Of a stretch of 64,000 nucleotides of DNA, positions 1-64,000 are shown one piece after another. The stretch covers positions 496,001 to 560,000 of the forward strand of contig NZ_VOQF01000001.1 of NCBI RefSeq assembly GCF_007994985.1. The letters run 5' to 3'. Both the position numbers and the translations under genes were made by a program. Origin of the DNA: Metabacillus litoralis (GTDB lineage Bacteria > Bacillota > Bacilli > Bacillales > Bacillaceae). The notes under the pieces are model-generated. The model was given only the letters and a program-made list of their open reading frames with translations. It did no database searches and had not been told where the DNA came from. Numbering within the stretch: position 1 is the stretch's first letter; the number at the start of each line of letters is the position of its first letter.

Positions 1-1137
1 AATCGCCTTAGTTAATATCTCATTATTTTGCACAAGAGCGATTCTTACAAAACCTTCACCATGTGGCCCAAAAGCATGACCTGGTGTGACAACAACACCC
101 GCTTTATCAATAAGAGCATAAGTAAAATCTAATGAGTTCCAGCCTCTTGGAATTTCTGCCCAAAGAAACATACCTGCTTCTGGTTTAACAATAACCCAAC
201 CTAGTTCTTTTAATCCATCAACAAGTGTATTTCTTCTAGATTCATAAATATCACGACTTTTTTGACAAAATTCCTCCCCATCTCTTAAGGCATGTATGGC
301 AGCTTTTTGCACAGGTAAGAAAACTCCATAATCTAAATTACTTTTTAGTTGGCTCATCGCTTTTACAATTTCAGCGTTTCCAGCCAAATAACCAATTCTA
401 GTACCAGCTAAATTGTAATTTTTTGAAAACGATGACATTTCTACTCCAATATCCATCGCACCTTCTATTGATAAGAAACTAATTGGCTTTTTACCTTCGA
501 AATAAAGCTCACTGTAAGCAAAATCATGGAGTACAAGAATATTGTATTTTTTAGCAAACTCTACTACTTCTTTAAAATAGTCACTGCTAGCTACTGCTGG
601 AACTGGATTACCAGGAAAATTCAAAATCATCAGCTTTGCTTCTTTTGCAATTTCTACTGGAATACTAGAAAGGTTTGGCAAAAATTGATGTTCTTTTTTT
701 AGCGGCATAAAATAAGGTTTTGCACCTGCCATTGCTATGCCGGCTGCATAAGCGGTATACCCTGGATCAGGTACTAAAATTAAATCACCAGGATTAGCAA
801 ACACTAAAGGAAAATGGACAAGACCATCTTGAGATCCCATCATTAATAATACTTCTGATTTTTCTTGAAGTTGAACATTATAGTTTCTTTTATAGAACGC
901 TGCAACTTCTTGATTGAATTCGGCAGTGCCAGTTAAGGAGTATCCATACTGATCCTCTCTTTTTACCTCTTTTGATAATATTGATGTTATAAAATCAGGA
1001 GGTGGTAAATCGGGACTACCAATACTTAAATCAATGATATCTACACCTTTTGCAATTTTTTTATTTTTATAGTGAGAGAGCTCTGTAAATATCGATGGTT
1101 TAAAGAAATTCATCCGCTCTGATAATGTTATTTTCAT
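1..1137 (-). CDS. PLP-dependent aminotransferase, LL-diaminopimelate aminotransferase-like (3' end cut by window edge)
   Basis: Fold-type I, class I/II aminotransferase that transfers amino groups using pyridoxal phosphate in the cytosol. The frame is open from the ATG at 1137 to the left edge (379 codons), so perhaps only the last ten or so residues are missing. Visible motifs are an N-terminal IDLSIGSPDLPPP stretch, NFPGNPVPAVA (the substrate/cofactor Asn loop) and SSFSKNYNLAGTRIGY, which carries the Schiff-base lysine. GGGGGAT precedes the ATG by a few bases. The family includes DapL, PatA and YugH-type enzymes. The substrate cannot be decided from sequence alone, so no symbol is given. 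It is divergent from the RQC-like gene and shares a 350-bp upstream region with it. Confidence 0.88.
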   Translation of the reverse strand, partial: MKITLSERMNFFKPSIFTELSHYKNKKIAKGVDIIDLSIGSPDLPPPDFITSILSKEVKREDQYGYSLTGTAEFNQEVAAFYKRNYNVQLQEKSEVLLMMGSQDGLVHFPLVFANPGDLILVPDPGYTAYAAGIAMAGAKPYFMPLKKEHQFLPNLSSIPVEIAKEAKLMILNFPGNPVPAVASSDYFKEVVEFAKKYNILVLHDFAYSELYFEGKKPISFLSIEGAMDIGVEMSSFSKNYNLAGTRIGYLAGNAEIVKAMSQLKSNLDYGVFLPVQKAAIHALRDGEEFCQKSRDIYESRRNTLVDGLKELGWVIVKPEAGMFLWAEIPRGWNSLDFTYALIDKAGVVVTPGHAFGPHGEGFVRIALVQNNEILTKAI

Positions 1138-1526
1138 CTATATCCCCCATTTATTTCCCAAGTAAAATATATTTATATAATTTAATTTTTTCTGAAAATA
1201 AGTGTATCATATTTTATTCTCATTTTTGAAGATACCCTTATATATTATTGTCGAATAAAAGAAGTTTAGGTATTCTTTATAAAGAACGCGTATGAACGGA
1301 TGTAAATGTAAATTGTCGACAAGTGAAATATGATATGTTTTTTGTTGTTTTTTGTCTCATTAGATTAATTATTTGATAATTATAAAATGAAGTCTATATA
1401 AACACTTAACCTTATTTGCTTTTAATTACATTTCCGTAAAAGCCTTAACTAAAAACACCTTTAAATTTTCATTAACGTATAAATCTAACTATAATGAAAA
1501 ATATCATAAAAAAGGTAGGAATGAAT
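1138..1526. other. AT-rich divergent intergenic region
   Basis: About 390 bases between the aminotransferase and the RQC-like gene. The stretch must hold the promoters of both divergent genes, but it is so AT-rich that I cannot single out convincing -35/-10 pairs. I see no RNA gene, repeat or small ORF with a ribosome-binding site. Confidence 0.5.
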
Positions 1527-3011
1527 GTGAGTCTTAAAAATCATTATTATTATTTTCAAGAATATCCAAAAATCGTATTAATTCCACTTGGAAAAAAAAA
1601 TAAAAAAATTAGGTCGATTGGACATAAAACAGATAAATCCATACTCAACAGGTTAAATGATGCTCTTTCGAGGATGACTTTGTCCATTGATGAACGAAAA
1701 AATCTACAGTACTTTTTACAAATCAAACATGAAGCCTTTTTACCAGTAATGATGAATAAAGATGAAAAAGTAGAAACAAGAATCATCAAACCAAATTTCC
1801 TTCTTTGGAAATCTTTTTCTCCTAATCATGGTATACCCTATCAAAAGGAATCATTCTATGAAGAGGATATCTCCAAACTATCAAATGAAGAATTAATAAT
1901 TTTTTTAAAAAAGGTAATAGCAGAATTTTTGTTTTGTGCAGAGCTTAGCAAGAAACCAGACAACCAATGGATACAAATAATAAAAAAAGCTTATAATCAG
2001 CATCCTTTTGTTCAGCTTTTTCTTGAAAAGCAAGAAATTGTTGATTCTGTAGAAATAGCCAATCGCTCTCCTCTTCTGTCTGTTCTTTCTCCACCAGAAG
2101 ATGTTTCATATTGGAGACAGCGTGTCGAAATTGTTCTTTGGCCTTATCGTAAACTTCCTTTATGGTGTGAACACGATAAATCATTAATTGTTTTATCCTC
2201 AAAAAAGTTACTAATATGCGATTGTTCATTTTGTCAGAAAGAGTATCATTATTGTCTTAAAGAAGATAAGTATTTATTAGAGGAAAACCCCAATATGAAC
2301 CAAGCAATCAAGCGGATTGCAACAATAGAAAATCAGTTTAATGAAATTATTGAGAAAAACACTAAACTAGTAAATAATTTAGAATTTCTCGTATATATAA
2401 AAAAGAATATAGATATATCAAAGATAGTAAAGTTAGTCAATCAAATTGATTCTCTACCATTTAATATAACAATAGAAAATCAGTTTGCTATGAATTTAAT
2501 AAAAGAGCTTTCTCAAATTAGTGTTCCTTTCAGCCGTTCAAACTCTAGCTTACTTTGGATAAGCCTATTTCATATACCTACTATTACTTTACTAAAAACA
2601 TTAAACAACTATTCCTTTGATGAGATTAACGAAAGCATCGAATCTTTACAAAAAGAACTTGTGAATGTACTTCGTCACTTTGCGATCAAACCTGATGAAA
2701 CTCTTATTAAAATAAAGGAAAATCATCTTAGCTATTTTACAGTCGCAAGAATTTTAAAGGGAATTATTTCGTTGGAGGATCTTTCTTTCCATGTAATTGC
2801 ACAAATCCTGAAAGGGAGAACTTCATATTCTCTTCGTGAACAAAAACTAGATCAACAATTCTTATTTGGTTTTCTAGAAAAGTGGGAAGAAAAAGATATC
2901 CATAAATTATTAAAAACACTAGAGAAAGAATTGTGGATTACAAAACATAGTACAGGTTTTATTGTCTCTGATAAAGGAGCTTCTTTAATAAATAATCTTG
3001 ATGATAGTTAA
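1527..3011 (+). CDS. Zinc-ribbon and RQC-like winged-helix protein (RQC-minor type)
   Basis: About 494 residues with no enzymatic motif that I recognise. Numbered from the upstream ATG at 1494, the middle has a Cys/His cluster (C225, H227, C242, C244, C247, C254) that looks like a zinc ribbon, followed by a charged, helical stretch from about 265. The last ~80 residues (from ARILKG to SDKGASLI) resemble the RQC winged helix of RecQ helicases in spacing and hydrophobic pattern, but there is no helicase domain. I believe this matches proteins that databases call RQC-minor DNA-binding proteins. The start is uncertain: ATG 1494 lacks a Shine-Dalgarno sequence, while AAGGTAGG lies one base before ATG 1521 and seven bases before GTG 1527, so GTG is preferred. 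The role is unknown; DNA binding is inferred. Confidence 0.7.
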   Translation: MSLKNHYYYFQEYPKIVLIPLGKKNKKIRSIGHKTDKSILNRLNDALSRMTLSIDERKNLQYFLQIKHEAFLPVMMNKDEKVETRIIKPNFLLWKSFSPNHGIPYQKESFYEEDISKLSNEELIIFLKKVIAEFLFCAELSKKPDNQWIQIIKKAYNQHPFVQLFLEKQEIVDSVEIANRSPLLSVLSPPEDVSYWRQRVEIVLWPYRKLPLWCEHDKSLIVLSSKKLLICDCSFCQKEYHYCLKEDKYLLEENPNMNQAIKRIATIENQFNEIIEKNTKLVNNLEFLVYIKKNIDISKIVKLVNQIDSLPFNITIENQFAMNLIKELSQISVPFSRSNSSLLWISLFHIPTITLLKTLNNYSFDEINESIESLQKELVNVLRHFAIKPDETLIKIKENHLSYFTVARILKGIISLEDLSFHVIAQILKGRTSYSLREQKLDQQFLFGFLEKWEEKDIHKLLKTLEKELWITKHSTGFIVSDKGASLINNLDDS

Positions 3012-3098
3012 TATTTGAACTTAAGATCATCATGCAAAAAGACAAATAAATCTAAATCAGTTAAGTTGAAAGAAACAAGTTCGTTTCATTGCGCTGCA

Positions 3099-3190
3099 GA
3101 CACTCCATTCGCCGGGGAGGGAGCTAAGCCTCCTCGGCTACTACGCCTATGGATCTTACTTTCCTCTATTCCCGTAGGTGCCCTAGTGTC
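3099..3190. repeat. GC-rich Bacillaceae interspersed repeat
   Basis: A 92-base island, far richer in G and C than its surroundings, with inverted ends GACACT and AGTGTC, an inner CGGGGA/TTCCCG pair and a GGAGGGAGCTAAGCCTCC palindrome. It strongly resembles a non-coding repeat scattered through many Bacillus genomes (from memory). An 81-codon ORF crossing it is not believed. Confidence 0.7.
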
Positions 3191-3258
3191 TTCCTCTCCA
3201 TTTCACTATTTCTTAAAAATATTATCCAATATCATAAAATCTATTGAAAACGGCAAAT

Positions 3259-3317
3259 AAAAACCGAATTATTAGGCGAAATAAATGATTGTAATATCAC
3301 CTAATAACTGGGTTTTA
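3259..3317. terminator. Imperfect long hairpin after the RQC-like gene
   Basis: AAAACC..TTATTAGG is matched by CCTAATAA..GGTTTT around a loop of about 20 bases. It may end transcription of the RQC-like gene or close the preceding repeat. The rest of the interval up to 3453 shows nothing recognisable. Confidence 0.45.
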
Positions 3318-3453
3318 CCATAAGTTTAACTAGTTATGTCTCAACCTTTTTTTTATTTTGTAGAGATTATATTAGTCCTATCCCCTCTTTTTGATTTTTT
3401 TGTCAATTTTTGCGCTTTCCCGAGAAATAATAGTTGATTTCAAAAAGTAATTT

Positions 3454-4101
3454 TTAACAACCGTCAATTCCACACGACATACCTTCTCCAAAAAATTGTA
3501 AGCTAGTAGGCTTTAGCTCTTGATTAATAATTTCTTCGAACGCCTCTTTGGACCTTACACCTGCTATCATTTGATTTCCTATTATAAATGTAGGTACAGC
3601 TTGAATATTCACTTCATTAATAGCTTTCTTTAATTCTTGTTGGTGCTTTTCTTTATACTTTCTTGCCTTCAATGCTTGATTAAACTCTTCTCCATTTAAG
3701 CCTAATTCTATTGCTAATTTTGTTAGTACTTCAATTTCACCGATATTTTGTTCTTCTTGGAAAAATGCACTTAGTATTCGCTCATTATATTCATTTGCTT
3801 TTCCATTTTCTTTCGCATATTGATATCCTTCAAAAGCTAAATGAGTATATGGTTGTGGAGATATTTTAGGCAATACCATCGACATTCCCATTTCTTTGGC
3901 CATAGGATAAACAGATTGTTTCCAAATTGATTGTAAATAAGTTTCTTCTGGTTTTAACGTTTCATTAGGATAAGGTCTTAGCTCATATGGCATCCACTCA
4001 ACTTCTACATCTCTACCTTTGATTGCCTCATCAAAAGGCTTTTTAGCTATTAAACAAAAAGGACAAACATAATCACTATATACTTTTATTTTTATCGTCA
4101 C
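3454..4101 (-). CDS. FrnE-type DsbA family oxidoreductase (YwbO-like)
   Basis: A thioredoxin-fold protein of the DsbA/2-hydroxychromene-2-carboxylate isomerase family. The redox pair is CPFC right after the first strand (C13 and C16), the helical insertion fills residues ~60-150, and a cis-proline turn AVPTF closes the active site. A further two cysteines sit at the extreme C-terminus (MSCGIDGC). There is no signal peptide, so it is cytosolic like FrnE/YwbO. AAGGGG abuts a TTG at 4110 and lies nine bases before GTG 4101, so GTG 4101 is the likelier start (215 aa). The family acts in disulfide chemistry and oxidative stress tolerance; the substrate is unknown. It lies upstream of no same-strand partner. 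Confidence 0.85.
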   Translation of the reverse strand: MTIKIKVYSDYVCPFCLIAKKPFDEAIKGRDVEVEWMPYELRPYPNETLKPEETYLQSIWKQSVYPMAKEMGMSMVLPKISPQPYTHLAFEGYQYAKENGKANEYNERILSAFFQEEQNIGEIEVLTKLAIELGLNGEEFNQALKARKYKEKHQQELKKAINEVNIQAVPTFIIGNQMIAGVRSKEAFEEIINQELKPTSLQFFGEGMSCGIDGC

Positions 4102-4213
4102 TTCTATCAACCCCTTGACTTACCTTATAGTTATAGATTATAAATTATATTATATAAGGTACGAGTTGATCATACCTAACGTTTTGCTCTGGTTTTACAT
4201 TAGGTTTAAACTA

Positions 4214-5350
4214 CTATGGCTTTAAAATAATCTTTAAGCAATTTTCTTTACGACGATTAAAAATCCGATAAGCATGTTCAGCTTCTGTAAGAGGAAATGA
4301 ATGTGTGATAATATCCTTTGTATTCAATTGCTGTTTTTCCAATAAGTTATATAATAACGGCATATTATGAACAGCAGGTGCAAGTCCCATTTTGATGGTA
4401 ATATTTCTGGCAAAAAAATCTCCTAATGGGAATTGATTATATCTCAAGCCATAAATACCAACTAGTTGTATAGTTCCTCCTATTTTAACAACTTGACTAG
4501 CGAACTCTATTGTCCCAAGAGCACCCCCTTGAAGTTGTAGCGCTGTTTCTACCATTTCTATCGCTGTCATTTTTCCACTCATACCAACACAATCAATTAC
4601 AATATCCGCTCCGCCATTTGTTATATCTCTTATAACATCAGAAAGTAATTCTTCTTGATCTATGTTATATCCTTCCGTTTTATTCCATCTCATTGAATGT
4701 TCAATTCGAAATGGAATACGATCAACCGCAATGACTCTTTTTGCCCCGTATAACCATGCAAGTTTTTGTGTTAGTAAACCAATAGGTCCACAGCCAATTA
4801 CGATAACTGTATCTCCTTTTTTCATTCCCGATTGTGTAATTCCCCAATAAGCTGTGGGAATAGCGTCAGTTAATAGCAGTAATTCTTCATCAGTTGTTGA
4901 ATTATTTGCTGGTACAACATAAGGGGTAAAATTAGCAAAGGGCACTCTTACATATTCTGCTTGACTACCACTATAGTCACCATATAATCTTGAACACCCA
5001 TAGCAAGCACCTATTTCTCCTTCTACATTTGCAACCATACACTGACTTTCTAAATGATTTTTACAATTATCACAAACACCACAAGCTATATTGTAAGGAA
5101 TTACTACTTTATCACCTTTACTTACTTTTGAAACACCTTCTCCAATTTCTTCGACAATTCCTATTGCTTCATGTCCAATAATCGATCCTTTTTGTAAGCT
5201 TGGGATCATTCCATGGTAAAAGTGAAGATCTGACCCACATATTGAAGAATGAGTTATTTTTACAATAATATCATCCGAATTCTTTATTGTAGGTTCTAAA
5301 ACATCCTTTACTTTGATATCCATAAACCCTTGGTATGTGACAGCCTTCAT
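4214..5350 (-). CDS. Zinc-dependent alcohol dehydrogenase (medium-chain, formaldehyde-dehydrogenase-like)
   Basis: A medium-chain dehydrogenase of 378 residues that oxidises an alcohol or aldehyde adduct with NAD(P). Catalytic zinc ligands C38, H60 and E61 are present (CGSDLH, GHEAIG), and the structural zinc lobe is C90, C93, C96, C104. The Rossmann nucleotide loop is VIGCGPIGL near residue 185, followed by an acidic end of strand two (AVDR). An insertion rich in glycine and serine after the structural lobe and the overall length resemble the glutathione-independent formaldehyde dehydrogenase/threonine dehydrogenase branch. It is 18 bases downstream of the dihaem cytochrome gene on the same strand, so co-transcription is likely. 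The substrate is not determined. Confidence 0.9.
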   Translation of the reverse strand: MKAVTYQGFMDIKVKDVLEPTIKNSDDIIVKITHSSICGSDLHFYHGMIPSLQKGSIIGHEAIGIVEEIGEGVSKVSKGDKVVIPYNIACGVCDNCKNHLESQCMVANVEGEIGACYGCSRLYGDYSGSQAEYVRVPFANFTPYVVPANNSTTDEELLLLTDAIPTAYWGITQSGMKKGDTVIVIGCGPIGLLTQKLAWLYGAKRVIAVDRIPFRIEHSMRWNKTEGYNIDQEELLSDVIRDITNGGADIVIDCVGMSGKMTAIEMVETALQLQGGALGTIEFASQVVKIGGTIQLVGIYGLRYNQFPLGDFFARNITIKMGLAPAVHNMPLLYNLLEKQQLNTKDIITHSFPLTEAEHAYRIFNRRKENCLKIILKP

Positions 5351-5368
5351 TCCCTTACCCCTTTTAGC

Positions 5369-7240
5369 TTAATCAGTGACCTTTAGTAAATAATCTATTA
5401 AAGCTTGCTGTTCTTCTTTAGAAAAACCTGTAGAAGTATCAACCCAATATTCATGTCCCTTACCACTGACATGTGCTGTTCTTAATTTTTCATTTTTATT
5501 ATTTTCAATGATAACTTTTTTTCGTAAATTAGAATCAATCATTGCAAGTAGACTATTTCTTGCTGACGGCTTTATTCCTTTGAAAATAGTTCCTGGGACT
5601 CCGATATCTTTTTCAATATTTGGTCCAACAGCCACACCACCATCATGAAGATATGGTGCACTCCAATATAAACCATATAAACTTATTGTTTTATATCCAC
5701 CTTCTGACCCACCAAAGGCCCAGCCAAGCCTTAGTTGCAGTTCTTGTTCTTTTGTCATTTGAACTTCTTTAACAATAGGGTTTTCTGGCAATGGTACTGG
5801 TGTTTCAGGGTCGTATATGGAAGGAGATGCAAAAAAATTCTCTAATTTCTTAAAGCCCATCGCTCTAGAATTATCTGTTCCAATTTCTTCAGAAGGTATA
5901 ACCTTGTTATTGGTTAAATATGTGCCACCATGACAGGAAATGCACCCTGCATTTTCAAAAACAATTCTCCCCTCTGCTCTACTTGTTTTAGATGTTGCTT
6001 TTAGCCCTGTTTTTGGTGGCTCTAATGTATTCATGAATGCCGACATCGCATTTTGTTGCTCCCATGTCCTAAGTCCATCTGAGCTTGAAAATAATCCAAC
6101 ACTTGTCATGTAAGATGCTCTGGGATAAGTCGAGGATGGAATTAGTGTGTTAACTCCGTCAGCACCAGGAGTTGGATCAACTTTTGAAAAGAATTCACTA
6201 GGTTTTACACCCGTCTTAGGATCATATCGGTATTTTTCATTTGCTGCATTTTGAAGAAGAATTGCCAGATATAATTCCTTATCAATATTTAATACTTCAT
6301 TACTTATTGCTGTTTGTGATACTGAGTCCATATTTTGTGAATGCGCATTGTTAATTGCTGCACTTAACCCTTTAAATGGTCCAATTTGACCTTGTCCACT
6401 CCACCCATAAGGTTGATCACCTTTCGTAAATACATCAATAGTTTGAACAGGATTATTCTTAAAATCAATTGTTGTATCGTTACTTCCCTTTGGCCACTTC
6501 ATCACTTCACGATCAACAAATTCTTCAAGTTGTTCTATATTAGGAAGAGCCTCAATATTTCCTTCTGAATTTTCAATCACACGGTTTTCATCTTTAATAA
6601 ATTGTTTAATACTTTCCATTTCAGTATGTGTAAAATAAGAGGCTGAATTTGTCGCTAACGCTAACATTAAGCCAATATCAAGATCATTATTTGAAATTCC
6701 TTGAACAACCTCACCATTTTGATTAACACTAGCATGACATAATGCACAGCTAATACCTGCCTTAAGATTTCCTTCATCATATTTAAACTTTACACCTAAA
6801 GGAACATAAGCACCCTTTGGAACATCTAATCCAGTCTCAATTAATTCACCCTTTTCAATTGTCCGATCTCCAATCTTAACTTTCTGTGCAGATTCGACCA
6901 TTAAATTATCTGTACCTTTTCCATTTAATTTAATAATTGCTTTTGTTATAGTAGGAAAAGAAAAGGCTCCGTCAAACAATCCCATAATGTCTGTAAAGAA
7001 AACCTCGTTTCCAAATGTTTCTTTATAAAAGAAATCCTTTCCTTGTTCTATTAACTTTTCTTGATCTTCATTTTGAATAAATGAAACTTGGTGAAACTTA
7101 TTTAGATCCTTGTCTTCACTATTTACAACCTTCTCATTTGGTGGAACATAGGCATATTCTGGTTCTACAATTGTTAAAAAAGTAATAATTCCTGTTAGCA
7201 TAACGAATATAATCAGCAAAGTAATTATGCCCTTGCGCAA
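5369..7240 (-). CDS. Membrane-anchored dihaem c-type cytochrome
   Basis: A ~623-residue exported haem protein. A hydrophobic N-terminal segment (roughly residues 5-27) without a lipobox anchors it to the membrane, leaving the rest outside the cell. Two covalent haem c sites are seen: CALCH (C167, C170, H171) and CISCH (C435, C438, H439), numbered from TTG 7246. The C-terminal part (KEQELQLRLGWAFGGSEGGYKTISL, interrupted here by motif notes, then PYLHDGG) resembles the cytochrome c peroxidase/MauG superfamily, in which one haem transfers electrons and the other does chemistry. AGGGGG is two bases before TTG 7246 but eight before TTG 7240, so the latter is preferred. The electron partner is unknown; the downstream alcohol dehydrogenase may share its transcript. 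Confidence 0.8.
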   Translation of the reverse strand: MRKGIITLLIIFVMLTGIITFLTIVEPEYAYVPPNEKVVNSEDKDLNKFHQVSFIQNEDQEKLIEQGKDFFYKETFGNEVFFTDIMGLFDGAFSFPTITKAIIKLNGKGTDNLMVESAQKVKIGDRTIEKGELIETGLDVPKGAYVPLGVKFKYDEGNLKAGISCALCHASVNQNGEVVQGISNNDLDIGLMLALATNSASYFTHTEMESIKQFIKDENRVIENSEGNIEALPNIEQLEEFVDREVMKWPKGSNDTTIDFKNNPVQTIDVFTKGDQPYGWSGQGQIGPFKGLSAAINNAHSQNMDSVSQTAISNEVLNIDKELYLAILLQNAANEKYRYDPKTGVKPSEFFSKVDPTPGADGVNTLIPSSTYPRASYMTSVGLFSSSDGLRTWEQQNAMSAFMNTLEPPKTGLKATSKTSRAEGRIVFENAGCISCHGGTYLTNNKVIPSEEIGTDNSRAMGFKKLENFFASPSIYDPETPVPLPENPIVKEVQMTKEQELQLRLGWAFGGSEGGYKTISLYGLYWSAPYLHDGGVAVGPNIEKDIGVPGTIFKGIKPSARNSLLAMIDSNLRKKVIIENNKNEKLRTAHVSGKGHEYWVDTSTGFSKEEQQALIDYLLKVTD

Positions 7241-7369
7241 AGTCAAGTCCCCCTAAATCTTGTGAATTTTCAATTGAATTTTTTGATCAATTGTCAGGCT
7301 ACTTTGCTTATTATTCTGCTAAAAATGTAATAAATACGTCTTATTCAAAAAAACTAACTATCTTGAAGC

Positions 7370-7510
7370 AAAGCACAAGTGCCTCGAACAGCATCGAGAA
7401 GCATTAAAAATATATAGAAAAGAAGATGTCTATTTCTTCGGATTTCTATTATGACTTAGGAAAAATCTCGCTTTAGGATAACTGGCTCTTGAGCTTTCCT
7501 TATTATTCAT
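7370..7510. repeat. Degenerate Bacillaceae interspersed repeat
   Basis: The AAGCACAAGTGCCTCGAACAG part followed by CATCGAGAAGCATT matches, from memory, the start of a common Bacillus intergenic repeat (AGCGC..GCGCCTCG..GCATCGA). The remaining copy is eroded. The interval 7241-7661 has no believable gene. Confidence 0.5.
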
Positions 7511-7614
7511 GGGGAAAATTGTATTCTCTTTTTCATTGTGAATCTAATGAAAAGACTGGCATTGGCTGTCAAAGCACTAATCTACAGTGCGTTAATTGTC
7601 ATCTCCTAAACAAC

Positions 7615-7647
7615 AAAAAAAAACACCCTCAAAAAAGGATGCTCAAA
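7615..7647 (-). terminator. Terminator of the CoxG-like gene
   Basis: On the minus strand GCATCCT and AGGGTGT form a seven-pair stem (two G-U pairs) followed by a run of T, directly after the stop of the SRPBCC gene. Confidence 0.65.
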
Positions 7648-7661
7648 ATGTAGCTTTCATT

Positions 7662-8114
7662 TTATTTTACTTCCTCGAGTTCTTGAATCCTAGTTGCTAT
7701 TGCTGTTGTTAAGTCTTGTGTCATTTCTTTTATATTTTTCTTCAATTTAGCATTAATCATTTTAGACATAGCAGCTTCTGATGATAAATCTAAAAATCCA
7801 TTCATCATTGTTTCCTCTGAATTTATTTCTTCAGCCAGAAAATAACCATGTCCAGAAATTTTTTCGTTAATCCCTAAAAGATTAAATGTCACTTTATTAG
7901 GCTCTTCCCAACTAGTTATTTCAACTCGAAGCTCCACCTTCTTTTTAATTAACCCAAAGTCACTTTTAAATTTCCAAATCGAATCTGTTGAATTTAGCGT
8001 TTCATGGTCTATATAACCTGGAACAAGAGGTGCCCAATGGTCCATAACACTTACAAAATTCCATATAGAATGAATAGGTAGCTTAACACGTATTTGATGT
8101 AATTCACTTGGCAT
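7662..8114 (-). CDS. SRPBCC / CoxG-type protein
   Basis: A 150-residue single-domain protein of the START/SRPBCC hydrophobic-cavity fold, most like the CoxG (carbon monoxide dehydrogenase subunit G) branch. Visible features are the N-terminal IWNFVSVMDHWAPLVPGY segment, the GHGYFLAEE turn and a long amphipathic C-terminal helix. No CO dehydrogenase genes are nearby, so a role in CO oxidation is not implied; in the family such proteins bind hydrophobic ligands or membranes. AAAGGGATGATGAT precedes the ATG. It is a monocistronic gene between two terminators or long gaps. Confidence 0.8.
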   Translation of the reverse strand: MPSELHQIRVKLPIHSIWNFVSVMDHWAPLVPGYIDHETLNSTDSIWKFKSDFGLIKKKVELRVEITSWEEPNKVTFNLLGINEKISGHGYFLAEEINSEETMMNGFLDLSSEAAMSKMINAKLKKNIKEMTQDLTTAIATRIQELEEVK

Positions 8115-8219
8115 ATCATCATCCCTTTCTTCACATCATTTTCATGAGTATTAATTTGACTTTATTCATGAAAACTAAATGTTATGCAAAAAAATAAGGT
8201 GATTTATGACTTAACCAAT

Positions 8220-11200
8220 TCAAATTTCTTTCACATCAACAATTGGTAATTTTATAAAAATTGTTGTTCCTGTTCCAATTTTACTTTCAGCCCAAATATG
8301 TCCTTTGTGCTTCTTAATGATTTCTTTACTTATTGACAAGCCTAATCCATTACCTTTTAGCGATCGGTGATCTGACACTGTGAAATTCCTGTCAAAAATA
8401 TACGGTAAATCGTCTTGCTCAATCCCTGAACCAGTATCAGAACATGAAATAAGAACATGCTGCTTCTCAATAATTAAACATAATTCAATTCCGCCCTCTT
8501 CTGTATGTTTGACAGCATTTGTTATTAAATTGGTAAACACTTGCTTCATTCGTTCATAATCTACTTCAATAAGTGGATAGTCACCTTCAGTAACTTCCTC
8601 TATTTGTAGCTGCAGCTTCAATCCCTTTTTAGACACTTCATATTCATACGATTTTTTGATCTTTTTTAACAATAGGTCTATTCTGACATAATCAAAGCTA
8701 AACGATAATTGACCATTTTCTAGTTGTGTTAAATCAAATAAATCATGTATAAGTATATTTAGACTTTTAATTCTGGTTATACTATTTCGTATATATTCAT
8801 TTCTTTTTTCTTCCGTTTTAGCAAACCCATCTAAAATTGCTTCCATATACCCCTGTACACTTGCAATTGGAGCTTTTAGGTCATGAGAGATATTTGACAA
8901 CAAGTCTCTCCTTCTTTCTTCTGCAAATGCGACTTGCTCATTAGCTTCTAGTAGTTCATTTTTAGCATGTTCAAGTTCAATGGTTCGTTCTTTCACTTTG
9001 TCTTCTAAATCGTGATATAAATTAGCATTTTCAATTGAAATGGCAGCCTGAGTTGATAAAAGCTTAAGAAATTTCACTTGTTCCTCAGTAAATACATGTG
9101 AAACCTGTTCATTTTCTAAATAAAGAATACCTTTCATTTCCTGATTGTAAGTTATTGGCAAACAAATAACTGATTTTGCATTTGTTTCTTTTATATATTG
9201 ATCTTCTTGAAAAATAGAGTGTTGACTAGCATTGTCTAACTGTACTATTTGTCCCGTTCTAAAAACAAATTGAACGATACTTTTTGAAAAATGTTGTTCT
9301 TTTAGCTGATTTATCTGTTTTGATTGAACTTCAACAGCTAATTCATCATCTTTTTTTAATAAAATTGTTCCTTTTGTTGCACCAGTATTAGTTATTGTTA
9401 TTGTCATAAGCTTTTCTAATAACGAATTAATTTGAACTTCACCTGATAAAATTTGAGCAGCATGATAAACAGCATTTATTTCCTGGGTTTTCAACGATTG
9501 ATTTCCAACTTGATGAGCTAAAGGAGAACTTTTTATATAGTGATTATATTCAGATAACATTTCGTTGGCTTTGTTTAGCGCTCCCCATTTTAAGAAATAA
9601 TGATAGGCTTCAGTTAAATAAAAGCTAGCTTGCTTTTGTTTAGATTGGTCGATATAAAATCTTCCAGCTAATTCATAACAAATAGCTGTAACGTGAACAA
9701 ACGAACTAGTTTCGCATGATAAAATTGCTTCATCATAAACCTGCATTGCCGATTTTTTCTTACCTGTAATAACTAACATCTCTGCTTTAATTAATAATTG
9801 TTTTCCTTTGTAATTGTCAGGCGATTGTTTAGCGTATTTCACTAGCATTTTGTAGCTTTTTAGGATTTTAATAAAAAGCCCAATTCTAACCTTTAAATGC
9901 TCTTCATTTCTATACCTTCTTAATAGAACTAGTGCTTCATAAAAGTAAAATTCAGGGGCAATGACCAATGTTAATCTTTTAGTAACTAAGGATGAAAGCT
10001 CCTGTAAAACCAATGATGAAAAGCTTTCATTATCAAAAATAAAGGCCATCTTTAATCGAATTGTATAATGCATTATCTTGGCTGAATCATCATCAATTAT
10101 CTTTTTAAATTCCCAATTATGTTTTTTTGTTCCTGTTAAGTGATTAATCCATTCTAGAACTTCTGCAAGGTAGCCTTCAGATATTTTATATTTAATATCT
10201 GAAATAAAAGATTTTTGTTTATTTGTAATATTTTCTAGCTCATTCAAATGAGTCCCATTTATCAAATGACTAATGACGATAAAAGAGCTATTAGCTCCAG
10301 CTAGATGAATATTTCCAGCCTGTAAACAAAATTTTTGAGACTTTTCTAGATACGTAATATTATTCTTTATATGCTTCTTCCAATGATTGACGAAACTCCC
10401 AAACACAAAATGCACTCTACCTTGAACATCTATTATTTTGTTCTTTTTTGAATATAAAAGTGCTTGTTCCCCAAATTCAAAGGATTGATTAAAATTACTA
10501 AATCCAGCACTTAATATTAAGGCATAATTATTTAAAACTAGTGGACTAAATTCGGTTAAGCCATACTTCATTGTCATTCTCATAGCTCTTAACATAAATA
10601 TTGATGATAAATTTTGGTCAACATGATAAGTTGGTCCATTCAAGTTTATAAGTGTTTTAAGAATTAAAATTTTCTCCTCTGAAGTAATAAGAGGTAAAGT
10701 CAGTATATCTCTTGGCTTTTTTCCTAGTAGTGCAAATTTCACTAGTACTAACTCTGTTAAAACATCGAGTTTATTCGGCTTGCTCGGAAATTTTTCATCA
10801 AATAATCTTAATGCAGCTATTCCTGTGGTAACAGCTTCTTTAACGCGATGTACATGAGTGTATAACGTAATCTTAAGGTGATAAATTTTTAGTTTCTCGA
10901 CCTTAGTTTTTGCATTATTTAAAATAACATCAAATATATACTCAGATTGTTCAAATTGACTATTTAAATAGTAGGCCTCACCTAGCTGAATAAATAGATC
11001 AAAGGTCAACTCATAATGTAATTCCCATTGTTCTCCCATCAGTTCGTACGCATTAAGAAAATATGATAAAGCTGACTGAAATGCTGCTGATTTTCTGGAA
11101 AACTCCCCTGCCTGAATGTTCATTTTAACAAGGTTACTTTTTTCTTCATCGGAAATATTTTCTTTAGAATAATTAAGGTGGTACAAAATAGATAATAACT

Positions 11201-13316
11201 TTGAGTTATCATTCTTGTTATGTGCCAACAAATATCTACCGATTTTAAGATGAATAGCTTTTTTCTCTTCTTCATTGATAGAAGAATAGATTGTATCTTG
11301 TATCTGATCATGAACAAATTTATATTTTTCTTTCCCATGGTCATGTTGATTTTGATTATTGCTAGAAACTTGTTGTATAACTAATCCTGATTCAATAGCT
11401 CTATGAAGAATTGCTTTTGTTAAACCATAATCTCTATCCATTGATAATGTTTGCAAATCAAAGATGTTTCCAATACAAGCAGCGATTTTCAGTATGTTTT
11501 GCGTTTTCTTCGGCAATATATTAATTCGATTTTCTATATAAGTGATAATATCTTCTGGCATATTTGTAGAAATCAATCTGTTTTTATCAATTGTCCACAT
11601 CTTATTACTGTCATCATAATCAATTACTTTTCCAGTTATAAAAACATGAAATAATTGTCTAATATAAAAAGGGTTACCTTGTGTAATTCTCAATGTATAG
11701 CTTGATATATATGATAGATCTTCTTCACTACTAAAGTTTATCGTTCTCAACCATTTTACAACATCTTTTTCTGTTAAGGATTTTAATATCAGTTTATTAA
11801 TAGACCTTATTTCACTTAGATTATTTTGAAGATGATAAATCTGATGTCCTAATTTCACTTCGTTTTGTCTAAATGCACATATAACATAAAAGTATTCAGT
11901 CTCTTTATTTGATAACAAATATTCAATTAACTCCAGAGAAGCTGAATCAGCCCATTGTATATCATCTAAAAATAGAATTAATGGATGCTCTTTTTTTGCA
12001 AATATTCGTATGAGTTTTTGAAACATATAATAGAAATGTGATTGAGTATCAGAAGAAGCTACATGCCCAGGAACAGGATCATAGTTGATGTCTATTATCC
12101 ACATTAATTCAGGTAACACATTGATTAACATAGGAAGATAAGAGGATAGCTCCTCCTGAATTAGTTTAGACCATCTCTTCTTCACATTATTTTCGATTAA
12201 TATCTTTTTCAGTAAAATTTTTATTGCATCTAAAATACCACTGTACGGATAATTTTTAACAAGTAAATCAAATTTACCATCAATAAAATAACTTGGCTTA
12301 CCTTTAAGCTCATGTTTAAATTCTTCTACCAATGCAGTTTTACCAGTACCTGATTCCCCTGCAATTAATAAAATTTGAGATTTTCCCTTTTCCACAATAT
12401 TATTTATTGACCTTATTTGCTCTAGCTCCTCTTGTCTTCCAATTAATTGATTTAAAAACATGGGGGAAGTGGTATTGCTGTTGCTAATAAAAAACAAATC
12501 TGACATACCTTTTTCCCGTAATTGTTTAAAGCTTAATAAATCTTCCTTTAAGGAGTTAACACTTTGGTATCGTTCATCTGGTGACTTATTAAGAAGCTTT
12601 AAAATGATTTCTGCCAAAGAATTAGGGATCTGTTGATTAATTTCACTAAGATGCAGAGGTTGTTTTGTTAAATGACTTTGATACCATTCAATTGAGGTAT
12701 TTGCATAAAATGGTGTCCGTTTCGTAAGTAATTCATAAAATATGACTCCTAATGAATATAGATCTGATCGATAGTCAAGAGGTCTATTCATTCTTCCTGT
12801 TTGTTCAGGGGAGATATATGGAAGCTCTAAATTAACATCATTAATGTAAGGAGGGATTTCTTTTGTCCCTAAGTTTCTACTATACTGAAAGCCGGTAAGT
12901 TTTATATGCTTAGATATTGGGTCAAAAAAAATGGTTGAGGGTGAAAGGTTACAATGGATATAATTCTGTTTATGTAATTTCCCAACTGTAGAGGTTAATT
13001 TAATTGAGAATTCCAGAAATTCATCAATTGATTGACTTTTTTCAATAATATTCCGTAAAGGTCGTGCAGGTGTATATCTATAGAATGTTATTATCCCTCC
13101 TTCCTCAACACTCAATGGTTGCAGTACGTCTGTTATTTTTATCTCTCTTAAAATTTCATTCTCTTTGTTAGCTTGCTCTAAATAGGAATGTGAATGTGAA
13201 TTAATAAATTTTATAAGCACTTTTTGATTGTAAATAGTCGAATATCCGTAATAAAAAGTTGATAATTGAAGATTTGCTACAATTTCTAATGATTTAACAT
13301 TCTGTATTGTTACCAT
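8220..13316 (-). CDS. Multidomain signalling protein: STK-like pseudokinase, AAA ATPase, TPR, GAF, histidine kinase
   Basis: A 1698-residue cytosolic hybrid sensor. Residues 1-265 are a serine/threonine kinase fold with K36 and an intact SPEQTGR..SDLYSLG lobe, but HRD is HCN (N123) and DFG is GFQ (142-144), so it should not phosphorylate by the usual mechanism. Residues ~290-560 form an AAA/STAND-type ATPase (Walker A GESGTGKT at 320-327, Walker B LILFLDDIQWAD). Residues ~700-1260 are helical repeats, ~1290-1440 a GAF domain, then a coiled coil and a HisKA domain with phospho-acceptor H1478 (NISHDLKAP). An HATPase domain follows (N box NLITNAVKH, G boxes DTGSGI and GNGLGLSI). No transmembrane segment is seen. 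The next same-strand gene upstream is an OmpR-type regulator, its probable partner. The input signal is unknown. Confidence 0.9.
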   Translation of the reverse strand: MVTIQNVKSLEIVANLQLSTFYYGYSTIYNQKVLIKFINSHSHSYLEQANKENEILREIKITDVLQPLSVEEGGIITFYRYTPARPLRNIIEKSQSIDEFLEFSIKLTSTVGKLHKQNYIHCNLSPSTIFFDPISKHIKLTGFQYSRNLGTKEIPPYINDVNLELPYISPEQTGRMNRPLDYRSDLYSLGVIFYELLTKRTPFYANTSIEWYQSHLTKQPLHLSEINQQIPNSLAEIILKLLNKSPDERYQSVNSLKEDLLSFKQLREKGMSDLFFISNSNTTSPMFLNQLIGRQEELEQIRSINNIVEKGKSQILLIAGESGTGKTALVEEFKHELKGKPSYFIDGKFDLLVKNYPYSGILDAIKILLKKILIENNVKKRWSKLIQEELSSYLPMLINVLPELMWIIDINYDPVPGHVASSDTQSHFYYMFQKLIRIFAKKEHPLILFLDDIQWADSASLELIEYLLSNKETEYFYVICAFRQNEVKLGHQIYHLQNNLSEIRSINKLILKSLTEKDVVKWLRTINFSSEEDLSYISSYTLRITQGNPFYIRQLFHVFITGKVIDYDDSNKMWTIDKNRLISTNMPEDIITYIENRINILPKKTQNILKIAACIGNIFDLQTLSMDRDYGLTKAILHRAIESGLVIQQVSSNNQNQHDHGKEKYKFVHDQIQDTIYSSINEEEKKAIHLKIGRYLLAHNKNDNSKLLSILYHLNYSKENISDEEKSNLVKMNIQAGEFSRKSAAFQSALSYFLNAYELMGEQWELHYELTFDLFIQLGEAYYLNSQFEQSEYIFDVILNNAKTKVEKLKIYHLKITLYTHVHRVKEAVTTGIAALRLFDEKFPSKPNKLDVLTELVLVKFALLGKKPRDILTLPLITSEEKILILKTLINLNGPTYHVDQNLSSIFMLRAMRMTMKYGLTEFSPLVLNNYALILSAGFSNFNQSFEFGEQALLYSKKNKIIDVQGRVHFVFGSFVNHWKKHIKNNITYLEKSQKFCLQAGNIHLAGANSSFIVISHLINGTHLNELENITNKQKSFISDIKYKISEGYLAEVLEWINHLTGTKKHNWEFKKIIDDDSAKIMHYTIRLKMAFIFDNESFSSLVLQELSSLVTKRLTLVIAPEFYFYEALVLLRRYRNEEHLKVRIGLFIKILKSYKMLVKYAKQSPDNYKGKQLLIKAEMLVITGKKKSAMQVYDEAILSCETSSFVHVTAICYELAGRFYIDQSKQKQASFYLTEAYHYFLKWGALNKANEMLSEYNHYIKSSPLAHQVGNQSLKTQEINAVYHAAQILSGEVQINSLLEKLMTITITNTGATKGTILLKKDDELAVEVQSKQINQLKEQHFSKSIVQFVFRTGQIVQLDNASQHSIFQEDQYIKETNAKSVICLPITYNQEMKGILYLENEQVSHVFTEEQVKFLKLLSTQAAISIENANLYHDLEDKVKERTIELEHAKNELLEANEQVAFAEERRRDLLSNISHDLKAPIASVQGYMEAILDGFAKTEEKRNEYIRNSITRIKSLNILIHDLFDLTQLENGQLSFSFDYVRIDLLLKKIKKSYEYEVSKKGLKLQLQIEEVTEGDYPLIEVDYERMKQVFTNLITNAVKHTEEGGIELCLIIEKQHVLISCSDTGSGIEQDDLPYIFDRNFTVSDHRSLKGNGLGLSISKEIIKKHKGHIWAESKIGTGTTIFIKLPIVDVKEI

Positions 13317-13441
13317 CTAAATGTAACCACCTTTACCTACTATATAACCTAAAAACTTTAACTAATCTTTAGCAATCTTTAAGATAGATTTATAGAACTT
13401 CAAGTATTCTAATCACATATCTAATTTTTAGGAGGGGTTAA

Positions 13442-13588
13442 ATGAATCCTGTACTTCCACCATATAAGTTTGCGGAACTTGATTGTGAATGGACAGCTCT
13501 TATACAAGAAGCTTTAGAAATGGGAATCACTAAAGAGGAGATTATCTTCTTTTTGATATCATATCCTTCTATTGATCAGAAGCTTTAA
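13442..13588 (+). CDS. SinI-like anti-repressor micro-protein (48 aa)
   Basis: A 48-codon gene with a strong GGAGGGG sequence seven or so bases before ATG. The core ELDCEWTALIQEALEMGITKEEI matches the SinI/SinR dimerisation helix pair in order and spacing (SinI has ELDQEW..L..EA..ISPEEI). In B. subtilis SinI binds the biofilm repressor SinR through this helix-loop-helix; there is no DNA-binding part here. It sits on the opposite strand between the multidomain kinase and its response regulator, and its last 20 bases overlap the 3' end of the regulator gene. It has no neighbouring sinR. The target is inferred, not known. Confidence 0.8.
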   Translation: MNPVLPPYKFAELDCEWTALIQEALEMGITKEEIIFFLISYPSIDQKL

Positions 13589-14288
13589 ATTTATAGCCCA
13601 TACCCCTAAGCGTCAAGATATAAATAGGTTCAGATGGATTTGGTTCAATCTTTTTTCTAAGATTACTGATGTGGACCATAACGGTTCTATAATCACCCAA
13701 GCTATCTTCTCCCCAAATCATATCAAAGATTTGCTCTACATTAAAAACACGATTTGGATTCTCAGCTAGTAAGCAAAGCAGTTGAAATTCCTTCGCTGAC
13801 AGTGTGATATGTCTATTTTTCACCTTAACTGTACAGCTTATTTTATCAATGTATAGATCTTGAAAGATGAGAATTGATTTTTCCACTTTTGAAGTTTGCA
13901 CATATTCATGCTGAAATCCTGCAGTGCTTCTTCGTAAATGTGCTTGTACCTTTGCAACTAATACTGCAGGGCTAAATGGCTTTGTTATATAATCGTCTCC
14001 CCCAATTTTATGTGCTAATATCTTATCAAAATCTTCTTCTTTAGAGCTTACAAATAAGATTGGTGCATTCGTTTTTTGACGAAGTAGTCGACAAACTTCA
14101 TATCCATCAATATCAGGAAGTAAGATATCTAAGATAATTAATCTAGGTTTATGTAAATCTACTAATTTAACAGCGTCAATCCCAACAGTTGAAGTTATTA
14201 CCCTATATCCTTCTTTTATAAGATACATTCGTAAAATAGATTTCAAATCTAAATCATCATCTATAATAAATATTGTTTCTCCTGCCAT
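13569..14288 (-). CDS. OmpR-family response regulator
   Basis: A 239-residue two-component transcription factor. The receiver domain (1-120) has the acidic pocket D10-D12, phospho-acceptor D54 (ILDILLPDIDG), a conserved S/T region (ILFVSS) and the switch lysine in YITKPFSP. A winged-helix DNA-binding domain (about 140-236) follows, with LSAKEFQLLCLLAENPNRVFN and the recognition region DYRTVMVHISNLRKKI. GGAGG lies about 11 bases before the ATG. It is read in the same direction as, and upstream of, the giant hybrid kinase gene, separated only by the SinI-like micro-ORF on the other strand, so the two probably form a signalling pair. Targets are unknown. Confidence 0.93.
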   Translation of the reverse strand: MAGETIFIIDDDLDLKSILRMYLIKEGYRVITSTVGIDAVKLVDLHKPRLIILDILLPDIDGYEVCRLLRQKTNAPILFVSSKEEDFDKILAHKIGGDDYITKPFSPAVLVAKVQAHLRRSTAGFQHEYVQTSKVEKSILIFQDLYIDKISCTVKVKNRHITLSAKEFQLLCLLAENPNRVFNVEQIFDMIWGEDSLGDYRTVMVHISNLRKKIEPNPSEPIYILTLRGMGYKFKASDQ

Positions 14289-14613
14289 AAGTTAATAATC
14301 CTCCGTCTTAAAATAAGCAATATACAACAATACTAGTAAACCCTCTGGCTTTTAAAACTTCAATAAAGTTACAATAAAAATAGATTACTTCTTAAAATAT
14401 AATTAACATATTCTATTATATCCCGATTTTAACAGACTTCAATCTATAATATGCAAATTAAGGAAATATATTGAATTTAGCCAAACAAGTGAGCAGTAGC
14501 TATATAACTTAAAAGTGTCATTCATCTCATTTATTAGATCTTTGTCATTCATCTGAAGGTATAAATTTCACTTCTGCTCATACTTGTTAAGTTATTATTT
14601 TTCGATTGATTGT
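14289..14613. other. Intergenic region without recognisable genes
   Basis: About 325 AT-rich bases upstream of the response regulator. They should contain its promoter and the terminator of the YuzC-like gene, but I see no strong hairpin, repeat or small ORF with a ribosome-binding site. Confidence 0.5.
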
Positions 14614-15027
14614 TTACAACCACCTTAGTGATATTGTTAAATGACAGCACTCTACATTTTCAATACTTGACGACAACTTCAACATAATTCCATCTGGATT
14701 AAAGGTTGTTTTCACCTTAGATGTAATGCCTGTTGATTGAATAAGGCGTTCTACCTCTGTCATATCTGAATGTTGGGCTGCATACATCACTTTATTTGCA
14801 AAAGATTTGGAATCAGCCAATTTGTTTAATACAATACTTGCTTCCTTCATTATATTCCTCATTGATTTAGCAGATTGTTCTAAAAGTGTAGAGTCTACAT
14901 CAGGATATTGTCGACTTGGATTAGACTTATAATGATTTGTAGCAACATATGCTGGGGAATGGTTGATGAAACTTAGGTTTCCATAGTATACAGGCTGATA
15001 CATAGGCTGACAGTAATAGTTAATCAC
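14614..15027 (-). CDS. YuzC-like protein, possible inner spore coat component
   Basis: A 137-residue protein with a Tyr/Pro-rich start (YYCQPMYQPVYYG), a helical middle (SAKSMRNIMKEASIVLNKLADS) and a C-terminal beta part ending in ECCHLTISLRW. From memory this layout and the PDVDSTLL..SAK segment match B. subtilis YuzC, which has been listed as an inner coat protein; I am not certain. There is no signal peptide or membrane segment. AAGGAGC precedes the ATG by about 14 bases. It stands alone on the minus strand. Confidence 0.6.
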   Translation of the reverse strand: MINYYCQPMYQPVYYGNLSFINHSPAYVATNHYKSNPSRQYPDVDSTLLEQSAKSMRNIMKEASIVLNKLADSKSFANKVMYAAQHSDMTEVERLIQSTGITSKVKTTFNPDGIMLKLSSSIENVECCHLTISLRWL

Positions 15028-15097
15028 ATATAGCAGCTCCTTATTATTTTTTCACACACATTAATATACTGTAAAAAGAAATTTTAGTGACTGTTTT

Positions 15098-15228
15098 AAT
15101 AAGGCTGTTTTCCGAAAACTTTTTTGCTTATATATACCCGAGCATTGTATTAAGTCTAGTGGCATCTTTTACACTGTTTCTACTGCGTATTTTGGTTATA
15201 GTAAAAATCTTTCAGATAAGAGCCTTAA
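15098..15228. repeat. Interspersed repeat, AAGGCTGTTTTC family (copy 1)
   Basis: Begins AAGGCTGTTTTCCGAAAACTTTTTTGCTT and ends AAAAATCTTTCAGATAAGAGCCTT (each shown up to its recognisable limit), giving imperfect inverted ends. It contains GTCTAGTGGCATCTTTT, which recurs at 53.4 and 45.7 kb. Non-coding, MITE-like. Confidence 0.75.
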
Positions 15229-15326
15229 ATAATGTGGTTTTCGTATAATTTTTTGCATAATAAATTAAATATTTCACAATAAATAAATTTATTTTACCTG
15301 GTCAATTTCTTAATCAAAAACCTTTT

Positions 15327-15458
15327 TCATGTGTATTGCTGAATTAAGACCAATATTGAGAATGCGATGAATATCGGGATAACAGTTTGAAAGAACCTGA
15401 TGAGGCGCTTTTTAACAACCCTCTTGTCAAATTTCTTTAATTCACTTGACCTCTCCAA
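15327..15458 (-). CDS. Small single-span membrane protein (43 aa)
   Basis: A 43-codon ORF beginning with TTG at 15458, preceded by GGAGGG at a six-base spacing. The first half is strongly basic (KKFDKRVVKKRLIRFF) and the second half is one hydrophobic helix (TVIPIFIAFSILVLI), then QQYT. This topology, basic side inside and short outer tail, is typical of small regulatory or stress membrane peptides. I do not recognise a family. It lies alone in a 700-base gap between the YuzC-like gene and the broken kinase. Confidence 0.6.
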   Translation of the reverse strand: MERSSELKKFDKRVVKKRLIRFFQTVIPIFIAFSILVLIQQYT

Positions 15459-15755
15459 TTCAATCCCTCCTTCTCATTTGCATAGACATAAAATCTTTAA
15501 GTAAGTTCAAGAATTTTTCCTAAACGCAACTTTCTTATATTTTATCAGATTCTTCAGAAAATGTGCGTGTTTTTCTAAAATGAATGATAATTTAAATAAA
15601 ATAAAAAAGAACCACACAATCCTTGAATTGAATACTAACTTCATTAGTCAATTCTATAGGAGAGCCTGATTCTTTATATAAGGTACAAAAGCTTTGATTT
15701 CGATTTTCCCCAGTTCGAAATTGTTGGTAAGTGCGTGAGTGAGGAAAATCAACTT

Positions 15756-16933
15756 TTATCTTTTTATCGGAAGTATAACCTTAACAATTGTTCCGTGATT
15801 GATTTTACTGGAAAACTTTATTTCTCCGTTATGAAATTCAGCGATTCTATAGCTAACTGTTAACCCCAGACCAGTTCCTTTCTCCTTCATTGAATAAAAA
15901 GGTTCACCCAAATGTTTTACTCGCTCTTCCTCAATGCCACAGCCATCATCTGTAAAAATTAAACAAATTGATTGGACATCAAATATGGAAACAGAAATAG
16001 TGATATTTTTAGCAGAAGCTTCAATTGAGTTTTTAATTAAGTTGATAAAAAGCTGTTTTAACTGATTAGGTTCACACTCAATTTTAGGTAAATGAACATC
16101 TGTTTCCACTTTTAAAGTAACACCATGTAAATTTGCTTCTGATTCTAATAAAGACTTAACATCTGTAAGAATCATATTTATATCTTTTTCTTGAAATTGG
16201 ATTTGTTGAGGCTTAGCCAATACTAGTAGTTCACTTGCTATGATATTAATTCGTTCAAGCTCATCTAACATTATTTTGTAATATAATTCATTTTCATTTT
16301 TCATCTCAGCAGATTGGATCATTTGAATAAAACCTTTTATTGATGTTAACGGATTTCTTATCTCATGTGCCACACTTGCAGCAAGCTCTCCAACTACTGA
16401 TAATTTCTCTGTTTTTCTTAGTAATTCTTAATCGTATCAAAAGTCTTTACTGTACCGTCTGGCATAGGAATTTCTTCAATACATCGACTTGGTTTTCCAT
16501 GATTCCATGCTTGTTCATCAGATATTTCACAATACCTTAATGCATCTCCATAAAAATCTGTAAATTGAGCTAGCTCAGAGTCTGTTTTTCCATGAAAATC
16601 TATTCCTTCTAATTGAAAGAGCTTTAATGCAAAATCATTTGCTTCGATCCATTTTCCATCTCCATCTTTAAAATTCACAAAATCCACCATCGAATTAATT
16701 AAGATAGTTAATTTATTATTTTCTTCTTTTTCACTTTCATATGCTTCTTTTTTTAATACCAAATAATAAATAAAACAACTAGTAATTAGTACAAAAATAA
16801 ACCCTTTAATATTTTGAAATACTATTAGGATTTCTTTTGGTAAATTTAAATAAACAATTATATTATCAGTAACCACTATCCATATTGAACTGAATACTAT
16901 ATAGATAAAAAGAAGTCTAAATTTATTTGTCAT
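15756..16933 (-). pseudogene. PAS-domain sensor histidine kinase, disrupted by internal deletion and frameshift
   Basis: Two adjacent frames encode the halves of one sporulation/phosphorelay-type sensor kinase. The 5' part (16933 to 16418, AAAGGAG before ATG) has two transmembrane helices (about 7-26 and 42-60) and a PAS domain (from ~75), and stops at TFDTIKNY. The 3' part resumes in another frame at ELLRKTEKLSVVGELAA, contains the H-box VAHEIRNPLTS, N-box LIKNSIEA, and G-boxes DDGCGI and GTGLGL, and ends normally at 15756. Compared with usual kinases of this type, about 25-30 residues linking PAS and dimerisation domain are missing and the frames do not match. It is therefore most likely a deletion pseudogene rather than a sequencing slip. 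No partner regulator is adjacent. Confidence 0.82.
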
Positions 16934-17090
16934 GCTGCTCTCCTTTATTGCAAAACATTAACGTGATTAATTATGTCTCACTTATTCCAAGTAAACTTTT
17001 AATGATCTTCATTATTATAGTATTTTTCATTTAAGTTATATAGTCATTTATGCTACTTCTATTATATCTTTACTAGTATTTATTATAATT

Positions 17091-17136
17091 AAATACAAAA
17101 AAGACCCATAGTTCACTATAGGTCTTTTTTGTATTT
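17091..17136 (-). terminator. Terminator of the gltAB operon
   Basis: A long near-perfect hairpin, AAATACAAAAAAGACC..ATAGT/ACTAT..GGTCTTTTTTGTATTT, just after the stop of gltB and usable in both directions. Confidence 0.85.
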
Positions 17137-17152
17137 ACATTATTTTATACAA

Positions 17153-18637
17153 TTATACTAAAACTGTACTTCCCATTAAAGCACGATCTACTTCACGTGC
17201 AACTTCACGACCTTCGTTAATAGCCCAAACAATTAAGCTTTGACCACGTCGTGCATCACCAGCAGCATATACGCCTTCAATGTTTGTACGGAAGTCACCA
17301 TATTTTGCAGCTACAACATTACGAGCTGTTGTATCAACATTAAACTGTTTTAATACAGGTTGATCTGCACCTTCAAAACCAATTGCAATGAAAACTAGTT
17401 GTGCAGGCCATACTTTTTCAGATCCAGGAATTTCTTTGAAATAGTATAAACCATTTTCATCTTTTAATTTCTCCATATTGATCGTATGAAGCTCTTTTAA
17501 GTTTCCATTTTCATCAGAAACTAGTTTTGTTGTTTGAATGCAATATTGACGAGGATCATCACCAAATTTTGCTTCAGCTTCCTCATATGCATATTCCATT
17601 GTAAAAACATGTGGAGATTCTGGCCACATATTTTCTTTTTTACGAGACATTGGTAATTTAGGATGTTTACCAAACTGAACGACACTATTACATTCTTGAC
17701 GAAGTGCTGTTGCCACACAGTCTGCACCAGTGTCTCCTCCACCAATAACAATAACATCCTTACCTTTAGCATTGATGAAATTACCATCTTCAAAATTTGT
17801 ATTTAAATAGCTCTTTGTCACATCAGTAAGATAGTCCATTGCAAAATGAACACCCTTTGCCTCGCGTCCTTCAATAACTAGATCACGTTGCTTTTGAGCA
17901 CCTACACAAAGAATAATTGAGTCATACTGATCACGAAGTTGTTCAGATGTAATATCCTTACCTACTTCAGTGTTCGTAACAAAAGTAATACCTTCTTGTG
18001 TCATTAAGTTTATACGACGCTCTACAATACCTTTATCAAGCTTCATATTTGGAATACCATATGTTAACAAGCCACCTGGTCGGTCTGCACGTTCGTATAC
18101 AGTTACAGAATGACCTACTTGATTCAATTGATCCGCAGCTGCTAAACCAGCAGGACCAGAACCAACAATTGCAACCTTCTTTCCTGTACGCTTTTCAGGA
18201 ATTCTAGGTGTTATCCAACCATTTTCAAAGCCTTTATCAATGATTGCTTTTTCAATATTTTTTATTGTGACAGCAGGGTCATTAATTGCTACGTTACAAG
18301 AACCCTCACATGGTGCAGGGCATACTCTACCCGTGAATTCAGGAAAATTATTCGTTTTCATTAAACGATCTAGTGCTTCTCTCCATCTTCCACGATAAAC
18401 TAAATCATTCCACTCAGGAATTAAGTTATGAATTGGACACCCAGAGGTAAAACCATTAATTTCAGTTCCAATGTGACAGAAAGGAGTGCCGCAATCCATG
18501 CAGCGTGCTCCTTGTCTGCTTAACTTTTCCTCAGAGAAAGGAGCTGAATACTCTTTCCAGTCATTTAAACGCTTGAGAGGGTCGCGTTCGGCTGCCTCTT
18601 CACGCTTAAACTCTAAAAATCCTGTTGCTTTCCCCAT
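17153..18637 (-). CDS. gltB: Glutamate synthase (NADPH) small subunit
   Basis: The 494-residue beta subunit of glutamate synthase. It passes electrons from NADPH through FAD to iron-sulfur clusters and on to the large subunit, which makes two glutamates from glutamine and 2-oxoglutarate. Near the N-terminus are the cysteine clusters CMDCGTPFC and GCPIHN, then CPAPCEGSCN, which ligate 4Fe-4S centres. The FAD loop is VAIVGSGPAGLAAADQL and the NADPH loop is VIVIGGGDTGADC. The C-terminal GVYAAGDARRGQSLIVWAI binds FAD. Length and motifs are normal. It starts 15 bases after gltA, with GAAAGGGGAG as ribosome-binding site, so the two are one operon. Symbol follows B. subtilis usage (gltD in E. coli). 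Confidence 0.97.
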   Translation of the reverse strand: MGKATGFLEFKREEAAERDPLKRLNDWKEYSAPFSEEKLSRQGARCMDCGTPFCHIGTEINGFTSGCPIHNLIPEWNDLVYRGRWREALDRLMKTNNFPEFTGRVCPAPCEGSCNVAINDPAVTIKNIEKAIIDKGFENGWITPRIPEKRTGKKVAIVGSGPAGLAAADQLNQVGHSVTVYERADRPGGLLTYGIPNMKLDKGIVERRINLMTQEGITFVTNTEVGKDITSEQLRDQYDSIILCVGAQKQRDLVIEGREAKGVHFAMDYLTDVTKSYLNTNFEDGNFINAKGKDVIVIGGGDTGADCVATALRQECNSVVQFGKHPKLPMSRKKENMWPESPHVFTMEYAYEEAEAKFGDDPRQYCIQTTKLVSDENGNLKELHTINMEKLKDENGLYYFKEIPGSEKVWPAQLVFIAIGFEGADQPVLKQFNVDTTARNVVAAKYGDFRTNIEGVYAAGDARRGQSLIVWAINEGREVAREVDRALMGSTVLV

Positions 18638-18652
18638 CTTCCTCTCCCCTTT

Positions 18653-21600
18653 CTACTGTACTACTGCTTTTGAACGAGCTGATTTCGCTGCTGGTTCTTT
18701 TTTTTCAGATTTTGCATTTGCTTCAAACGCACTCATAATTGCTTCATCATTTGTTAAGCCCGCTTCCATTTGCTCAGCAATACGATTCATCATACGTTTG
18801 TAATCTTTCGGAATTACTTTTACAAATCTAGTAATTGATTCTTCCCAATTTGCAAGTATCGAACTTGCTTTAGTGCTATCTGTATAAGCTAAATGATTTT
18901 GAATCATACCTTGTAAAAAGTTAATTTCCTGGTCATCTACTAAACTCTCAAATTCAATCATTTCATCATTACATAATGCTTTAAATTCTTCTTTATTGTC
19001 AGCTAGGATATAAGCAATTCCTCCAGACATCCCTGCACCAAAGTTTTTACCAACTTCTCCAAGGATTACAACACGACCACCAGTCATGTATTCACAACCA
19101 TGATCTCCTACACCTTCAACAACAACATTCACACCACTGTTACGAACGCCAAAGCGTTCACCTGCATGGCCATTGATATAAGCTTCCCCACTTGTTGCAC
19201 CATAGAATGGTACATTACCAATGATGACATTATCAGAAGGAACAATTGTTGAGTCAGCTGATGGCTTAACAATAATCTTTCCACCAGATAAACCTTTTCC
19301 AAGATAATCATTTGAATCTCCAGTTAAGTGCATTGTTATACCTTTTGGTACAAATGCTCCAAAACTTTGACCAGCAGAACCAGTGAATCTTAGTGTGATT
19401 GTATCTTCTGGTAGACCTTCTTCACCATAACGTTTCGAAATTTCACTACCAACAATCGTACCTGCAACACGATTTATATTTTTTATATTAAATGACGCAT
19501 CTATAGGAGTACCTGTTTCGATTGCATCTGCAACCTTAGGTAATATTTCAACCATATCAAGAGATTGATCAATTTTATGATTTTGCTTAATTTTAGCTGT
19601 ACGTGCTCCTTCAGGTTGGTATAAAAGGGTTGTTAAATCTAAGTGCTTCGCTTTCCAATGTTGCTTTGCTCGTTCACTCACTTCGAGTACATCTGTACTT
19701 CCAACCATTTCTTCCATCGTTTTGAAGCCAAGTTCAGCCATTATTTCACGTACTTCTTGTGCTACAAATCTCATATAATTTACGATATGATCTGGATCTC
19801 CTGCAAACTTATCGCGTAACTCTGGATTTTGAGTAGCAACACCTACTGGACAAGTATCTAAATGACACACACGCATCATAATACATCCCATAACAACAAG
19901 TGGAGCTGTTGCAAAACCATACTCCTCAGCACCTAAAATAGCTGCCATAGCAACGTCACGACCAGTCATTAGCTTTCCATCAGTTTCTAACACAACACGA
20001 TCACGAAGACCATTTAACATTAGTGTTTGATGAGCTTCTGCTAAGCCAAGCTCCCATGGTAAGCCTGTATGTTTGATACTCGTTTTAGGAGATGCACCAG
20101 TACCACCATCATAACCACTAATAACAATTACATCTGCAGCACCTTTTGCAACACCAGCTGCAATTGTACCGACACCAGCTTTTGCTACCAATTTAACACT
20201 TATGCGTGCATCACGATTTGAATTTTTCAAATCATGAATAAGCTGTGCTAAATCTTCAATAGAATAAATATCATGATGAGGTGGAGGTGAAATCAATCCC
20301 ACACCAGGTGTAGAGCCACGTACATCTGCTACCCAAGGATATACTTTATTTCCAGGTAACTGTCCACCTTCTCCAGGTTTTGCACCTTGAGCCATTTTAA
20401 TTTGAAGTTCATCAGCGTTCACTAAATAATGACTCTTCACTCCAAAACGACCTGATGCAATTTGCTTAACTGCACTTCGACGTAGATCACCATTTGAATC
20501 AGCAGTAAAACGATTTGGATCTTCTCCACCCTCACCGCTGTTACTCTTACCACCTAAACGATTCATAGCAATTGCCAATGTTTCATGTGCTTCTTTACTT
20601 AATGATCCAAATGACATAGCACCAGTTTTAAAACGTTTTACAATTGAATCAACTGATTCAACTTCATCAATTGAGATTGCTTCTCTATTACTCTTAAGTG
20701 TGAATAAGTTACGTAGGAAACCAATTCTTTCTTCGTTTGCTGAATAAGAGTATTTCTTAAATAACTCATAATCATTTTTGCGACAAGCCCATTGAAGAGT
20801 ATGGATTGTTGTTGGGTTAAACGCATGATGCTCTCCATTTTTTCTCCATTGGAAATCACTACCAGAATCTAATGTCTTATCAATCTTTTCAGAGTATGCA
20901 TCTTCATGACGTAATTTTGCTTCTTTAGCAATTGTAGCTAAATCGATACCATCAAGCTGTGACGCTGTACCAGTAAAGTATTTATCAATAACCTGTTGAC
21001 TAATTCCAACAGCTTCAAAAATTTGAGCTCCACGATAACTTTGAACTGTTGAGATTCCCATTTTAGACATTACTTTTACTACACCTTCAGTAACACCTTT
21101 AATGTATTTTGCAACAACTTCTTCATAGTTATATTTTAAACTTCCATCAAGTATTGCTTCTTTATATGTTGCAAAAGCAAGATATGGGTTAATTGCATCC
21201 ACACCATAGCCAATTAACGCAGCAAAGTGATGAACCTCTCTAACCTCACCTGATTCAATAACAATGCTTGCTTTAGAACGAGTTCCTTGACGCACAAGAT
21301 GTTGATGTAGTGCTCCTACTGCTAAAAGTGCTGGTATAGCAGCTTTCTGTGCATTCATTAAACGATCAGAAAGGATAATAATATTTACATCATTCTCTAT
21401 TGCTTTATCAGCTTCTGCACATATTTCATTAATAGAAGACTCTAAATCTTCTGTAAATAATGCATGAATTGTTTTGCACTTAAAGCCTGGGTAAATATTT
21501 AAGCGTAATTGTGCTAAATGATCATTAGAAAGAACAGGAGAATCTAATTGAATTCTTCTAGCGTTTTCTTTACCAGGGTGAAGAATATTAGCTTCAGAAC

Positions 21601-23221
21601 CTAGTAATGTCATTGTTGATGTAACAATCTGCTCTCTAATAGCATCGATAGGAGGATTGGTTACTTGTGCAAATAACTGTTTAAAATAGTTAAACAATGA
21701 TTGTGGTCGATCAGATAGAACGGCAAGTGGTGAATCATTACCCATAGAACCAAGAGGATCTTTTCCTTCTGTAATAATCGGTAAAAGATATTTTTGAATA
21801 TCTTCGTACGTATATCCAAAAGCTGCTTGACGCTCAGGAATATCTGAAACAACCTCTTCCGCTAATACTGCTGATTGATTATCCAACTTAACAAGTTGTT
21901 CATCTAACCATTGTTGATAAGGCTCTTCATTTGCCATTTCTTCTTTAATTTCTTTATCAGAAATAATTCTACCTTCTTCTAAATCAATAAGAAGCATTTT
22001 ACCTGGGCTCAAGCGGTCCTTATATAATACATTGCTTTCTTCGACATCAATAACTCCAACTTCAGAAGAGAAAATGATATAGTCGTCCTTTGTTACATAG
22101 TAACGAGCTGGACGAAGACCATTACGATCTAAGATTGCACCGATTTGTTTTCCATTTGTGAAAGAAATAGCAGTTGGTCCATCCCATGGCTCCATTAAGC
22201 AGCTGTGATATTCATAGAATGCTTTTTTCTCAGGGCTCATATGTGGGTTTTCAGTCCAAGGTTCTGGAATCATCATCATAGCAGCATGTGCTGGCTTACG
22301 ACCTGCTAAAACGAAAAATTCAAACGCATTATCTAAAATAGAAGAGTCACTACCATCAGCGTCTAAGATAGGTAGTACTTTATGAATATCTTCTCCAAAA
22401 GCTTCTGAAACAAATTGTTGCTCTCTTGCTTTCATCCAATTCATGTTACCTCGTAGTGTATTAATTTCACCATTATGAATAAGGTAGCGATTTGGATGAG
22501 CTCTTTCCCAGCTAGGGAATGTGTTTGTACTAAATCTTGAGTGTACTAAAGAGAAAGCAGAAACAAAATCTTCATCTTGTAAATCTAAATAGAAAGCATC
22601 GACTTGTTCAGGAGTTAAAAGTCCTTTATATACAATCGTACTGCTTGATAGACTTGTAAAGTAGAAGCGTAGTTCGCGTTCTCTAGCCCAATTTTCTGCT
22701 TGTTTACGAATTACATATAATTTACGTTCAAAGGATATATTATCTTGTATGTTATCATTAGCACCAATAAATACTTGGCGAACAACAGGACAGCTCATTC
22801 TTGCAACTGGCCCAACTTCTTCAGCATTTACAGGAACATCTCTCCAACCTAATAAGATTTGTCCTTCTGCTTCAATGAATTTGTTTAGTTGTGCCTCAAT
22901 TTGTTGGCGTTCTTTATCATCATTGGAAAAGAACATCATACCAACACCATATCGTCCACTTTCAGGAAGGGTCATTTCCTGGCAAGTTTTTTTGAAAAAA
23001 GCATCAGGGATTTGCACCATTAAACCAGCGCCATCACCTGTAAGTGGATCACTACCTTGTCCTCCCCTGTGGTCAAGTTGACAAAGCATATTTAGTCCCT
23101 TTTTCACAATATCATGTGTAGCATGGCCTTTAAGATGAGCGTATAAACCGATACCGCATGCGTCATGTTCAAATTCAGGACGGTAGAGACCTTGTGCTTT
23201 AGGTATTTGATTGTAAGTCAT
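18653..23221 (-). CDS. gltA: Glutamate synthase (NADPH) large subunit
   Basis: The 1522-residue alpha subunit. The N-terminal ~400 residues are a class II glutaminase whose nucleophile C22 (HDACGIG) becomes the N-terminus after propeptide cleavage. A central domain and an FMN-binding TIM barrel follow (GEGGEDPNR, then KPGEGGQLPG, HHDIYSIEDL, GYDGGTGASP). The 3Fe-4S cluster cysteines are in CIMMRVCHLDTCPVG. The C-terminal beta-helix domain carries repeated G-rich turns such as MTGGRVVILG. Ammonia freed by the amidase is channelled to 2-oxoglutarate. Length is normal for Bacillus. GGGGGGAG precedes the ATG. The gene is divergent from gltC, its expected LysR activator. Confidence 0.97.
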   Translation of the reverse strand: MTYNQIPKAQGLYRPEFEHDACGIGLYAHLKGHATHDIVKKGLNMLCQLDHRGGQGSDPLTGDGAGLMVQIPDAFFKKTCQEMTLPESGRYGVGMMFFSNDDKERQQIEAQLNKFIEAEGQILLGWRDVPVNAEEVGPVARMSCPVVRQVFIGANDNIQDNISFERKLYVIRKQAENWARERELRFYFTSLSSSTIVYKGLLTPEQVDAFYLDLQDEDFVSAFSLVHSRFSTNTFPSWERAHPNRYLIHNGEINTLRGNMNWMKAREQQFVSEAFGEDIHKVLPILDADGSDSSILDNAFEFFVLAGRKPAHAAMMMIPEPWTENPHMSPEKKAFYEYHSCLMEPWDGPTAISFTNGKQIGAILDRNGLRPARYYVTKDDYIIFSSEVGVIDVEESNVLYKDRLSPGKMLLIDLEEGRIISDKEIKEEMANEEPYQQWLDEQLVKLDNQSAVLAEEVVSDIPERQAAFGYTYEDIQKYLLPIITEGKDPLGSMGNDSPLAVLSDRPQSLFNYFKQLFAQVTNPPIDAIREQIVTSTMTLLGSEANILHPGKENARRIQLDSPVLSNDHLAQLRLNIYPGFKCKTIHALFTEDLESSINEICAEADKAIENDVNIIILSDRLMNAQKAAIPALLAVGALHQHLVRQGTRSKASIVIESGEVREVHHFAALIGYGVDAINPYLAFATYKEAILDGSLKYNYEEVVAKYIKGVTEGVVKVMSKMGISTVQSYRGAQIFEAVGISQQVIDKYFTGTASQLDGIDLATIAKEAKLRHEDAYSEKIDKTLDSGSDFQWRKNGEHHAFNPTTIHTLQWACRKNDYELFKKYSYSANEERIGFLRNLFTLKSNREAISIDEVESVDSIVKRFKTGAMSFGSLSKEAHETLAIAMNRLGGKSNSGEGGEDPNRFTADSNGDLRRSAVKQIASGRFGVKSHYLVNADELQIKMAQGAKPGEGGQLPGNKVYPWVADVRGSTPGVGLISPPPHHDIYSIEDLAQLIHDLKNSNRDARISVKLVAKAGVGTIAAGVAKGAADVIVISGYDGGTGASPKTSIKHTGLPWELGLAEAHQTLMLNGLRDRVVLETDGKLMTGRDVAMAAILGAEEYGFATAPLVVMGCIMMRVCHLDTCPVGVATQNPELRDKFAGDPDHIVNYMRFVAQEVREIMAELGFKTMEEMVGSTDVLEVSERAKQHWKAKHLDLTTLLYQPEGARTAKIKQNHKIDQSLDMVEILPKVADAIETGTPIDASFNIKNINRVAGTIVGSEISKRYGEEGLPEDTITLRFTGSAGQSFGAFVPKGITMHLTGDSNDYLGKGLSGGKIIVKPSADSTIVPSDNVIIGNVPFYGATSGEAYINGHAGERFGVRNSGVNVVVEGVGDHGCEYMTGGRVVILGEVGKNFGAGMSGGIAYILADNKEEFKALCNDEMIEFESLVDDQEINFLQGMIQNHLAYTDSTKASSILANWEESITRFVKVIPKDYKRMMNRIAEQMEAGLTNDEAIMSAFEANAKSEKKEPAAKSARSKAVVQ

Positions 23222-23362
23222 GTAATATCTCCCCCCGTTAGATAATCTTACACCCGATAATTTTCAGATAATTACATTATATATTTCCAAATTGATATAA
23301 ACAATATATAATTTAGATTAAATTGATCTATTTTTGATATGAATGGTGATTGGAGGCCAATT
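23222..23362. promoter_or_regulatory. gltA-gltC divergent control region
   Basis: A 141-base AT-rich gap between the divergent starts. In B. subtilis GltC binds dyads in this position to activate gltAB and repress itself. Several T-N11-A-type dyad fragments are visible here (for example GATAA..TTATC segments), but I cannot fix the operator boundaries or a TnrA site by eye. Confidence 0.55.
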
Positions 23363-24265
23363 ATGGAATTACGTCAACTACGATATTTTATGGAAGTTGC
23401 AGAACGTGAACATGTATCAGAAGCTGCACAATACCTACATGTAGCTCAGTCAGCAATTAGCAGACAAATTGCCAATCTTGAATCAGAGTTAGGTGTGACA
23501 TTATTTGAAAGAGAAGGAAGAAATGTTAAGCTCACACCCATCGGAAAAGTATTTTTAACTCATACTAAAACAGCCATGAAGGCTATTGATTATGCTAAAA
23601 AGCAAATCGATGAATTTTTAGATCCTGAAAGAGGTTCAATTAAAATTGGTTTTCCAACAAGTCTTGCTAGTCATTTATTGCCAACAGTTATATCAGCTTT
23701 CAAGGATAAACATCCTAATGTTGCTTTTCATTTAAGACAAGGCTCATATAAGTTTTTAATTGATTCAGTAATAAATCGTGAAATTGATCTCGCGTTTATA
23801 GGTCCTGTTCCACTAAACAATCCTGATGTTGAAGGAACAATTTTATTTACAGAAAGTATTTCAGCTTTAGTACCAGCATCACATCATTTAGCTTCAAAAA
23901 AGAGCATTTTGCTTAATGAACTAAGAAACGACTCTTTTGTCTTATTTCCTAGAGGCTTCGTTCTACAAGAAATCGTAGTAGAAGCCTGTAAACAGGCAGG
24001 TTTTGTACCTAATATTTCTTCTGTTGGTGAAGATTTAGATGCTATAAAAGGTCTAGTTTCTGCAGGTATGGGTGTTACTCTCTTACCTGAAAGTACATTT
24101 CATGAATCAATCCCACGCTTTACCGTTAGAATTCCTATTGAACTCCCATTAGTTAGAAGAACAGTAGGAATAATTGTATCAAAGAAAAGGGACCTTGCAC
24201 CGTCAGAGAAGGTGTTTTACCAGTATGTGAAAGACTTTTTCTCCATGCTTGAGCAATACCAATAA
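23363..24265 (+). CDS. gltC: LysR-family transcriptional activator of glutamate synthase
   Basis: A 300-residue LysR regulator. Residues 1-60 are the winged helix-turn-helix (MELRQLRYFMEVAER, then EAAQYLHVAQSAISRQI), with a linker helix and a periplasmic-binding-like effector domain after it (from about 90, GSIKIGFPTSLASHLLP). In B. subtilis GltC senses 2-oxoglutarate versus glutamate and activates gltAB. Identity rests on strong N-terminal similarity from memory and on its divergent position to gltA. A longer frame opens at 23339, but GGAGG at 23352-23356 is correctly spaced for the ATG at 23363. Confidence 0.95.
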   Translation: MELRQLRYFMEVAEREHVSEAAQYLHVAQSAISRQIANLESELGVTLFEREGRNVKLTPIGKVFLTHTKTAMKAIDYAKKQIDEFLDPERGSIKIGFPTSLASHLLPTVISAFKDKHPNVAFHLRQGSYKFLIDSVINREIDLAFIGPVPLNNPDVEGTILFTESISALVPASHHLASKKSILLNELRNDSFVLFPRGFVLQEIVVEACKQAGFVPNISSVGEDLDAIKGLVSAGMGVTLLPESTFHESIPRFTVRIPIELPLVRRTVGIIVSKKRDLAPSEKVFYQYVKDFFSMLEQYQ

Positions 24266-24342
24266 GGAAAGCGAATGGCTTTTTGAGCCTAGATCGTAAT
24301 ACTAACTCTAGAATTTTACACTTTCTACTTTAAAATTGAAGG

Positions 24343-24377
24343 AATGGTTGGCATAATTCATGGCCAACCATTTTTCA
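24343..24377. terminator. Bidirectional terminator between gltC and the LysR gene
   Basis: AATGGTTGGC and GCCAACCATT form a ten-pair stem followed by TTTTT on the plus strand. It lies between two convergent genes. Confidence 0.85.
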
Positions 24378-24397
24378 AAAGACAAGTTTCTTCTATA

Positions 24398-25279
24398 TTA
24401 ATTACCTTTTTTTAGAGCTTCTAAGAAAACAGTGTTCAATTTTTTCTCACCACTAATTGGTGACATCACATATGAAAATTTCCGTTTAAATAATTCATCC
24501 TTAGGTTTAATTTCAATTAAAGCACCTTGTTCAAGTTCTCTCTTCACAGTAAAAAACGAAAGAATTGATATTCCAAGTCCATTTATAACTGTTTCTTTAA
24601 CTCCCTGATTACTGCTAATAGTCATAAGGTCATTTATTTTTAAACCATTAGAGCGTATAAAGTGCTCTAAATATTCTCTTGTACCTGAACCACTTTCTCT
24701 ACTTATCCATGTTTCACTTTGTAGATCCTCTGTTACGATATCATTTTTATTCTTTAAAGGATGATTTGGAGGTGCTATGATAATAAGCTCATCCTCCATA
24801 AATGGTTGGACAATGACATCTTTTTCATCTGTATTTCCTTCAATTAACCCAATATCAACTTGAAATTGCTGAGTTAATTTAACCACTTCATTTGTATTCC
24901 CAATCGTAACAGAGAAATTAAGATTAGGGTATTCTTTACATAAATCTGCTAATAATGGCGGTAACACATATTCCCCTATCGTAAAACTAGCGGCTATTTT
25001 TAATGTTCCTTTTATTGTGTTTTGTTGTTCATATATATCGTTCTTCGTATTTTCATATATTTGCACCATCTGTTTTGCTCGCTCAAGTAGAATTTCTCCC
25101 GAAGGTGTTATTTTAAGTACCTTTGGAGAACGAATAAACAACTGTGTTTGAAATTCAGCTTCCAAATTCTTAATGTGAACACTAACACTTGGTTGAGAAA
25201 TTCGTAATTTTTCTGCAGCTTTCGTAAAATTTTTTTGCTCTACTACAGTTATAAATGTTTTTAATGCATCATAATACAA
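24398..25279 (-). CDS. LysR-family regulator, CysL/YeiE-like
   Basis: A 293-residue LysR protein with an N-terminal helix-turn-helix (FTKAAEKLRISQPSVSVHIKNLE, shown as the domain limits) and an effector domain starting at ~88 (GTLKIAASFTIGEYVLPPLL). The closest known relatives that I recall are CysL (YwfK) and YeiE, which control sulfur metabolism and the YeiH transporter. The divergent neighbour is the wreck of a YeiH-family gene, which fits that arrangement. No in-frame ATG exists near the start; TTG at 25279 is preceded by GGGGATG at a usable distance. With its probable target decayed, the regulator may be orphaned. Confidence 0.85.
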   Translation of the reverse strand: MYYDALKTFITVVEQKNFTKAAEKLRISQPSVSVHIKNLEAEFQTQLFIRSPKVLKITPSGEILLERAKQMVQIYENTKNDIYEQQNTIKGTLKIAASFTIGEYVLPPLLADLCKEYPNLNFSVTIGNTNEVVKLTQQFQVDIGLIEGNTDEKDVIVQPFMEDELIIIAPPNHPLKNKNDIVTEDLQSETWISRESGSGTREYLEHFIRSNGLKINDLMTISSNQGVKETVINGLGISILSFFTVKRELEQGALIEIKPKDELFKRKFSYVMSPISGEKKLNTVFLEALKKGN

Positions 25280-25499
25280 ATTCTACATCCCCTATTATTA
25301 AAAATATTAATAACAATGATCACTTATCAACATTTTACTAATAAACAAGAGTTTTATAAAGTGTTTTTAGTAAAATTATATTTTAGCAGTGTTTATTTGT
25401 CTGGATTATTTGTTATAAATAGGAAAAACAATAGAATTATTACTAGCATACTACTTACTCTAGATCTCTCCATAATAGCAATCTTTATTGCTCAATGAC

Positions 25500-26022
25500 C
25501 TTTTTGCTCAATTTTCACCTTATTGTATACGATATTCTATTTTAAGTTAGGACTAACTCCCGTACAGTTTGGCGTTTTATCAGGAGGAACCCTTCATGAA
25601 GTAGCTAATATTATTGCCGCTTCAGCTACAGCTTGCTCTGACGCTATAGATATGGCTGTAATTGTTAAACTAACAATAGTTGTCATGTTAGTTTCAGTAG
25701 CTATTCTTTTTGGAATACTAAAGAATCGTCAAAAACAAGAGGCAAAGAAAGGTACATCATTACCAATTCCAGGGTTTATCGTTGGTTTTTTATTAATGAG
25801 TACATTCAGGTACTCTTAACTTGATCCCTGATTTCATAACCTCCAGTATTGTTTCAGTTTCCTATATCTTAATAGCATGTCTATGGCAGGATTAGGGTTA
25901 AATTTAGAGCTTGCTTCACTAAAAAGGAATGGAAAAAGCGCTTGTTAGCTAGCTTTATAGGAAGCGTTACTTTAGTTATTTTGTGCTATTTGTTTATTCG
26001 GTTTATTATTGTTTTTGATTAA
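25500..26022 (+). pseudogene. Decayed YeiH/UPF0324 family transporter
   Basis: Remains of a polytopic membrane protein (putative sulfate exporter family). The best-preserved piece, 25523-25819, contains FGVLSGGTLHEVANIIAA, then DAIDMAVIVKLTIVVML, which are hallmark stretches of the C-terminal half of YeiH proteins. After a stop at 25817 the family pattern resumes near 25877 (MSMAGLGLNLELASLKRNG) and then breaks again with stops and a frame change until about 26022. The first 55-60 percent of the gene is absent: the interval 25280-25500 has no family match and no ribosome-binding site. It is divergent from an intact LysR gene of the type that usually controls it. Confidence 0.82.
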
Positions 26023-26145
26023 TCATTTTAGCCTGTTTTCACTACCTTTTTGCAAGGTTTACAAAAACAGTTTTTTTTAGAATCATCATCAAAAAACAAC
26101 ACATACTACAAATTGTTATCACAAAATGACAAGGAGTGTAATATA

Positions 26146-26328
26146 ATGGAAAAAGATAAGTACTTAACAAATGCACCGAAAGAAGAGAAAATAACTATAC
26201 AAAATGATGGATCCTTTCCAAATCTTAAGAACGTTGCTGGAGACTCAGTTGATGAACATAAAAACCAAGAAGTAGCTAACTCTCTTATTGCAGAAAAAGA
26301 AATAGGTCAACAACGAGAAAATTTATAA
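26146..26328 (+). CDS. Small hydrophilic hypothetical protein (60 aa)
   Basis: A 60-residue, highly charged and probably disordered protein (MEKDKYLTNAPKEEK at the start, EKEIGQQRENL at the end). AAGGAG lies nine bases before the ATG at 26146, so the longer frame from 26050 is not used. No family is recognised. Its size and composition resemble small sporulation or stress proteins of Bacillus, but this is only an impression. It ends just before a hairpin shared with the convergent GDPD gene. Confidence 0.65.
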   Translation: MEKDKYLTNAPKEEKITIQNDGSFPNLKNVAGDSVDEHKNQEVANSLIAEKEIGQQRENL

Positions 26329-26330
26329 AA

Positions 26331-26373
26331 AAAAGTTCATGAATACTAAATTAAGTGTATTTATGAGCTTTTT
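26331..26373. terminator. Bidirectional hairpin between the 60-aa gene and the GDPD gene
   Basis: AGTTCATGAATAC pairs with GTATTTATGAGCT over 13 positions (two G-U pairs), flanked by A and T runs. The 3' arm overlaps the last codons of the GDPD gene. Confidence 0.75.
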
Positions 26374-27161
26374 CTATTGATCATAAAGTCAACAATATAA
26401 TCAGGATAATCTGTAACTATGCCATCTACTTCGGCATTAACTAATCCGTTGATCGATTTTTTATCTCTAACAGTGTAAGGAATGACTTTAACTTTATAGC
26501 TGTGAATTTTTTTTACTAGTTTTTTCGTTATAAGTGCCTTATTAGGATTTATATATTGAACGATTGAAGTCCAGTCTTTCAATTGTGCTTTTGAAATTCC
26601 TTGAACACGGTACTTCACAAGTAACCCTAATGGTATGTTAGAGGAAATTTGGTTCAATCTTTGTAATAGTTCAAAATCAAAGGATTGAACGATAATCTGT
26701 GATTCACTAAGATTATCTTCTCCAACGATTTCACTGAGCAAAGTCGCTAACTTCTGTTCGATTCCAGGATAAAGAGCTGGATGTTTAATTTCAATCAATA
26801 TCCCCATTTGCCCATAAAACTCTGAAATAACTTGTTTTAATGTTGGGATTTTTTCACCTCTAAATTTTGTATGAAACCATTCTCCAGCATCTAGCTTAGT
26901 TAATTCACGGTAAGTAAATTCCTTCACCTCACCTACACCATTTGTTGTTCGATCTACTTTTTGATCGTGAATAACAACTATTTCTCCATCCTTTGTTATT
27001 TGGATATCTAATTCAATATAATCAGCTTTTAGTTCCTTCGCTTTATAAAAAGCTGCCATTGTGTTTTCAGGCGCATAACCCGCAGCTCCACGATGAGCAA
27101 CAACTATTAACTGATTATTTTTATAGCTCTTATTCAGAAACTTCTTAAAAAAACGAACCAT
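26361..27161 (-). CDS. Glycerophosphodiester phosphodiesterase, cytosolic type
   Basis: A 266-residue TIM-barrel enzyme that splits glycerophosphodiesters into glycerol 3-phosphate and an alcohol. Signature motifs are VAHRGAAGYAPENTMAAF (catalytic His and Arg), ELDIQITKDGEIVVIHD (metal-binding Glu/Asp and second catalytic His) and EIKHP. The C-terminus has VIPYTVRD and DGIVTDYPD, typical of the UgpQ branch. There is no signal peptide, so it acts inside the cell on lipid turnover products. AAAGGGAG precedes the ATG. It resembles B. subtilis YqiK/YhdW, and I cannot choose between them. Confidence 0.93.
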   Translation of the reverse strand: MVRFFKKFLNKSYKNNQLIVVAHRGAAGYAPENTMAAFYKAKELKADYIELDIQITKDGEIVVIHDQKVDRTTNGVGEVKEFTYRELTKLDAGEWFHTKFRGEKIPTLKQVISEFYGQMGILIEIKHPALYPGIEQKLATLLSEIVGEDNLSESQIIVQSFDFELLQRLNQISSNIPLGLLVKYRVQGISKAQLKDWTSIVQYINPNKALITKKLVKKIHSYKVKVIPYTVRDKKSINGLVNAEVDGIVTDYPDYIVDFMINRKSS

Positions 27162-27282
27162 TTATATACTCCCTTTCACTTTTGCTATTACTCATCATTA
27201 TAAATAGAATCATATCGAAGCATTCACTATCTCTATTCAAAATCTTTGAAATATATAATCTTATAAAGTACAGTATTAGTAT

Positions 27283-27302
27283 TAAGGCTGTTTCCGAAAC
27301 GC
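27283..27302. repeat. Fragment of the AAGGCTGTTTTC repeat family
   Basis: Only the outer end (TAAGGCTGTTTCCGAAAC) of the family seen at 15.1 and 53.3 kb is preserved. It lies upstream of the nitroreductase gene. Confidence 0.45.
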
Positions 27303-27394
27303 CATTATGTTAGTTATTCAGTTTTTCTTCATGCAATCCTCGTAAAGCCTTTACTAATCAAAAATGCCTGATTACACAAATCGGAGGGATACAA

Positions 27395-28156
27395 ATGAAT
27401 GATGTTATTACAACATTAACAAGTCACCGCTCGTTTCGTAAATATAAAGATCAACAAATACCTAAAGACCATCTCGAGGCCATTCTTAACTCAGCTCAAT
27501 CAGCACCATCTTGGATTCATGGACAGCAAGTATCTATAATAGTTGTCCAAGACAAGGAACGAAAAGCAAAACTTGCAGATTATTGTGGAAATCAAAAGCA
27601 CATTATTGAAGCTCCAACCTTTCTTGTTTTTTGTGCTGATTTCAACAGAGCGAAAATTGCTAGTGAAATTGAAAAAGTACCATTTAATGCAATAGATGAT
27701 ACTGATATGCTTCTTGTTGGTGCAACTGACGTAGGAATTGCACTTAGTAACGCGATTGCAGCGTCAGAATCTTTAGGACTAGGAACAGTGCCTATCGGCG
27801 GCATCCGTCGTAAACCTCTAAATGTAATAGAATTATTGAATTTACCTAAATATGTGATTCCAATTGCAGGATTGTGTGTTGGTTATGGCTTAAATGATCC
27901 TGGCTTAAATCCACGATTACCTAAAAACGCTTTTGTTCACAATGAAGAATATGACAACAACCAAACATCTTATATCAACACATACAATGAGACATTTAGG
28001 CAGCATCAGCTTAAAAAGTCAAACGGTGAAAGAGATGTAACCTGGACTAATAAAATCTCAGGTTTTTATAAAGAAAAGCATTATAACCACAACTATTCAG
28101 ATGTACCAAAAATGTTAAAACAGCAAGGCTTCACCTGCAAAGATGTAGAAAAGTAA
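27395..28156 (+). CDS. NfrA-type NADPH-dependent FMN oxidoreductase (nitroreductase family)
   Basis: A 253-residue flavoprotein of the oxygen-insensitive nitroreductase family that reduces nitro compounds, quinones or free flavin with NAD(P)H. FMN-contact motifs are HRSFRKYKDQ near the start, SAQSAPSW, and the GLGTVPIGGIR loop (residues ~130-140). The C-terminal arm with YNETFR and YKEKHY is that of the NfrA/YcnD group, dimeric with FMN at the interface. GGAGGG precedes the ATG. It is monocistronic, followed by a strong terminator. In B. subtilis the nfrA genes respond to thiol stress; no regulatory site was identified here. Confidence 0.9.
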   Translation: MNDVITTLTSHRSFRKYKDQQIPKDHLEAILNSAQSAPSWIHGQQVSIIVVQDKERKAKLADYCGNQKHIIEAPTFLVFCADFNRAKIASEIEKVPFNAIDDTDMLLVGATDVGIALSNAIAASESLGLGTVPIGGIRRKPLNVIELLNLPKYVIPIAGLCVGYGLNDPGLNPRLPKNAFVHNEEYDNNQTSYINTYNETFRQHQLKKSNGERDVTWTNKISGFYKEKHYNHNYSDVPKMLKQQGFTCKDVEK

Positions 28157-28194
28157 AATTCATATTACAACGGTGGTTAAACTTCGAATAATTT

Positions 28195-28237
28195 CTGTTT
28201 TCTGTCAACCTTTTTATCAAAAGTTGACAGAAAACAG
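28195..28237 (+). terminator. Terminator of the nitroreductase gene
   Basis: A perfect 15-pair stem, CTGTTTTCTGTCAAC with GTTGACAGAAAACAG, 40 bases after the stop. Confidence 0.85.
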
Positions 28238-28340
28238 TATTTATCCAAAAAAGTGGATTTAAAACAAAAAAAAGGGTTAAGAAATGTAATAACAGGGTAT
28301 TAGTTAATGATGAAACTGTATTGGAGGAATTTTTAAGTAT

Positions 28341-28484
28341 ATGAATAATAAAAGCATGGATACCACAAACAACCAAGAGCTTATTGAACTTGTTAAAGAA
28401 GCATTAAACTCTGATGTTAGTAAAGAAGAATTCAAACAATACATTGAGTTAAAAAAGCTAGAAATGAAAAAACATATGAACTAA
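28341..28484 (+). CDS. Sin-domain anti-repressor-like micro-protein (47 aa)
   Basis: A 47-codon ORF whose centre, ELVKEALNSDVSKEEFKQYI, closely follows the C-terminal dimerisation hairpin of SinR (LVRDA..GVSKKQFREFL) and of SinI. It lacks any helix-turn-helix, so it could act by hetero-dimerising with a SinR-like repressor, as SinI does. A GGAGG motif lies 13 bases before the ATG, which is longer than usual. The next ATG (codon 6) lacks a better site. It is followed by its own strong terminator, supporting a real transcript. It is a second, diverged member beside the SinI-like gene at 13.4 kb. Confidence 0.72.
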   Translation: MNNKSMDTTNNQELIELVKEALNSDVSKEEFKQYIELKKLEMKKHMN

Positions 28485-28485
28485 A

Positions 28486-28536
28486 GCAAAGGCAGATAAA
28501 CTGTTTACAAAATTTAAACAGCTTATCTGCCTTTGC
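28486..28536 (+). terminator. Terminator of the Sin-domain micro-gene
   Basis: GCAAAGGCAGATAA pairs with TTATCTGCCTTTGC, with inner CTGTTT/AAACAG pairing, two bases after the stop codon. Confidence 0.88.
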
Positions 28537-28551
28537 ATTTAAATTTATAAA

Positions 28552-28720
28552 TTAGGGCTGTTAAACAAAGTTGATGGTTTCCGATACAGGTATTCGCTTT
28601 CCTTGGGCTATCCGGGAGTATCCCTCGAAGAAGCGGTGCCCGTGAGGTCTCCACTAGACATGCACCCCCCTCAGGACACTTCATATATACACTACAATCA
28701 ACAAAGTTTAAAAATCAACT
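28552..28720. repeat. Degenerate GC-rich Bacillaceae interspersed repeat
   Basis: A GC-rich block (TCCGGGAGTATCCCTC, GCGGTGCCCGTGAGGTC) in AT-rich DNA, flanked by AAACAAAGTTGAT and ATCAACAAAGTTT. It looks like a relative of the 3.1-kb copy and the inner part of the 48.7-kb element. The open frame across it on the plus strand is not considered a gene. Confidence 0.6.
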
Positions 28721-28742
28721 TATACATAGCTATGAAGCCTAC

Positions 28743-29024
28743 TTATTTCATTTGCTTAAATTGTTCTATAAAATGCTGTGGACTCGTTTTTACTGTATAT
28801 GAATACATCCCTTTCGTTGTATGTAGGTATAATAAACCCATTTCTTCTGAAGAGAAGAAACGAAAAGAGATATCTAAAACTTCTTCAAGTAAAAATGAAT
28901 CAAAAGAAGTAACAACTCGTTCACAGGACAATGTGATCTTATGTTCTTCTTCTTTATGAAGCTGTGTATTATCTTCAATTTTCCTATTCACTATTACATA
29001 TGGTATTTTAGCGATAATTTCCAC
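28743..29024 (-). CDS. Hypothetical protein, possible PH-like fold (93 aa)
   Basis: A 93-residue protein beginning with GTG, with AGGAGGG five bases upstream. The segment from LSCERVVTSF to FIEQFKQ alternates short beta strands and ends in an amphipathic helix, a layout that resembles small bacterial PH-like domains (SunI/YnzG type). I cannot confirm the family. No membrane segment is seen. It lies immediately upstream of helD on the same strand (23-base gap), so the two may be co-transcribed in the order small gene last: helD is read first and this gene follows it. Confidence 0.65.
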   Translation of the reverse strand: MEIIAKIPYVIVNRKIEDNTQLHKEEEHKITLSCERVVTSFDSFLLEEVLDISFRFFSSEEMGLLYLHTTKGMYSYTVKTSPQHFIEQFKQMK

Positions 29025-29047
29025 ATTGCCCTCCTATTTCTTAGATT

Positions 29048-31372
29048 TTATTCTTCAATATAAAGGTCTCGAGAAACATCCTTTACAAAAGATGTGAGCT
29101 CCCCTTCATAAAAAATAGATAATTCATGCATAGCTCTTGTACAGGCTGTATAAAACAGATTTCTTAATGATTCAGCTTCATAAGCTGTATTCGAAGCATT
29201 AAATATAATAACAGCATCGAATTCAATTCCTTTTGCCAAATATGCTGGTATAATGACAATACCTTTATCAAATTCATTACTTCGTTTATCAACTAAATGA
29301 ACATCAATAAACCCCTTTAGTAGCTCATAAACTGTATTACTTTCTTCAGCTGTTTTACAAATAATAGCAATACTTTTATATTCAGGTAGAAGATTAATCT
29401 TTTCAATGATTCCGTTTATAATGTCGTCTATAGATTGTTTTTTTATAACAACAGGCTTTTGCCCTTGTCTGTTAAAAGGAATAATCTCTGTATCTTTATT
29501 TACTAACATCTCACTTGTGAAGTTCACAATTTCAAATGTCGAACGATAACTTCTATTTAATTCGATTTTTTCAGTTTTTTCTTCTTCAAACAACTGTGAA
29601 AGTGCACCCAAACCTGTGTAGGATTGGTGAGCATAAATTGCCTGATTACTATCACCCAGTACTGTAAACTTCGCATTAGGAAACAGATGTTTTAAAAAAG
29701 AAAATTGAAATGCTGAATAATCTTGAGCTTCATCTATAAAAACATATTTTACAGTTGTATTTACTTTAAATCCTTCTATTTTTTCCTTTAAATACAAAAA
29801 CGGTGTAGCATCTTCGTATGGAATCTTCCCTTCTTCTATCTCTGCAACGGTATATTCCCCTATACGTTTCCAATCGTTTTTCTCTAAGGTTTTACTTTGA
29901 CTAAGCTCAAATAATTGCTGATAAATTGCTTTCATATTAATAAATGAATATGATTTAATTCCTTTTTTTACTGCAACTAAGTTTCTTTTAACTACATATT
30001 TACTCAATAGCTCCTGCTCACGGTCATAATCATCAAAGGTTTCTTGAGAAAATCTTTTTTGTTTACTTAATTTCTCAAAGTAAAATTGGTATTCATCTTT
30101 ACTTAAAAATTGAATTTCTTCTTCTACCCACTGTTTTACTCGTTCACGTTTTTCCACCTTCTTTATTTCATCTAACAGCCACTCTTCCAAAAGCTTTATA
30201 CGATTAGTTATAGTGATTGCAGAATCCAGAGAGTAAAAATAAGAATAAATTTCTTCCGATTTAAAAAGAATTTCACCCCTGAAAAGAATATCATTAAAGA
30301 TTAACCCTTGTTTGCTTAAATATTTAAGGTAATCTTCAATCATTTCCATATATTCAAAAGAAGATTTATATTTTGTTGCTTTTTTACGTAATAGAAGACT
30401 TTCATCATTTTTTGCAGTTAGCATATACTCCATTTGTGTGAATAAATCTTCAACTTCAAATTCGTTTCCAAGTGAGTGTTGCAAATAATTTTGAAATGTT
30501 GTTTGCTGCATATTTTCTTCACCAAGCTCTGGTAATACATTGCGTATATAACTATTAAACATTGTATTTGGTGAAAATAATAATATTTCTTCAGCTTCTA
30601 GGCTATCTCGATATTTATATAATAGGTAAGCCACTCGTTGAAGTGCAGCAGAGGTTTTTCCACTACCTGCAGTTCCTTGCACAATTAAAAGCTTTCCTTT
30701 TTCATTACGAATTACTTTATTTTGCTCCTGCTGAATCGTCGCAACAATACTTTTCATTTGTGAATCAGATTGCTTTCCTAATACCTCTTGTAGTAATTCA
30801 TCTCCGATTGTTACTCCTGTGTCGAACATGGCTTTTATGAATCCATTTTTTATTATGAATTGGCGCTTTAGCTTCAATTCACCACTAATACATCCACCTG
30901 GTGCAGTAAAATGAGCTGAACCTAAACTGTAATCATAGTACAGGCTTGAAATAGGTGCTCGCCAATCATATACTAAAAATTCATCTGTATTCTGATCAAT
31001 ATAAGAAGCAATACCTAAATATATACTTTCTACCTCATCATCTCCATCCTCTTTAAAGTCGATGCGAGCAAAATAAGGGGATTCAACAAGTCTTGTTAAA
31101 TTTTTAAAATCACGATCAAGATGTTTATGACGATGTTCTTTTTCAGCTAAAAATTCAGCTTGTTGTTTAATACTAGTAGCTGTTTCCCCTGCTTCAACTG
31201 CGTCGTCTAAGTTAACTGTTACATCTTCCCAAAAGTTTTTTCTTATTGAAACAATATCAGTTTTCATCGATGAAGCTTGTGCTCTTAGCTCAGAAAGATT
31301 TTGTTTCATTTTCTTTATTACAGAGTTAATCCTAGCTTGTTCTTCGGTTAAATCTATCTCAAATTGATCCAT
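29048..31372 (-). CDS. helD: RNA polymerase recycling motor HelD
   Basis: A 774-residue superfamily 1 helicase-like ATPase, the same length as B. subtilis HelD (YvgS). HelD binds core RNA polymerase and uses ATP to release stalled or terminated complexes from DNA. Visible parts are a long N-terminal coiled coil (about 5-80, charged heptads) that enters the secondary channel, Walker A GTAGSGKT (near 235), a helical insertion, motif II FIDEAQD, motif III LGDSNQAIY, motif IV-V RSTFEIVNFT, and motif VI region AKGIEFDAVI..FYTACTRAMHEL. The ribosome-binding site before ATG 31372 is weak. It is followed by the small PH-like gene. Confidence 0.95.
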   Translation of the reverse strand: MDQFEIDLTEEQARINSVIKKMKQNLSELRAQASSMKTDIVSIRKNFWEDVTVNLDDAVEAGETATSIKQQAEFLAEKEHRHKHLDRDFKNLTRLVESPYFARIDFKEDGDDEVESIYLGIASYIDQNTDEFLVYDWRAPISSLYYDYSLGSAHFTAPGGCISGELKLKRQFIIKNGFIKAMFDTGVTIGDELLQEVLGKQSDSQMKSIVATIQQEQNKVIRNEKGKLLIVQGTAGSGKTSAALQRVAYLLYKYRDSLEAEEILLFSPNTMFNSYIRNVLPELGEENMQQTTFQNYLQHSLGNEFEVEDLFTQMEYMLTAKNDESLLLRKKATKYKSSFEYMEMIEDYLKYLSKQGLIFNDILFRGEILFKSEEIYSYFYSLDSAITITNRIKLLEEWLLDEIKKVEKRERVKQWVEEEIQFLSKDEYQFYFEKLSKQKRFSQETFDDYDREQELLSKYVVKRNLVAVKKGIKSYSFINMKAIYQQLFELSQSKTLEKNDWKRIGEYTVAEIEEGKIPYEDATPFLYLKEKIEGFKVNTTVKYVFIDEAQDYSAFQFSFLKHLFPNAKFTVLGDSNQAIYAHQSYTGLGALSQLFEEEKTEKIELNRSYRSTFEIVNFTSEMLVNKDTEIIPFNRQGQKPVVIKKQSIDDIINGIIEKINLLPEYKSIAIICKTAEESNTVYELLKGFIDVHLVDKRSNEFDKGIVIIPAYLAKGIEFDAVIIFNASNTAYEAESLRNLFYTACTRAMHELSIFYEGELTSFVKDVSRDLYIEE

Positions 31373-31783
31373 AGAAACCCGCCTTATTTATATAATTTAT
31401 AGATTACTCCTATAAGTTAAAAAATTAAATTTCACCAATGATTAAAACCATTTTTAACATAACTAAAAACTTATATTATAGTAATCAATTCGAGGAATAT
31501 CATAAAATTCCTACTATAATTTGTCTTTGTATAAATTTAGTTTATATTTATATATTTCATGTTCACGTATTAGAATTTTTTTTTTGAAAATTTCATAAAA
31601 TTGGTTATATCAAAAATGATTGCAAATCTAATTATGCTAAAGGTAATAATTTAACGGTATCACTTATTCTTACACTACACAAATAATTAATATATTAGTT
31701 ATATAGCCGTTAAAACCGTTTCTGACAAAAATAATAAAAAGGTTGGTTGCAGTGATAATCACTACCTCCAACCTTCTTATTAT
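31373..31783. other. AT-rich gap upstream of helD with terminator at its far end
   Basis: About 410 bases. The part nearest 31784 holds a hairpin (AATAATAA..AAGGTTGG / CCAACCTT..TTATTATT, about 31732-31785) that ends the acidic-protein gene. The rest is AT-rich and shows no ORF or repeat; it must contain the helD promoter. Confidence 0.55.
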
Positions 31784-32440
31784 TTATTGCAAATCAAATT
31801 CTGATAATGAGTCCATATGGCTTGCTATCATTGCTATAATAGTGCTTGCTTCCTCTTTACTAAAAATGAAGTTCGTTTCATCTTTTATTAAGTCATCATC
31901 ATCTGTTTTAATTCTATTGATGCGTCGTAATACACCATCTCCCGTTTCTTCAACAATACCAAATTGATAAGTAACTTCTACCTCATCCTCATACTTGAAG
32001 GCCGTTACTTCCGGTGTTTCCCATTCAACATCAATTTCTTCAAAGATATCACCATCATCATCTTCTAGATATTGTTCACCTTGCTCATCAAGGTCAACTT
32101 CATACACTTCTTCGTAATCATCTTCATCATCATTCATGTAATCATGAAAACTTTCATGAACAGCATCAATAATATCCTCAATATCTGAAAGAAGAGTTCT
32201 AGAAGTTTGCTCGAATTCTAAGTCGAATGTTTCAAAATAAAATTCTTCATTATGTGGATCGAAAAATAAAGTGCAAAAATATTCACGCTCATCTTCCTCA
32301 TTTAAAACAAAGAATTCAATCCTAGGATGTTTTGCACCGCGATCGATTGACATATGTCCTACTTGATCATACTTTTCACAAATTGATTCAAGATGCTCCT
32401 GCAATTCACTACTCACACGGTCAAACCACTCTAAACTCAT
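31784..32440 (-). CDS. Acidic hypothetical protein (218 aa)
   Basis: A very acidic, soluble protein. The N-terminal ~85 residues look folded (SLEWFDRVSSEL, IEFFVL, FFDPHNEEFYFETFDLE), the middle (~100-140) is a nearly pure Asp/Glu stretch, and the C-terminal third again looks folded (VEVTYQFGIVEETG, INRIKTDDDD). I do not recognise a family and see no catalytic motif. AAAGGTGG precedes the ATG. It is monocistronic with its own terminator. Confidence 0.75.
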   Translation of the reverse strand: MSLEWFDRVSSELQEHLESICEKYDQVGHMSIDRGAKHPRIEFFVLNEEDEREYFCTLFFDPHNEEFYFETFDLEFEQTSRTLLSDIEDIIDAVHESFHDYMNDDEDDYEEVYEVDLDEQGEQYLEDDDGDIFEEIDVEWETPEVTAFKYEDEVEVTYQFGIVEETGDGVLRRINRIKTDDDDLIKDETNFIFSKEEASTIIAMIASHMDSLSEFDLQ

Positions 32441-32577
32441 CTTCCTACCACCTTTACATTATTGTCCAAACTAGTATGCCCTTTTTTTAAAAAACAAACG
32501 ATTTTTTTCAAAAAAATATCGCTCTTATTCTTACTCTTGTTTCTTTTATAGACTTTGCTTTTAGATGCACAATAATT

Positions 32578-32700
32578 AATAGCTCTTTTCCTAGGGTCCG
32601 AAGCCTCTTTGTAAGCCGCATTCCTGAAGAGTCTCCCTGGATACTGGACACACTCCTATCGCAGAAGTTTATTCCACTCCAATTATTAAATCAGTTAAAT
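32578..32700. repeat. Possible eroded interspersed repeat
   Basis: A relatively GC-rich stretch (AGGGTCCGAAGCCTC, GAGTCTCCCTGG, GGACACACTCC) with the flavour of the 3.1-kb repeat but no intact ends. The rest of 32441-32801 contains nothing recognisable apart from the promoter region of the coiled-coil gene. Confidence 0.3.
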
Positions 32701-32801
32701 TTTCAGATTAAACAAAGTCTAAAAAAAATAATAATCAATTAATTGGGTTAATACATAAGATAATAGTAGTATTTGAATTTTGCAGAGAGGAGTGAGTCAT
32801 T

Positions 32802-33572
32802 TTGGTATATATAAAAAACCATTCAAATCGTTCCCTATATAAGCAACCAAGTGAAATTATGGTTAAATCTAATCAAAAGTTCTTTCGAAAAAATTCATTA
32901 GAAGAGCTTCTTAATAATCAAGAAAAGGTGAATAAGTCACTTGATAAGTCTACAAAGGAAGTCAACAGTATATTAAAAGAAACTAAATTCGAACAAATTC
33001 AGCAATTCAACCATCTTGTAACACAGTTAGAAGAGCAAGAAAAGCGAACTACTCCTCTAATTGAAAATCTTGATACACAACAAAAAGTCTATGATATGTT
33101 TTTACTCCGTTTAAATAAATTAGAAAAACTACATCTTGAACTTGTTCAAAAGCATGATGATAAAGAAGTTATACATCAAGCAATGATGGATCAACTGACA
33201 ATACAAGATAATGCACTTCAAAAAATGTCCAAAAACATTGAAACCTATGCCGATCTTCATAAAGATCTAAACAATCAGATAAATACTCAACACAAAACTA
33301 ATGAAGAAATATTAAAGGCACTTGAACTTCAAGAAGCATTTCATCAAACGGTATTAGAAAAGTTAGATCAACAAGATGCTTTGAATCAAAAAACCGCTAA
33401 TGAATTAGATACTCTAAAGTCAACATTATTTGAAAGAATCAACTATGTTGTTGAGAAAATTGAAGACAACTATAAGTCAATCATCACCTACTTTGGAAAA
33501 CTATTAAAAATAGAGAAACCAGCTGTTAAAATGGAAGAGGAAAAACAGAAGGAAACAGTAGGAAGCAATTAG
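32802..33572 (+). CDS. Coiled-coil hypothetical protein (256 aa)
   Basis: A Gln/Lys/Glu-rich, almost entirely helical protein. From about residue 30 to 225 it is a long coiled coil with recurring LDxQQ/LExQE segments (NLDTQQKV, LTIQDNALQKM, ALELQEAFHQ, KLDQQDALNQ), which suggests a tandem heptad-based repeat. There is no signal peptide or membrane helix. It starts with TTG at 32802, with GAGAGGAG ahead of it. The function is unknown; such proteins in Bacillus are often structural or spore-associated, but nothing here proves that. A strong terminator follows. Confidence 0.8.
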   Translation: MVYIKNHSNRSLYKQPSEIMVKSNQKFFRKNSLEELLNNQEKVNKSLDKSTKEVNSILKETKFEQIQQFNHLVTQLEEQEKRTTPLIENLDTQQKVYDMFLLRLNKLEKLHLELVQKHDDKEVIHQAMMDQLTIQDNALQKMSKNIETYADLHKDLNNQINTQHKTNEEILKALELQEAFHQTVLEKLDQQDALNQKTANELDTLKSTLFERINYVVEKIEDNYKSIITYFGKLLKIEKPAVKMEEEKQKETVGSN

Positions 33573-33611
33573 AATAAACATACATTACACAACTTGAATC
33601 AATAGGTCGTT

Positions 33612-33647
33612 AAGCTGAAGCAGGACTTTCCTGTTGCTTCAGCTTTT
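33612..33647 (+). terminator. Terminator of the coiled-coil gene
   Basis: AAGCTGAAGCA pairs with TGCTTCAGCTT and is followed by TTTC. Confidence 0.8.
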
Positions 33648-33717
33648 CTAATTAAGTTTTATGTTGTGTTTTATGTATACTAGAAAACCACCATGAAGAT
33701 AACAAACAAACCAATTT

Positions 33718-34002
33718 CTAACATTCGAAATGTTCACCATAAACCATAGATAGCATTTGATGTGAATCATTCTCAGAGATGTCTTCATATTGCTTAGCAA
33801 AGCTTTTTAAGCTATCACAAAAACCAACGTTATCATCTCCAACACTTTCAGACCAGCTTACAAAATTACGAAAATCTTCCAAAGGATCATAAGATTCAAA
33901 TCGTGCAACCACATCAGTAGGATTTCCTAATGTAGAAACTTCAATTCCTTTATATGAGTTTATATTGTTAGGTTGTGACTTTACACAAGCATAGAAGATC
34001 AT
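33718..34002 (-). CDS. Hypothetical protein (94 aa)
   Basis: A small, mildly acidic, soluble protein (MIFYACVKSQPNN at the start, MVYGEHFEC at the end) without recognised domains. A frame opens at TTG 34008, but AAAGGAGC is only one base before that codon and seven before ATG 34002, so the ATG is chosen. It contains three cysteines with no metal-site spacing. It stands alone between two terminators. Confidence 0.65.
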   Translation of the reverse strand: MIFYACVKSQPNNINSYKGIEVSTLGNPTDVVARFESYDPLEDFRNFVSWSESVGDDNVGFCDSLKSFAKQYEDISENDSHQMLSMVYGEHFEC

Positions 34003-34107
34003 AAACAAGCTCCTTTATATTCCTTTTTCTTTAAGGTTTGTTAAAAAACTAAAAATATACAAGAGCATTGAAGGGAAGGATAAAAAAGAAACAAAGGAGG
34101 GATATAG

Positions 34108-34299
34108 ATGCCTGAAAAACATCCGAGTTTTATGTATAGTGAATATTTTGTGGATGAGCCTGGGAATTGGCATTTTAAAGAGGGGGCTCCTAAAGAATTA
34201 AAAAACGAATTACGCTCCTATCTGCAATCTTTAAATACGATTCAAGATGAACCTGGTACGATAAATAGCATACACGTACCATATCCTTATGGAGATTGA
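34108..34299 (+). CDS. Hypothetical protein (63 aa)
   Basis: A 63-residue protein with an excellent AAAGGAGGGA ribosome-binding site before the ATG and a strong terminator right after it. It is rich in aromatic residues and proline (HPSFMYSEYFVDEPGNWHF, VPYPYGD). No family is recognised. The signals around it make it a credible gene despite its size. Confidence 0.72.
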   Translation: MPEKHPSFMYSEYFVDEPGNWHFKEGAPKELKNELRSYLQSLNTIQDEPGTINSIHVPYPYGD

Positions 34300-34309
34300 G
34301 TAAAGAACA

Positions 34310-34338
34310 AAACGGCCTTATTATCATTAAGGCCGTTT
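34310..34338. terminator. Bidirectional terminator before galM
   Basis: AAACGGCCTTA pairs perfectly with TAAGGCCGTTT around a seven-base loop, between convergent genes. Confidence 0.9.
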
Positions 34339-34343
34339 CATTA

Positions 34344-35390
34344 TCAATTTGTAGTGAATTTATATTTTGTTGTAGTATTGTATTCTTCACCAACATCTAG
34401 AATACATGGTTCGAAATTAGGTTGGTTAATGGAATCAGGTAAGCCCTGTGTTTCAAGACAAATTCCTAAATATTTTTTAGCTTGTACACCTCTAATTTGA
34501 AAATCTCCTTCTAGCATGTTTGATGTATAGACAACAACACTTTCTTCGTCAGTTTCAATGATTAATTTCCGACCACTTGTCTCATCTTCTAACACAATTT
34601 CTTCATTATGGTTTTCATTCAATATAAATGGGTGATCGATTCCTTGACCAACCTTCTTAATTTGATCATCATTTGATAAGATTGCTTCTTTCAATTCTTT
34701 TTTATTTACGAAATCAAATGGTTTTTTGTCTACACTTACTTTTTCTCCTGTAGGTATAAACAATTCATTTAACTCTAAATACTCATCACTTTTCAATTTT
34801 AATTTGTGTGATAAGATATCTTTTTTGACATTTCCACTTAAATTAAAGTAAGTATGATTAGTTAGATTAATAAGGGTTTTTTTATCTGTTGTTGCAGTAT
34901 ATGTAATTGTTAATTCATTCTGATTATTAACTAAATAAGTAGCATTCACAGTAACATTACCAGGATAACCATTTTCACCATCATTACTTAATAGTGAAAA
35001 TTTTACACCTATTTCATTTTCTTTCTCTATTATTTCAGCATCCCAAACTCTTTTGTCGAATGCATTTGGTCCGCCATGAAGATGATTTGTCTTTTCATTT
35101 TGTGGTAAAGAGTACGGTTCACCATCTAATTCAAATTTACCGTTATTAATTCTTCCTGCTACTCTTCCAACGATAGAACCAAAGTAAGGTGAATGTTCTA
35201 GATACTCCTCAACAGAATCAAAGCCTAATACAACGTTTTCTAAGTTTCCATTTTTATCTGGTGTAGAAATACTTGTAATAATACATCCTAATGATATACA
35301 GTTTACTTTAAATCCTTGATCATTTTGTAATTCATAAGAATAAACTGTTTCCCCGTTAGTTTCGCCAAATCTCTCTTTTACAACCTTCAT
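34344..35390 (-). CDS. galM: Aldose 1-epimerase (mutarotase)
   Basis: A 348-residue mutarotase that interconverts alpha and beta anomers of glucose or galactose in the cytosol. Family landmarks are VVLGFDSVEEYLEHSPYFG, RVAGRINNGKFELDG (sugar-binding Arg), NHLHGG (His), the catalytic acid His in LTNHTYFNLSG, and the base Glu in GICLETQGLPDSINQ. Length is normal. AGGAGAG precedes the ATG. No galactose genes flank it. A cre-like site lies just upstream, so carbon catabolite control is plausible. Confidence 0.95.
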   Translation of the reverse strand: MKVVKERFGETNGETVYSYELQNDQGFKVNCISLGCIITSISTPDKNGNLENVVLGFDSVEEYLEHSPYFGSIVGRVAGRINNGKFELDGEPYSLPQNEKTNHLHGGPNAFDKRVWDAEIIEKENEIGVKFSLLSNDGENGYPGNVTVNATYLVNNQNELTITYTATTDKKTLINLTNHTYFNLSGNVKKDILSHKLKLKSDEYLELNELFIPTGEKVSVDKKPFDFVNKKELKEAILSNDDQIKKVGQGIDHPFILNENHNEEIVLEDETSGRKLIIETDEESVVVYTSNMLEGDFQIRGVQAKKYLGICLETQGLPDSINQPNFEPCILDVGEEYNTTTKYKFTTN

Positions 35391-35417
35391 AATTTTCTCT
35401 CCTCTATTTATTATTTA

Positions 35418-35431
35418 AGGAAGCGTTAACA
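35418..35431 (-). promoter_or_regulatory. cre-like site upstream of galM
   Basis: Read on the minus strand, TGTTAACGCTTCCT fits the catabolite-responsive element consensus at 13 of 14 positions and lies about 28-41 bases before the galM start. CcpA binding is inferred. Confidence 0.5.
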
Positions 35432-35527
35432 ATTACAATAATAGATAAACATTAATGTTTTTATTATAGCTTTATGAAGTCAAAACAACAAACTTTTCAT
35501 CTATTACTTCCAATAAGCAATAATAAT

Positions 35528-36313
35528 TTAACTCTTTTTATGATCAATTGTTCCATTTATATATCTTTCAATCTCAGCATTCGCTAATTTCCACCTTTTT
35601 GTTGGAACTTGGTGATTTGTATGTTTGAAATAAACAATTCTATATCTCCTAATCTGTTCTTTAAAATAAGTATTATATTTATTAATTAAATCTGATTTTG
35701 TGCCGTACATTAATAAAACTGGAACATTAATCTTATTTAAATCATGTATTAGGTTGGTTTGAAGAACTTCCTGATAATATTTATACCAAACACTTTTTTG
35801 TGACTTTAACATATGATGAAAAAGTTTTTTCTGTAATTTCTTATTTTTCGTATGACTTAATGCCAATATTTGTGCTAATAATCTTCTATGATGTTTAACC
35901 ATAAAAGCGCCTACCTTATGTTCCCATTGTAAAAAAGTATTCAATACAGCAGGATAACCACCAAATAAAATCAGCCCCTTGACTCGCTCTTTATAATAGA
36001 TACTTAAAAATTGAGTAATTGCTCCTCCTGCAGAATACCCACAAAGTACAGCTTTTTCAATTTCCAATTTATCCATAAAGTGAATGATTTCATCCGCGAA
36101 ATAATTTACTGAAACATTATTGGAATCAACTCTTGAACTATCTCCATGTCCACTTAAATCAGGAATGATTAACCTCATATGGTCTTTTAGTTTTTGCTGA
36201 TAATAAAATACATGTCTGCCCATACCTGGTGGATGAACAAAAATAACTGGAGTTCCTTCACCAATATCGTCATACGTAATTTTATTGCCATTTTCAAGAA
36301 TAACACTTGGCAT
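35528..36313 (-). CDS. Alpha/beta hydrolase
   Basis: A 261-residue serine hydrolase fold. The oxyanion region is FVHPPGMGRH, the strand-turn DLSGHGDSSR is typical of the fold, and the nucleophile elbow is CGYSAGG with the catalytic Ser at about residue 94. A helical cap covers ~130-195, the acid region is MYGTKSDL, and the catalytic His is in FKHTNHQVP. No signal peptide is seen, so it acts in the cytosol. Ester, lactone or peroxide-type substrates are possible. GAGGAGG precedes the ATG. Confidence 0.88.
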   Translation of the reverse strand: MPSVILENGNKITYDDIGEGTPVIFVHPPGMGRHVFYYQQKLKDHMRLIIPDLSGHGDSSRVDSNNVSVNYFADEIIHFMDKLEIEKAVLCGYSAGGAITQFLSIYYKERVKGLILFGGYPAVLNTFLQWEHKVGAFMVKHHRRLLAQILALSHTKNKKLQKKLFHHMLKSQKSVWYKYYQEVLQTNLIHDLNKINVPVLLMYGTKSDLINKYNTYFKEQIRRYRIVYFKHTNHQVPTKRWKLANAEIERYINGTIDHKKS

Positions 36314-36684
36314 TTATATTACCTCCTCTAATTTCCAAACTACTTTTGAAGTTTCCCCTACTTCATTTTGTTGATTTCAGTTACAAGCTAAAAACAAAGA
36401 ACTAAAATCATCAGTCAGCTTTAGCACTTCCTATAAAGAATTCATACCACTTTTGTTAGGAACTACTTCGTTGTAAATCAACAGAAATCTAATAAGAAAA
36501 TTTATTATTTTTGTAGTATTCCACATTGTTATGTGGTTAACCAATTTTCATTGGAAAAAATTTCTCGAAAAAAATTAGCATATAATTTCTAAAACGTGAA
36601 ATATTAATTATCAACATCACTTACAGCAATTACTTATTCAGACGCAAAAGCATAATTAAATCAAAAAATAAATCATTTTCATAT
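36314..36684. other. Intergenic region upstream of the SASP gene
   Basis: About 370 AT-rich bases between the hydrolase and the tRNA-like remnant. Near 36650-36680 GCATA and CATTTTC are spaced roughly like a sigma-G promoter (19-base gap, slightly long), which would suit the spore gene downstream. No ORF with a ribosome-binding site is seen. Confidence 0.35.
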
Positions 36685-36735
36685 TGGGTTAACCTAGTGG
36701 TTAACGGTTTGGTGCAATTCCAGCCTAGCCCACCA
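36685..36735 (+). pseudogene. tRNA-Gln-like remnant lacking an anticodon arm
   Basis: TGGGTTA at the 5' end pairs with TAGCCCA near the 3' end (seven pairs, one G-U), and a terminal CCA follows directly. Before it, TTTGG-TGCAATT-CCAGC has the shape of a T-arm with a seven-base loop. The middle, CCTAGTGGTTAACGG, resembles part of a D-arm. Bacillus tRNA-Gln has TGGGCTA..TAGCCCA and CCAGC at these places. At 51 bases it lacks an anticodon stem-loop and cannot be a working tRNA. It lies in the leader of the SASP gene. Confidence 0.45.
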
Positions 36736-36765
36736 AAAACTATTCATGAAGGAGATGCATTTATT

Positions 36766-36972
36766 ATGGCAAGCAACAGTAATAACAACAATTCTAATCA
36801 ATTAGTGGTACCTGGTGCTTCTCAAGCAATCGACCAAATGAAGTATGAAATCGCTAATGAATTTGGCGTAAATCTTGGTGGAGAAACAACATCTCGTGCA
36901 AATGGATCTGTAGGTGGAGAAATTACTAAACGTTTAGTTTCTTTTGCAGAACAACAATTAGGTAGCAAATAA
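36766..36972 (+). CDS. Alpha/beta-type small acid-soluble spore protein
   Basis: A 68-residue SASP that saturates spore DNA, protects it from UV and heat, and is degraded at germination. The family core is evident: [16 protein letters not shown] contains the site cut by the GPR protease (after the Glu of EIA), followed by [22 protein letters not shown], the second conserved block. AAGGAGATG precedes ATG 36766; the longer frame from 36697 has no ribosome-binding site and runs through the tRNA-like remnant. A strong terminator follows. Expression in the forespore (sigma-G) is expected from the family. Confidence 0.95.
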
Positions 36973-37002
36973 TAACACTTAACTAAATATATGTGGCATA
37001 TA

Positions 37003-37036
37003 AGAGGCGACTCAGATGAGTCTGCCTCTTTTTTCA
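37003..37036 (+). terminator. Terminator of the SASP gene
   Basis: AGAGGC..ACTC pairs with GAGT..GCCTCT, followed by TTTTTT. Confidence 0.88.
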
Positions 37037-37202
37037 TTAGTCATTCAATTTTAATAAATGACTATATTGAAGCTTGCATTTTGTTGATTGTAATTTCTAC
37101 CTTTTTTAATTGATCTAATAATAAACAAACTATTTATTAAAATTCCCTTTCTCTGGATACGATAGTAATGAGTTAAAAATTTGATTGTGGAGTTGATTTA
37201 CA

Positions 37203-37379
37203 TTGGTAAATGAAAACTTTGATGAATTTATTAAAACAGAAACAAAACACAAGTCTAAATATGTAAATTCTACACAAGAGCCTTATAAAATTGATGATGA
37301 GAAGACTAACACAAGAAGTGACACCGATATGTCTGTAGGCGCAAAAGGTAGAGATATATTTAAGGAAAAAAATGAATAA
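37203..37379 (+). CDS. Small hydrophilic hypothetical protein (58 aa)
   Basis: A 58-codon ORF from TTG 37203, with GGAG about 11 bases upstream. The product is charged and probably disordered (NENFDEFIKTETKHKSKY, ending GRDIFKEKNE). It is similar in character to the 60-aa protein at 26.1 kb, but I see no clear alignment. Its place directly after a SASP gene hints at a spore role, without proof. The next ATG, within codon 3, is out of frame. Confidence 0.55.
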   Translation: MVNENFDEFIKTETKHKSKYVNSTQEPYKIDDEKTNTRSDTDMSVGAKGRDIFKEKNE

Positions 37380-37404
37380 GTTAATACATGATAAAGATTC
37401 TTTA

Positions 37405-37440
37405 CTTAAGACTCTTTTCTGAAAGATTGTTGCTACAGCT
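37405..37440. repeat. Half copy of the AAGGCTGTTTTC repeat family
   Basis: TAAGACTCTTTTCTGAAAG followed by ATTGTTGCT matches the right end of the 53.3-kb copy in inverted orientation. Confidence 0.5.
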
Positions 37441-37464
37441 AAAAAGTTTTAAAAAATTAATACA

Positions 37465-37496
37465 GAAGAGGATGGGAATTCCCATCCTCTTCTTTT
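37465..37496. terminator. Bidirectional terminator before the CAP-domain gene
   Basis: GAAGAGGATGGGAA is followed by its exact reverse complement, with T-rich sequence on the plus side. It serves the convergent genes on either side. Confidence 0.85.
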
Positions 37497-37503
37497 CCAT
37501 TAT

Positions 37504-38127
37504 TTATCTACCTTTTATAAACATTTGAACCCATGCACCATGATAAAACCCAACACCAATTGCATCAAATTCAGGTTTTAGTATATTGGCTCTGTGACCT
37601 GAAGAATTCATCCAAGCATTCATAACTTCCTGAGGTGTTTTCTGACCTTTTGCTATATTTTCACCTGCATTTGTATAGCTGATACCGAATGTTTTTAACA
37701 TATCAAACGGTGATCCGTAGTTCGGACTCGTATGTGAAAAATAATTCGAGTTAATCATATCTTCTGCTTTTTTTTGAGCTACATTTTTTACATCTGCACG
37801 ATGTGTAAGTGCCTTTAATCCTACCTTTGCACGTTCTTGGTTTACAAGTTGAACAACTTGTTCTTCAAAGCTACTAACACTTTTAGCAGATGGTTTCAAG
37901 CGAATCACTTCACCCACGTGCATATTCCTTGGCTCTATTGAAGGATTTAATTCCATTAACCTTTTATAATCTAATCCATAACGTTGTGCTATGTACCAGA
38001 ATGTATCCCCTTTTGATACTTTATAAAATTCAAATGGAGGTTCTTTAAACGTTTTAATTTGACCATGTGATACAGCTGGCATGATTAATAAAAAAACAAA
38101 AGTTACAGCTATTAATTTTTTTAACAT
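37504..38127 (-). CDS. Secreted LysM-CAP domain protein (YkwD-like)
   Basis: A 207-residue exported protein. A signal peptide covers about 1-23 (KKLIAVTFVFLLIMPAVSHG). A LysM domain follows (FYKVSKGDTFWYIAQRYG..LNP), which binds peptidoglycan, and then a CAP/SCP domain from ~85 (LVNQERAKVGLKAL, NYFSHTSPNYGSP, AGENIAKG, WMNSSGHRANI), with the conserved His and Glu residues of the fold. B. subtilis YkwD and YlbC are relatives; the biochemical role of bacterial CAP domains is not settled. The longest frame opens at 38166, but AGGAGTG is placed for ATG 38127, where the signal peptide also begins. Confidence 0.9.
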   Translation of the reverse strand: MLKKLIAVTFVFLLIMPAVSHGQIKTFKEPPFEFYKVSKGDTFWYIAQRYGLDYKRLMELNPSIEPRNMHVGEVIRLKPSAKSVSSFEEQVVQLVNQERAKVGLKALTHRADVKNVAQKKAEDMINSNYFSHTSPNYGSPFDMLKTFGISYTNAGENIAKGQKTPQEVMNAWMNSSGHRANILKPEFDAIGVGFYHGAWVQMFIKGR

Positions 38128-38305
38128 ATTTTCACTCCTATGTATTTTCTTGTTTATTTTTTTCACCTATTTTAGTTTGGCTTACAATTTTGATTTCATA
38201 CTGTATTTTTAAAATTATTAAATTAAGTTAACTCAATGTTTAACAATTTTTGATAATAGATCACTAAACAAAGCCGGGATATTAATTTCGACGAAAACAA
38301 AAAAA

Positions 38306-38334
38306 AGACGTGAATTCTTGTTGAAATTCACGCC
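38306..38334 (-). terminator. Terminator of the aromatic-like operon
   Basis: On the minus strand GGCGTGAATTTC pairs with GAATTCACGTC and is followed by TTTTTTTT, 25 bases after the last small gene. Confidence 0.85.
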
Positions 38335-38358
38335 AAAACTTCACTTAATTTTTTCAAT

Positions 38359-38499
38359 TTAAGGAATCTGGATATTTAATGATTTAAGCATAAAATAAAC
38401 AGCTTTTTTAATTTCTTCTGGTTGATTACTCCCATTTAAAGCACAGTTAACCTGTTCTTTGAACGTCTCAACAATTTCCTTAATCTCATTTTTGTTCAT
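38359..38499 (-). CDS. Small protein (46 aa), paralogue of its upstream neighbour
   Basis: A 46-codon ORF whose ATG lies inside the 3' end of the preceding gene (14-base overlap in another frame). The end, IKKAVYFMLKSLNIQIP, aligns with IQAAVFEMIEGLGMQIP of the 64-residue neighbour, so the two arose by duplication. Both begin with a short charged helix (NEIKEIVETFKEQV here). There is no membrane segment or known domain. It is the last gene of the operon and is followed by the terminator. A role as a small subunit or adaptor of the enzymes upstream is only a guess. Confidence 0.68.
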   Translation of the reverse strand: MNKNEIKEIVETFKEQVNCALNGSNQPEEIKKAVYFMLKSLNIQIP

Positions 38500-38680
38500 T
38501 ATCATTTTTCATCCTTAATAGTTTTTCGTTAATTTTATCTAAAGGAATTTGCATACCTAAACCTTCAATCATCTCAAAAACAGCAGCTTGGATTTGTTTA
38601 CTTGTTGCTCCTTGTTCTTTTAATTCTTTAATTTTAGTTGATAAATTACCGACTGCTTCATTTAATTTTTTATTGTCCAT
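38486..38680 (-). CDS. Small helical protein (64 aa)
   Basis: A 64-residue, probably all-helical protein (MDNKKLNEAVGNLSTKIKEL, then SKQIQAAVFEMIEGLGMQIP, then KINEKLLRMKND). GAGGTG precedes the ATG, and it starts 12 bases after the aldolase gene, so it belongs to the operon. Its C-terminal half is repeated in the overlapping next gene. I know no family for it. Its tight coupling to the two aromatic-type enzymes suggests a partner or regulator of them. Confidence 0.75.
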   Translation of the reverse strand: MDNKKLNEAVGNLSTKIKELKEQGATSKQIQAAVFEMIEGLGMQIPLDKINEKLLRMKNDNEQK

Positions 38681-38692
38681 TCGTTCACCTCA

Positions 38693-39454
38693 TTATTGAT
38701 CTAAAATAGATCGTATACTAGCACAAAGCTTTTCAGGATCTTCGTCTTGAAAAATATTACGGCCAATTGAGATTCCATTTGCACCTGCACTCAAAGCATC
38801 ATCAATCATAACGAGTAGGTCATCATTAGATGAAAGTCTCTCTCCACCTGCAATCAATACAGGAATTTTCACTCCTGATACTACTTGAGCAAATGATTCT
38901 GCTGAGCCACTGTAATTAACTTTTACAATGTCTGCACCTAATTCTTCTGCAACTCTTGCAGCATGCCTTATTCTTTCTGGATCAAATTCATGTTGTTTAG
39001 AACCATCACGTACATACATCATTGCAAGTAGTGGAATGCCCCATTTATCACACTCTTCTGCAATTAAACCTACATCTCTTATTTGTTCTGCTTCAAATGG
39101 AGAGCCTAAATTTACATGTGTCGAAATTGCTGTCGCACCTAAGCGAATTGAATGCTCTACAGATGATACAACTTCCTTTCTGGTTGATTGTGATTCTGGA
39201 GCAAGTGCTGTAGATGCTGATAAATGAACAATTAACTCACCCTTATTAGAGCCAATTGAATCTGTTAGATAACGAACAAGACCTTTATGCACAACAACAG
39301 CATCTGCTCCTCCGGCAAAAACAGCATTTACTGTGTGATTAATTTCAGATAATCCTTTAACTGGTCCAATCGTAATTCCATGATCCATTGGAACAATTAA
39401 TAATTTGTCGGAATGATGATATAATTTTTTTAAACGGATTTCTTTACCTGACAT
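38693..39454 (-). CDS. Class I aldolase, ADTH synthase-like (AroA'/GriI family)
   Basis: A 253-residue class I (Schiff-base) aldolase barrel of the archaeal FBA/DeoC-like family. Diagnostic features are VPMDHGITIGP (D24), MMYVRDG (Tyr147) and the Schiff-base lysine K178 in ADIVKVNYSG, then the phosphate-binding ends IAGGER and GISIGRNIF. In methanogens the homologue MJ0400 makes 2-amino-3,7-dideoxy-heptulosonate from aspartate semialdehyde and a deoxy-keto sugar phosphate; in Streptomyces GriI condenses aspartate semialdehyde with DHAP. The gene follows a dehydroquinate synthase II homologue by 20 bases, which is the same pairing. Plain fructose-bisphosphate aldolase activity is less likely in that context. 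Confidence 0.88.
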   Translation of the reverse strand: MSGKEIRLKKLYHHSDKLLIVPMDHGITIGPVKGLSEINHTVNAVFAGGADAVVVHKGLVRYLTDSIGSNKGELIVHLSASTALAPESQSTRKEVVSSVEHSIRLGATAISTHVNLGSPFEAEQIRDVGLIAEECDKWGIPLLAMMYVRDGSKQHEFDPERIRHAARVAEELGADIVKVNYSGSAESFAQVVSGVKIPVLIAGGERLSSNDDLLVMIDDALSAGANGISIGRNIFQDEDPEKLCASIRSILDQ

Positions 39455-39474
39455 AGTGAAAACTCCCCCACTTT

Positions 39475-40581
39475 TTATCTCTCAATAATTGTTTCGCTAA
39501 CTTTAACTCCTACATGTCGACCAGGCTCACAAATATAAGACAATAACTCATCACCAGGTTGAATTGTAGAAGCATTTCTTGGTTTTCCATCTGCACTCAT
39601 GATTCGGATATGCCAATCATCCTGCACAATCACATTTAACTCACTTTCTCCCACTTTTCCTTTGATCAGTAACATTGGACGTACTTCAGTTTTAATTCTT
39701 CCTACTGTCAATACACGAGTTTCACCTTTTGTATTAACACATAGAACTTTATCACCTGCTTTTAAATCACTTAAATACTCAGCAGCATCATCTGGTTGCC
39801 ACACATAAGAGTGAACTGCACCTGCATTTACTCGGAATGGTCTTAAATTCATATAAGGAAGATAGTGAGTTTCCGAACAAACAAAAACTCCTCCACCTGA
39901 TGTTGAACCAATAATCATTCCTTCGTCCTGGTTCATAATACCAGTCGTATCAATACAAGCTCGAACACCCATACCAGCATGAACAACCTCTGTTACGACC
40001 ATTGGATGTAATTCTAAGCTCGGTAATGCTTGCTTTGACATAAATGCAGTTAAACGTTTAACTTCATCAATATCAGTTGTTGCAAATAATACGCCATCAC
40101 TACCTTTTTCAAGTGTTCCATAAGCAATTTCAGTATCAATTGCTGTATTTACAGCTCGTAATAAAACTGTGTTACTTTCTTCTAATCTAGCAATGATTAG
40201 TTCCAGTGGAATATTTGTTGGTAGATCAAAGTCTACTGCAGCAAAGTCATACTCACTAGCTTCTCTTGAGCAGCGTTCTAACATTTCACGGTCATCAACA
40301 GAATAAAAAATACAAGTTTTGTAGTTACGTTTTTTCGCTTCCTCTAATAATGATTTATTGTCAGAAAAAACAACATCTTCTGAAGGTACATCTTCTAGTT
40401 CACCAACATTTGTTACTTCTGTAATAAAAGACATTTTTTGTGGAAAATACCCCTCTTGACGTTGCTGAACTGTTACTAACGCTTTATCAATAGGAGAGTG
40501 ATTAATTAACTCCCAAACATCCATATTTTCAACTGAAACTCCTCTACCGTCATACCAAACTTGTCGTTGTTTTTGTTGCAT
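39475..40581 (-). CDS. Dehydroquinate synthase II family enzyme (AroB'/GriH-like)
   Basis: A 368-residue protein of the archaeal dehydroquinate synthase II family. Hallmarks are MNQDEGMIIGSTSGGGVFVC, then ETHYLPYMNLRPFRVNAGAVHSY, and a C-terminal beta barrel ending YICEPGRHVGV. In archaea (MJ1249) it deaminates ADTH oxidatively with NAD and cyclises it to 3-dehydroquinate; the GriH homologue instead yields 3-amino-4-hydroxybenzoate. The family is unrelated to ordinary AroB. AAGGGAG precedes ATG 40581, so the longer frame from 40605 is not used. It is 21-45 bases downstream of the amidohydrolase gene. Which product is made here cannot be read from sequence. Confidence 0.88.
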   Translation of the reverse strand: MQQKQRQVWYDGRGVSVENMDVWELINHSPIDKALVTVQQRQEGYFPQKMSFITEVTNVGELEDVPSEDVVFSDNKSLLEEAKKRNYKTCIFYSVDDREMLERCSREASEYDFAAVDFDLPTNIPLELIIARLEESNTVLLRAVNTAIDTEIAYGTLEKGSDGVLFATTDIDEVKRLTAFMSKQALPSLELHPMVVTEVVHAGMGVRACIDTTGIMNQDEGMIIGSTSGGGVFVCSETHYLPYMNLRPFRVNAGAVHSYVWQPDDAAEYLSDLKAGDKVLCVNTKGETRVLTVGRIKTEVRPMLLIKGKVGESELNVIVQDDWHIRIMSADGKPRNASTIQPGDELLSYICEPGRHVGVKVSETIIER

Positions 40582-40626
40582 ATTAATTTCTCCCTTCAAT
40601 TTCACCTAGATAATAGTTATCACTCT

Positions 40627-41379
40627 TTAAATTTTTAATAATTGCTTTATATTTCCACTTACGATATCTTCACGTTCACGATCAGTAATATTTAGCTTCA
40701 TAATTTTTTCCAGTTCTATTCCTGGATGTGATAATGGATATTCTGATCCAAAAATCACTTTTGAGGAGCCTACTTTTTTAACTGACTCCTGTATATGAAG
40801 GAAATTACCTGTTGATGTTTCTAAAAAAAAGTTATCTAACGATTTTGCAGCTTCTAATGCCTCTTGGTCTGCTGGACCAAATCCCATATGACCAATAATA
40901 AATTTAGTTTTTGGAAATTTCTTTGCAAGCTGAATAAACTTTGCAGTTGATGCACCTGGGCTATATACAACATGTGTGTAAAATGGAAAATCATAATCGC
41001 CACAAAGAGACGCTAAGCTTGTAATTCCTTTTGATGAAAACGAAAACTGATGTGATAACGGAGAAAGCTTTAGTCCTTTAAATCCTTGTTTTTTCCCCTT
41101 TTCAAGCTGTTGCTCTACATCTTTGTCATGCGGATTAATACAGATAAAACCATGGATGTTCTTATTTTCATTGCATGCTTTTTCAATATATTGATTATCT
41201 GGAACAGGATTATCCGGTTTTGCTCTACCTGTGATATACTCAGTCATTTTACGTACATCTAGCATTGCCCCAGGAACTGCCACTACCTGATCAATACCAA
41301 TCTCGCTCATTAAATTCTGATATAATTCGATGTTCCCATACTCTGTATTAGATAAATGAGCATGTGCGTCAATAATCAT
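40627..41379 (-). CDS. Amidohydrolase family 2 metalloenzyme (ACMSD-like)
   Basis: A ~250-residue metal-dependent TIM-barrel enzyme. The metal motif IDAHAHL follows the start, the barrel continues with GFKGLKLSPL, FYTHVVYSPG, IIGHMGFG and the late Asp/Glu region FGSEYPLSHPG. This pattern is that of the amidohydrolase-2 group, which includes ACMSD and other decarboxylases or hydrolases of aromatic and ring compounds. Within this operon it could process the product of the dehydroquinate synthase-like enzyme, for example by decarboxylation or ring hydrolysis (inference). AGAGGTG precedes ATG 41379; a GTG at 41388 is too close to it. Confidence 0.85.
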   Translation of the reverse strand: MIIDAHAHLSNTEYGNIELYQNLMSEIGIDQVVAVPGAMLDVRKMTEYITGRAKPDNPVPDNQYIEKACNENKNIHGFICINPHDKDVEQQLEKGKKQGFKGLKLSPLSHQFSFSSKGITSLASLCGDYDFPFYTHVVYSPGASTAKFIQLAKKFPKTKFIIGHMGFGPADQEALEAAKSLDNFFLETSTGNFLHIQESVKKVGSSKVIFGSEYPLSHPGIELEKIMKLNITDREREDIVSGNIKQLLKI

Positions 41380-41439
41380 ACGTTTCACCTCTTTTTCCTT
41401 GCTCTTTATAATTTCTTATAGTTTGGTTTGAAAGCTCGA

Positions 41440-43386
41440 TTATTCAAATGTCATACCCCGAGCTTTTAATCTCGCTACGTACACTGATTCAGAATCTTCT
41501 TTATACAATGTACTCCATGTTTTTTTAGCAAGATCTACCAGACTAGTTTTTTTATATAAATGACCTAAATCATATAATAATTTCAAGTATTGCTCTCTTG
41601 TTATTGGAGGGTTTTCAAGATTTTGTTCATATGCTGATTTTACAGACTTAAAGTCTTTAATTGCTTTATCACTTGTATGAAAAAAACCTTCAGGAAGAGA
41701 TTGATAGATAACTCCTCTTAGATATTTCAACTCTGGATTATCTGATTGAATCGATTCATTCAACAACTTTATACCCTGTATGGTATCCTTGAACATTTCC
41801 TGTGGTTCATTAGCGAACTTACCCATTAAGGCTACAGATGCTGCATAATAGGTTTGGGCTGTTTCGCATTCAGGAAATGCGTTTCTTGCTTTTTCCCATG
41901 CTTCTAAACTTTGAATAGCTGCATCTTTGCATCCCTTAGCACCCATAAGATGCATTTCCTTGGCTTTCTCATATAATTTATCTTTTGTTGCCACAGTAAG
42001 TGTTCTTAAATCAATTTTTTTATACGCATAAATTTCCTTTTTCTCTTGCAATTTTTCTTGTATGTCGTTAGAAGGATTAAGGTTATTTAATTTCGCCCAA
42101 GCTTCTTTTGCTTTTTCTATCATACCTAGCTTTTCATAGGCAATACCGAGGTCAAACAATAATTGATGGTGAGTCTCTGAACCCTTTTCTTGAAGAAATT
42201 CCTGATTTTTCATTAAGCATTCGATATCTGCACTAGCTATTGCAGCTCTTCTAAAAAATAATTCAGGCAATCTTAAACTCTGTCTTGAACGAATAAGTTT
42301 CAATTCATTAAGATCTGGATGTTCAGTGATCAAACTATCCATCGCTTTCATTGACTTTATAGCTGCTCCAAACATTTCATAGGTGTTAACAGAATCTCTA
42401 CCAAGCATAGATTGTAAATCGATATAATACATTTCTACTTCTGGGGATGCATTTGTTAAAACAAACACCTCAAAAAAGTCTAACGCTTCTTTTACTTCAT
42501 CTGATGTTCCATTTAGAGCTTTGCTATAAATAGAGATAGCTTCATCTGTCATCCCTTCTGTCTCTAATTGACCATCAATATCTTGTTCACTATCTAATTC
42601 TGTATCTTTTATTGATGGATTGCTTAACATTTTGAATGCTTTAAGTTTCTCTTGATAATTCTTTGCAATATCTGTCTGATTTGAACGTTTATAAACTTCT
42701 ACTAAGTTTTTTAAAATTTCAGCATACTCATCTCCATTTAATATTGTTGAGTTCTTTTCATAAACTTCTACTAAATAAGAAAAATCTTCAATTGCTGTTT
42801 TAGAACGTTGAAAATAAAGGTCAGGAAGTCGATAAGCAACATGCCCTCTTAAAAATCTAGCAACAGTACAATCAGAATCTGATTCAATTACCTCATCTAA
42901 TAGGTTTAAGCCTTCTAAAGCAAATTTCATCTTATCTGTTACACTATGTGCATCTCTGGCTATTAAACTTGTTGCACTTCCAAAATAAGCTTTAATCTCT
43001 TTATGATTAGGGTGCTGTTCATATAACTTTTTTAATTGATCATATGCATTTTTAACTGATTGTTTATTTCCTTTTACCCCAGCATCATGTTCTTTTATAG
43101 CCTCGGCTAATACTCCTGAGTTACTATCAGTTGGATTGTCGTTTATTGTTTTTTTCTGCTTGCTTAATCTAGATGTTAATTTATTTGCATTTTTTAAAAC
43201 TCTATTATTATGGTTCTTTGTACTTATTGGTCTTTTTTCTTCTCCTAAAGAAGTAGTTGAATTAACATCCTGTTTGTAGTGAAATTTTTCCTGCTCTTTA
43301 TTTAGGTTATTTGCCAATCCTGCTTCTAATAAATAAGGATTAGCTTTTGCTAATTTTTCTATTAGCTTTCTTTTTTGTAAATTCAT
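41440..43386 (-). CDS. Tandem helical-repeat protein with three ~170-aa modules
   Basis: A 648-residue soluble helical protein. After a basic, low-complexity N-terminus (1-90) it has three copies of one module. Each has a block like YFGSATSLIARD, then ~35 residues later RGHVAYRLPDLYFQR and A-IEDF, then a TPR-like hairpin (LG-AYEKLG, KA--AW--L). Module one is about 95-260, two about 275-450, three about 465-640. The second and third are diverged (SRQSLRLPELFFRR; RGVIYQSLPEGFFH). The same module makes up the whole preceding gene, with which it overlaps by ATGA, so the two are translationally coupled. No enzyme motif is present. Scaffold or protein-binding function is inferred. Confidence 0.82.
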   Translation of the reverse strand: MNLQKRKLIEKLAKANPYLLEAGLANNLNKEQEKFHYKQDVNSTTSLGEEKRPISTKNHNNRVLKNANKLTSRLSKQKKTINDNPTDSNSGVLAEAIKEHDAGVKGNKQSVKNAYDQLKKLYEQHPNHKEIKAYFGSATSLIARDAHSVTDKMKFALEGLNLLDEVIESDSDCTVARFLRGHVAYRLPDLYFQRSKTAIEDFSYLVEVYEKNSTILNGDEYAEILKNLVEVYKRSNQTDIAKNYQEKLKAFKMLSNPSIKDTELDSEQDIDGQLETEGMTDEAISIYSKALNGTSDEVKEALDFFEVFVLTNASPEVEMYYIDLQSMLGRDSVNTYEMFGAAIKSMKAMDSLITEHPDLNELKLIRSRQSLRLPELFFRRAAIASADIECLMKNQEFLQEKGSETHHQLLFDLGIAYEKLGMIEKAKEAWAKLNNLNPSNDIQEKLQEKKEIYAYKKIDLRTLTVATKDKLYEKAKEMHLMGAKGCKDAAIQSLEAWEKARNAFPECETAQTYYAASVALMGKFANEPQEMFKDTIQGIKLLNESIQSDNPELKYLRGVIYQSLPEGFFHTSDKAIKDFKSVKSAYEQNLENPPITREQYLKLLYDLGHLYKKTSLVDLAKKTWSTLYKEDSESVYVARLKARGMTFE

Positions 43387-43952
43387 GATGATTCACCTCC
43401 ATTTCGTTTAGCATTTTCAACAAGAGTCTTATATTTTCTATTATTTTCTTTCAACAATTGATTCCAGGCCTGATCTGCTTTCTCAAATTCACCTAGTGTT
43501 TGATAGCATTTACCTAGGTTTAATAGAATTTCACAAAATAGATTTTTCGTTATATTTTTATTCCTACTTTTATACTCACTGATAAGGAATTGAAAATCTT
43601 CAATTGCAGTTTTTGTTCTTTTGAAATACATCTCAGGCAATCGAAAAGCTACATTACCTCTTAGTAATCTAAATTCATAATTTTTCGGCTCTGCCTTAAC
43701 AGCTTTATCTAATTCTTTAAGACCCCTTTTTGCTAGATTCATTTTTTCAATTAAATCTATATGATCTTTCGCTACTAAAGCAGAGGCACTTCCAAAATAT
43801 GCTTCAATTGTTGGATTATTGATTACATCTGTTTTAAGTTTTTTTAGTATCGCATGTGCCTTTTTTGCTGCTTCTTTATCACCATCTATGGCTTTTTGAT
43901 GAAGTGCAACTGCTTCTTTAAAATCTTCTTTCCAATCTTCTTTAATGCTCAA
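43383..43952 (-). CDS. Single-module helical-repeat protein, first gene of the operon
   Basis: A ~189-residue protein consisting of one copy of the module found three times in the next gene (AYFGSASALVAKD, RGNVAFRLPEMYFKRTKTAIEDF, then LGKCYQTLGEFEKADQAWNQL). The longest frame begins at ATG 43973, but AAGGAGG lies inside that extension, 11 bases before TTG 43952, and nothing like a ribosome-binding site precedes 43973. TTG is therefore the probable start. The stop overlaps the next start (ATGA). As first gene of the seven-gene unit, it is likely translated at the highest level. The function is unknown. Confidence 0.8.
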   Translation of the reverse strand: MSIKEDWKEDFKEAVALHQKAIDGDKEAAKKAHAILKKLKTDVINNPTIEAYFGSASALVAKDHIDLIEKMNLAKRGLKELDKAVKAEPKNYEFRLLRGNVAFRLPEMYFKRTKTAIEDFQFLISEYKSRNKNITKNLFCEILLNLGKCYQTLGEFEKADQAWNQLLKENNRKYKTLVENAKRNGGESS

Positions 43953-43973
43953 AATTTTTTGAACCTCCTTCAT

Positions 43974-44250
43974 AAAGCAACTATGAACTCTTTAACGTTT
44001 CATAGTTTTAGAATACATTTACACATTATGTAAAAGATAGAAGATGGTGATAGACGATAATGGAAAAGAATTTAATTGATAATAGAGTCTACATTAAAGG
44101 TGCTTTATTCAATGTTTTCTCCTATGAAAAAATAGATGTGTGGATGAAAATACTAGTAATATAAAATGTGCTATATACAAAATAAACTCAGCAGTCTTAT
44201 ATTAAGTTTTTCTTTAGTAAAGAATGTCGAAGTATTTCTGCACAAAAAAG
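43974..44250. promoter_or_regulatory. Presumed promoter region of the seven-gene operon
   Basis: About 280 bases between the operon and the convergent-side terminator of the DUF421 gene. It is AT-rich, and CATTTACACATTATGTAAA (about 44017-44035) is a partial dyad near the expected promoter. A 34-codon plus-strand ORF at 44060 has only a weak ribosome-binding site and is not called. Confidence 0.4.
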
Positions 44251-44272
44251 ACCCTACATGTAGGGCCGTAAT
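44245..44272 (-). terminator. Terminator of the DUF421 gene
   Basis: CCCTACATGTAGGG is a perfect seven-pair stem, followed on the minus strand by TCTTTTTTG. Confidence 0.85.
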
Positions 44273-44286
44273 TTGAACTTTACTAC

Positions 44287-44913
44287 TTACTGTAAATGTT
44301 CTGGAGGTTTTATATCATGCCTATTCTTGACAACTTCAGTAAACAAGTCAGGTTGATTTGAAGGTATGTTTTGCTTATTTATAGAAGGTAGAATATTTAA
44401 TGACTGTTTAAGAACCTGAAGCTCTTGAAATATATTATCAATATCTTCTTTGGTAGCAGGTTTTTTGTTATCTTTTAATTCAAAGCCAATTTGACCATTA
44501 GGTTCTATTGTTGCAAATTTCACATCTTCTATTTTACTTACACTTGCTTGTCTTAGTTTCATTTCTAATAAATCCACTGAAACGCGTACTTTCTTTAATT
44601 GATTTTCCTGCAACTGTCCGTCTTTTATGATCACTTTTGCTCTACCGCTAATAAACTTTTCAATACCATCCATTTTTATTTGACTAAATTCTAAGAAAAC
44701 AAGAGTAAGTACTAGCATAAGCCCTACTACTAAAGTGCTCCATACATTTTTTCCAACAAGTGGTTGAACAAGTAATGATCCTAGTCCAATCATGATGACC
44801 ACTTGAGCAAGTGTCATCTGCGAAATTGATTTTCTCCCAGCTATCCTTAATAGAATTGTGCCTCCAACAACAATAACAATCGCTTTCCATATTAAACTGT
44901 AATCCATATCCAA
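44287..44913 (-). CDS. DUF421 family membrane protein (YetF-like)
   Basis: A ~208-residue inner-membrane protein with three N-terminal transmembrane helices (about 5-23, 33-52 and 57-77), then a cytosolic DUF421 beta domain (KFISGRAKVIIKDGQL, VSVDLLEMKLRQASVSKIEDVKFA, then ATIEPNGQIGFEL). RKSISQMTLAQVVI after the first helix is characteristic. Relatives in B. subtilis include YetF, YdfR and YrbG; some germination or spore roles have been suggested, but the function is unsettled. AAGGTGG fits TTG 44913 (five bases) or ATG 44907 better than GTG 44922. Confidence 0.88.
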   Translation of the reverse strand: MDMDYSLIWKAIVIVVGGTILLRIAGRKSISQMTLAQVVIMIGLGSLLVQPLVGKNVWSTLVVGLMLVLTLVFLEFSQIKMDGIEKFISGRAKVIIKDGQLQENQLKKVRVSVDLLEMKLRQASVSKIEDVKFATIEPNGQIGFELKDNKKPATKEDIDNIFQELQVLKQSLNILPSINKQNIPSNQPDLFTEVVKNRHDIKPPEHLQ

Positions 44914-45073
44914 CTTAACCACCTTTTCATCTTCTACTACTAATTTTTGTTTACTTGACCTTTTTATACATAATAGCTATAAAAAAACCTTTTTCATAAA
45001 GTCGAAATCTAAAATGTATAAAACAGAAAATATTTGTACAAAATAAAGTGATCAATTTATTGGAGGTATTGTA

Positions 45074-45253
45074 ATGGATATTAATCGTGTTAAACAAATT
45101 CTATCTTCATCAGCTGATATTAAAGTAATGTATAATGGTACTTCTGTTTGGATTGATGAATTACATGAAGAGCAAGAAATGGTTACTTGTCATTTACGAG
45201 GTCCACTTGAAGAAAGATCACAGGTAGCAGTTTCAGAATTAATCGAGGCTTAA
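45074..45253 (+). CDS. H-type small acid-soluble spore protein (SspH-like)
   Basis: A 59-residue protein matching the SspH family from memory: an N-terminal helix (MDINRVKQILSSSADIKV), a small beta sheet (MYNGTSVWIDELHEEQEMVTCHL) and the C-terminal pattern RSQVAVSELIEA (SspH ends in ..VPVNSLIEE). H-type SASPs are minor spore-core proteins made in the forespore. TTGGAGG is placed eight bases before the ATG. It is transcribed alone, followed by an unstructured gap and then a YdjO-like gene. Confidence 0.85.
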   Translation: MDINRVKQILSSSADIKVMYNGTSVWIDELHEEQEMVTCHLRGPLEERSQVAVSELIEA

Positions 45254-45447
45254 GCAAAATTTTCATGTCAGAATTTCTGTGAATTGAAGTTCTGACATAA
45301 AATTTCTAGTTTTTATACATAAAACAACTTGAGTTATACGGTTTTTCTTATGGATTGTCAGGAATTTGTTAACAATTATACATATTGCCAGGTAAAATGT
45401 GTATAATGTATGTAGTACTAAATCTCCTTACTAAAGGATGTGTTCAA

Positions 45448-45657
45448 ATGAGATTTCAACAGCAAGTAGAAAAACCACCAGAGGTAAACCTAAAAATATG
45501 GTCATGTAATTCAGATGACTGTAACGGTTGGATGAGAGATAATTTCAAGTCAGATGAAGAACCAGAATGTCCTCTATGTGGACACGCAATGGTAGAAGAT
45601 GAAAAAACACTGCCTGTGTTAGAGAATTTTTCTGCTGTTAGTATTAAAAAAGAATAA
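45448..45657 (+). CDS. YdjO-like cold-inducible zinc-finger protein
   Basis: A 69-residue protein with a small zinc site, WSCNSDDCNGWMRDNF followed by CPLCGHAM, i.e. four cysteines in CxxxxC..CxxC spacing with conserved tryptophans. This matches the YdjO family, known in B. subtilis as cold-inducible; the molecular role is unknown. AAAGGATG precedes ATG 45448, so the upstream extension from 45385 is rejected. Confidence 0.85.
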   Translation: MRFQQQVEKPPEVNLKIWSCNSDDCNGWMRDNFKSDEEPECPLCGHAMVEDEKTLPVLENFSAVSIKKE

Positions 45658-45739
45658 TTTCATAAATTAGAAACACTTCTTTTATAATGGCTTTTTTAAA
45701 GATGGTTTAAATTAATCTCTTTATCAGTTAGACACATAT

Positions 45740-45805
45740 TTTTAAAGATGCCACTAGACTTTATACAGTGCCATTTCCTTTTAAATTAGTCACTGCACAA
45801 CAAAG
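45740..45805. repeat. Partial copy of the AAGGCTGTTTTC repeat family, inverted
   Basis: AAGATGCCACTAGACTTTATACAGTG is the reverse complement of the inner block CACTGTATACAGTCTAGTGCATCTTTT at 53.4 kb (limits shown). It continues to AACAAAGTTATAA. Both ends are lost. Confidence 0.55.
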
Positions 45806-45813
45806 TTATAAAC

Positions 45814-45852
45814 AAAAACCCATGGCTATAAAAAATTAGCCATGGGTTTTTT
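45814..45852. terminator. Bidirectional terminator between ydjO-like gene and proC
   Basis: AAAAACCCATGGCTA pairs with TAGCCATGGGTTTTT around a short AT loop (one arm slightly offset), between convergent genes. Confidence 0.88.
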
Positions 45853-45897
45853 ATTTGAAATTCTAGAGATACCTCTACAAAATTTGTCAACCTACCT

Positions 45898-46692
45898 TTA
45901 GCCTTTAGCTTTTTTATTTGTAGCGATCACAGCTTCTTTTAATAGTTGATCAAAATTGCCCTTCTTTAACACCTCAAGTCCTGCAGCTGTTGCACCGCCT
46001 GGTGTTGTTACTTGATCTCTAAGTTCCATAGGTAACTTACCCGTTTTAAGCATTTCTGCAGAACCTATAACCATTTCAGTTACAAGCTTTTGAGCTATTT
46101 TTCTTTCTACACCCAAATCCTCTGTCATAGATATTAAGATTTCTGCAAACTGATAAAGAAATGCCGGTGCACTTCCTGTAATGGCTGTCAGTTTATGTAT
46201 TTCTTCTTCAGTACAATGCTGTGAATCCCCGATTACATTTACAAGTATTTCCATTTGTTGCTTATGTTCATTTTTTATAAATTGACCATATGTATATAAA
46301 GAAATAGAACGACCAACCTCTGCAGCAGTATTTGGCATTATCCACCCTACAGCAGTTCCATAAGGTAATCTTTTCTCTAATGATTCTGGTCCCATTCCTG
46401 CTGCGATCGTAACGACAAACTGATTAGAAATGAAAGGATGTATATTCTCAAGAACCACCTCATGCTCACTTGGAGGCATCGCAAGGACGATTATATCCAC
46501 TTGATCTATACAATCTTGCAACTGATTTACAGGAATAATCCCATATTTATCTTCTAGTTCCTTTAACTTATCTGAATTCGATCTATTTCCTACAAAAATC
46601 TGATTGATTTGTTTCTGCCCTTTATTGTGGAGACCTGAAATGATTGCTTCTGCCATTCTTCCAGCCCCAATAAATAATATAGAAGGTTTCAT
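45898..46692 (-). CDS. Pyrroline-5-carboxylate reductase family protein (ProC)
   Basis: A 264-residue NAD(P)H-dependent reductase that makes proline from pyrroline-5-carboxylate. The N-terminal Rossmann loop is ILFIGAGRMAEAIISGL. The substrate domain has AITGSAPAFLYQFAE and the family signature LRDQVTTPGGATAAGLEVL. Bacillus species carry several paralogues (ProG, ProH, ProI, and the ComER offshoot). ComER has lost parts of the signature, whereas this one keeps it, so a real P5C reductase is likely. Which paralogue it is cannot be told. AAAGGAG precedes the ATG. A candidate ncRNA lies upstream on the same strand. Confidence 0.9.
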   Translation of the reverse strand: MKPSILFIGAGRMAEAIISGLHNKGQKQINQIFVGNRSNSDKLKELEDKYGIIPVNQLQDCIDQVDIIVLAMPPSEHEVVLENIHPFISNQFVVTIAAGMGPESLEKRLPYGTAVGWIMPNTAAEVGRSISLYTYGQFIKNEHKQQMEILVNVIGDSQHCTEEEIHKLTAITGSAPAFLYQFAEILISMTEDLGVERKIAQKLVTEMVIGSAEMLKTGKLPMELRDQVTTPGGATAAGLEVLKKGNFDQLLKEAVIATNKKAKG

Positions 46693-46793
46693 CCTATTTC
46701 TCCTTTACATTTTGTGTAGTAATAAAATTACTATATCATGTCATAGACCTTTCTAAAACTTACGGTTTTATCTTTTTGTTTTTGGCATATAAA

Positions 46794-46925
46794 AAAGGAC
46801 GTCTAATTAGACGTCCTTTGCGTATTGAGGCGAACAACTGCACGCCACATCGTGCATTTAGCCAGTTGGCATGTCATTCGACTTACACAATTCAGCTCAT
46901 CGCTTTATTACTATAACATTATTAA
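46794..46925 (-). ncRNA. Candidate structured small RNA with intrinsic terminator
   Basis: A relatively GC-rich non-coding stretch of about 130 bases on the minus strand. It ends in a perfect terminator, AAAGGACGTCTAA and its reverse complement followed by TTTTTT (46794-46819). Upstream, CAAC..TGCACG-ATGTGG-CGTGCA-GTTG forms a stacked hairpin (46836-46868), with GCCAACTGGC as an alternative small hairpin. There is no ORF. It sits upstream of the proC-family gene but is separated from it by the terminator, so it is a free small RNA rather than a leader. From memory it has features recalling the conserved sporulation RNA CsfG, but I cannot confirm that. The 5' end is not determined. Confidence 0.6.
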
Positions 46926-47138
46926 CATAAAAAAGATAGAAAAATTACTAGAAAATTTCATTTAATAAGTGGTAATGATTTCTATTCTATTTCTTTTACT
47001 AGTAAAGCTTGATCTAAATTGACTCTATTTAGCTTAATGTTGCTCATAAATCTTACAGTAAAGGTGTATAAAAAAGCTTAAACATACAATTAATCATTAG
47101 TAGAATATGACTATTTTTAATAATATCTATTATTTTAT

Positions 47139-47163
47139 GTTTGAAGCTACCTCTTTCGTGTAA
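47139..47163 (+). promoter_or_regulatory. Sigma-B-like promoter of the YflT-family gene
   Basis: GTTTGA and GTGTAA separated by 13 bases resemble the sigma-B consensus (GTTTAA-N12..15-GGGTAT), 36 bases before the start codon of a general-stress gene. Confidence 0.5.
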
Positions 47164-47198
47164 TAGAATAATATACTTTTAAAGGAGGAATATATTAT

Positions 47199-47543
47199 AT
47201 GAAACCTTATATCGAAGAGTATCAGAATGAAGATCGAATTGAAGAAGCTGTAAATGATTTAAAGAACAAAGGTGTTAAATCAGATGATGTTTATGTTCTT
47301 TCACATGATGATGAACGAACAGAAAGAATTTCGGAAAAAGCAGAAACAAACACAATCAGTCCTGAAGAAACGGGAATCACTAATGCAGTCGGTAACTTTT
47401 TCAATAAAAAAGGTGATGAACTAAGAAACAAATTAAGCGAAATTGGCTTTTCAAAAACCGAAGCTGAGACATATGAAGAGAAACTAGATAAAGGGAAGGT
47501 TTTACTAATTGTAACGAATCCTGAAAAATATCAATTAGTATAA
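47199..47543 (+). CDS. YflT-type general stress protein (GSP17M domain)
   Basis: A 114-residue soluble protein with the general stress protein 17M fold: KPYIEEYQNEDRIEEAVNDLKNKGV, then YVLSHDDERTE (shown in part), an amphipathic middle helix (AVGNFFNKKGDELRNKLSEIGFS) and a final strand GKVLLIV. In B. subtilis such proteins (YflT, YdaG relatives) belong to the sigma-B regulon; their function is unknown. AAAGGAGG precedes the ATG, and a sigma-B-like promoter lies just upstream, which agrees. A strong terminator follows. Confidence 0.88.
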   Translation: MKPYIEEYQNEDRIEEAVNDLKNKGVKSDDVYVLSHDDERTERISEKAETNTISPEETGITNAVGNFFNKKGDELRNKLSEIGFSKTEAETYEEKLDKGKVLLIVTNPEKYQLV

Positions 47544-47548
47544 ATACA

Positions 47549-47580
47549 AAGAAGCTGGAATTTTTCCAGCTTCTTTTTTT
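47549..47580 (+). terminator. Terminator of the YflT-family gene
   Basis: AAGAAGCTGGAA pairs with TTCCAGCTTCTT, followed by TTTTT. Confidence 0.9.
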
Positions 47581-47888
47581 GACTAGCAAAAGGCTAAAAT
47601 GCCTTACGATATGTCAACTTCTCACTTCTTATTGCCTTTATCTCAGGTGTTACTCTTTATAGTTTTTCGGGATGAACAAAGCAAAAACGCTTTTCTTCGT
47701 TGGCTTTCTTATTACCAAATGTTGCGATGATATAGGTCGCTATCATATAAAGAAATAAAACGGACTATCAAACTTTCAAGCTAGTCATCCTCGAAAATCC
47801 TCTATCTTTTAAATATTTATTAATTTATAGACAAGTTCGTCCTTACAAATACATATAGATATATAAGCCAAGCTAAGGGGGGATTTAT
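47581..47888. other. Intergenic region with no recognised gene
   Basis: About 300 bases upstream of the cupredoxin gene. A short AAGGC..GCCTT stem and a few repeat-like words (CTTTCAAGCTAGTC) are seen, but no intact repeat or ORF with a ribosome-binding site. It should hold the cupredoxin promoter. Confidence 0.4.
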
Positions 47889-48332
47889 ATGCGCTTTATT
47901 ATTATTAAAAGAAAATGGCTATTTGTTGTATTAGCAGGCTTACTAGTAGGTAGTTTATATTACTTTAATCAAGAAGCTTTACCAACATTTCAAAATAGTC
48001 AGGAATCACAAAATGATATTGTCATTAATATGGTAACAGGTGAATTTACCTCAACAACCTCAGATGGAAAGAAAATTGAAGCATATCGATGGGATCCCGG
48101 AACAATTGTTATACCAAAAGGAGAAGATGTATCTTTGAGTATTTATGGAGTAAATGGAAAAGAACATCCTTTTTATATTGAAGGAACAGATATAAAAGGA
48201 GTTGTAAAAAAAGGTGAAGAAACAGTTATCCCTTTGCATTTTAATGAAGAGGGAACTTATCGCCTAATTTGCGATACACATACAGATAATGGTCATGGAG
48301 TTCCAATGATAGCATATATTGTTGTTGATTAA
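47889..48332 (+). CDS. Membrane-anchored cupredoxin-domain protein
   Basis: A 147-residue extracytoplasmic protein. A single N-terminal helix (about 8-26, WLFVVLAGLLVGSLYYF) anchors it. The rest is a cupredoxin beta sandwich: GTIVIPKGEDVSLSIYGVNGKEHPF (first ligand H93), then LICDTHTDNGHGVPM, which supplies C128, H131 and H136 or M140. That order is the type 1 or CuA-like ligand set; a single Cys makes mononuclear copper more likely. It could carry electrons or copper on the outer face of the membrane. AAGGGGGG precedes the ATG. There is no oxidase or copper operon next to it. Confidence 0.82.
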   Translation: MRFIIIKRKWLFVVLAGLLVGSLYYFNQEALPTFQNSQESQNDIVINMVTGEFTSTTSDGKKIEAYRWDPGTIVIPKGEDVSLSIYGVNGKEHPFYIEGTDIKGVVKKGEETVIPLHFNEEGTYRLICDTHTDNGHGVPMIAYIVVD

Positions 48333-48427
48333 TTTTTCACTAAAATAGGAATAAATACCTAGTTTAAATAAACGGAATAAGGGGTATGGAACTATACAAA
48401 AATTTGGAAAGGTCCAGGTGATTAGTT

Positions 48428-48580
48428 TTGGAAGTTGTCATCTATAATAAAGAGTTATATCAAGTGTTTTATGCATACAGCAGTGGATATATTGAACTTA
48501 AAAAGATTGATTCAGTAATTGATGATATTATACTAGTTCACCGCTCTGAAATATCTCAATTAGAACATAATGCCTCATAA
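48428..48580 (+). CDS. Small hypothetical protein (50 aa)
   Basis: A 50-codon ORF starting with TTG, with AGGTGATTAG upstream at a workable distance. The product begins MEVVIYNKELYQVFYAYSSGY and ends SQLEHNAS (limits shown), with alternating beta-prone residues and no membrane helix. It resembles small unnamed Bacillus proteins, but I recognise no family. It follows the cupredoxin gene by 95 bases without a terminator between them, so read-through is possible. Confidence 0.6.
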   Translation: MEVVIYNKELYQVFYAYSSGYIELKKIDSVIDDIILVHRSEISQLEHNAS

Positions 48581-48632
48581 TTCATATATACCGTGCATTC
48601 ATATCTTTTATTTATAATTATTTACTATTAAG

Positions 48633-48870
48633 AAAGTGGCTGGTACATAACTTAAGTGATTAGCAAAAATTCCGAACATAATTATAGCTTAGTGATTGAA
48701 ATATACGTATACCCTGGGGGCAAAAACATCAGCTAGACCCTACAGCGTAAGCACCAGAAGGCTTGCAAGCTTCCTGCAGAAATATAACGTATATTTCAAT
48801 TTCGTCCTAACTACACCACAACCATTGTTTTGTTTCTCTTTTGTTAAAAATACTTTTGTCCCAGCCATTT
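48633..48870. repeat. MITE-like interspersed element with nested inverted repeats
   Basis: Outer ends AAAGTGGCTGGTACATAA and CTTTTGTCCCAGCCATTT are imperfect inverted repeats. The second end (AAATGGCTGGGACAAAAG in reverse) is, from memory, a common word in Bacillus intergenic DNA. Inside, TTGAAATATACGTATA and its near reverse complement AACGTATATTTCAA enclose a GC-rich core. There is no coding capacity; the ORF at 48696 is incidental. Confidence 0.75.
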
Positions 48871-48961
48871 CTATTATTGACCCTCATTAAATACAGTGAT
48901 TCTAAGTAAGATCATCCACATGAGCTTACTTAAGCCTATTTTTAAAACTGTTAAGAAGATT

Positions 48962-50158
48962 TTATTTCTTTATCTTATATTGATAATTTTTCATTAAATA
49001 GCCTATTAATTGATCATCTTTTGATAAACTTGCTGAGTAAGACCTTTTTATAAACCGTTCAGCTAATTCAAACGATTGGTAACCCTCTTTTAGCAATTCA
49101 TGGTTTTTCTCTACTGCCCAATTTCCTTTATCTTTTTCGAAAAGTAAAAATTCTTCCTTCTCATGGTTTTCATAATGAGAGCAATTCTCTTTCATGTTCA
49201 TTTTATTGTAAGAGGAATCCTGTCTTATAGGTTTTAAAGAGAAAGGCTTTTCTACGAATTCTTTATAAGCATCCTTTGTTAATGAGCAACCTGCAGCTTT
49301 CGCATGGCCACCACCACCATATTTAGCAGCTAGTTCTGATACGTCAAAGGTATCATGAATTGTACGAAAACTAATTTTTCTGTTTCCCATATTTAAAATC
49401 GCTATACAATCAAGGTAAGGGTATTCTTTTCCTAATGCATTACCAAGTTCAGAGTGATAAAGTTCAGCATAAACAACACCTATACATGCTTTACCAACCC
49501 TTGCTTGAATAATCTCCCTTTTCTTTCTTCTTATATAACGTTCAGTTTTATCTTCTTCAACATCTAACAATTTTTCTTCAAATTCACTAAAAGAAAACTC
49601 TTTATCGTTATTTATTCTTGCTAACATACTTTCATCAAATTCTTCAATTGATTGTAAATATAATAAATCATTTAATCGTTTTGACCGAATATTTTCATTT
49701 TTTTCCCATTCCCATGTATCATATTGACGAACTAACTCTACATAATCCTCGAGAATTTTATTTGATTTAATCATACCTTTTTCGACTAAATATGTATAAA
49801 ATAATGAAGTAGCAGAAGCAAGTTTCCCTTTTGCTTCTTCAACCGTAACAGCTCCCCAATTGTATTCATTAAAGTGCAAAGCTGTCTTATGATGATCAAT
49901 TAGTTGAACTTTTCCACCTTTATTTGCAAATTCATTTAATCTAATCTCATTTTCTTTGTTAACCGACAAATCTGTGATAAATAATTGTAAATCTTCAGGG
50001 ATACTCCCACTGTGATCAGTGAGAAATTGTTCTACTTGATAATCTAAACTATTTACCGAGTTATATCGTACTTCAGCATTCTCTTTGAATGCATATTTTG
50101 CAAGAATACCACAACTTACACCATCTAAATCATTATGAGTAAAAATTAAAAATTGCAT
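48962..50158 (-). CDS. nrnB: DHH-family oligoribonuclease NrnB
   Basis: A 398-residue DHH/DHHA1 phosphoesterase that degrades short RNA oligonucleotides and 3'-phosphoadenosine phosphate-type substrates. Motifs are FTHNDLDGVSCG (metal-binding Asp residues), FITDLSVN, LIDHHKTA (the DHH signature), and the C-terminal DHHA1 element KYGGGGHAKAAGCS. From memory it aligns closely with B. subtilis NrnB (YngD), including RQYDTWEWE and RRKKRE. AGAGGTG precedes ATG 50158; the 19-residue hydrophobic extension of the longer frame is not needed and has no ribosome-binding site. Confidence 0.92.
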   Translation of the reverse strand: MQFLIFTHNDLDGVSCGILAKYAFKENAEVRYNSVNSLDYQVEQFLTDHSGSIPEDLQLFITDLSVNKENEIRLNEFANKGGKVQLIDHHKTALHFNEYNWGAVTVEEAKGKLASATSLFYTYLVEKGMIKSNKILEDYVELVRQYDTWEWEKNENIRSKRLNDLLYLQSIEEFDESMLARINNDKEFSFSEFEEKLLDVEEDKTERYIRRKKREIIQARVGKACIGVVYAELYHSELGNALGKEYPYLDCIAILNMGNRKISFRTIHDTFDVSELAAKYGGGGHAKAAGCSLTKDAYKEFVEKPFSLKPIRQDSSYNKMNMKENCSHYENHEKEEFLLFEKDKGNWAVEKNHELLKEGYQSFELAERFIKRSYSASLSKDDQLIGYLMKNYQYKIKK

Positions 50159-50413
50159 GAATACACCTCTAACTAGTAAAAATAAAATCAGTATTAAGTA
50201 TGTGTTAAAACTCATTCTTTCTATGCAAATAATTTTCCACGTTTACTTTTGCTCTTCGTTACATTATGTATTTAGTTTAAAAAAGTCTCCTAAAGCCATG
50301 GATAGTAATACTTCACTTAAAAACAAGCAGAACTATTTAGGACTAACAAACCATATATAAATAGGGTACATAAGGTTAAACATTCTCCTACCTTACCTAC
50401 CCTTTCCATCTTC

Positions 50414-50923
50414 TTAATCTACAATACGTTTTCCAAGTATCACCAAGTCCCGCTCAACACCATCCATGTCTGCTATTCTTGGTAAATTGGCCCATTCTTC
50501 AAATTGATAACTTTTAAATAAATTAATACTAGGTTTATTATGACCAAACACAAATGCTAATAATGTCTTAATTTCAAGAGTAGGACATTCTTTCATTGCA
50601 CGTTCAATTAGAATTTTAGCATAGCCCTTTCCATGAACAAGTGGGTGAAGATAAATACTAACCTCCGCAGTTGCATTATACGCTGGTCTTCCATAAAATG
50701 ATTGAAAGCTCAACCATCCTACAATTTGATCTTCTTCAATTAGTACCCATAATGGTCTTCTGTGAGCATTATGATCATGAAACCACTGTACTCGGCTTTC
50801 CACTGATATCTCCTCAAGATCTGCAGTAGCTAATTGACCAGGAATTGAAGTATTATAAATTTCAACAACTTTCTCCAGATCCTCTATATTTGCATCTCTT
50901 ATTAATAATTTATTTTCACTCAT
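50414..50923 (-). CDS. GNAT acetyltransferase, phosphinothricin acetyltransferase-like
   Basis: A 169-residue Gcn5-related N-acetyltransferase that moves acetyl from acetyl-CoA to an amine. The N-terminal IRDANIEDLEKVVEIYN, the WLSFQSFYGRPAYNATAEVSIYL segment and the CoA loop HPLVHGKGYAKILIERA mark the PAT/YwnH branch, whose members acetylate phosphinothricin, methionine sulfoximine or similar compounds. The C-terminal GHNKPSINLFKSYQFEEWA is also typical. AAAGGAAAG precedes the ATG. It stands alone. Confidence 0.9.
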   Translation of the reverse strand: MSENKLLIRDANIEDLEKVVEIYNTSIPGQLATADLEEISVESRVQWFHDHNAHRRPLWVLIEEDQIVGWLSFQSFYGRPAYNATAEVSIYLHPLVHGKGYAKILIERAMKECPTLEIKTLLAFVFGHNKPSINLFKSYQFEEWANLPRIADMDGVERDLVILGKRIVD

Positions 50924-51021
50924 ATTTCTCTTTCCTTTCTACTCTAACCAGAATGATACTGGATCTTCCTTTAAACTTTTCGTGTTATATTAATAGTAAT
51001 ACCATGAATAAATGAGATTGA

Positions 51022-51558
51022 CTAGTTATTTTTTGATGTCTCTGGGATAAAGACATTTGCTATATGTCTTGCAGTTCTTTCACTTGAAGGTTCGTTTTTT
51101 ATTACCTTTTTCATCAATTCTGATAATTGTTCTGTAAATTCGAGGAATTCCTTATCTGATAAATAAACAATAGCTTCCCGATATCCTACACCATCTTTAA
51201 GTAAATCAACTTCATCCTGCTGTAAATAATTTTCATATTGTCCTAGTAAATGTGTCATGAAAGTTAAAAACAGATTGAGATGTTCATCTCTACTTAACTT
51301 CCTAAAGTCATCAGTTAGGGATACTGCACTTTCATTTAAAGAATAAAATTTCTCTATCGTTCCTCTAATTTGATTTTCACGAACAACCTTCAATACACCT
51401 GCCTCTAACAACTTGTTAAGATGGCGATATAAAGTTGCTTGTGGTACATCTGTCAACTTCGAAGCTATTTGTTGCACATTGTATTCTTTTTTTCCAATTA
51501 AAGTTTGTACAATTTTCATTCTAACAGGATGAAGGATTAACTTAGCTTTTGAATTCAT
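51022..51558 (-). CDS. ArsR-type helix-turn-helix transcriptional regulator
   Basis: A ~178-residue winged-helix regulator. The DNA-binding domain is at the N-terminus (LILHPVRMKIVQTLIGKKEYNV, with the helix-turn-helix IASKLTDVPQATLYRHLNKLLEAG; limits shown), followed by a wing with RGTIEKFYSL and a helical effector or dimerisation part. No metal-site cysteines are present, so it belongs to the metal-independent ArsR/HTH_20 group. AAAGGAGG fits ATG 51558 (nine bases) and not the upstream starts. It lies about 200 bases downstream of the DUF6501 and MFS genes on the same strand and may control the exporter. Confidence 0.85.
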   Translation of the reverse strand: MNSKAKLILHPVRMKIVQTLIGKKEYNVQQIASKLTDVPQATLYRHLNKLLEAGVLKVVRENQIRGTIEKFYSLNESAVSLTDDFRKLSRDEHLNLFLTFMTHLLGQYENYLQQDEVDLLKDGVGYREAIVYLSDKEFLEFTEQLSELMKKVIKNEPSSERTARHIANVFIPETSKNN

Positions 51559-51779
51559 GCTGAACATTCCTCCTTTACCTCTCAACTACTCAATTAAGAA
51601 AGGTTTTTTGTTATTATTATCAATTATAATAATATTTTAATCATAAATGCAAGTGATAATAGATTCTCTTTCACCTAAATTCATATTTCCATAGTTAATG
51701 AAAAGAAGGTTGTCCATAAGGTAGCATCTAAACCTAAAAAAATAAAAAAAAGAATGACCTAGGCTATCCTCACAAAAAC

Positions 51780-51986
51780 TTACTTAATAACTTCAAAATA
51801 ATCCTTGTAATACCCGCCTACTTTACCAGTGTTATCAATAACAAAATAAAACTCTTCTGTTTCATTTTGAACATCATACTCTTTTTCAGCTGTTAATGCA
51901 CGGTCAACCATATACTTTGCAGCATTCGTGTGCACACATTTAACTTTCTTTACTGGTGCTGTTGTTTGCCATGTTTTATGTATCAT
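51780..51986 (-). CDS. DUF6501 family protein (68 aa)
   Basis: A small soluble protein with IHKTWQTTAPVKKVKCVHT, then AAKYMVDRALTAEKEYDV, then EEFYFVIDNTGKVGGYYKDYF (conserved blocks). I recall this as the DUF6501 family of Bacillaceae, function unknown. AAAGGTGG lies three bases before one ATG and six before the next, so the second (51986) is chosen. It lies just downstream of the MFS gene. Confidence 0.8.
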   Translation of the reverse strand: MIHKTWQTTAPVKKVKCVHTNAAKYMVDRALTAEKEYDVQNETEEFYFVIDNTGKVGGYYKDYFEVIK

Positions 51987-52059
51987 CATTATCCACCTTT
52001 CTTCTAGCTTTGATCATATTCTATCTAATAATCAACAAAAAGCCAATGATTAATGAGAA

Positions 52060-53286
52060 TTAAATGATTTGTTGTTGTATTACTTTTTTTGCCTTTGCCT
52101 TCATCAGATATTTAACATACAAAAGTATTGGCACTCCTAACCCTGTTACTACTACTAATGTTCCGAAAAGATATATTGGCTGATTTGCACCAAAATACTG
52201 TAGTAACACTCCACCAATCCATGGTCCAATGACATTGCCTAATTGTGTAAAGCCCATCGCTCCAAAATAAGTTCCTTTTAAGTTAGGAACAGCCATTTGA
52301 TCGATTAATAAGTCTGTCATAGAAAACATAAGTATTTCTCCAACAGTAAAAATAACAATCATAACAATTAATAAAGAAAGATCTGTTATAAAAGCAAATC
52401 CGATCAACCCTATACAAATGATGATATTACCGAACATAATTGAAACTAATGGAGAATATTTCTTTCCGATTTTGATTAATGGAAATTGTAACAATATTAC
52501 AGTAATTGCATTTAACGTTAATAAGTATGAGAATAGCTTTACACCATTATCAAAGGAAGCTGAGCTTGAAAAATATTGTGGCAATGTTGAAGAGAATTGT
52601 GAATAGCCTGTTATTGATAAAACAAGACCTATAATTGTTAGAAGAAAAATGGTATCTTTTCTTACAATTATGATCGCGTCCTTAAAATGGACCCTTTTAC
52701 TTACAACACTATCCTCTGGTATCTCACTTTTAGTTAAAGTATAAACAAGTGATAATCCATATAGAAAATACAAGAACGCTGCAAATAAAAACGGTGTAGT
52801 TGATGCTGCCGATCCTAGTTGAAGGCCAATAAGTGGTCCGAATGTAACTCCCACATTTATTGCTGTATATCTAAGATTAAAAATGATTAGTCGATTTTTT
52901 TCATCAGTTAAATCTGAAAGCATGGCTCTAGAGGTTGGTTCAAAAACTGCCCGACACAAACCATTTAACGCATTCATTATGAAGAATCCGGCAATAGATT
53001 GAGTGAATGCAAAGCCAACAAAAACCAATCCCCAAGCGAAGATTGATAGAAGTAAAATGCTTTTCCTGCCCCATCGATCTGATAAATAACCACCAAAAAA
53101 ACTAGCTGCAATTCCAAATAAGGAGCTAACTGCAATGATCGCACCGGTCATTGCTGGTGAAACCTGTTTCTCCTGAGTTAAATAGATTGCTAAAAATGGA
53201 ATACACATTGATGTTGCTAATCTGCCAAATAAAGTTCCTACTATAATATTAATGGTTATAGGGCTCATACCTTTTAAAGAGTTCAT
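52060..53286 (-). CDS. Major facilitator superfamily exporter
   Basis: A 408-residue transporter with twelve predicted helices and cytosolic ends. The loop between helices two and three is GGYLSDRWGRKSILL, the classical MFS motif A, and PTSRAMLSDL lies after helix four. Conserved motif C is not obvious, but the N-terminal half resembles drug/proton antiporters of the DHA1 group (YttB-like). The substrate is unknown. A weak GGCGAAAG site precedes the ATG. The neighbouring ArsR-type regulator and DUF6501 gene share the strand. Confidence 0.88.
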   Translation of the reverse strand: MNSLKGMSPITINIIVGTLFGRLATSMCIPFLAIYLTQEKQVSPAMTGAIIAVSSLFGIAASFFGGYLSDRWGRKSILLLSIFAWGLVFVGFAFTQSIAGFFIMNALNGLCRAVFEPTSRAMLSDLTDEKNRLIIFNLRYTAINVGVTFGPLIGLQLGSAASTTPFLFAAFLYFLYGLSLVYTLTKSEIPEDSVVSKRVHFKDAIIIVRKDTIFLLTIIGLVLSITGYSQFSSTLPQYFSSSASFDNGVKLFSYLLTLNAITVILLQFPLIKIGKKYSPLVSIMFGNIIICIGLIGFAFITDLSLLIVMIVIFTVGEILMFSMTDLLIDQMAVPNLKGTYFGAMGFTQLGNVIGPWIGGVLLQYFGANQPIYLFGTLVVVTGLGVPILLYVKYLMKAKAKKVIQQQII

Positions 53287-53306
53287 TCTTTCGCCTTCAT
53301 TCTTTT

Positions 53307-53474
53307 ATTATGGCTGTTTTCGTAAACTTTGTTGCTTTTAATAACCTAAAGGAAACCTCACTGTATACAGTCTAGTGCATCTTTTCTTCTTTAAATACCT
53401 TTTAGCGTTAAACACACAGTTTTTAACAGATTATTAGGGCTATTAGCAACAATCTTTGAGAAAAGAGCCTTTAT
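53307..53474. repeat. Interspersed repeat, AAGGCTGTTTTC family (copy 2, best preserved)
   Basis: Left end TATGGCTGTTTTCGTAAAC then TTTGTTGCTTTTA; right end TTAGCAACAATCTTTGAG then AAAAGAGCCTTTATT. The ends are inverted copies of each other over roughly 28 positions. The inner block ACTGTATACAGTCTAGTGC recurs at 15.2 and 45.7 kb. No coding capacity. Confidence 0.8.
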
Positions 53475-53618
53475 TATTGGATAATATTAAATTATACCTA
53501 AAAATAGGAAAAAGAACAGAAAAAATTCTTTGAGTTTCTTTTCAATGAAAACTTAAGATCTAACAATTTCATATAACTGTTTCTATATGCATAGTCATAA
53601 CTTGAGGTGAATGTTTCT

Positions 53619-55547
53619 ATGTTTACGAAGGAAGCTATTGATAATAAAATTAATACAATAATAGCGGATTTAAAAAACTCACAAAATCAAGATGGCTCAT
53701 GGAGCTTCTGCTTTGAAGGTGGTTTAATGACTGATGCATTTATGATCATCACTCTTCGCAGTCTTAATATAGAAAGTGATCATGAGGAAAAACTAATTAA
53801 GAAACTAGCTGACCGAATATTCGAATTACAAACATCTGATGGAACGTGGAAAGCATACCCAGACGAAAAGAGTGGTAATTTATCAGCAACTGTTCAGGCT
53901 TATTGTGCACTTTTATACTCTGGTTTTTATTCACAGGAGCATCCATTACTGAGGAAAGCTGAAGATTTCATCAAAAAAAATGGTGGACCAAATCAAACTC
54001 ATTTTATGACAAAATGGATGCTTGCTGTTAATGGACTGTATCAATGGCCTTCTATTTTTTATATTCCAATGACATTTCTACTTATACCTTATGCCTTTCC
54101 TCTAAATTTTTATCAATTAAGTACATATGCGCGAATTCATTTTATTCCAATGATGATAGTTGCAAATAAGAAGTTTACAATAAAATCAAAACATACACCA
54201 AATATTGAACATTTATTTGTTTCTTCACAAAATAGAGCTGCTGAATCTTGGGATTTAACGACCTACACACGCTCACAAAGTAACCCATTAGTAAATGAAT
54301 TAAATAGACTTCTCAAGCTTCCATCATATCTGCATCATCTAGGTTATCAACGAGCTCAAACATATATGCTAAAAAGGATTGAAGATGATGGAACTCTTTA
54401 CAGCTATGCTAGTTCAACCTTTTTTATGATTTATTCTCTCCTTTCTCTCGGCTATACAAAACAATCACCACTTATAAAAAACGCAATTGATGGGCTTAAA
54501 GGTTTAGTTAATACTGATTGTAACGGCTTGCACTTAGAAAATTCTACATCAACAGTATGGGATACAGCTTTAATTAGTTCTGCTCTTCAAGAGGTAAGTA
54601 GAAATGAGACACAAGTGATTAATAAATCTATTACCTACCTACTATCAAAACAGCATATTAAAAAAGGTGATTGGAAGATTCATAATCCTACTATTCCTCC
54701 TGGTGGTTGGGGATTTTCTGATAATAATACGATAAATCCTGATAATGATGATACATCTGCCGCTTTAAGAGCGTTAACTCATCAGGCCCAGTTAAAAGAG
54801 AAAAGTCAAAAAGCATGGTATAAAGGAGTAACTTATTTACTGTCAATGCAAAACAATGACGGAGGTTGGGCTGCTTTTGAGAAAAACACAGATTTTAAGC
54901 TTCTCACCTATATACCTTTAGATAATGCAAAAGATGCTGCAATCGATCCTTCCACTCCAGATTTGACAGGAAGAACACTTGAATTTTTAGGAAATTATGC
55001 TGGAATGACATTGAAAAACCCCAACATAAAAGCTGCTGTAAATTGGTTACTAACAAATCAAGAAGAAAATGGTTCATGGTATGGGCGTTGGGGTGTTTGC
55101 TATATATATGGAACATGGGCAGCGATAACAGGCTTATTAGCTGTCGGACTGCCGTCTAGTACACCTGCCATAAAAAAAGCTATCAGTTTTTTAGAAAGTG
55201 TTCAATTGCAAAACGGTGGATGGGGAGAATCTTGTAAAAGCAGTGAAATAAAAAGCTATGTTTCTTTAGAATTCAGTACACCTTCTCAAACATCTTGGGC
55301 TTTAGATGCTCTAATTATGGCTAAAAGAGCACATTCAGACTCTGTTATAAGAGGAATAACTCATTTGCTTGATCAAGGTTCATTCAGTAAGGATTCCAAA
55401 ACATACCCAACTGGTATTGGTTTACCTGGACAATTCTATATTACTTATCATAGCTATAATTATATATTTCCGTTGTTAACACTTTCACATTTCAAAAGAG
55501 CTATCGAAAAACACCCTAGAAGCAGAGCATATCAAAAAGATAAATAA
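53619..55547 (+). CDS. sqhC: Squalene-hopene cyclase / sporulenol synthase
   Basis: A 642-residue prenyltransferase-type alpha-alpha barrel enzyme that cyclises long isoprenoids (squalene to hopene, or in Bacillus tetraprenyl-curcumene to sporulenol). The catalytic acid motif is DNDDTSA (about residue 375, the DxDD protonation site). Several QW-type repeats are visible: QNQDGSW, QTSDGTW, QNNDGGWAAF, QEENGSW and QNGGWGE. It acts at the membrane. GAGGTGA is placed eight bases before ATG 53619; the GTG at 53607 overlaps it. It is followed 65 bases later by sodF, the same neighbour as in B. subtilis. Confidence 0.93.
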   Translation: MFTKEAIDNKINTIIADLKNSQNQDGSWSFCFEGGLMTDAFMIITLRSLNIESDHEEKLIKKLADRIFELQTSDGTWKAYPDEKSGNLSATVQAYCALLYSGFYSQEHPLLRKAEDFIKKNGGPNQTHFMTKWMLAVNGLYQWPSIFYIPMTFLLIPYAFPLNFYQLSTYARIHFIPMMIVANKKFTIKSKHTPNIEHLFVSSQNRAAESWDLTTYTRSQSNPLVNELNRLLKLPSYLHHLGYQRAQTYMLKRIEDDGTLYSYASSTFFMIYSLLSLGYTKQSPLIKNAIDGLKGLVNTDCNGLHLENSTSTVWDTALISSALQEVSRNETQVINKSITYLLSKQHIKKGDWKIHNPTIPPGGWGFSDNNTINPDNDDTSAALRALTHQAQLKEKSQKAWYKGVTYLLSMQNNDGGWAAFEKNTDFKLLTYIPLDNAKDAAIDPSTPDLTGRTLEFLGNYAGMTLKNPNIKAAVNWLLTNQEENGSWYGRWGVCYIYGTWAAITGLLAVGLPSSTPAIKKAISFLESVQLQNGGWGESCKSSEIKSYVSLEFSTPSQTSWALDALIMAKRAHSDSVIRGITHLLDQGSFSKDSKTYPTGIGLPGQFYITYHSYNYIFPLLTLSHFKRAIEKHPRSRAYQKDK

Positions 55548-55611
55548 ATATGATCAAACATTCTATGTTTTTGCATATATTGGGTACGAATGAAAATCAG
55601 GAGGGATTAGT

Positions 55612-56523
55612 TTGTCAGAAGAATATATCTTATCAATGAAAACCTGGTGTGAAGAAATCACAAAAAGTTACGAAGAAGCTGCCGAAGATTTGGCAAGAAT
55701 TGTTGAAGCAAATGAGCTTGAACATTGGCAAAATGAATTTAATCATTTTAAAGAACAACTTTCAGAAGAGGTTTCATTTGAAAAAAAAGAGCTTTATGAG
55801 AGAGCCAATGGACTCTACTTACAATTAGAAGATTTTTTCAACCAAAGTATCGAAATAAATGACGATAAAGCCTTAAGAGATTATCAACAATCAGTTTCTG
55901 TTCCCATAGGAGCACACACACTCCCCCCCTTACCATACAGCTATGATGCTTTAGAGCCGTATATTGATAGTGAAATTATGAGATTACATCATGATAAGCA
56001 TCATAAAAGCTATGTTGATGGGCTCAATAAAGCTGAAAAAGAAATGCAAAAAGCTCGGAAAACAAATGATTTTTCTCTTATTAAACATTGGGAAAGAGAA
56101 GCTGCTTTTAACGGCGCAGGTCATTATCTTCATACAATATTTTGGAATATTATGAGTCCTAAAGGCGGAGGTAAGCCTTCTGGGATGTTATTACATGAAA
56201 TTACTCAAACGTTTGGAAGTTTTGAAAGCTTTAAGAAGCATTTCTCAGAAGCAGCTAAAAGTGTTGAAGCTGTCGGCTGGACGATTTTAGTTTGGGCACC
56301 TAGATCACGAAGGCTTGAAATCCTTCAAGCGGAAAAGCATCAAAATTTGAGTCAATGGGATGTTGTTCCTTTATTAGTATTAGATGTATGGGAACATGCC
56401 TATTATCTTCAGTATAAAAATGAACGGGGCAAATATGTAGATAACTGGTGGAATGTTGTAAACTGGACTGAAGTTGAAAATAGACTTCAACAAGCAAAAC
56501 AAATCACTTGGCAACCATATTGA
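55612..56523 (+). CDS. sodF: Iron/manganese superoxide dismutase with N-terminal extension
   Basis: A 303-residue SOD. The C-terminal ~200 residues are a normal Fe/Mn dismutase with ligands H126 (MRLHHDKHH), H174 (HYLHTIFW), D258 and H262 (LDVWEHAYY). The first ~95 residues are an added acidic, helical region (ITKSYEEAAEDLARIVEANE, limits shown) with coiled-coil character and no signal peptide, as in B. subtilis SodF (about 281 aa). Its purpose is unknown. The start is TTG with CAGGAGGG upstream. It is probably co-transcribed with sqhC and ends at a strong terminator. Confidence 0.93.
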   Translation: MSEEYILSMKTWCEEITKSYEEAAEDLARIVEANELEHWQNEFNHFKEQLSEEVSFEKKELYERANGLYLQLEDFFNQSIEINDDKALRDYQQSVSVPIGAHTLPPLPYSYDALEPYIDSEIMRLHHDKHHKSYVDGLNKAEKEMQKARKTNDFSLIKHWEREAAFNGAGHYLHTIFWNIMSPKGGGKPSGMLLHEITQTFGSFESFKKHFSEAAKSVEAVGWTILVWAPRSRRLEILQAEKHQNLSQWDVVPLLVLDVWEHAYYLQYKNERGKYVDNWWNVVNWTEVENRLQQAKQITWQPY

Positions 56524-56543
56524 TTTTTTATAAAATATCAAAA

Positions 56544-56582
56544 AAACGGCTGATGATGGTCTAACTATCATCAGCCGTTTAA
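56544..56582. terminator. Bidirectional terminator after sodF
   Basis: AAACGGCTGATGAT pairs perfectly with ATCATCAGCCGTTT, between convergent sodF and yocR. Confidence 0.9.
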
Positions 56583-56625
56583 CTATCTATAATACACGTT
56601 TAAAAATGAAGTGAAAATCTCGTCT

Positions 56626-57972
56626 TTAGATTAGACCTAAAACATCTAAAAATACTAAGAGTATGGCTATCGGTGCGATGTATTTAATCAAAAGATACCA
56701 AATAACAAATAGCTTTTTACTGAATGATGATCCTGTAGTAAGTTCATTATAAAGGCTTTCTTTTGATATTTTTAATGGCACAAATATTGATATTAGTAAC
56801 GCACCTAATGGCATTAAAATATTACTAACTAAAAAATCAGCTGCATCAAATATTGATTTATCAAATAATGTAACTGTATCTAACACACCAAAAGAAAGTG
56901 CAGAAGGAATACCCACAACAAAAATACAAAATCCAAGTAACCAGGAAAACTTTTTACGCTGAGATTGATTACCTTTAGCTAATGGAGCAACAATAATTTC
57001 AAGCATAGAAAATGCAGATGTTAACGTTGCAAATAAGAATAAAAGTAAGAACCCAATTAAAAAGAACATACCAAGAGGCATTTGATTAAAGACAGTTGGT
57101 AAAACATTAAATAGCAGAACTGGCCCAGCATCAGGTGACAATCCAAATGAAAACACCGCAGGGAAAATGGCTAATCCTGCTAAAAATGCCACTAATAAAT
57201 TCAATATAACAATTGATACTGCAGATTGTGGTAGATTTTCATTTTTAGATAAATATGAACTATATGTGACCATCACAGAAACACCCACACTTAATGCAAA
57301 AAAGGATTGACCCATCGCATATAATATTGTCTCAGATGTCACTTTTGCAAAATCAGGTTTTAAAAAGAAAATAATACCTTCCATTGCTCCATCCAAAGTA
57401 ACAGATCGGATGATAATAATAAGAAAAAGGATAAATAATGCTGGCATCATTATTCTACTAGCTTTTTCTATACCGTTGGATATCCCTTTTGATACGACAA
57501 ATATTGTTATAAGTAAAAATAATAGCTGAGCAAATACAACTAAAAATGGATTCGTTATGCTTGAACCAAACAATTCACCATATTGTTGATCAGTTAACCC
57601 ACTTAATTCTCCAGTGAATGCTTTAAAAATATAAATTAATATCCAACCACCAACAACACTATAAAATGAAAGTAAGATAAAACATGTAAAAACACCTAGT
57701 CTCCCTATTAAATGCCAGGATGATCTTGGTGCAATTTGTTTGTAAGATTGTATTGCATCCTTTTGTGTACTTCTTCCAATAATAAATTCTCCTAACAGTA
57801 GTGGTAAACCTACTAAAACGGTAAACAAGATGAAGATCAGGAAAAATACTCCCCCTCCGCTTGTACCTGCCACATATGGAAACTTCCATATTGCACCTAA
57901 ACCAATTGCAGAACCTGCTGCAGCAAGAATAAATGCTAGTTTTGAAGACCATTGTTCAACATTATTACTCAC
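56626..57972 (-). CDS. yocR: Sodium:neurotransmitter symporter family transporter YocR
   Basis: A 448-residue NSS-family (LeuT-fold) transporter with 11-12 membrane helices. The first helix has the sodium and substrate-binding [22 protein letters not shown] sequence (limits shown), helix six has [20 protein letters not shown], and helix eight [18 protein letters not shown]. It probably imports an amino acid with sodium. From context (next to odhB) and length it is the YocR orthologue; the substrate is unknown. The start is GTG with AGAGGTG upstream. Confidence 0.92.
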
Positions 57973-58145
57973 ATAATCACCTCTAAAATTTTTGCTTGGT
58001 AGGTAGATTGGTTATGATTATTTAATATAATTAAACACCCAATACTAATCAAACATTATATAAGCTTCCATTTTATCATTTTACTAACATAATATGAAAT
58101 GAAATTTAAGAAAAACTGGTTTACATAAAATTATTAAAAAGCAAA

Positions 58146-58192
58146 AAACAACAAAGCAGAAAGGCTTACATCACCTTTCTGCTTTGTTGTTT
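58146..58192 (-). terminator. Terminator of the odhAB operon
   Basis: AAACAACAAAGCAGAAAGG pairs with CCTTTCTGCTTTGTTGTTT, directly after the odhB stop. Confidence 0.92.
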
Positions 58193-58194
58193 AC

Positions 58195-59439
58195 TTAACC
58201 TTCTAATAATAATGATTCTGGATCTTCTAATAATTCTTTAACAGCCGCTAAGAAACTAACTGCTTCTTTACCATCAACAATTCTATGGTCATAAGACAAG
58301 GCAATGTACATCATTGGACGGTTTTCCATTCTTTCTGCATCTATTGCTATTGGTCTTAACTGTATCTTATGCATTCCTAGAATACCAACTTGTGGGCCAT
58401 TTAAGATTGGTGTTGATAATAACGAACCAAACACCCCACCATTTGTAATCGTAAATGTACCACCTTGTAGATCTCCTAAACTTAATTTATTGTCTCTAGC
58501 TTTGGTTGCAAGATTCATGATCTCGCCTTCAATACCAGCAAAGTTCAAACGATCTGCATCCCTCACAACTGGAACAACTAATCCTTCTGGAGCAGATACT
58601 GCAATTCCAATATCATAAAATTTCTTCATTAGTATTTCATTACCTTGAATTTCAGCATTCAATAATGGGAATTGTTTCAACGCAGCAACAACTGCTTTTG
58701 TAAAGAATGACATAAAGCCAAGACGAACATCATGTTGTTCAAAGAATTTATCTTTTCGACGTTTACGAACTTCCATAACAGCTGTCATATCAACTTCATT
58801 AAATGTTGTTAACATTGCAGCAGTTTGTTGAACTTCAACTAGACGATTTGCAATTGTTTGTCGACGTCGTGACATTTTAACTCGTTCTACTGGCTTTGAT
58901 CCATCTTCCTGTTGAGCTTGGGCTGATGGTTTTTGAGCTGATTTAGGTTGTTCAACCTGTTTTGAGCTTGGTCGTTCTGTATGAGACTCAACATCTTGTT
59001 TACGAACACGCCCAAGCGGGTCTGAAGTCTGAACTTGCTGTAAATCAATTCCTCTTTCACGTGCTAGCTTTCTAGCCGAAGGTGAAGCGATTGTGCGTTG
59101 TTTTTTATCTTCTTCAACTGAAGAACTAGTTTCTTTAGTCGAAGATACAGGTTCTTCCTGTTTGTTTTCTTCAGTTTTAGCAGGCTCAGAACTTGAAGCC
59201 TCTCCACTCTCATCAATTACCCCTATTGATTCTCCAACTTGAACTGTATCACCGGACTCTTTATACAGCTCTTTTAAAACTCCAGAAAATTCAGCAGTTA
59301 ATTCTACATTTACTTTGTCTGTTTCAACTTCTAAAAGGTATTCACCTTTTTCAACTACATCACCTGGTTGCTTAAGCCATTGAGCAATCGTTCCTTCAGT
59401 AATAGATTCTGCTAGTTCTGGTACTTTAATTTCAGCCAT
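58195..59439 (-). CDS. odhB: 2-oxoglutarate dehydrogenase E2, dihydrolipoyl succinyltransferase
   Basis: The 414-residue E2 core of the 2-oxoglutarate dehydrogenase complex, which transfers succinyl from lipoamide to CoA in the TCA cycle. Domains are a lipoyl domain (1-75, lipoylated Lys in [11 protein letters not shown]), a Ser/Glu/Lys-rich linker, a peripheral-subunit binding domain ([15 protein letters not shown]), a second linker and the catalytic domain (from ~190), ending with the active-site [24 protein letters not shown] precedes ATG 59439; the longer frame from 59460 starts before it. It follows odhA after 127 bases on the same strand. Confidence 0.96.
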
Positions 59440-59566
59440 GTTGGTTTCCCCCTTGAGCACTTGCTTTTTTGAAGAGATGTGCTGTTAGTACATCTATATT
59501 GACTAACTGCCACATTATGAATATAGCAAGCCCCGTCTTTTTTCAATTTATTAAATAAGTGGTCAA

Positions 59567-62401
59567 TTAATTATTCCAAGTCAATGTTTCTGTAACAATA
59601 CGCTCTTGATCTTTTTTATGAATGTTAGGATCTCCTTCGGCCGGGCTTTGTCTTCTTCTTCTCCCAATATACTTTACTGGTATTCCATTTGGAGCAACTT
59701 CTCGTAATTTTGCATCATAGAATGTCCATGCACCCATATTTTGAGGCTCTTCTTGTACCCACACTATTTCCTCAAGTGACGTTAAACGTTCCATAATAGA
59801 AGTAATTATCTCTTTAGGGAATGGATACAATTCTTCAACTCTTAACATATGGACCCAATCAAGATTCTCATCCATTGAGTTAAGCTTATCAGTAAGATCA
59901 ATTGCTATTTTTCCACTACATAATACAAGTCTTTTTACTTTTTCAGGAGAAGTGCCTAGTCCTGGTTGTTCAATAATCGGCTTAAATTCACCTTCGCATA
60001 GTTCATTAATATCAGATACTGTTAATGGATTTCTTAACAAACTTTTAGGTGTCATTATAACTAGCGGTCTAACTTCTTCACGCTTTAATAAGTCTGCTTG
60101 TCGACGTAAAATATGGAAATATTGAGAAGCACTAGTTAAGTTTGCAACTTGCCAACTATCCTCAGCTGCAAGTTGTAAGAAACGCTCTAACCTTCCACTT
60201 GAATGTTCTGGACCTTGCCCTTCAAATCCATGAGGCAACAGCATAACTAGTCCAGATTTTTGTCCCCACTTCGCACGTCCAGCTGCAATAAACTGATCAA
60301 AAAACACTTGCGCAGCATTTGCAAAATCTCCATATTGAGCTTCCCATAATACTAGGGTTTCAGGTGCAAAAACATTGTAACCATATTCGAAACCTATAAC
60401 AGATCCTTCTGATAATGGACTGTTGTGTACAGCAAAAGATGCATTTGCATTTGATAATTGATGTAATGGTGAATAAAACTCTCCATTATCCACATCATGT
60501 AGAACAATATGTCTTTGCGCAAATGTACCACGCTGTGAATCCTGTCCAGATAGTCTTATAGGTGTGCCGTCTTTTAGTATAGAAGCAAATGCTAATGCTT
60601 CTCCTAAAGCCCATTCCACCTTACCTTCTTCGGAAAATGATTTAGCTCTCTTTTCAAGAATTCTCTTTAATTTAGAAAACACATTGAAATTTTCTGGCCA
60701 TGTTACTAACTCTTGGTTTAATTTTAATAAATCATCTTTACTTACAGCAGTCTTTAATTCAGGAAGACCACTATTGATAAATTCTGGTAACTTGATTTCA
60801 CGTGATATTTCAACACTTTTTTTATCAGGTACTTTCTTATATGCCTCGGTTAGTGCTGTTTGTACTTCATTGTTTATTTTTTCGATATCTTCAGTCTTAA
60901 GAACGCCTTCATTTTCGAGAGCTTTACCATATATCTCACGAACTGTTGGATGCTTACGAACCTTTTCATATAGTTTTGGCTGAGTCATTGATGGCTCATC
61001 CATTTCATTATGACCAAAACGTCTATACCCAATTAAGTCAATGAGAAAATCGCTTTTGAATTTCTCGCGATACTCCATTGCGATATACACTGCAGCTATG
61101 CAAGCTTCAGGATCATCAGCATTTACGTGAATAATTGGAATCTCATATCCTTTTGCTAAGTCACTAGCATATTTTGTTGAACGTGAGTCTCTGCTCTCAG
61201 TTGTAAAGCCAATCATGTTGTTAGCAATGATATGTATTGTACCACCTGTCTGATAGCCTGTTAATTTGTTTAGGTTTAACGTCTCAGCAACAATACCTTC
61301 ACCTGGAAATGCAGCGTCACCATGGATTAAAATTGCCATTGCTTCATTAACATTTTGCTTTGGATAACCCTTCTCAGTGCGGTTTTCTTGAGCCGCGCGA
61401 GTATAACCTTCAACAATTGGATCAATAAACTCAAGATGACTTGGGTTATTGGCCAATGTAACCTTCGCACGAACTTCACTTTGTTCTTTGATTTGCTTAT
61501 TAGCACCTAAATGATATTTTACATCTCCACTCCAACCATAATTAATGCCAATAGAACCTTCTGAAGGAACTAATTCCTTATTTGGCGCATGCTGAAATTC
61601 GGAAAAGATGATTTCATATGGTTTTCCAAGTACGTGTGCTAATACATTTAAACGGCCACGATGAGCCATCCCAATATTGATCGTTTCTGATCCTGCTTTT
61701 ACTGAACGTGAGATTAATTCGTCTAGAATTGGTACAAGCATATCCAAGCCTTCGATTGAGAAACGCTTTTGACCAACAAATGTTCTGTGAAGAAATTGTT
61801 CGAACCCTTCAACTTCTGTTAATCTTTTTAAAATGCTTCTTCGTTTTTCAGTTGATAAACGTTTGAATATATTACCTGATTCTACCATCTTAACTAACCA
61901 TGTTTTTTCTTCGTAATTATGTACATGGCTAAATTCAAAAGCAATAGAACTTTTATATACTTCTTTTAAATATTGATATGCTTCAAGTCCATTTGTTACA
62001 TGTGCTGGTGCATCTTCACACAAAAGATGGACAGGAATATCTTTTAAATCTTCTTCTGTTAAATCATATTCTTCTAAACGAAGAAACTCATTTTTCTCTG
62101 TTGTGTCCTCAAAAGGATAAATCGATGCATTTAAGTGCCCATATCTACGGATATTTGTTACTAGCTTAACTGCTTCTGCGATCTGTTTCATTTTATCAGC
62201 ACTAATTGAGTCATTGCCTGCTGAACTGGATTGTTTAGTTTGTATAGATGGAGAACCCCAATTATCAAAAATCTCTTTCAATTCTATGTCAACAGAATCT
62301 GGATCAGATTTATATAAATCATATTGTTCCATGACATAGCCGAGGTTAGGGCCGTGAAAATTTTCCCAAGGATAATTTCGTATATTTGAACCATCTGACA
62401 T
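59567..62401 (-). CDS. odhA: 2-oxoglutarate dehydrogenase E1
   Basis: The 944-residue thiamine-diphosphate E1 that decarboxylates 2-oxoglutarate. Visible are the N-terminal [20 protein letters not shown], the active-site region [11 protein letters not shown], the ThDP-binding [18 protein letters not shown] and [11 protein letters not shown], and the second domain with [14 protein letters not shown] and [16 protein letters not shown]. Length matches the Bacillus enzyme. GGGGGTAATG precedes the ATG. It heads the odhA-odhB operon; a cre-like site lies about 120 bases upstream, consistent with known glucose repression of this operon in B. subtilis. Confidence 0.97.
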
Positions 62402-62909
62402 GTAACATTACCCCCAACTATTCTTAAATGATCAGAATTTACATTCTGATACGTTCGTAGAATTCAAGTTATTATCCTACAATATTAAATTACAGTAAAA
62501 ATATAGTAATATGATTTTAAAACGCTTCCAATGCTATTTTAACATTGCTAACTTCACATTCCAATACAGTTAATTGAAAAATTCAAAAAAAATTTTAATT
62601 TCTTAAAATCTTCCTGTAAGTTATTAAGTATTCTTCAATTTAGAGAATTATCATACAATTAACTTATTTACTTAATTCTTATTTTACAACAAAGTATCCT
62701 AAAAAAAGTACAATATTTATTATTTTAAACTAAATTTTTATTAAAATTTTTTAGTGTATGTAAAAAAAGCTCTAAATCTAACTACATCCCTTCATAATAT
62801 ATACTTTGCAATTAGTTCAAGGCGATTAATTAAGTAGGATAAAGTTTGCTTCAATAGTATTCTTACATACAAGAAAAGACTAACTTAAAATCAAGCCAGC
62901 CTTTTCCCG
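62402..62909. other. AT-rich intergenic region upstream of odhA
   Basis: About 500 very AT-rich bases between odhA and the VWA gene. Apart from the cre-like site at 62517 I see no repeat, hairpin of note or ORF with a ribosome-binding site. It must carry the odhA promoter and the VWA-gene terminator. Confidence 0.5.
62517..62530. promoter_or_regulatory. cre-like site upstream of odhA
   Basis: TTAAAACGCTTCCA fits the catabolite-responsive element consensus at 13 of 14 positions. Its place in the odhA leader and the glucose repression of odhAB known in B. subtilis support it. Confidence 0.5.
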
Positions 62910-64000
62910 TTAAATTGTGTTTAGAAGTAATCTCTTTAACAGTGGGAAAAGCTGTTCTGGTAATTCTTCAATTTTTTCCACAAAAATACTATATCTTCCA
63001 TATATATTCTGGATGGTACTTTTAGTAGCCTCATCAATTTCCCTTGTAGATAGAAACACGTTCAGTACTTCTATTCCCATTTTTCTTGCTTCTAAAACCG
63101 ATTCATGTGTATCAATTATTCCATTTCTTTCATATCCCATGGCAGCAGGTTCACCATCTGAAAAGACTAAAAGGAATTTTTGTTTTTCTTGACGTCTTGA
63201 TAATTGCTTTGTCATATGCCTAATTGCATAACCATCTCGATTATCTTCTTCTGGTTTCAGTTGCATAATCTCTGGTCCTGATTGTTGATTTAATGATTTC
63301 TCGAATGTTATAACCTTATGAAAATGGTTAGGTTGATATGTTTTTGTCGCTTCATTAGTATCTTCCCAGAAACCTACAATTTGATGTGGTACACGTACTG
63401 ATTTTAATGTTTCATGAAATAAAGTTATACCTAACTTTGTCTGATCCATCTTATCGTACATTGATGCTGAACAATCGACTAATAACGTAAAAGCTGCATC
63501 AATTTCTGGTGATTTTTCTTGCTTCTTGTAAAATAGCTTTGGGTTATCATCTGTTAGTAAACGTAAAAATTTTTTGTTTAATCTACCGATGTGAAGATCT
63601 GTTCTAGGCATTGTCCTTTTATGCTCTAATGTCTTAAGAATCATTAATTTAAGCTTGTTTTGATATAACATTATGTTAGACCGATTTTCTGTGTATTCAT
63701 CTATTTCATTAGCTTTAGGAGAAATTGCATCGATGAAAATAGGGATAGCATATTTATTTTCTTTTCCATATGCTAAATCCCCTCCAGCTGATCGTTCTTC
63801 ACTTGTATTTTCAAGTGCTTCTAACTTTGAATAATCATTCTTTTTCGCTTTTTTCGATGTTCCTTGTACCATTGCAAGTGCCTGGTCTGTGTCCTCACCT
63901 TCACGGACAGTTCCATCACCATTTATAGTCGTATTCGTCCCTTGTTCCAACTCAAATTGAAGAAAACTTTTCGTTGGTTTACTAGTCTCGCTATGCCAAG
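62910..64000 (-). CDS. VWA-domain protein, YojO/NorD-like (5' part outside the window)
   Basis: The frame is open to the right edge, so the N-terminal part is missing; 363 codons are present. The C-terminal half is a von Willebrand factor A domain with the metal-ion site LLVDCSASMYDKMDQTKLGIT (DxSxS, shown to the domain start), then GFWEDTNEA and VFSDGEPAAMGYERNGIIDT, which complete the MIDAS. Such NorD/CobT-like proteins work with a MoxR AAA ATPase as metal chelatase or chaperone systems. In B. subtilis YojO pairs with YojN upstream of odhA; here the partner gene would lie beyond 64000. Confidence 0.87.
   Translation of the reverse strand, partial: WHSETSKPTKSFLQFELEQGTNTTINGDGTVREGEDTDQALAMVQGTSKKAKKNDYSKLEALENTSEERSAGGDLAYGKENKYAIPIFIDAISPKANEIDEYTENRSNIMLYQNKLKLMILKTLEHKRTMPRTDLHIGRLNKKFLRLLTDDNPKLFYKKQEKSPEIDAAFTLLVDCSASMYDKMDQTKLGITLFHETLKSVRVPHQIVGFWEDTNEATKTYQPNHFHKVITFEKSLNQQSGPEIMQLKPEEDNRDGYAIRHMTKQLSRRQEKQKFLLVFSDGEPAAMGYERNGIIDTHESVLEARKMGIEVLNVFLSTREIDEATKSTIQNIYGRYSIFVEKIEELPEQLFPLLKRLLLNTI

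Follow-up and report, generated by a model that had tools for sequence, protein, structure and literature searches.

The locus analysed here raises the question of which compound a Bacillaceae genome might make with an aldolase and a synthase related to dehydroquinate synthase II (DHQS-II) that are encoded together with an amidohydrolase, two repeat proteins and two small proteins. It is located on the minus strand of the window, the stretch of 64,000 nucleotides of Metabacillus litoralis DNA used for the analysis, and extends from 43973 to 38359. All seven ORFs were confirmed. In the direction of transcription they encode the one-unit TPR-like repeat protein T196 (43383..43973), the three-unit repeat protein T648 of the same family (41440..43386), the amidohydrolase AH (40627..41388), the DHQS-II-like synthase DHQ (39475..40581), the ADTH-synthase-like class I aldolase ADH (38693..39454), the small helical protein s64 (38486..38680) and its family member s46 (38359..38499), the latter assigned by its ORF and the small-protein profile. 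The start of DHQ was set at an ATG (39475-40581), whereas the ORF list begins at a GTG at 40605. T648 overlaps T196 by 4 bases, s46 overlaps s64, and the remaining intergenic gaps measure 12-51 bases. A terminator scan of the region yielded four terminator-like sites against a shuffled mean of 2.4, the strongest of which, GGCGTGAATTTCAACAAGAATTCACGTC followed by a T run (38334-38307, minus strand), was assigned as the intrinsic terminator; sigma-70-type sites were not above shuffles (25 vs 26.8). The original prediction of a single operon is borne out by the ORFs, the overlaps and short gaps and the terminator. Because the same genes in the same order are also found in other genera and in Clostridia, the arrangement is not due to chance. 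The partnership of the repeat and small proteins with the enzymes is conserved.

The answer favoured here rests on a comparison with the closoxazole pathway, encoded by clx in Clostridium cavendishii and pfx in Pyxidicoccus fallax, whose five enzyme families (ClxA-E/PfxA-E), in the accessible part of the report, are found one for one in the present system (PMC12118335). Three of them are covered by the operon: an aldolase of the 3-amino-4-hydroxybenzoate (3,4-AHBA) type, ClxE/GriI-like; the DHQS-II-like synthase, a proposed 3,4-AHBA synthase of the ClxB/GriH kind; and an amidohydrolase of the condensing type, proposed to be ClxD/PfxB-like by context. The other two, the PaaK-like AMP ligases LigA and LigB, are absent from the operon and paired at C1:398.9-401.5 kb, about 133 kb away, so that all five families are encoded in the genome, split over two loci. 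The same split was found in three sister genomes, with LigA and an adjoining LigB-like ORF outside the operon (G053, G058, G071), while in one set of loci both ligases, AH, DHQ and ADH share one stretch in 10/16. It is very likely that these enzymes form a pathway of aryl-acid coupling and benzoxazole formation, and the operon itself probably represents that half of a split closoxazole-type pathway which forms the precursor and closes the ring, with T (T196/T648 family) and small accessory proteins. Aldolase and synthase would convert aspartate semialdehyde and dihydroxyacetone phosphate to 3,4-AHBA, the two ligases would activate aryl acids and couple them as an unstable ester (or an amide), and AH would close the ester to the benzoxazole. 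The nataxazole and AJI9561 pathways (NatL2, AjiA1, NatAM) likewise employ PaaK-like ligases and a logic of esterification followed by cyclisation but, in the accessible part of the report, use 3-hydroxyanthranilate where 3,4-AHBA is proposed here, and NatAM is, unlike AH, a longer two-domain protein (~494 aa) with Asp345 at the zinc (PMC7204872). From the closoxazole system, loci of the window's type differ in the added TPR-like repeat and small helical proteins and, in some species, in the ligases being split off.

Co-occurrence data connect the repeat proteins with the enzymes. T was present in 30/30 window-type loci that had been fetched via DHQ and hold AH and in 0/4 closoxazole-like loci, with the restriction that loci within one genus are not independent. 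A further seven loci with AH and T (L062, L063, L074-L078) had been fetched via T and are therefore outside the AH-T evidence (37/37 if added); four second copies (L015, L029, L046, L047) were left out of the counts, three of them holding AH, in all three cases with T. For six DHQ loci lacking T in the stretch, T was found elsewhere in the genome. Of 398 genomes, 18 have a window-type DHQ, and T is present in all 18. In the remaining 380, T was detected at E<=1e-40 in four genomes, and three of these also encode LigA and AH. No DHQS-II match was found in these three genomes, and the pathway may therefore accept inputs besides 3,4-AHBA. The T match of G225 (5.5e-43) has unrelated neighbours, as do, by appearance, the weak matches (E 8e-21 to 7e-34 in ten genomes) in the eight neighbourhoods read, which did not include G182 and G245.

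The ligases bear on the identity of the product. The best solved relative of LigB is 9s3l (E 3.2e-61), followed by AjiA1 and NatL2, and the numbering of 9s3l fits the ClxA residues named in PMC12519233; LigA is closer to ordinary PaaK than to ClxA. The full ClxA pocket, consisting of donor contact N226 and modelled acceptor contact K140, was found in neither ligase of the genome, with Thr/Ser in LigB and Val/Lys in LigA. In counts that include near-copies, position 226 of the window-type LigB proteins (n=29) is occupied by Thr in 20, Ser in 4, Asn in 2 and other residues in 3 cases, against Asn in 4/4 closoxazole-like LigB; position 140 is Ser or Ala in 29/29 and Ser in 4/4, respectively, and LigA has Lys at 140 in 38/38 and N226 in 0/38. 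Since the pockets differ from that of ClxA, the predicted product may differ from closoxazole. The alternative that survives best, although rather unlikely, goes further: in place of closoxazole itself, the same enzymes would yield another coupled product, either oligomers joined by amide or ester bonds or a hybrid that incorporates an imported aryl acid, and T would bind or carry it. Consistent with this are the replacement of N226 in 27/29 and of K140 in 29/29 window-type LigB, the importer-type ABC genes found in eight clostridial loci, the three T-LigA-AH genomes mentioned above, and the observation that some trimer is formed by ClxA and oligoamides by its K140A mutant (PMC12519233). Against it, all 33 window-type loci with both LigA and AH have AH in the same stretch as T and LigA, an indication that ring closure has been kept.

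Whether AH closes a ring or removes a carboxyl group was assessed from its residues. AH matches Amidohydro_2 (2.1e-26), and H9, H11, H139, H167 and E216, i.e. the metal residues and Glu216, are kept in 40/40 members of an alignment from which L003, L004, L046 and L047 were left out and in which near-copies remain. An ACMSD-like decarboxylase is expected to have a catalytic Asp towards the C-terminal end of the barrel. These 40 sequences lack it and all have Glu216, in contrast to the Asp of the solved relatives 3cjp, 3s4t and 3nur, one of which carries the name gamma-resorcylate decarboxylase (the alignments shown did not include ACMSD). AH is 42-45% identical to the AH of the putative closoxazole-like loci L042-L045, and in a tree of 41 rows, which like the DHQ tree left out the fragments L016 and L041, one label change was needed and the window-type clade stood apart from L042-L045 (97/97), 7/41 rows falling in no group. 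Gene context and this identity are the grounds on which AH is proposed to be a condensing amidohydrolase of the ClxD/PfxB kind. A quite improbable alternative is that the operon makes 3,4-AHBA and that AH, acting like ACMSD, would decarboxylate or hydrolyse this acid or its amide to an aminophenol or simple aromatic, the distant ligases being unrelated. Membership in Amidohydro_2 speaks for it, as do weak matches to gamma-resorcylate decarboxylase (E 0.0048) and to ACMSD (E no better than 0.31). In many relatives, however, the ligases are located within the operon, the split genomes share a promoter block between both loci, and the five-gene set equals clx/pfx. Together with the Glu in 40/40, the two AMP ligases alongside in many relatives render the originally predicted role of AH as an ACMSD-like modifying enzyme less likely, and of the two reactions decarboxylation is less probable than ring closure.

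The aldolase passes the ADTH synthase equivalog TIGR01949 (308.1 bits vs a cut-off of 299.45), and its nearest solved relative is MJ0400. DHQ is the sole PF01959 match in the genome and, of the model cut-offs, passes only that of Pfam DHQS (2e-99); it remains below those of all seven listed NCBIfam DHQS-II-type models (e.g. 287.6 vs 375, 257.8 vs 485 and 251.7 vs 392) and misses those of the BagB/BagC models, so that dehydroquinate-type activity is disfavoured on model scores. The DHQ tree (43 rows) required three label changes and contained several very long branches, with 1/43 rows in no group. GriI/GriH and BagB/BagC, likewise pairs of an aldolase and a DHQS-II-like protein, form 3,4-AHBA in Streptomyces. 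The Streptomyces plasmid homologues found (13 records) differ from the operon in that DHQ is 33-42% identical and other neighbours are present in two regions read; no annotated repeat protein or amidohydrolase was seen in four regions read. MJ0400/MJ1249, the archaeal early shikimate route, belong to the same protein families as the operon pair but differ in gene context and model scores. A second shikimate entry by archaeal-type dehydroquinate synthesis, to which the DHQS II family of DHQ and the proximity of the aldolase to MJ0400 among solved structures might point, is highly improbable, as ordinary AroB and DAHP synthase are both encoded in the genome, DHQ scores under all seven listed models and the linked genes encode ligases and an amidohydrolase. 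The expectation of a GriI/GriH-kind pair with the normal route elsewhere was thus correct, and a special aromatic is the probable product of the operon, as had broadly been anticipated.

T196 passes TPR_19 narrowly (26.2 vs 25 bits) and T648 is just below the TPR cut-offs, so that TPR matches by sequence are weak for both; three stretches of T648 match the profile of the T196 family alignment A1. The AF2 model of T196 is all helical (pLDDT 90.7) and has TPR proteins as best fold matches, with only 2 matches at E<=0.001, in agreement with a predicted TPR-like helical superhelix. For s64 three helices were modelled (pLDDT 82.9). Small helical proteins often accompany T proteins, as counted in the same loci from which the small-protein profile was built; Pfam returned nothing for 5/10 neighbour proteins. 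The repeat and small proteins would be accessory, most likely as a scaffold that joins ligase and amidohydrolase and thereby lets the ester be captured ahead of its rearrangement to the amide, although this role is put forward tentatively. The original prediction that the gene combination had not been described does not hold for the enzymes, which are the closoxazole set in the accessible part of PMC12118335, but stands for the repeat and small proteins, for which no earlier description in such an operon was found in the literature searched. New is the link of TPR-like repeat and small helical proteins to a known benzoxazole enzyme set.

Upstream of T196, a promoter block (44023..44086, minus strand) with the arrangement TCTATTA-N25-TCTATCACC...CATAATGT combines SigK-like -35/-10 elements with an upstream direct repeat. 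It was first noticed by its conservation before T196, in 9/9 Bacillaceae loci aligned, 6/15 (L005, L006, L007, L009, L010, L013) being outside the alignment as their stretches did not clearly include the T196 start and the DNA before it; elsewhere in the genome it occurs only before LigA. TCTATYA-N25-TCTATYA overlaps the SigK-like promoter at the operon and at the ligase locus, its only two places in 4.9 Mb. A wider search (TCTATYA-N23-27-TCTATYA) gave 8 matches (control: 3); the two at these promoters have N25 and the other six N23 or N24. The pattern TCTATCAC-N14-17-CATANNNT gave 2 matches and the reversed control 4, a count that alone is not significant. SigK promoters are characterised by AC at -35, a fixed gap and CATAnnnTA at -10. 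A gap of 14-16 and the element sizes are given in the accessible part of PMC517825. SigK-like -35/-10 elements were present in 9/9 operon promoters and 4/4 LigA promoters examined; the -10 is complete in the latter and has G for A as final base in the former; the looser form of the pattern is expected by chance about 0.04 times per 150 bp. In L080 and L081, the promoter of LigA lacks the upstream repeat and keeps only the TCTATCAC...CATA part. An orphan T pair has the one-mismatch form TCTAGCAC...CATAGATTA. In Clostridia, SigE-like boxes precede DHQ in 6/6 loci of one family, whereas neither T nor most of the non-divergent clusters there showed a clear promoter box. Spo0A is present in 18/18 window-type genomes but also in 345/398 overall and is not decisive. 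From this comparative promoter evidence it is inferred that the operon is probably expressed in the sporulating mother cell; for sporulation control of the pathway the chances appear even.

The formation of benzoxazoles by enzymes was discovered only recently, and in the best-studied cases the ligase and amidohydrolase have to deal with an ester prone to rearrangement in water. A repeat protein retained as the partner of these two enzymes in many genera would offer a first candidate for holding this intermediate. A wider reading, more speculative than the scaffold role, is that Bacillota from Metabacillus to Heliophilum have kept a sporulation-controlled benzoxazole pathway. Its dedicated TPR-like proteins and small helical proteins might form a metabolon or a spore-surface carrier, and the mother cell might thereby make a UV-absorbing or antimicrobial benzoxazole for the spore. 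The spore link, if true, would indicate when and where a class of cryptic clusters is naturally expressed, could explain their silence in ordinary culture and would show where to look.

The seven open reading frames, their order and the terminator agree with the original prediction. On the minus strand, from the start of T196 at 43973 to the end of s46 at 38359, the genes for two TPR-like repeat proteins (T196 and T648, here T), an amidohydrolase (AH), a DHQS-II-like synthase (DHQ), an ADTH-synthase-like aldolase and two small proteins (s64 and s46) follow each other with intergenic gaps of 12-51 bases and overlaps in the pairs T196/T648 and s64/s46. Due to a terminator-like site 3′ of the upstream gene (44267-44250), the operon transcript most likely starts shortly before 43973. 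Family scans of the products returned TPR-like repeats, Amidohydro_2 and DHQS II, and the aldolase scored above the ADTH synthase equivalog cut-off. Refutation had been sought in a lack of conserved gene order and in the aldolase/synthase pair being the only shikimate entry; the same order was seen in other genomes and the genome has another entry, so that the finding survives on both counts. s64, s46 and their relatives are only loosely similar (26 rows aligned, 2 invariant columns); members of this family occur in 15/15 Bacillaceae loci and in 21/30 loci that include AH, and for s64 three helices were predicted (pLDDT 82.9).

Closoxazole clusters are described in the excerpted text of PMC12118335 as five enzyme families. 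The ADTH-like aldolase, together with the 3,4-AHBA synthase, gives 3-amino-4-hydroxybenzoate (3,4-AHBA); a pair of AMP ligases comes next, and an amidohydrolase of the condensing type forms the benzoxazole. The precursor of the latter is an unstable ester in P. fallax, and an amide was reported for C. cavendishii. According to part of PMC7204872, NatL2/NatAM perform the same chemistry on 3-hydroxyanthranilate. The same five enzyme families are encoded by the operon together with a pair of PaaK-like ligases, LigA and LigB. A pattern-based scan with the DHQS-like protein as query and one genome per species gave 16 loci, 10 of which had both ligase genes in the same stretch, LigA (~444 aa) 3′ of the long repeat protein and LigB (~417 aa) 3′ of the amidohydrolase. 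In the 4.88 Mb genome of M. litoralis (G000), which has one DHQS II copy, the ligase pair is located at 398.9-401.5 kb of contig C1 (the window spans C1:496001-560000), ~133 kb from the operon, and its LigA is 70% identical to the operonic LigA of locus L006. The DHQS-like protein was detected in 15/80 genomes of the family, all 15 in the same genus as M. litoralis, and was of the window type, i.e. like that of the operon, in 14. Ligase placement was examined in eight of these 14: the operon lacks the ligases in four (G000, G053, G058 and G071) and includes them in four (G054, G057, G062 and G067). For G053, G058 and G071, the contig with the operon also carries LigA at another site, with an adjoining LigB-like ORF.

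The closest solved structure to LigB is 9s3l, followed by AjiA1 and NatL2. The PDB names 9s3l merely 'Phenylacetate-CoA ligase'; since its residues S118, P120, K140, Y218, Y219, T222 and N226 match the numbering of the closoxazole ligase ClxA in the available portion of PMC12519233, we infer from this residue correspondence that it is ClxA. LigA is closer to PaaK than to 9s3l, and the CxCG motif is present in 33/33 LigB and 40/44 LigA sequences. Asn226 of ClxA touches the para-hydroxyl of 3,4-AHBA, and Lys140 is a modelled acceptor contact. The position of Asn226 is Asn in 4/4 LigB proteins of the loci here termed closoxazole-like (L042-L045), Thr (20), Ser (4), Asn (2) or other (3) in 29 window-type LigB proteins, and Asn in no LigA. 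The position of Lys140 is Ser or Ala in 29/29 window-type and Ser in 4/4 closoxazole-like LigB proteins, and Lys in LigA (38/38 and 6/6); this Lys140 result speaks against a simple equivalence with ClxA. The ClxA pocket is thus complete in neither ligase, which may act on substrates other than those of closoxazole.

His9, His11, His139, His167 and Glu216 of AH are invariant in 40/40 sequences of both clades. The position of Glu216 is Asp in three aligned solved amidohydrolases, and NatAM has Asp345 (excerpt of PMC7204872). In the AH tree a 97/97 branch splits the window type from L042-L045; the DHQ tree, with three label changes, is less clean. Two of the closoxazole-like loci, L042 (G062) and L043 (G052), are second clusters beside a window-type DHQ in two genomes of the M. 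litoralis genus (DHQ ~42-43%), and an ABC-2-like permease gene, assigned by eye, is common to L042-L045.

A profile built from 15 T196-type proteins matched 32 of 398 Bacillota genomes at E<=1e-6, including 18/18 with a window-type DHQ (52-100% identity); T was absent from G272 (42% DHQ identity), the sole closoxazole-like genome among the 398. The remaining 380 genomes gave T matches in 14 at 1e-6 and in four at 1e-40. Three of these four (G117, G271 and G463) have T together with LigA and AH and no DHQS-II match at E<=1e-40; in the fourth, G225, the T neighbours are unrelated. Because seven other loci had been fetched through T, loci were counted only if fetched through DHQ, with copies left out: AH is present in 30 of 37 window-type loci and T in 30/30 of these, counts in which relatives within one genus are non-independent data points. 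L017 has T and no AH in its stretch; L014, L016, L026, L027, L028 and L041 have no T in the stretch and T elsewhere in each genome. None of the four closoxazole-like loci has T. T lies directly 5′ of LigA in 25/33 loci with T, LigA and AH, and directly 5′ of AH in four loci where the ligases are gone. The AlphaFold2 model of T196 comprises nine helices (pLDDT 90.7) and matched general TPR folds only, such as consensus TPR and MamA, with E<=0.001 for two of the matches. T could act as a scaffold which would pass the unstable ester to AH; such a role would explain its pairing with the ligase/amidohydrolase module and not with the precursor genes. Locus L062, in G117 where DHQS II gave no match at E<=1e-40, has the order T-LigA-AH-LigB plus the aldolase, and this pathway may use a different aromatic input. 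A second, orphan T-repeat gene pair of M. litoralis (L061:8415-10686, contig C23) has no pathway enzymes within the 19.5 kb examined; its upstream DNA contains TCTAGCAC...CATAGATTA, which is almost identical to the operon promoter.

Upstream of T196, nine Bacillaceae loci with alignable DNA share the block TCTATNA-N25-TCTATCAC, 16 bases, CATAANNT (N26 in L008). The same arrangement precedes LigA in G000 and G053, but with 17 bases and CATATTTT; G058 and G071 retain only TCTATCAC-N16-CATAAAGTA. TCTATYA-N23-27-TCTATYA occurs 8 times in G000 vs 3 in the reversed control, with N25 spacing only at the T196 and LigA promoters; these promoters are also both matches of TCTATCAC-N14-17-CATANNNT (reversed control: 4). 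The T196/LigA box resembles a SigK promoter. For a looser SigK-like box the background is ~0.04 per 150 bases. Element sizes and gap of SigK promoters were taken from part of PMC517825. In one clostridial family, ATA-N13/14-CATAA, which resembles a SigE box, precedes DHQ in 6/6 intergenic regions of related loci (background 0.03 per 250 bases; shuffled mean 0.23 of 6). Spo0A is present in 18/18 window-type genomes and in 345/398 overall, so widely that distribution alone does not demonstrate a spore link. Two Coat_F genes and one SASP gene (the latter by Pfam) lie near the ligase pair (L024:8049-8240 and L024:12335-12787). Both halves of the split pathway thus have a SASP-like gene nearby; the one in the window (36697-36972) was judged by eye. 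Two small Tyr/Met/Pro-rich proteins adjoining the cluster at L063:10736-11255 look spore-coat-like by eye and gave no Pfam match.

Among other neighbours, importer-type ABC genes were assigned by eye in clostridial loci, of branched-chain amino acid type in L014, L031, L032, L062 and L063 and with NitT/TauT-like binding proteins in L025, L030 and L077. Ten loci (L017, L025-L032 and L035, L029 being a copy of L017) encode a 146-199 aa protein close to DHQ and the aldolase, with a very weak CBM_4_9_1 (carbohydrate-binding) match in the two members tested. An amidase-like gene lies between LigA and AH at L012:2277-3680 and L018:2498-3901; the L018 bin, labelled Actinobacteria, may be mislabelled, since its amidase shares 87% identity with the one encoded in the Peptococcaceae locus L012. 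The aldolase gene at L010:7126-7889, in two ORFs of 199 and 56 aa, is a frameshift or assembly error.

Closoxazole itself as the product is viewed with reserve, since in comparison with the known clusters the cluster is split, the ligase pocket residues differ, and a conserved repeat-protein pair and small proteins are added; in the open-licence PMC literature no link of such proteins, or of sporulation, to benzoxazole clusters was found. The enzyme content of the split pathway is closoxazole-type and its logic, as read from the genes, is probably so too, with the operon as the half that would provide the precursor and the ring closure.
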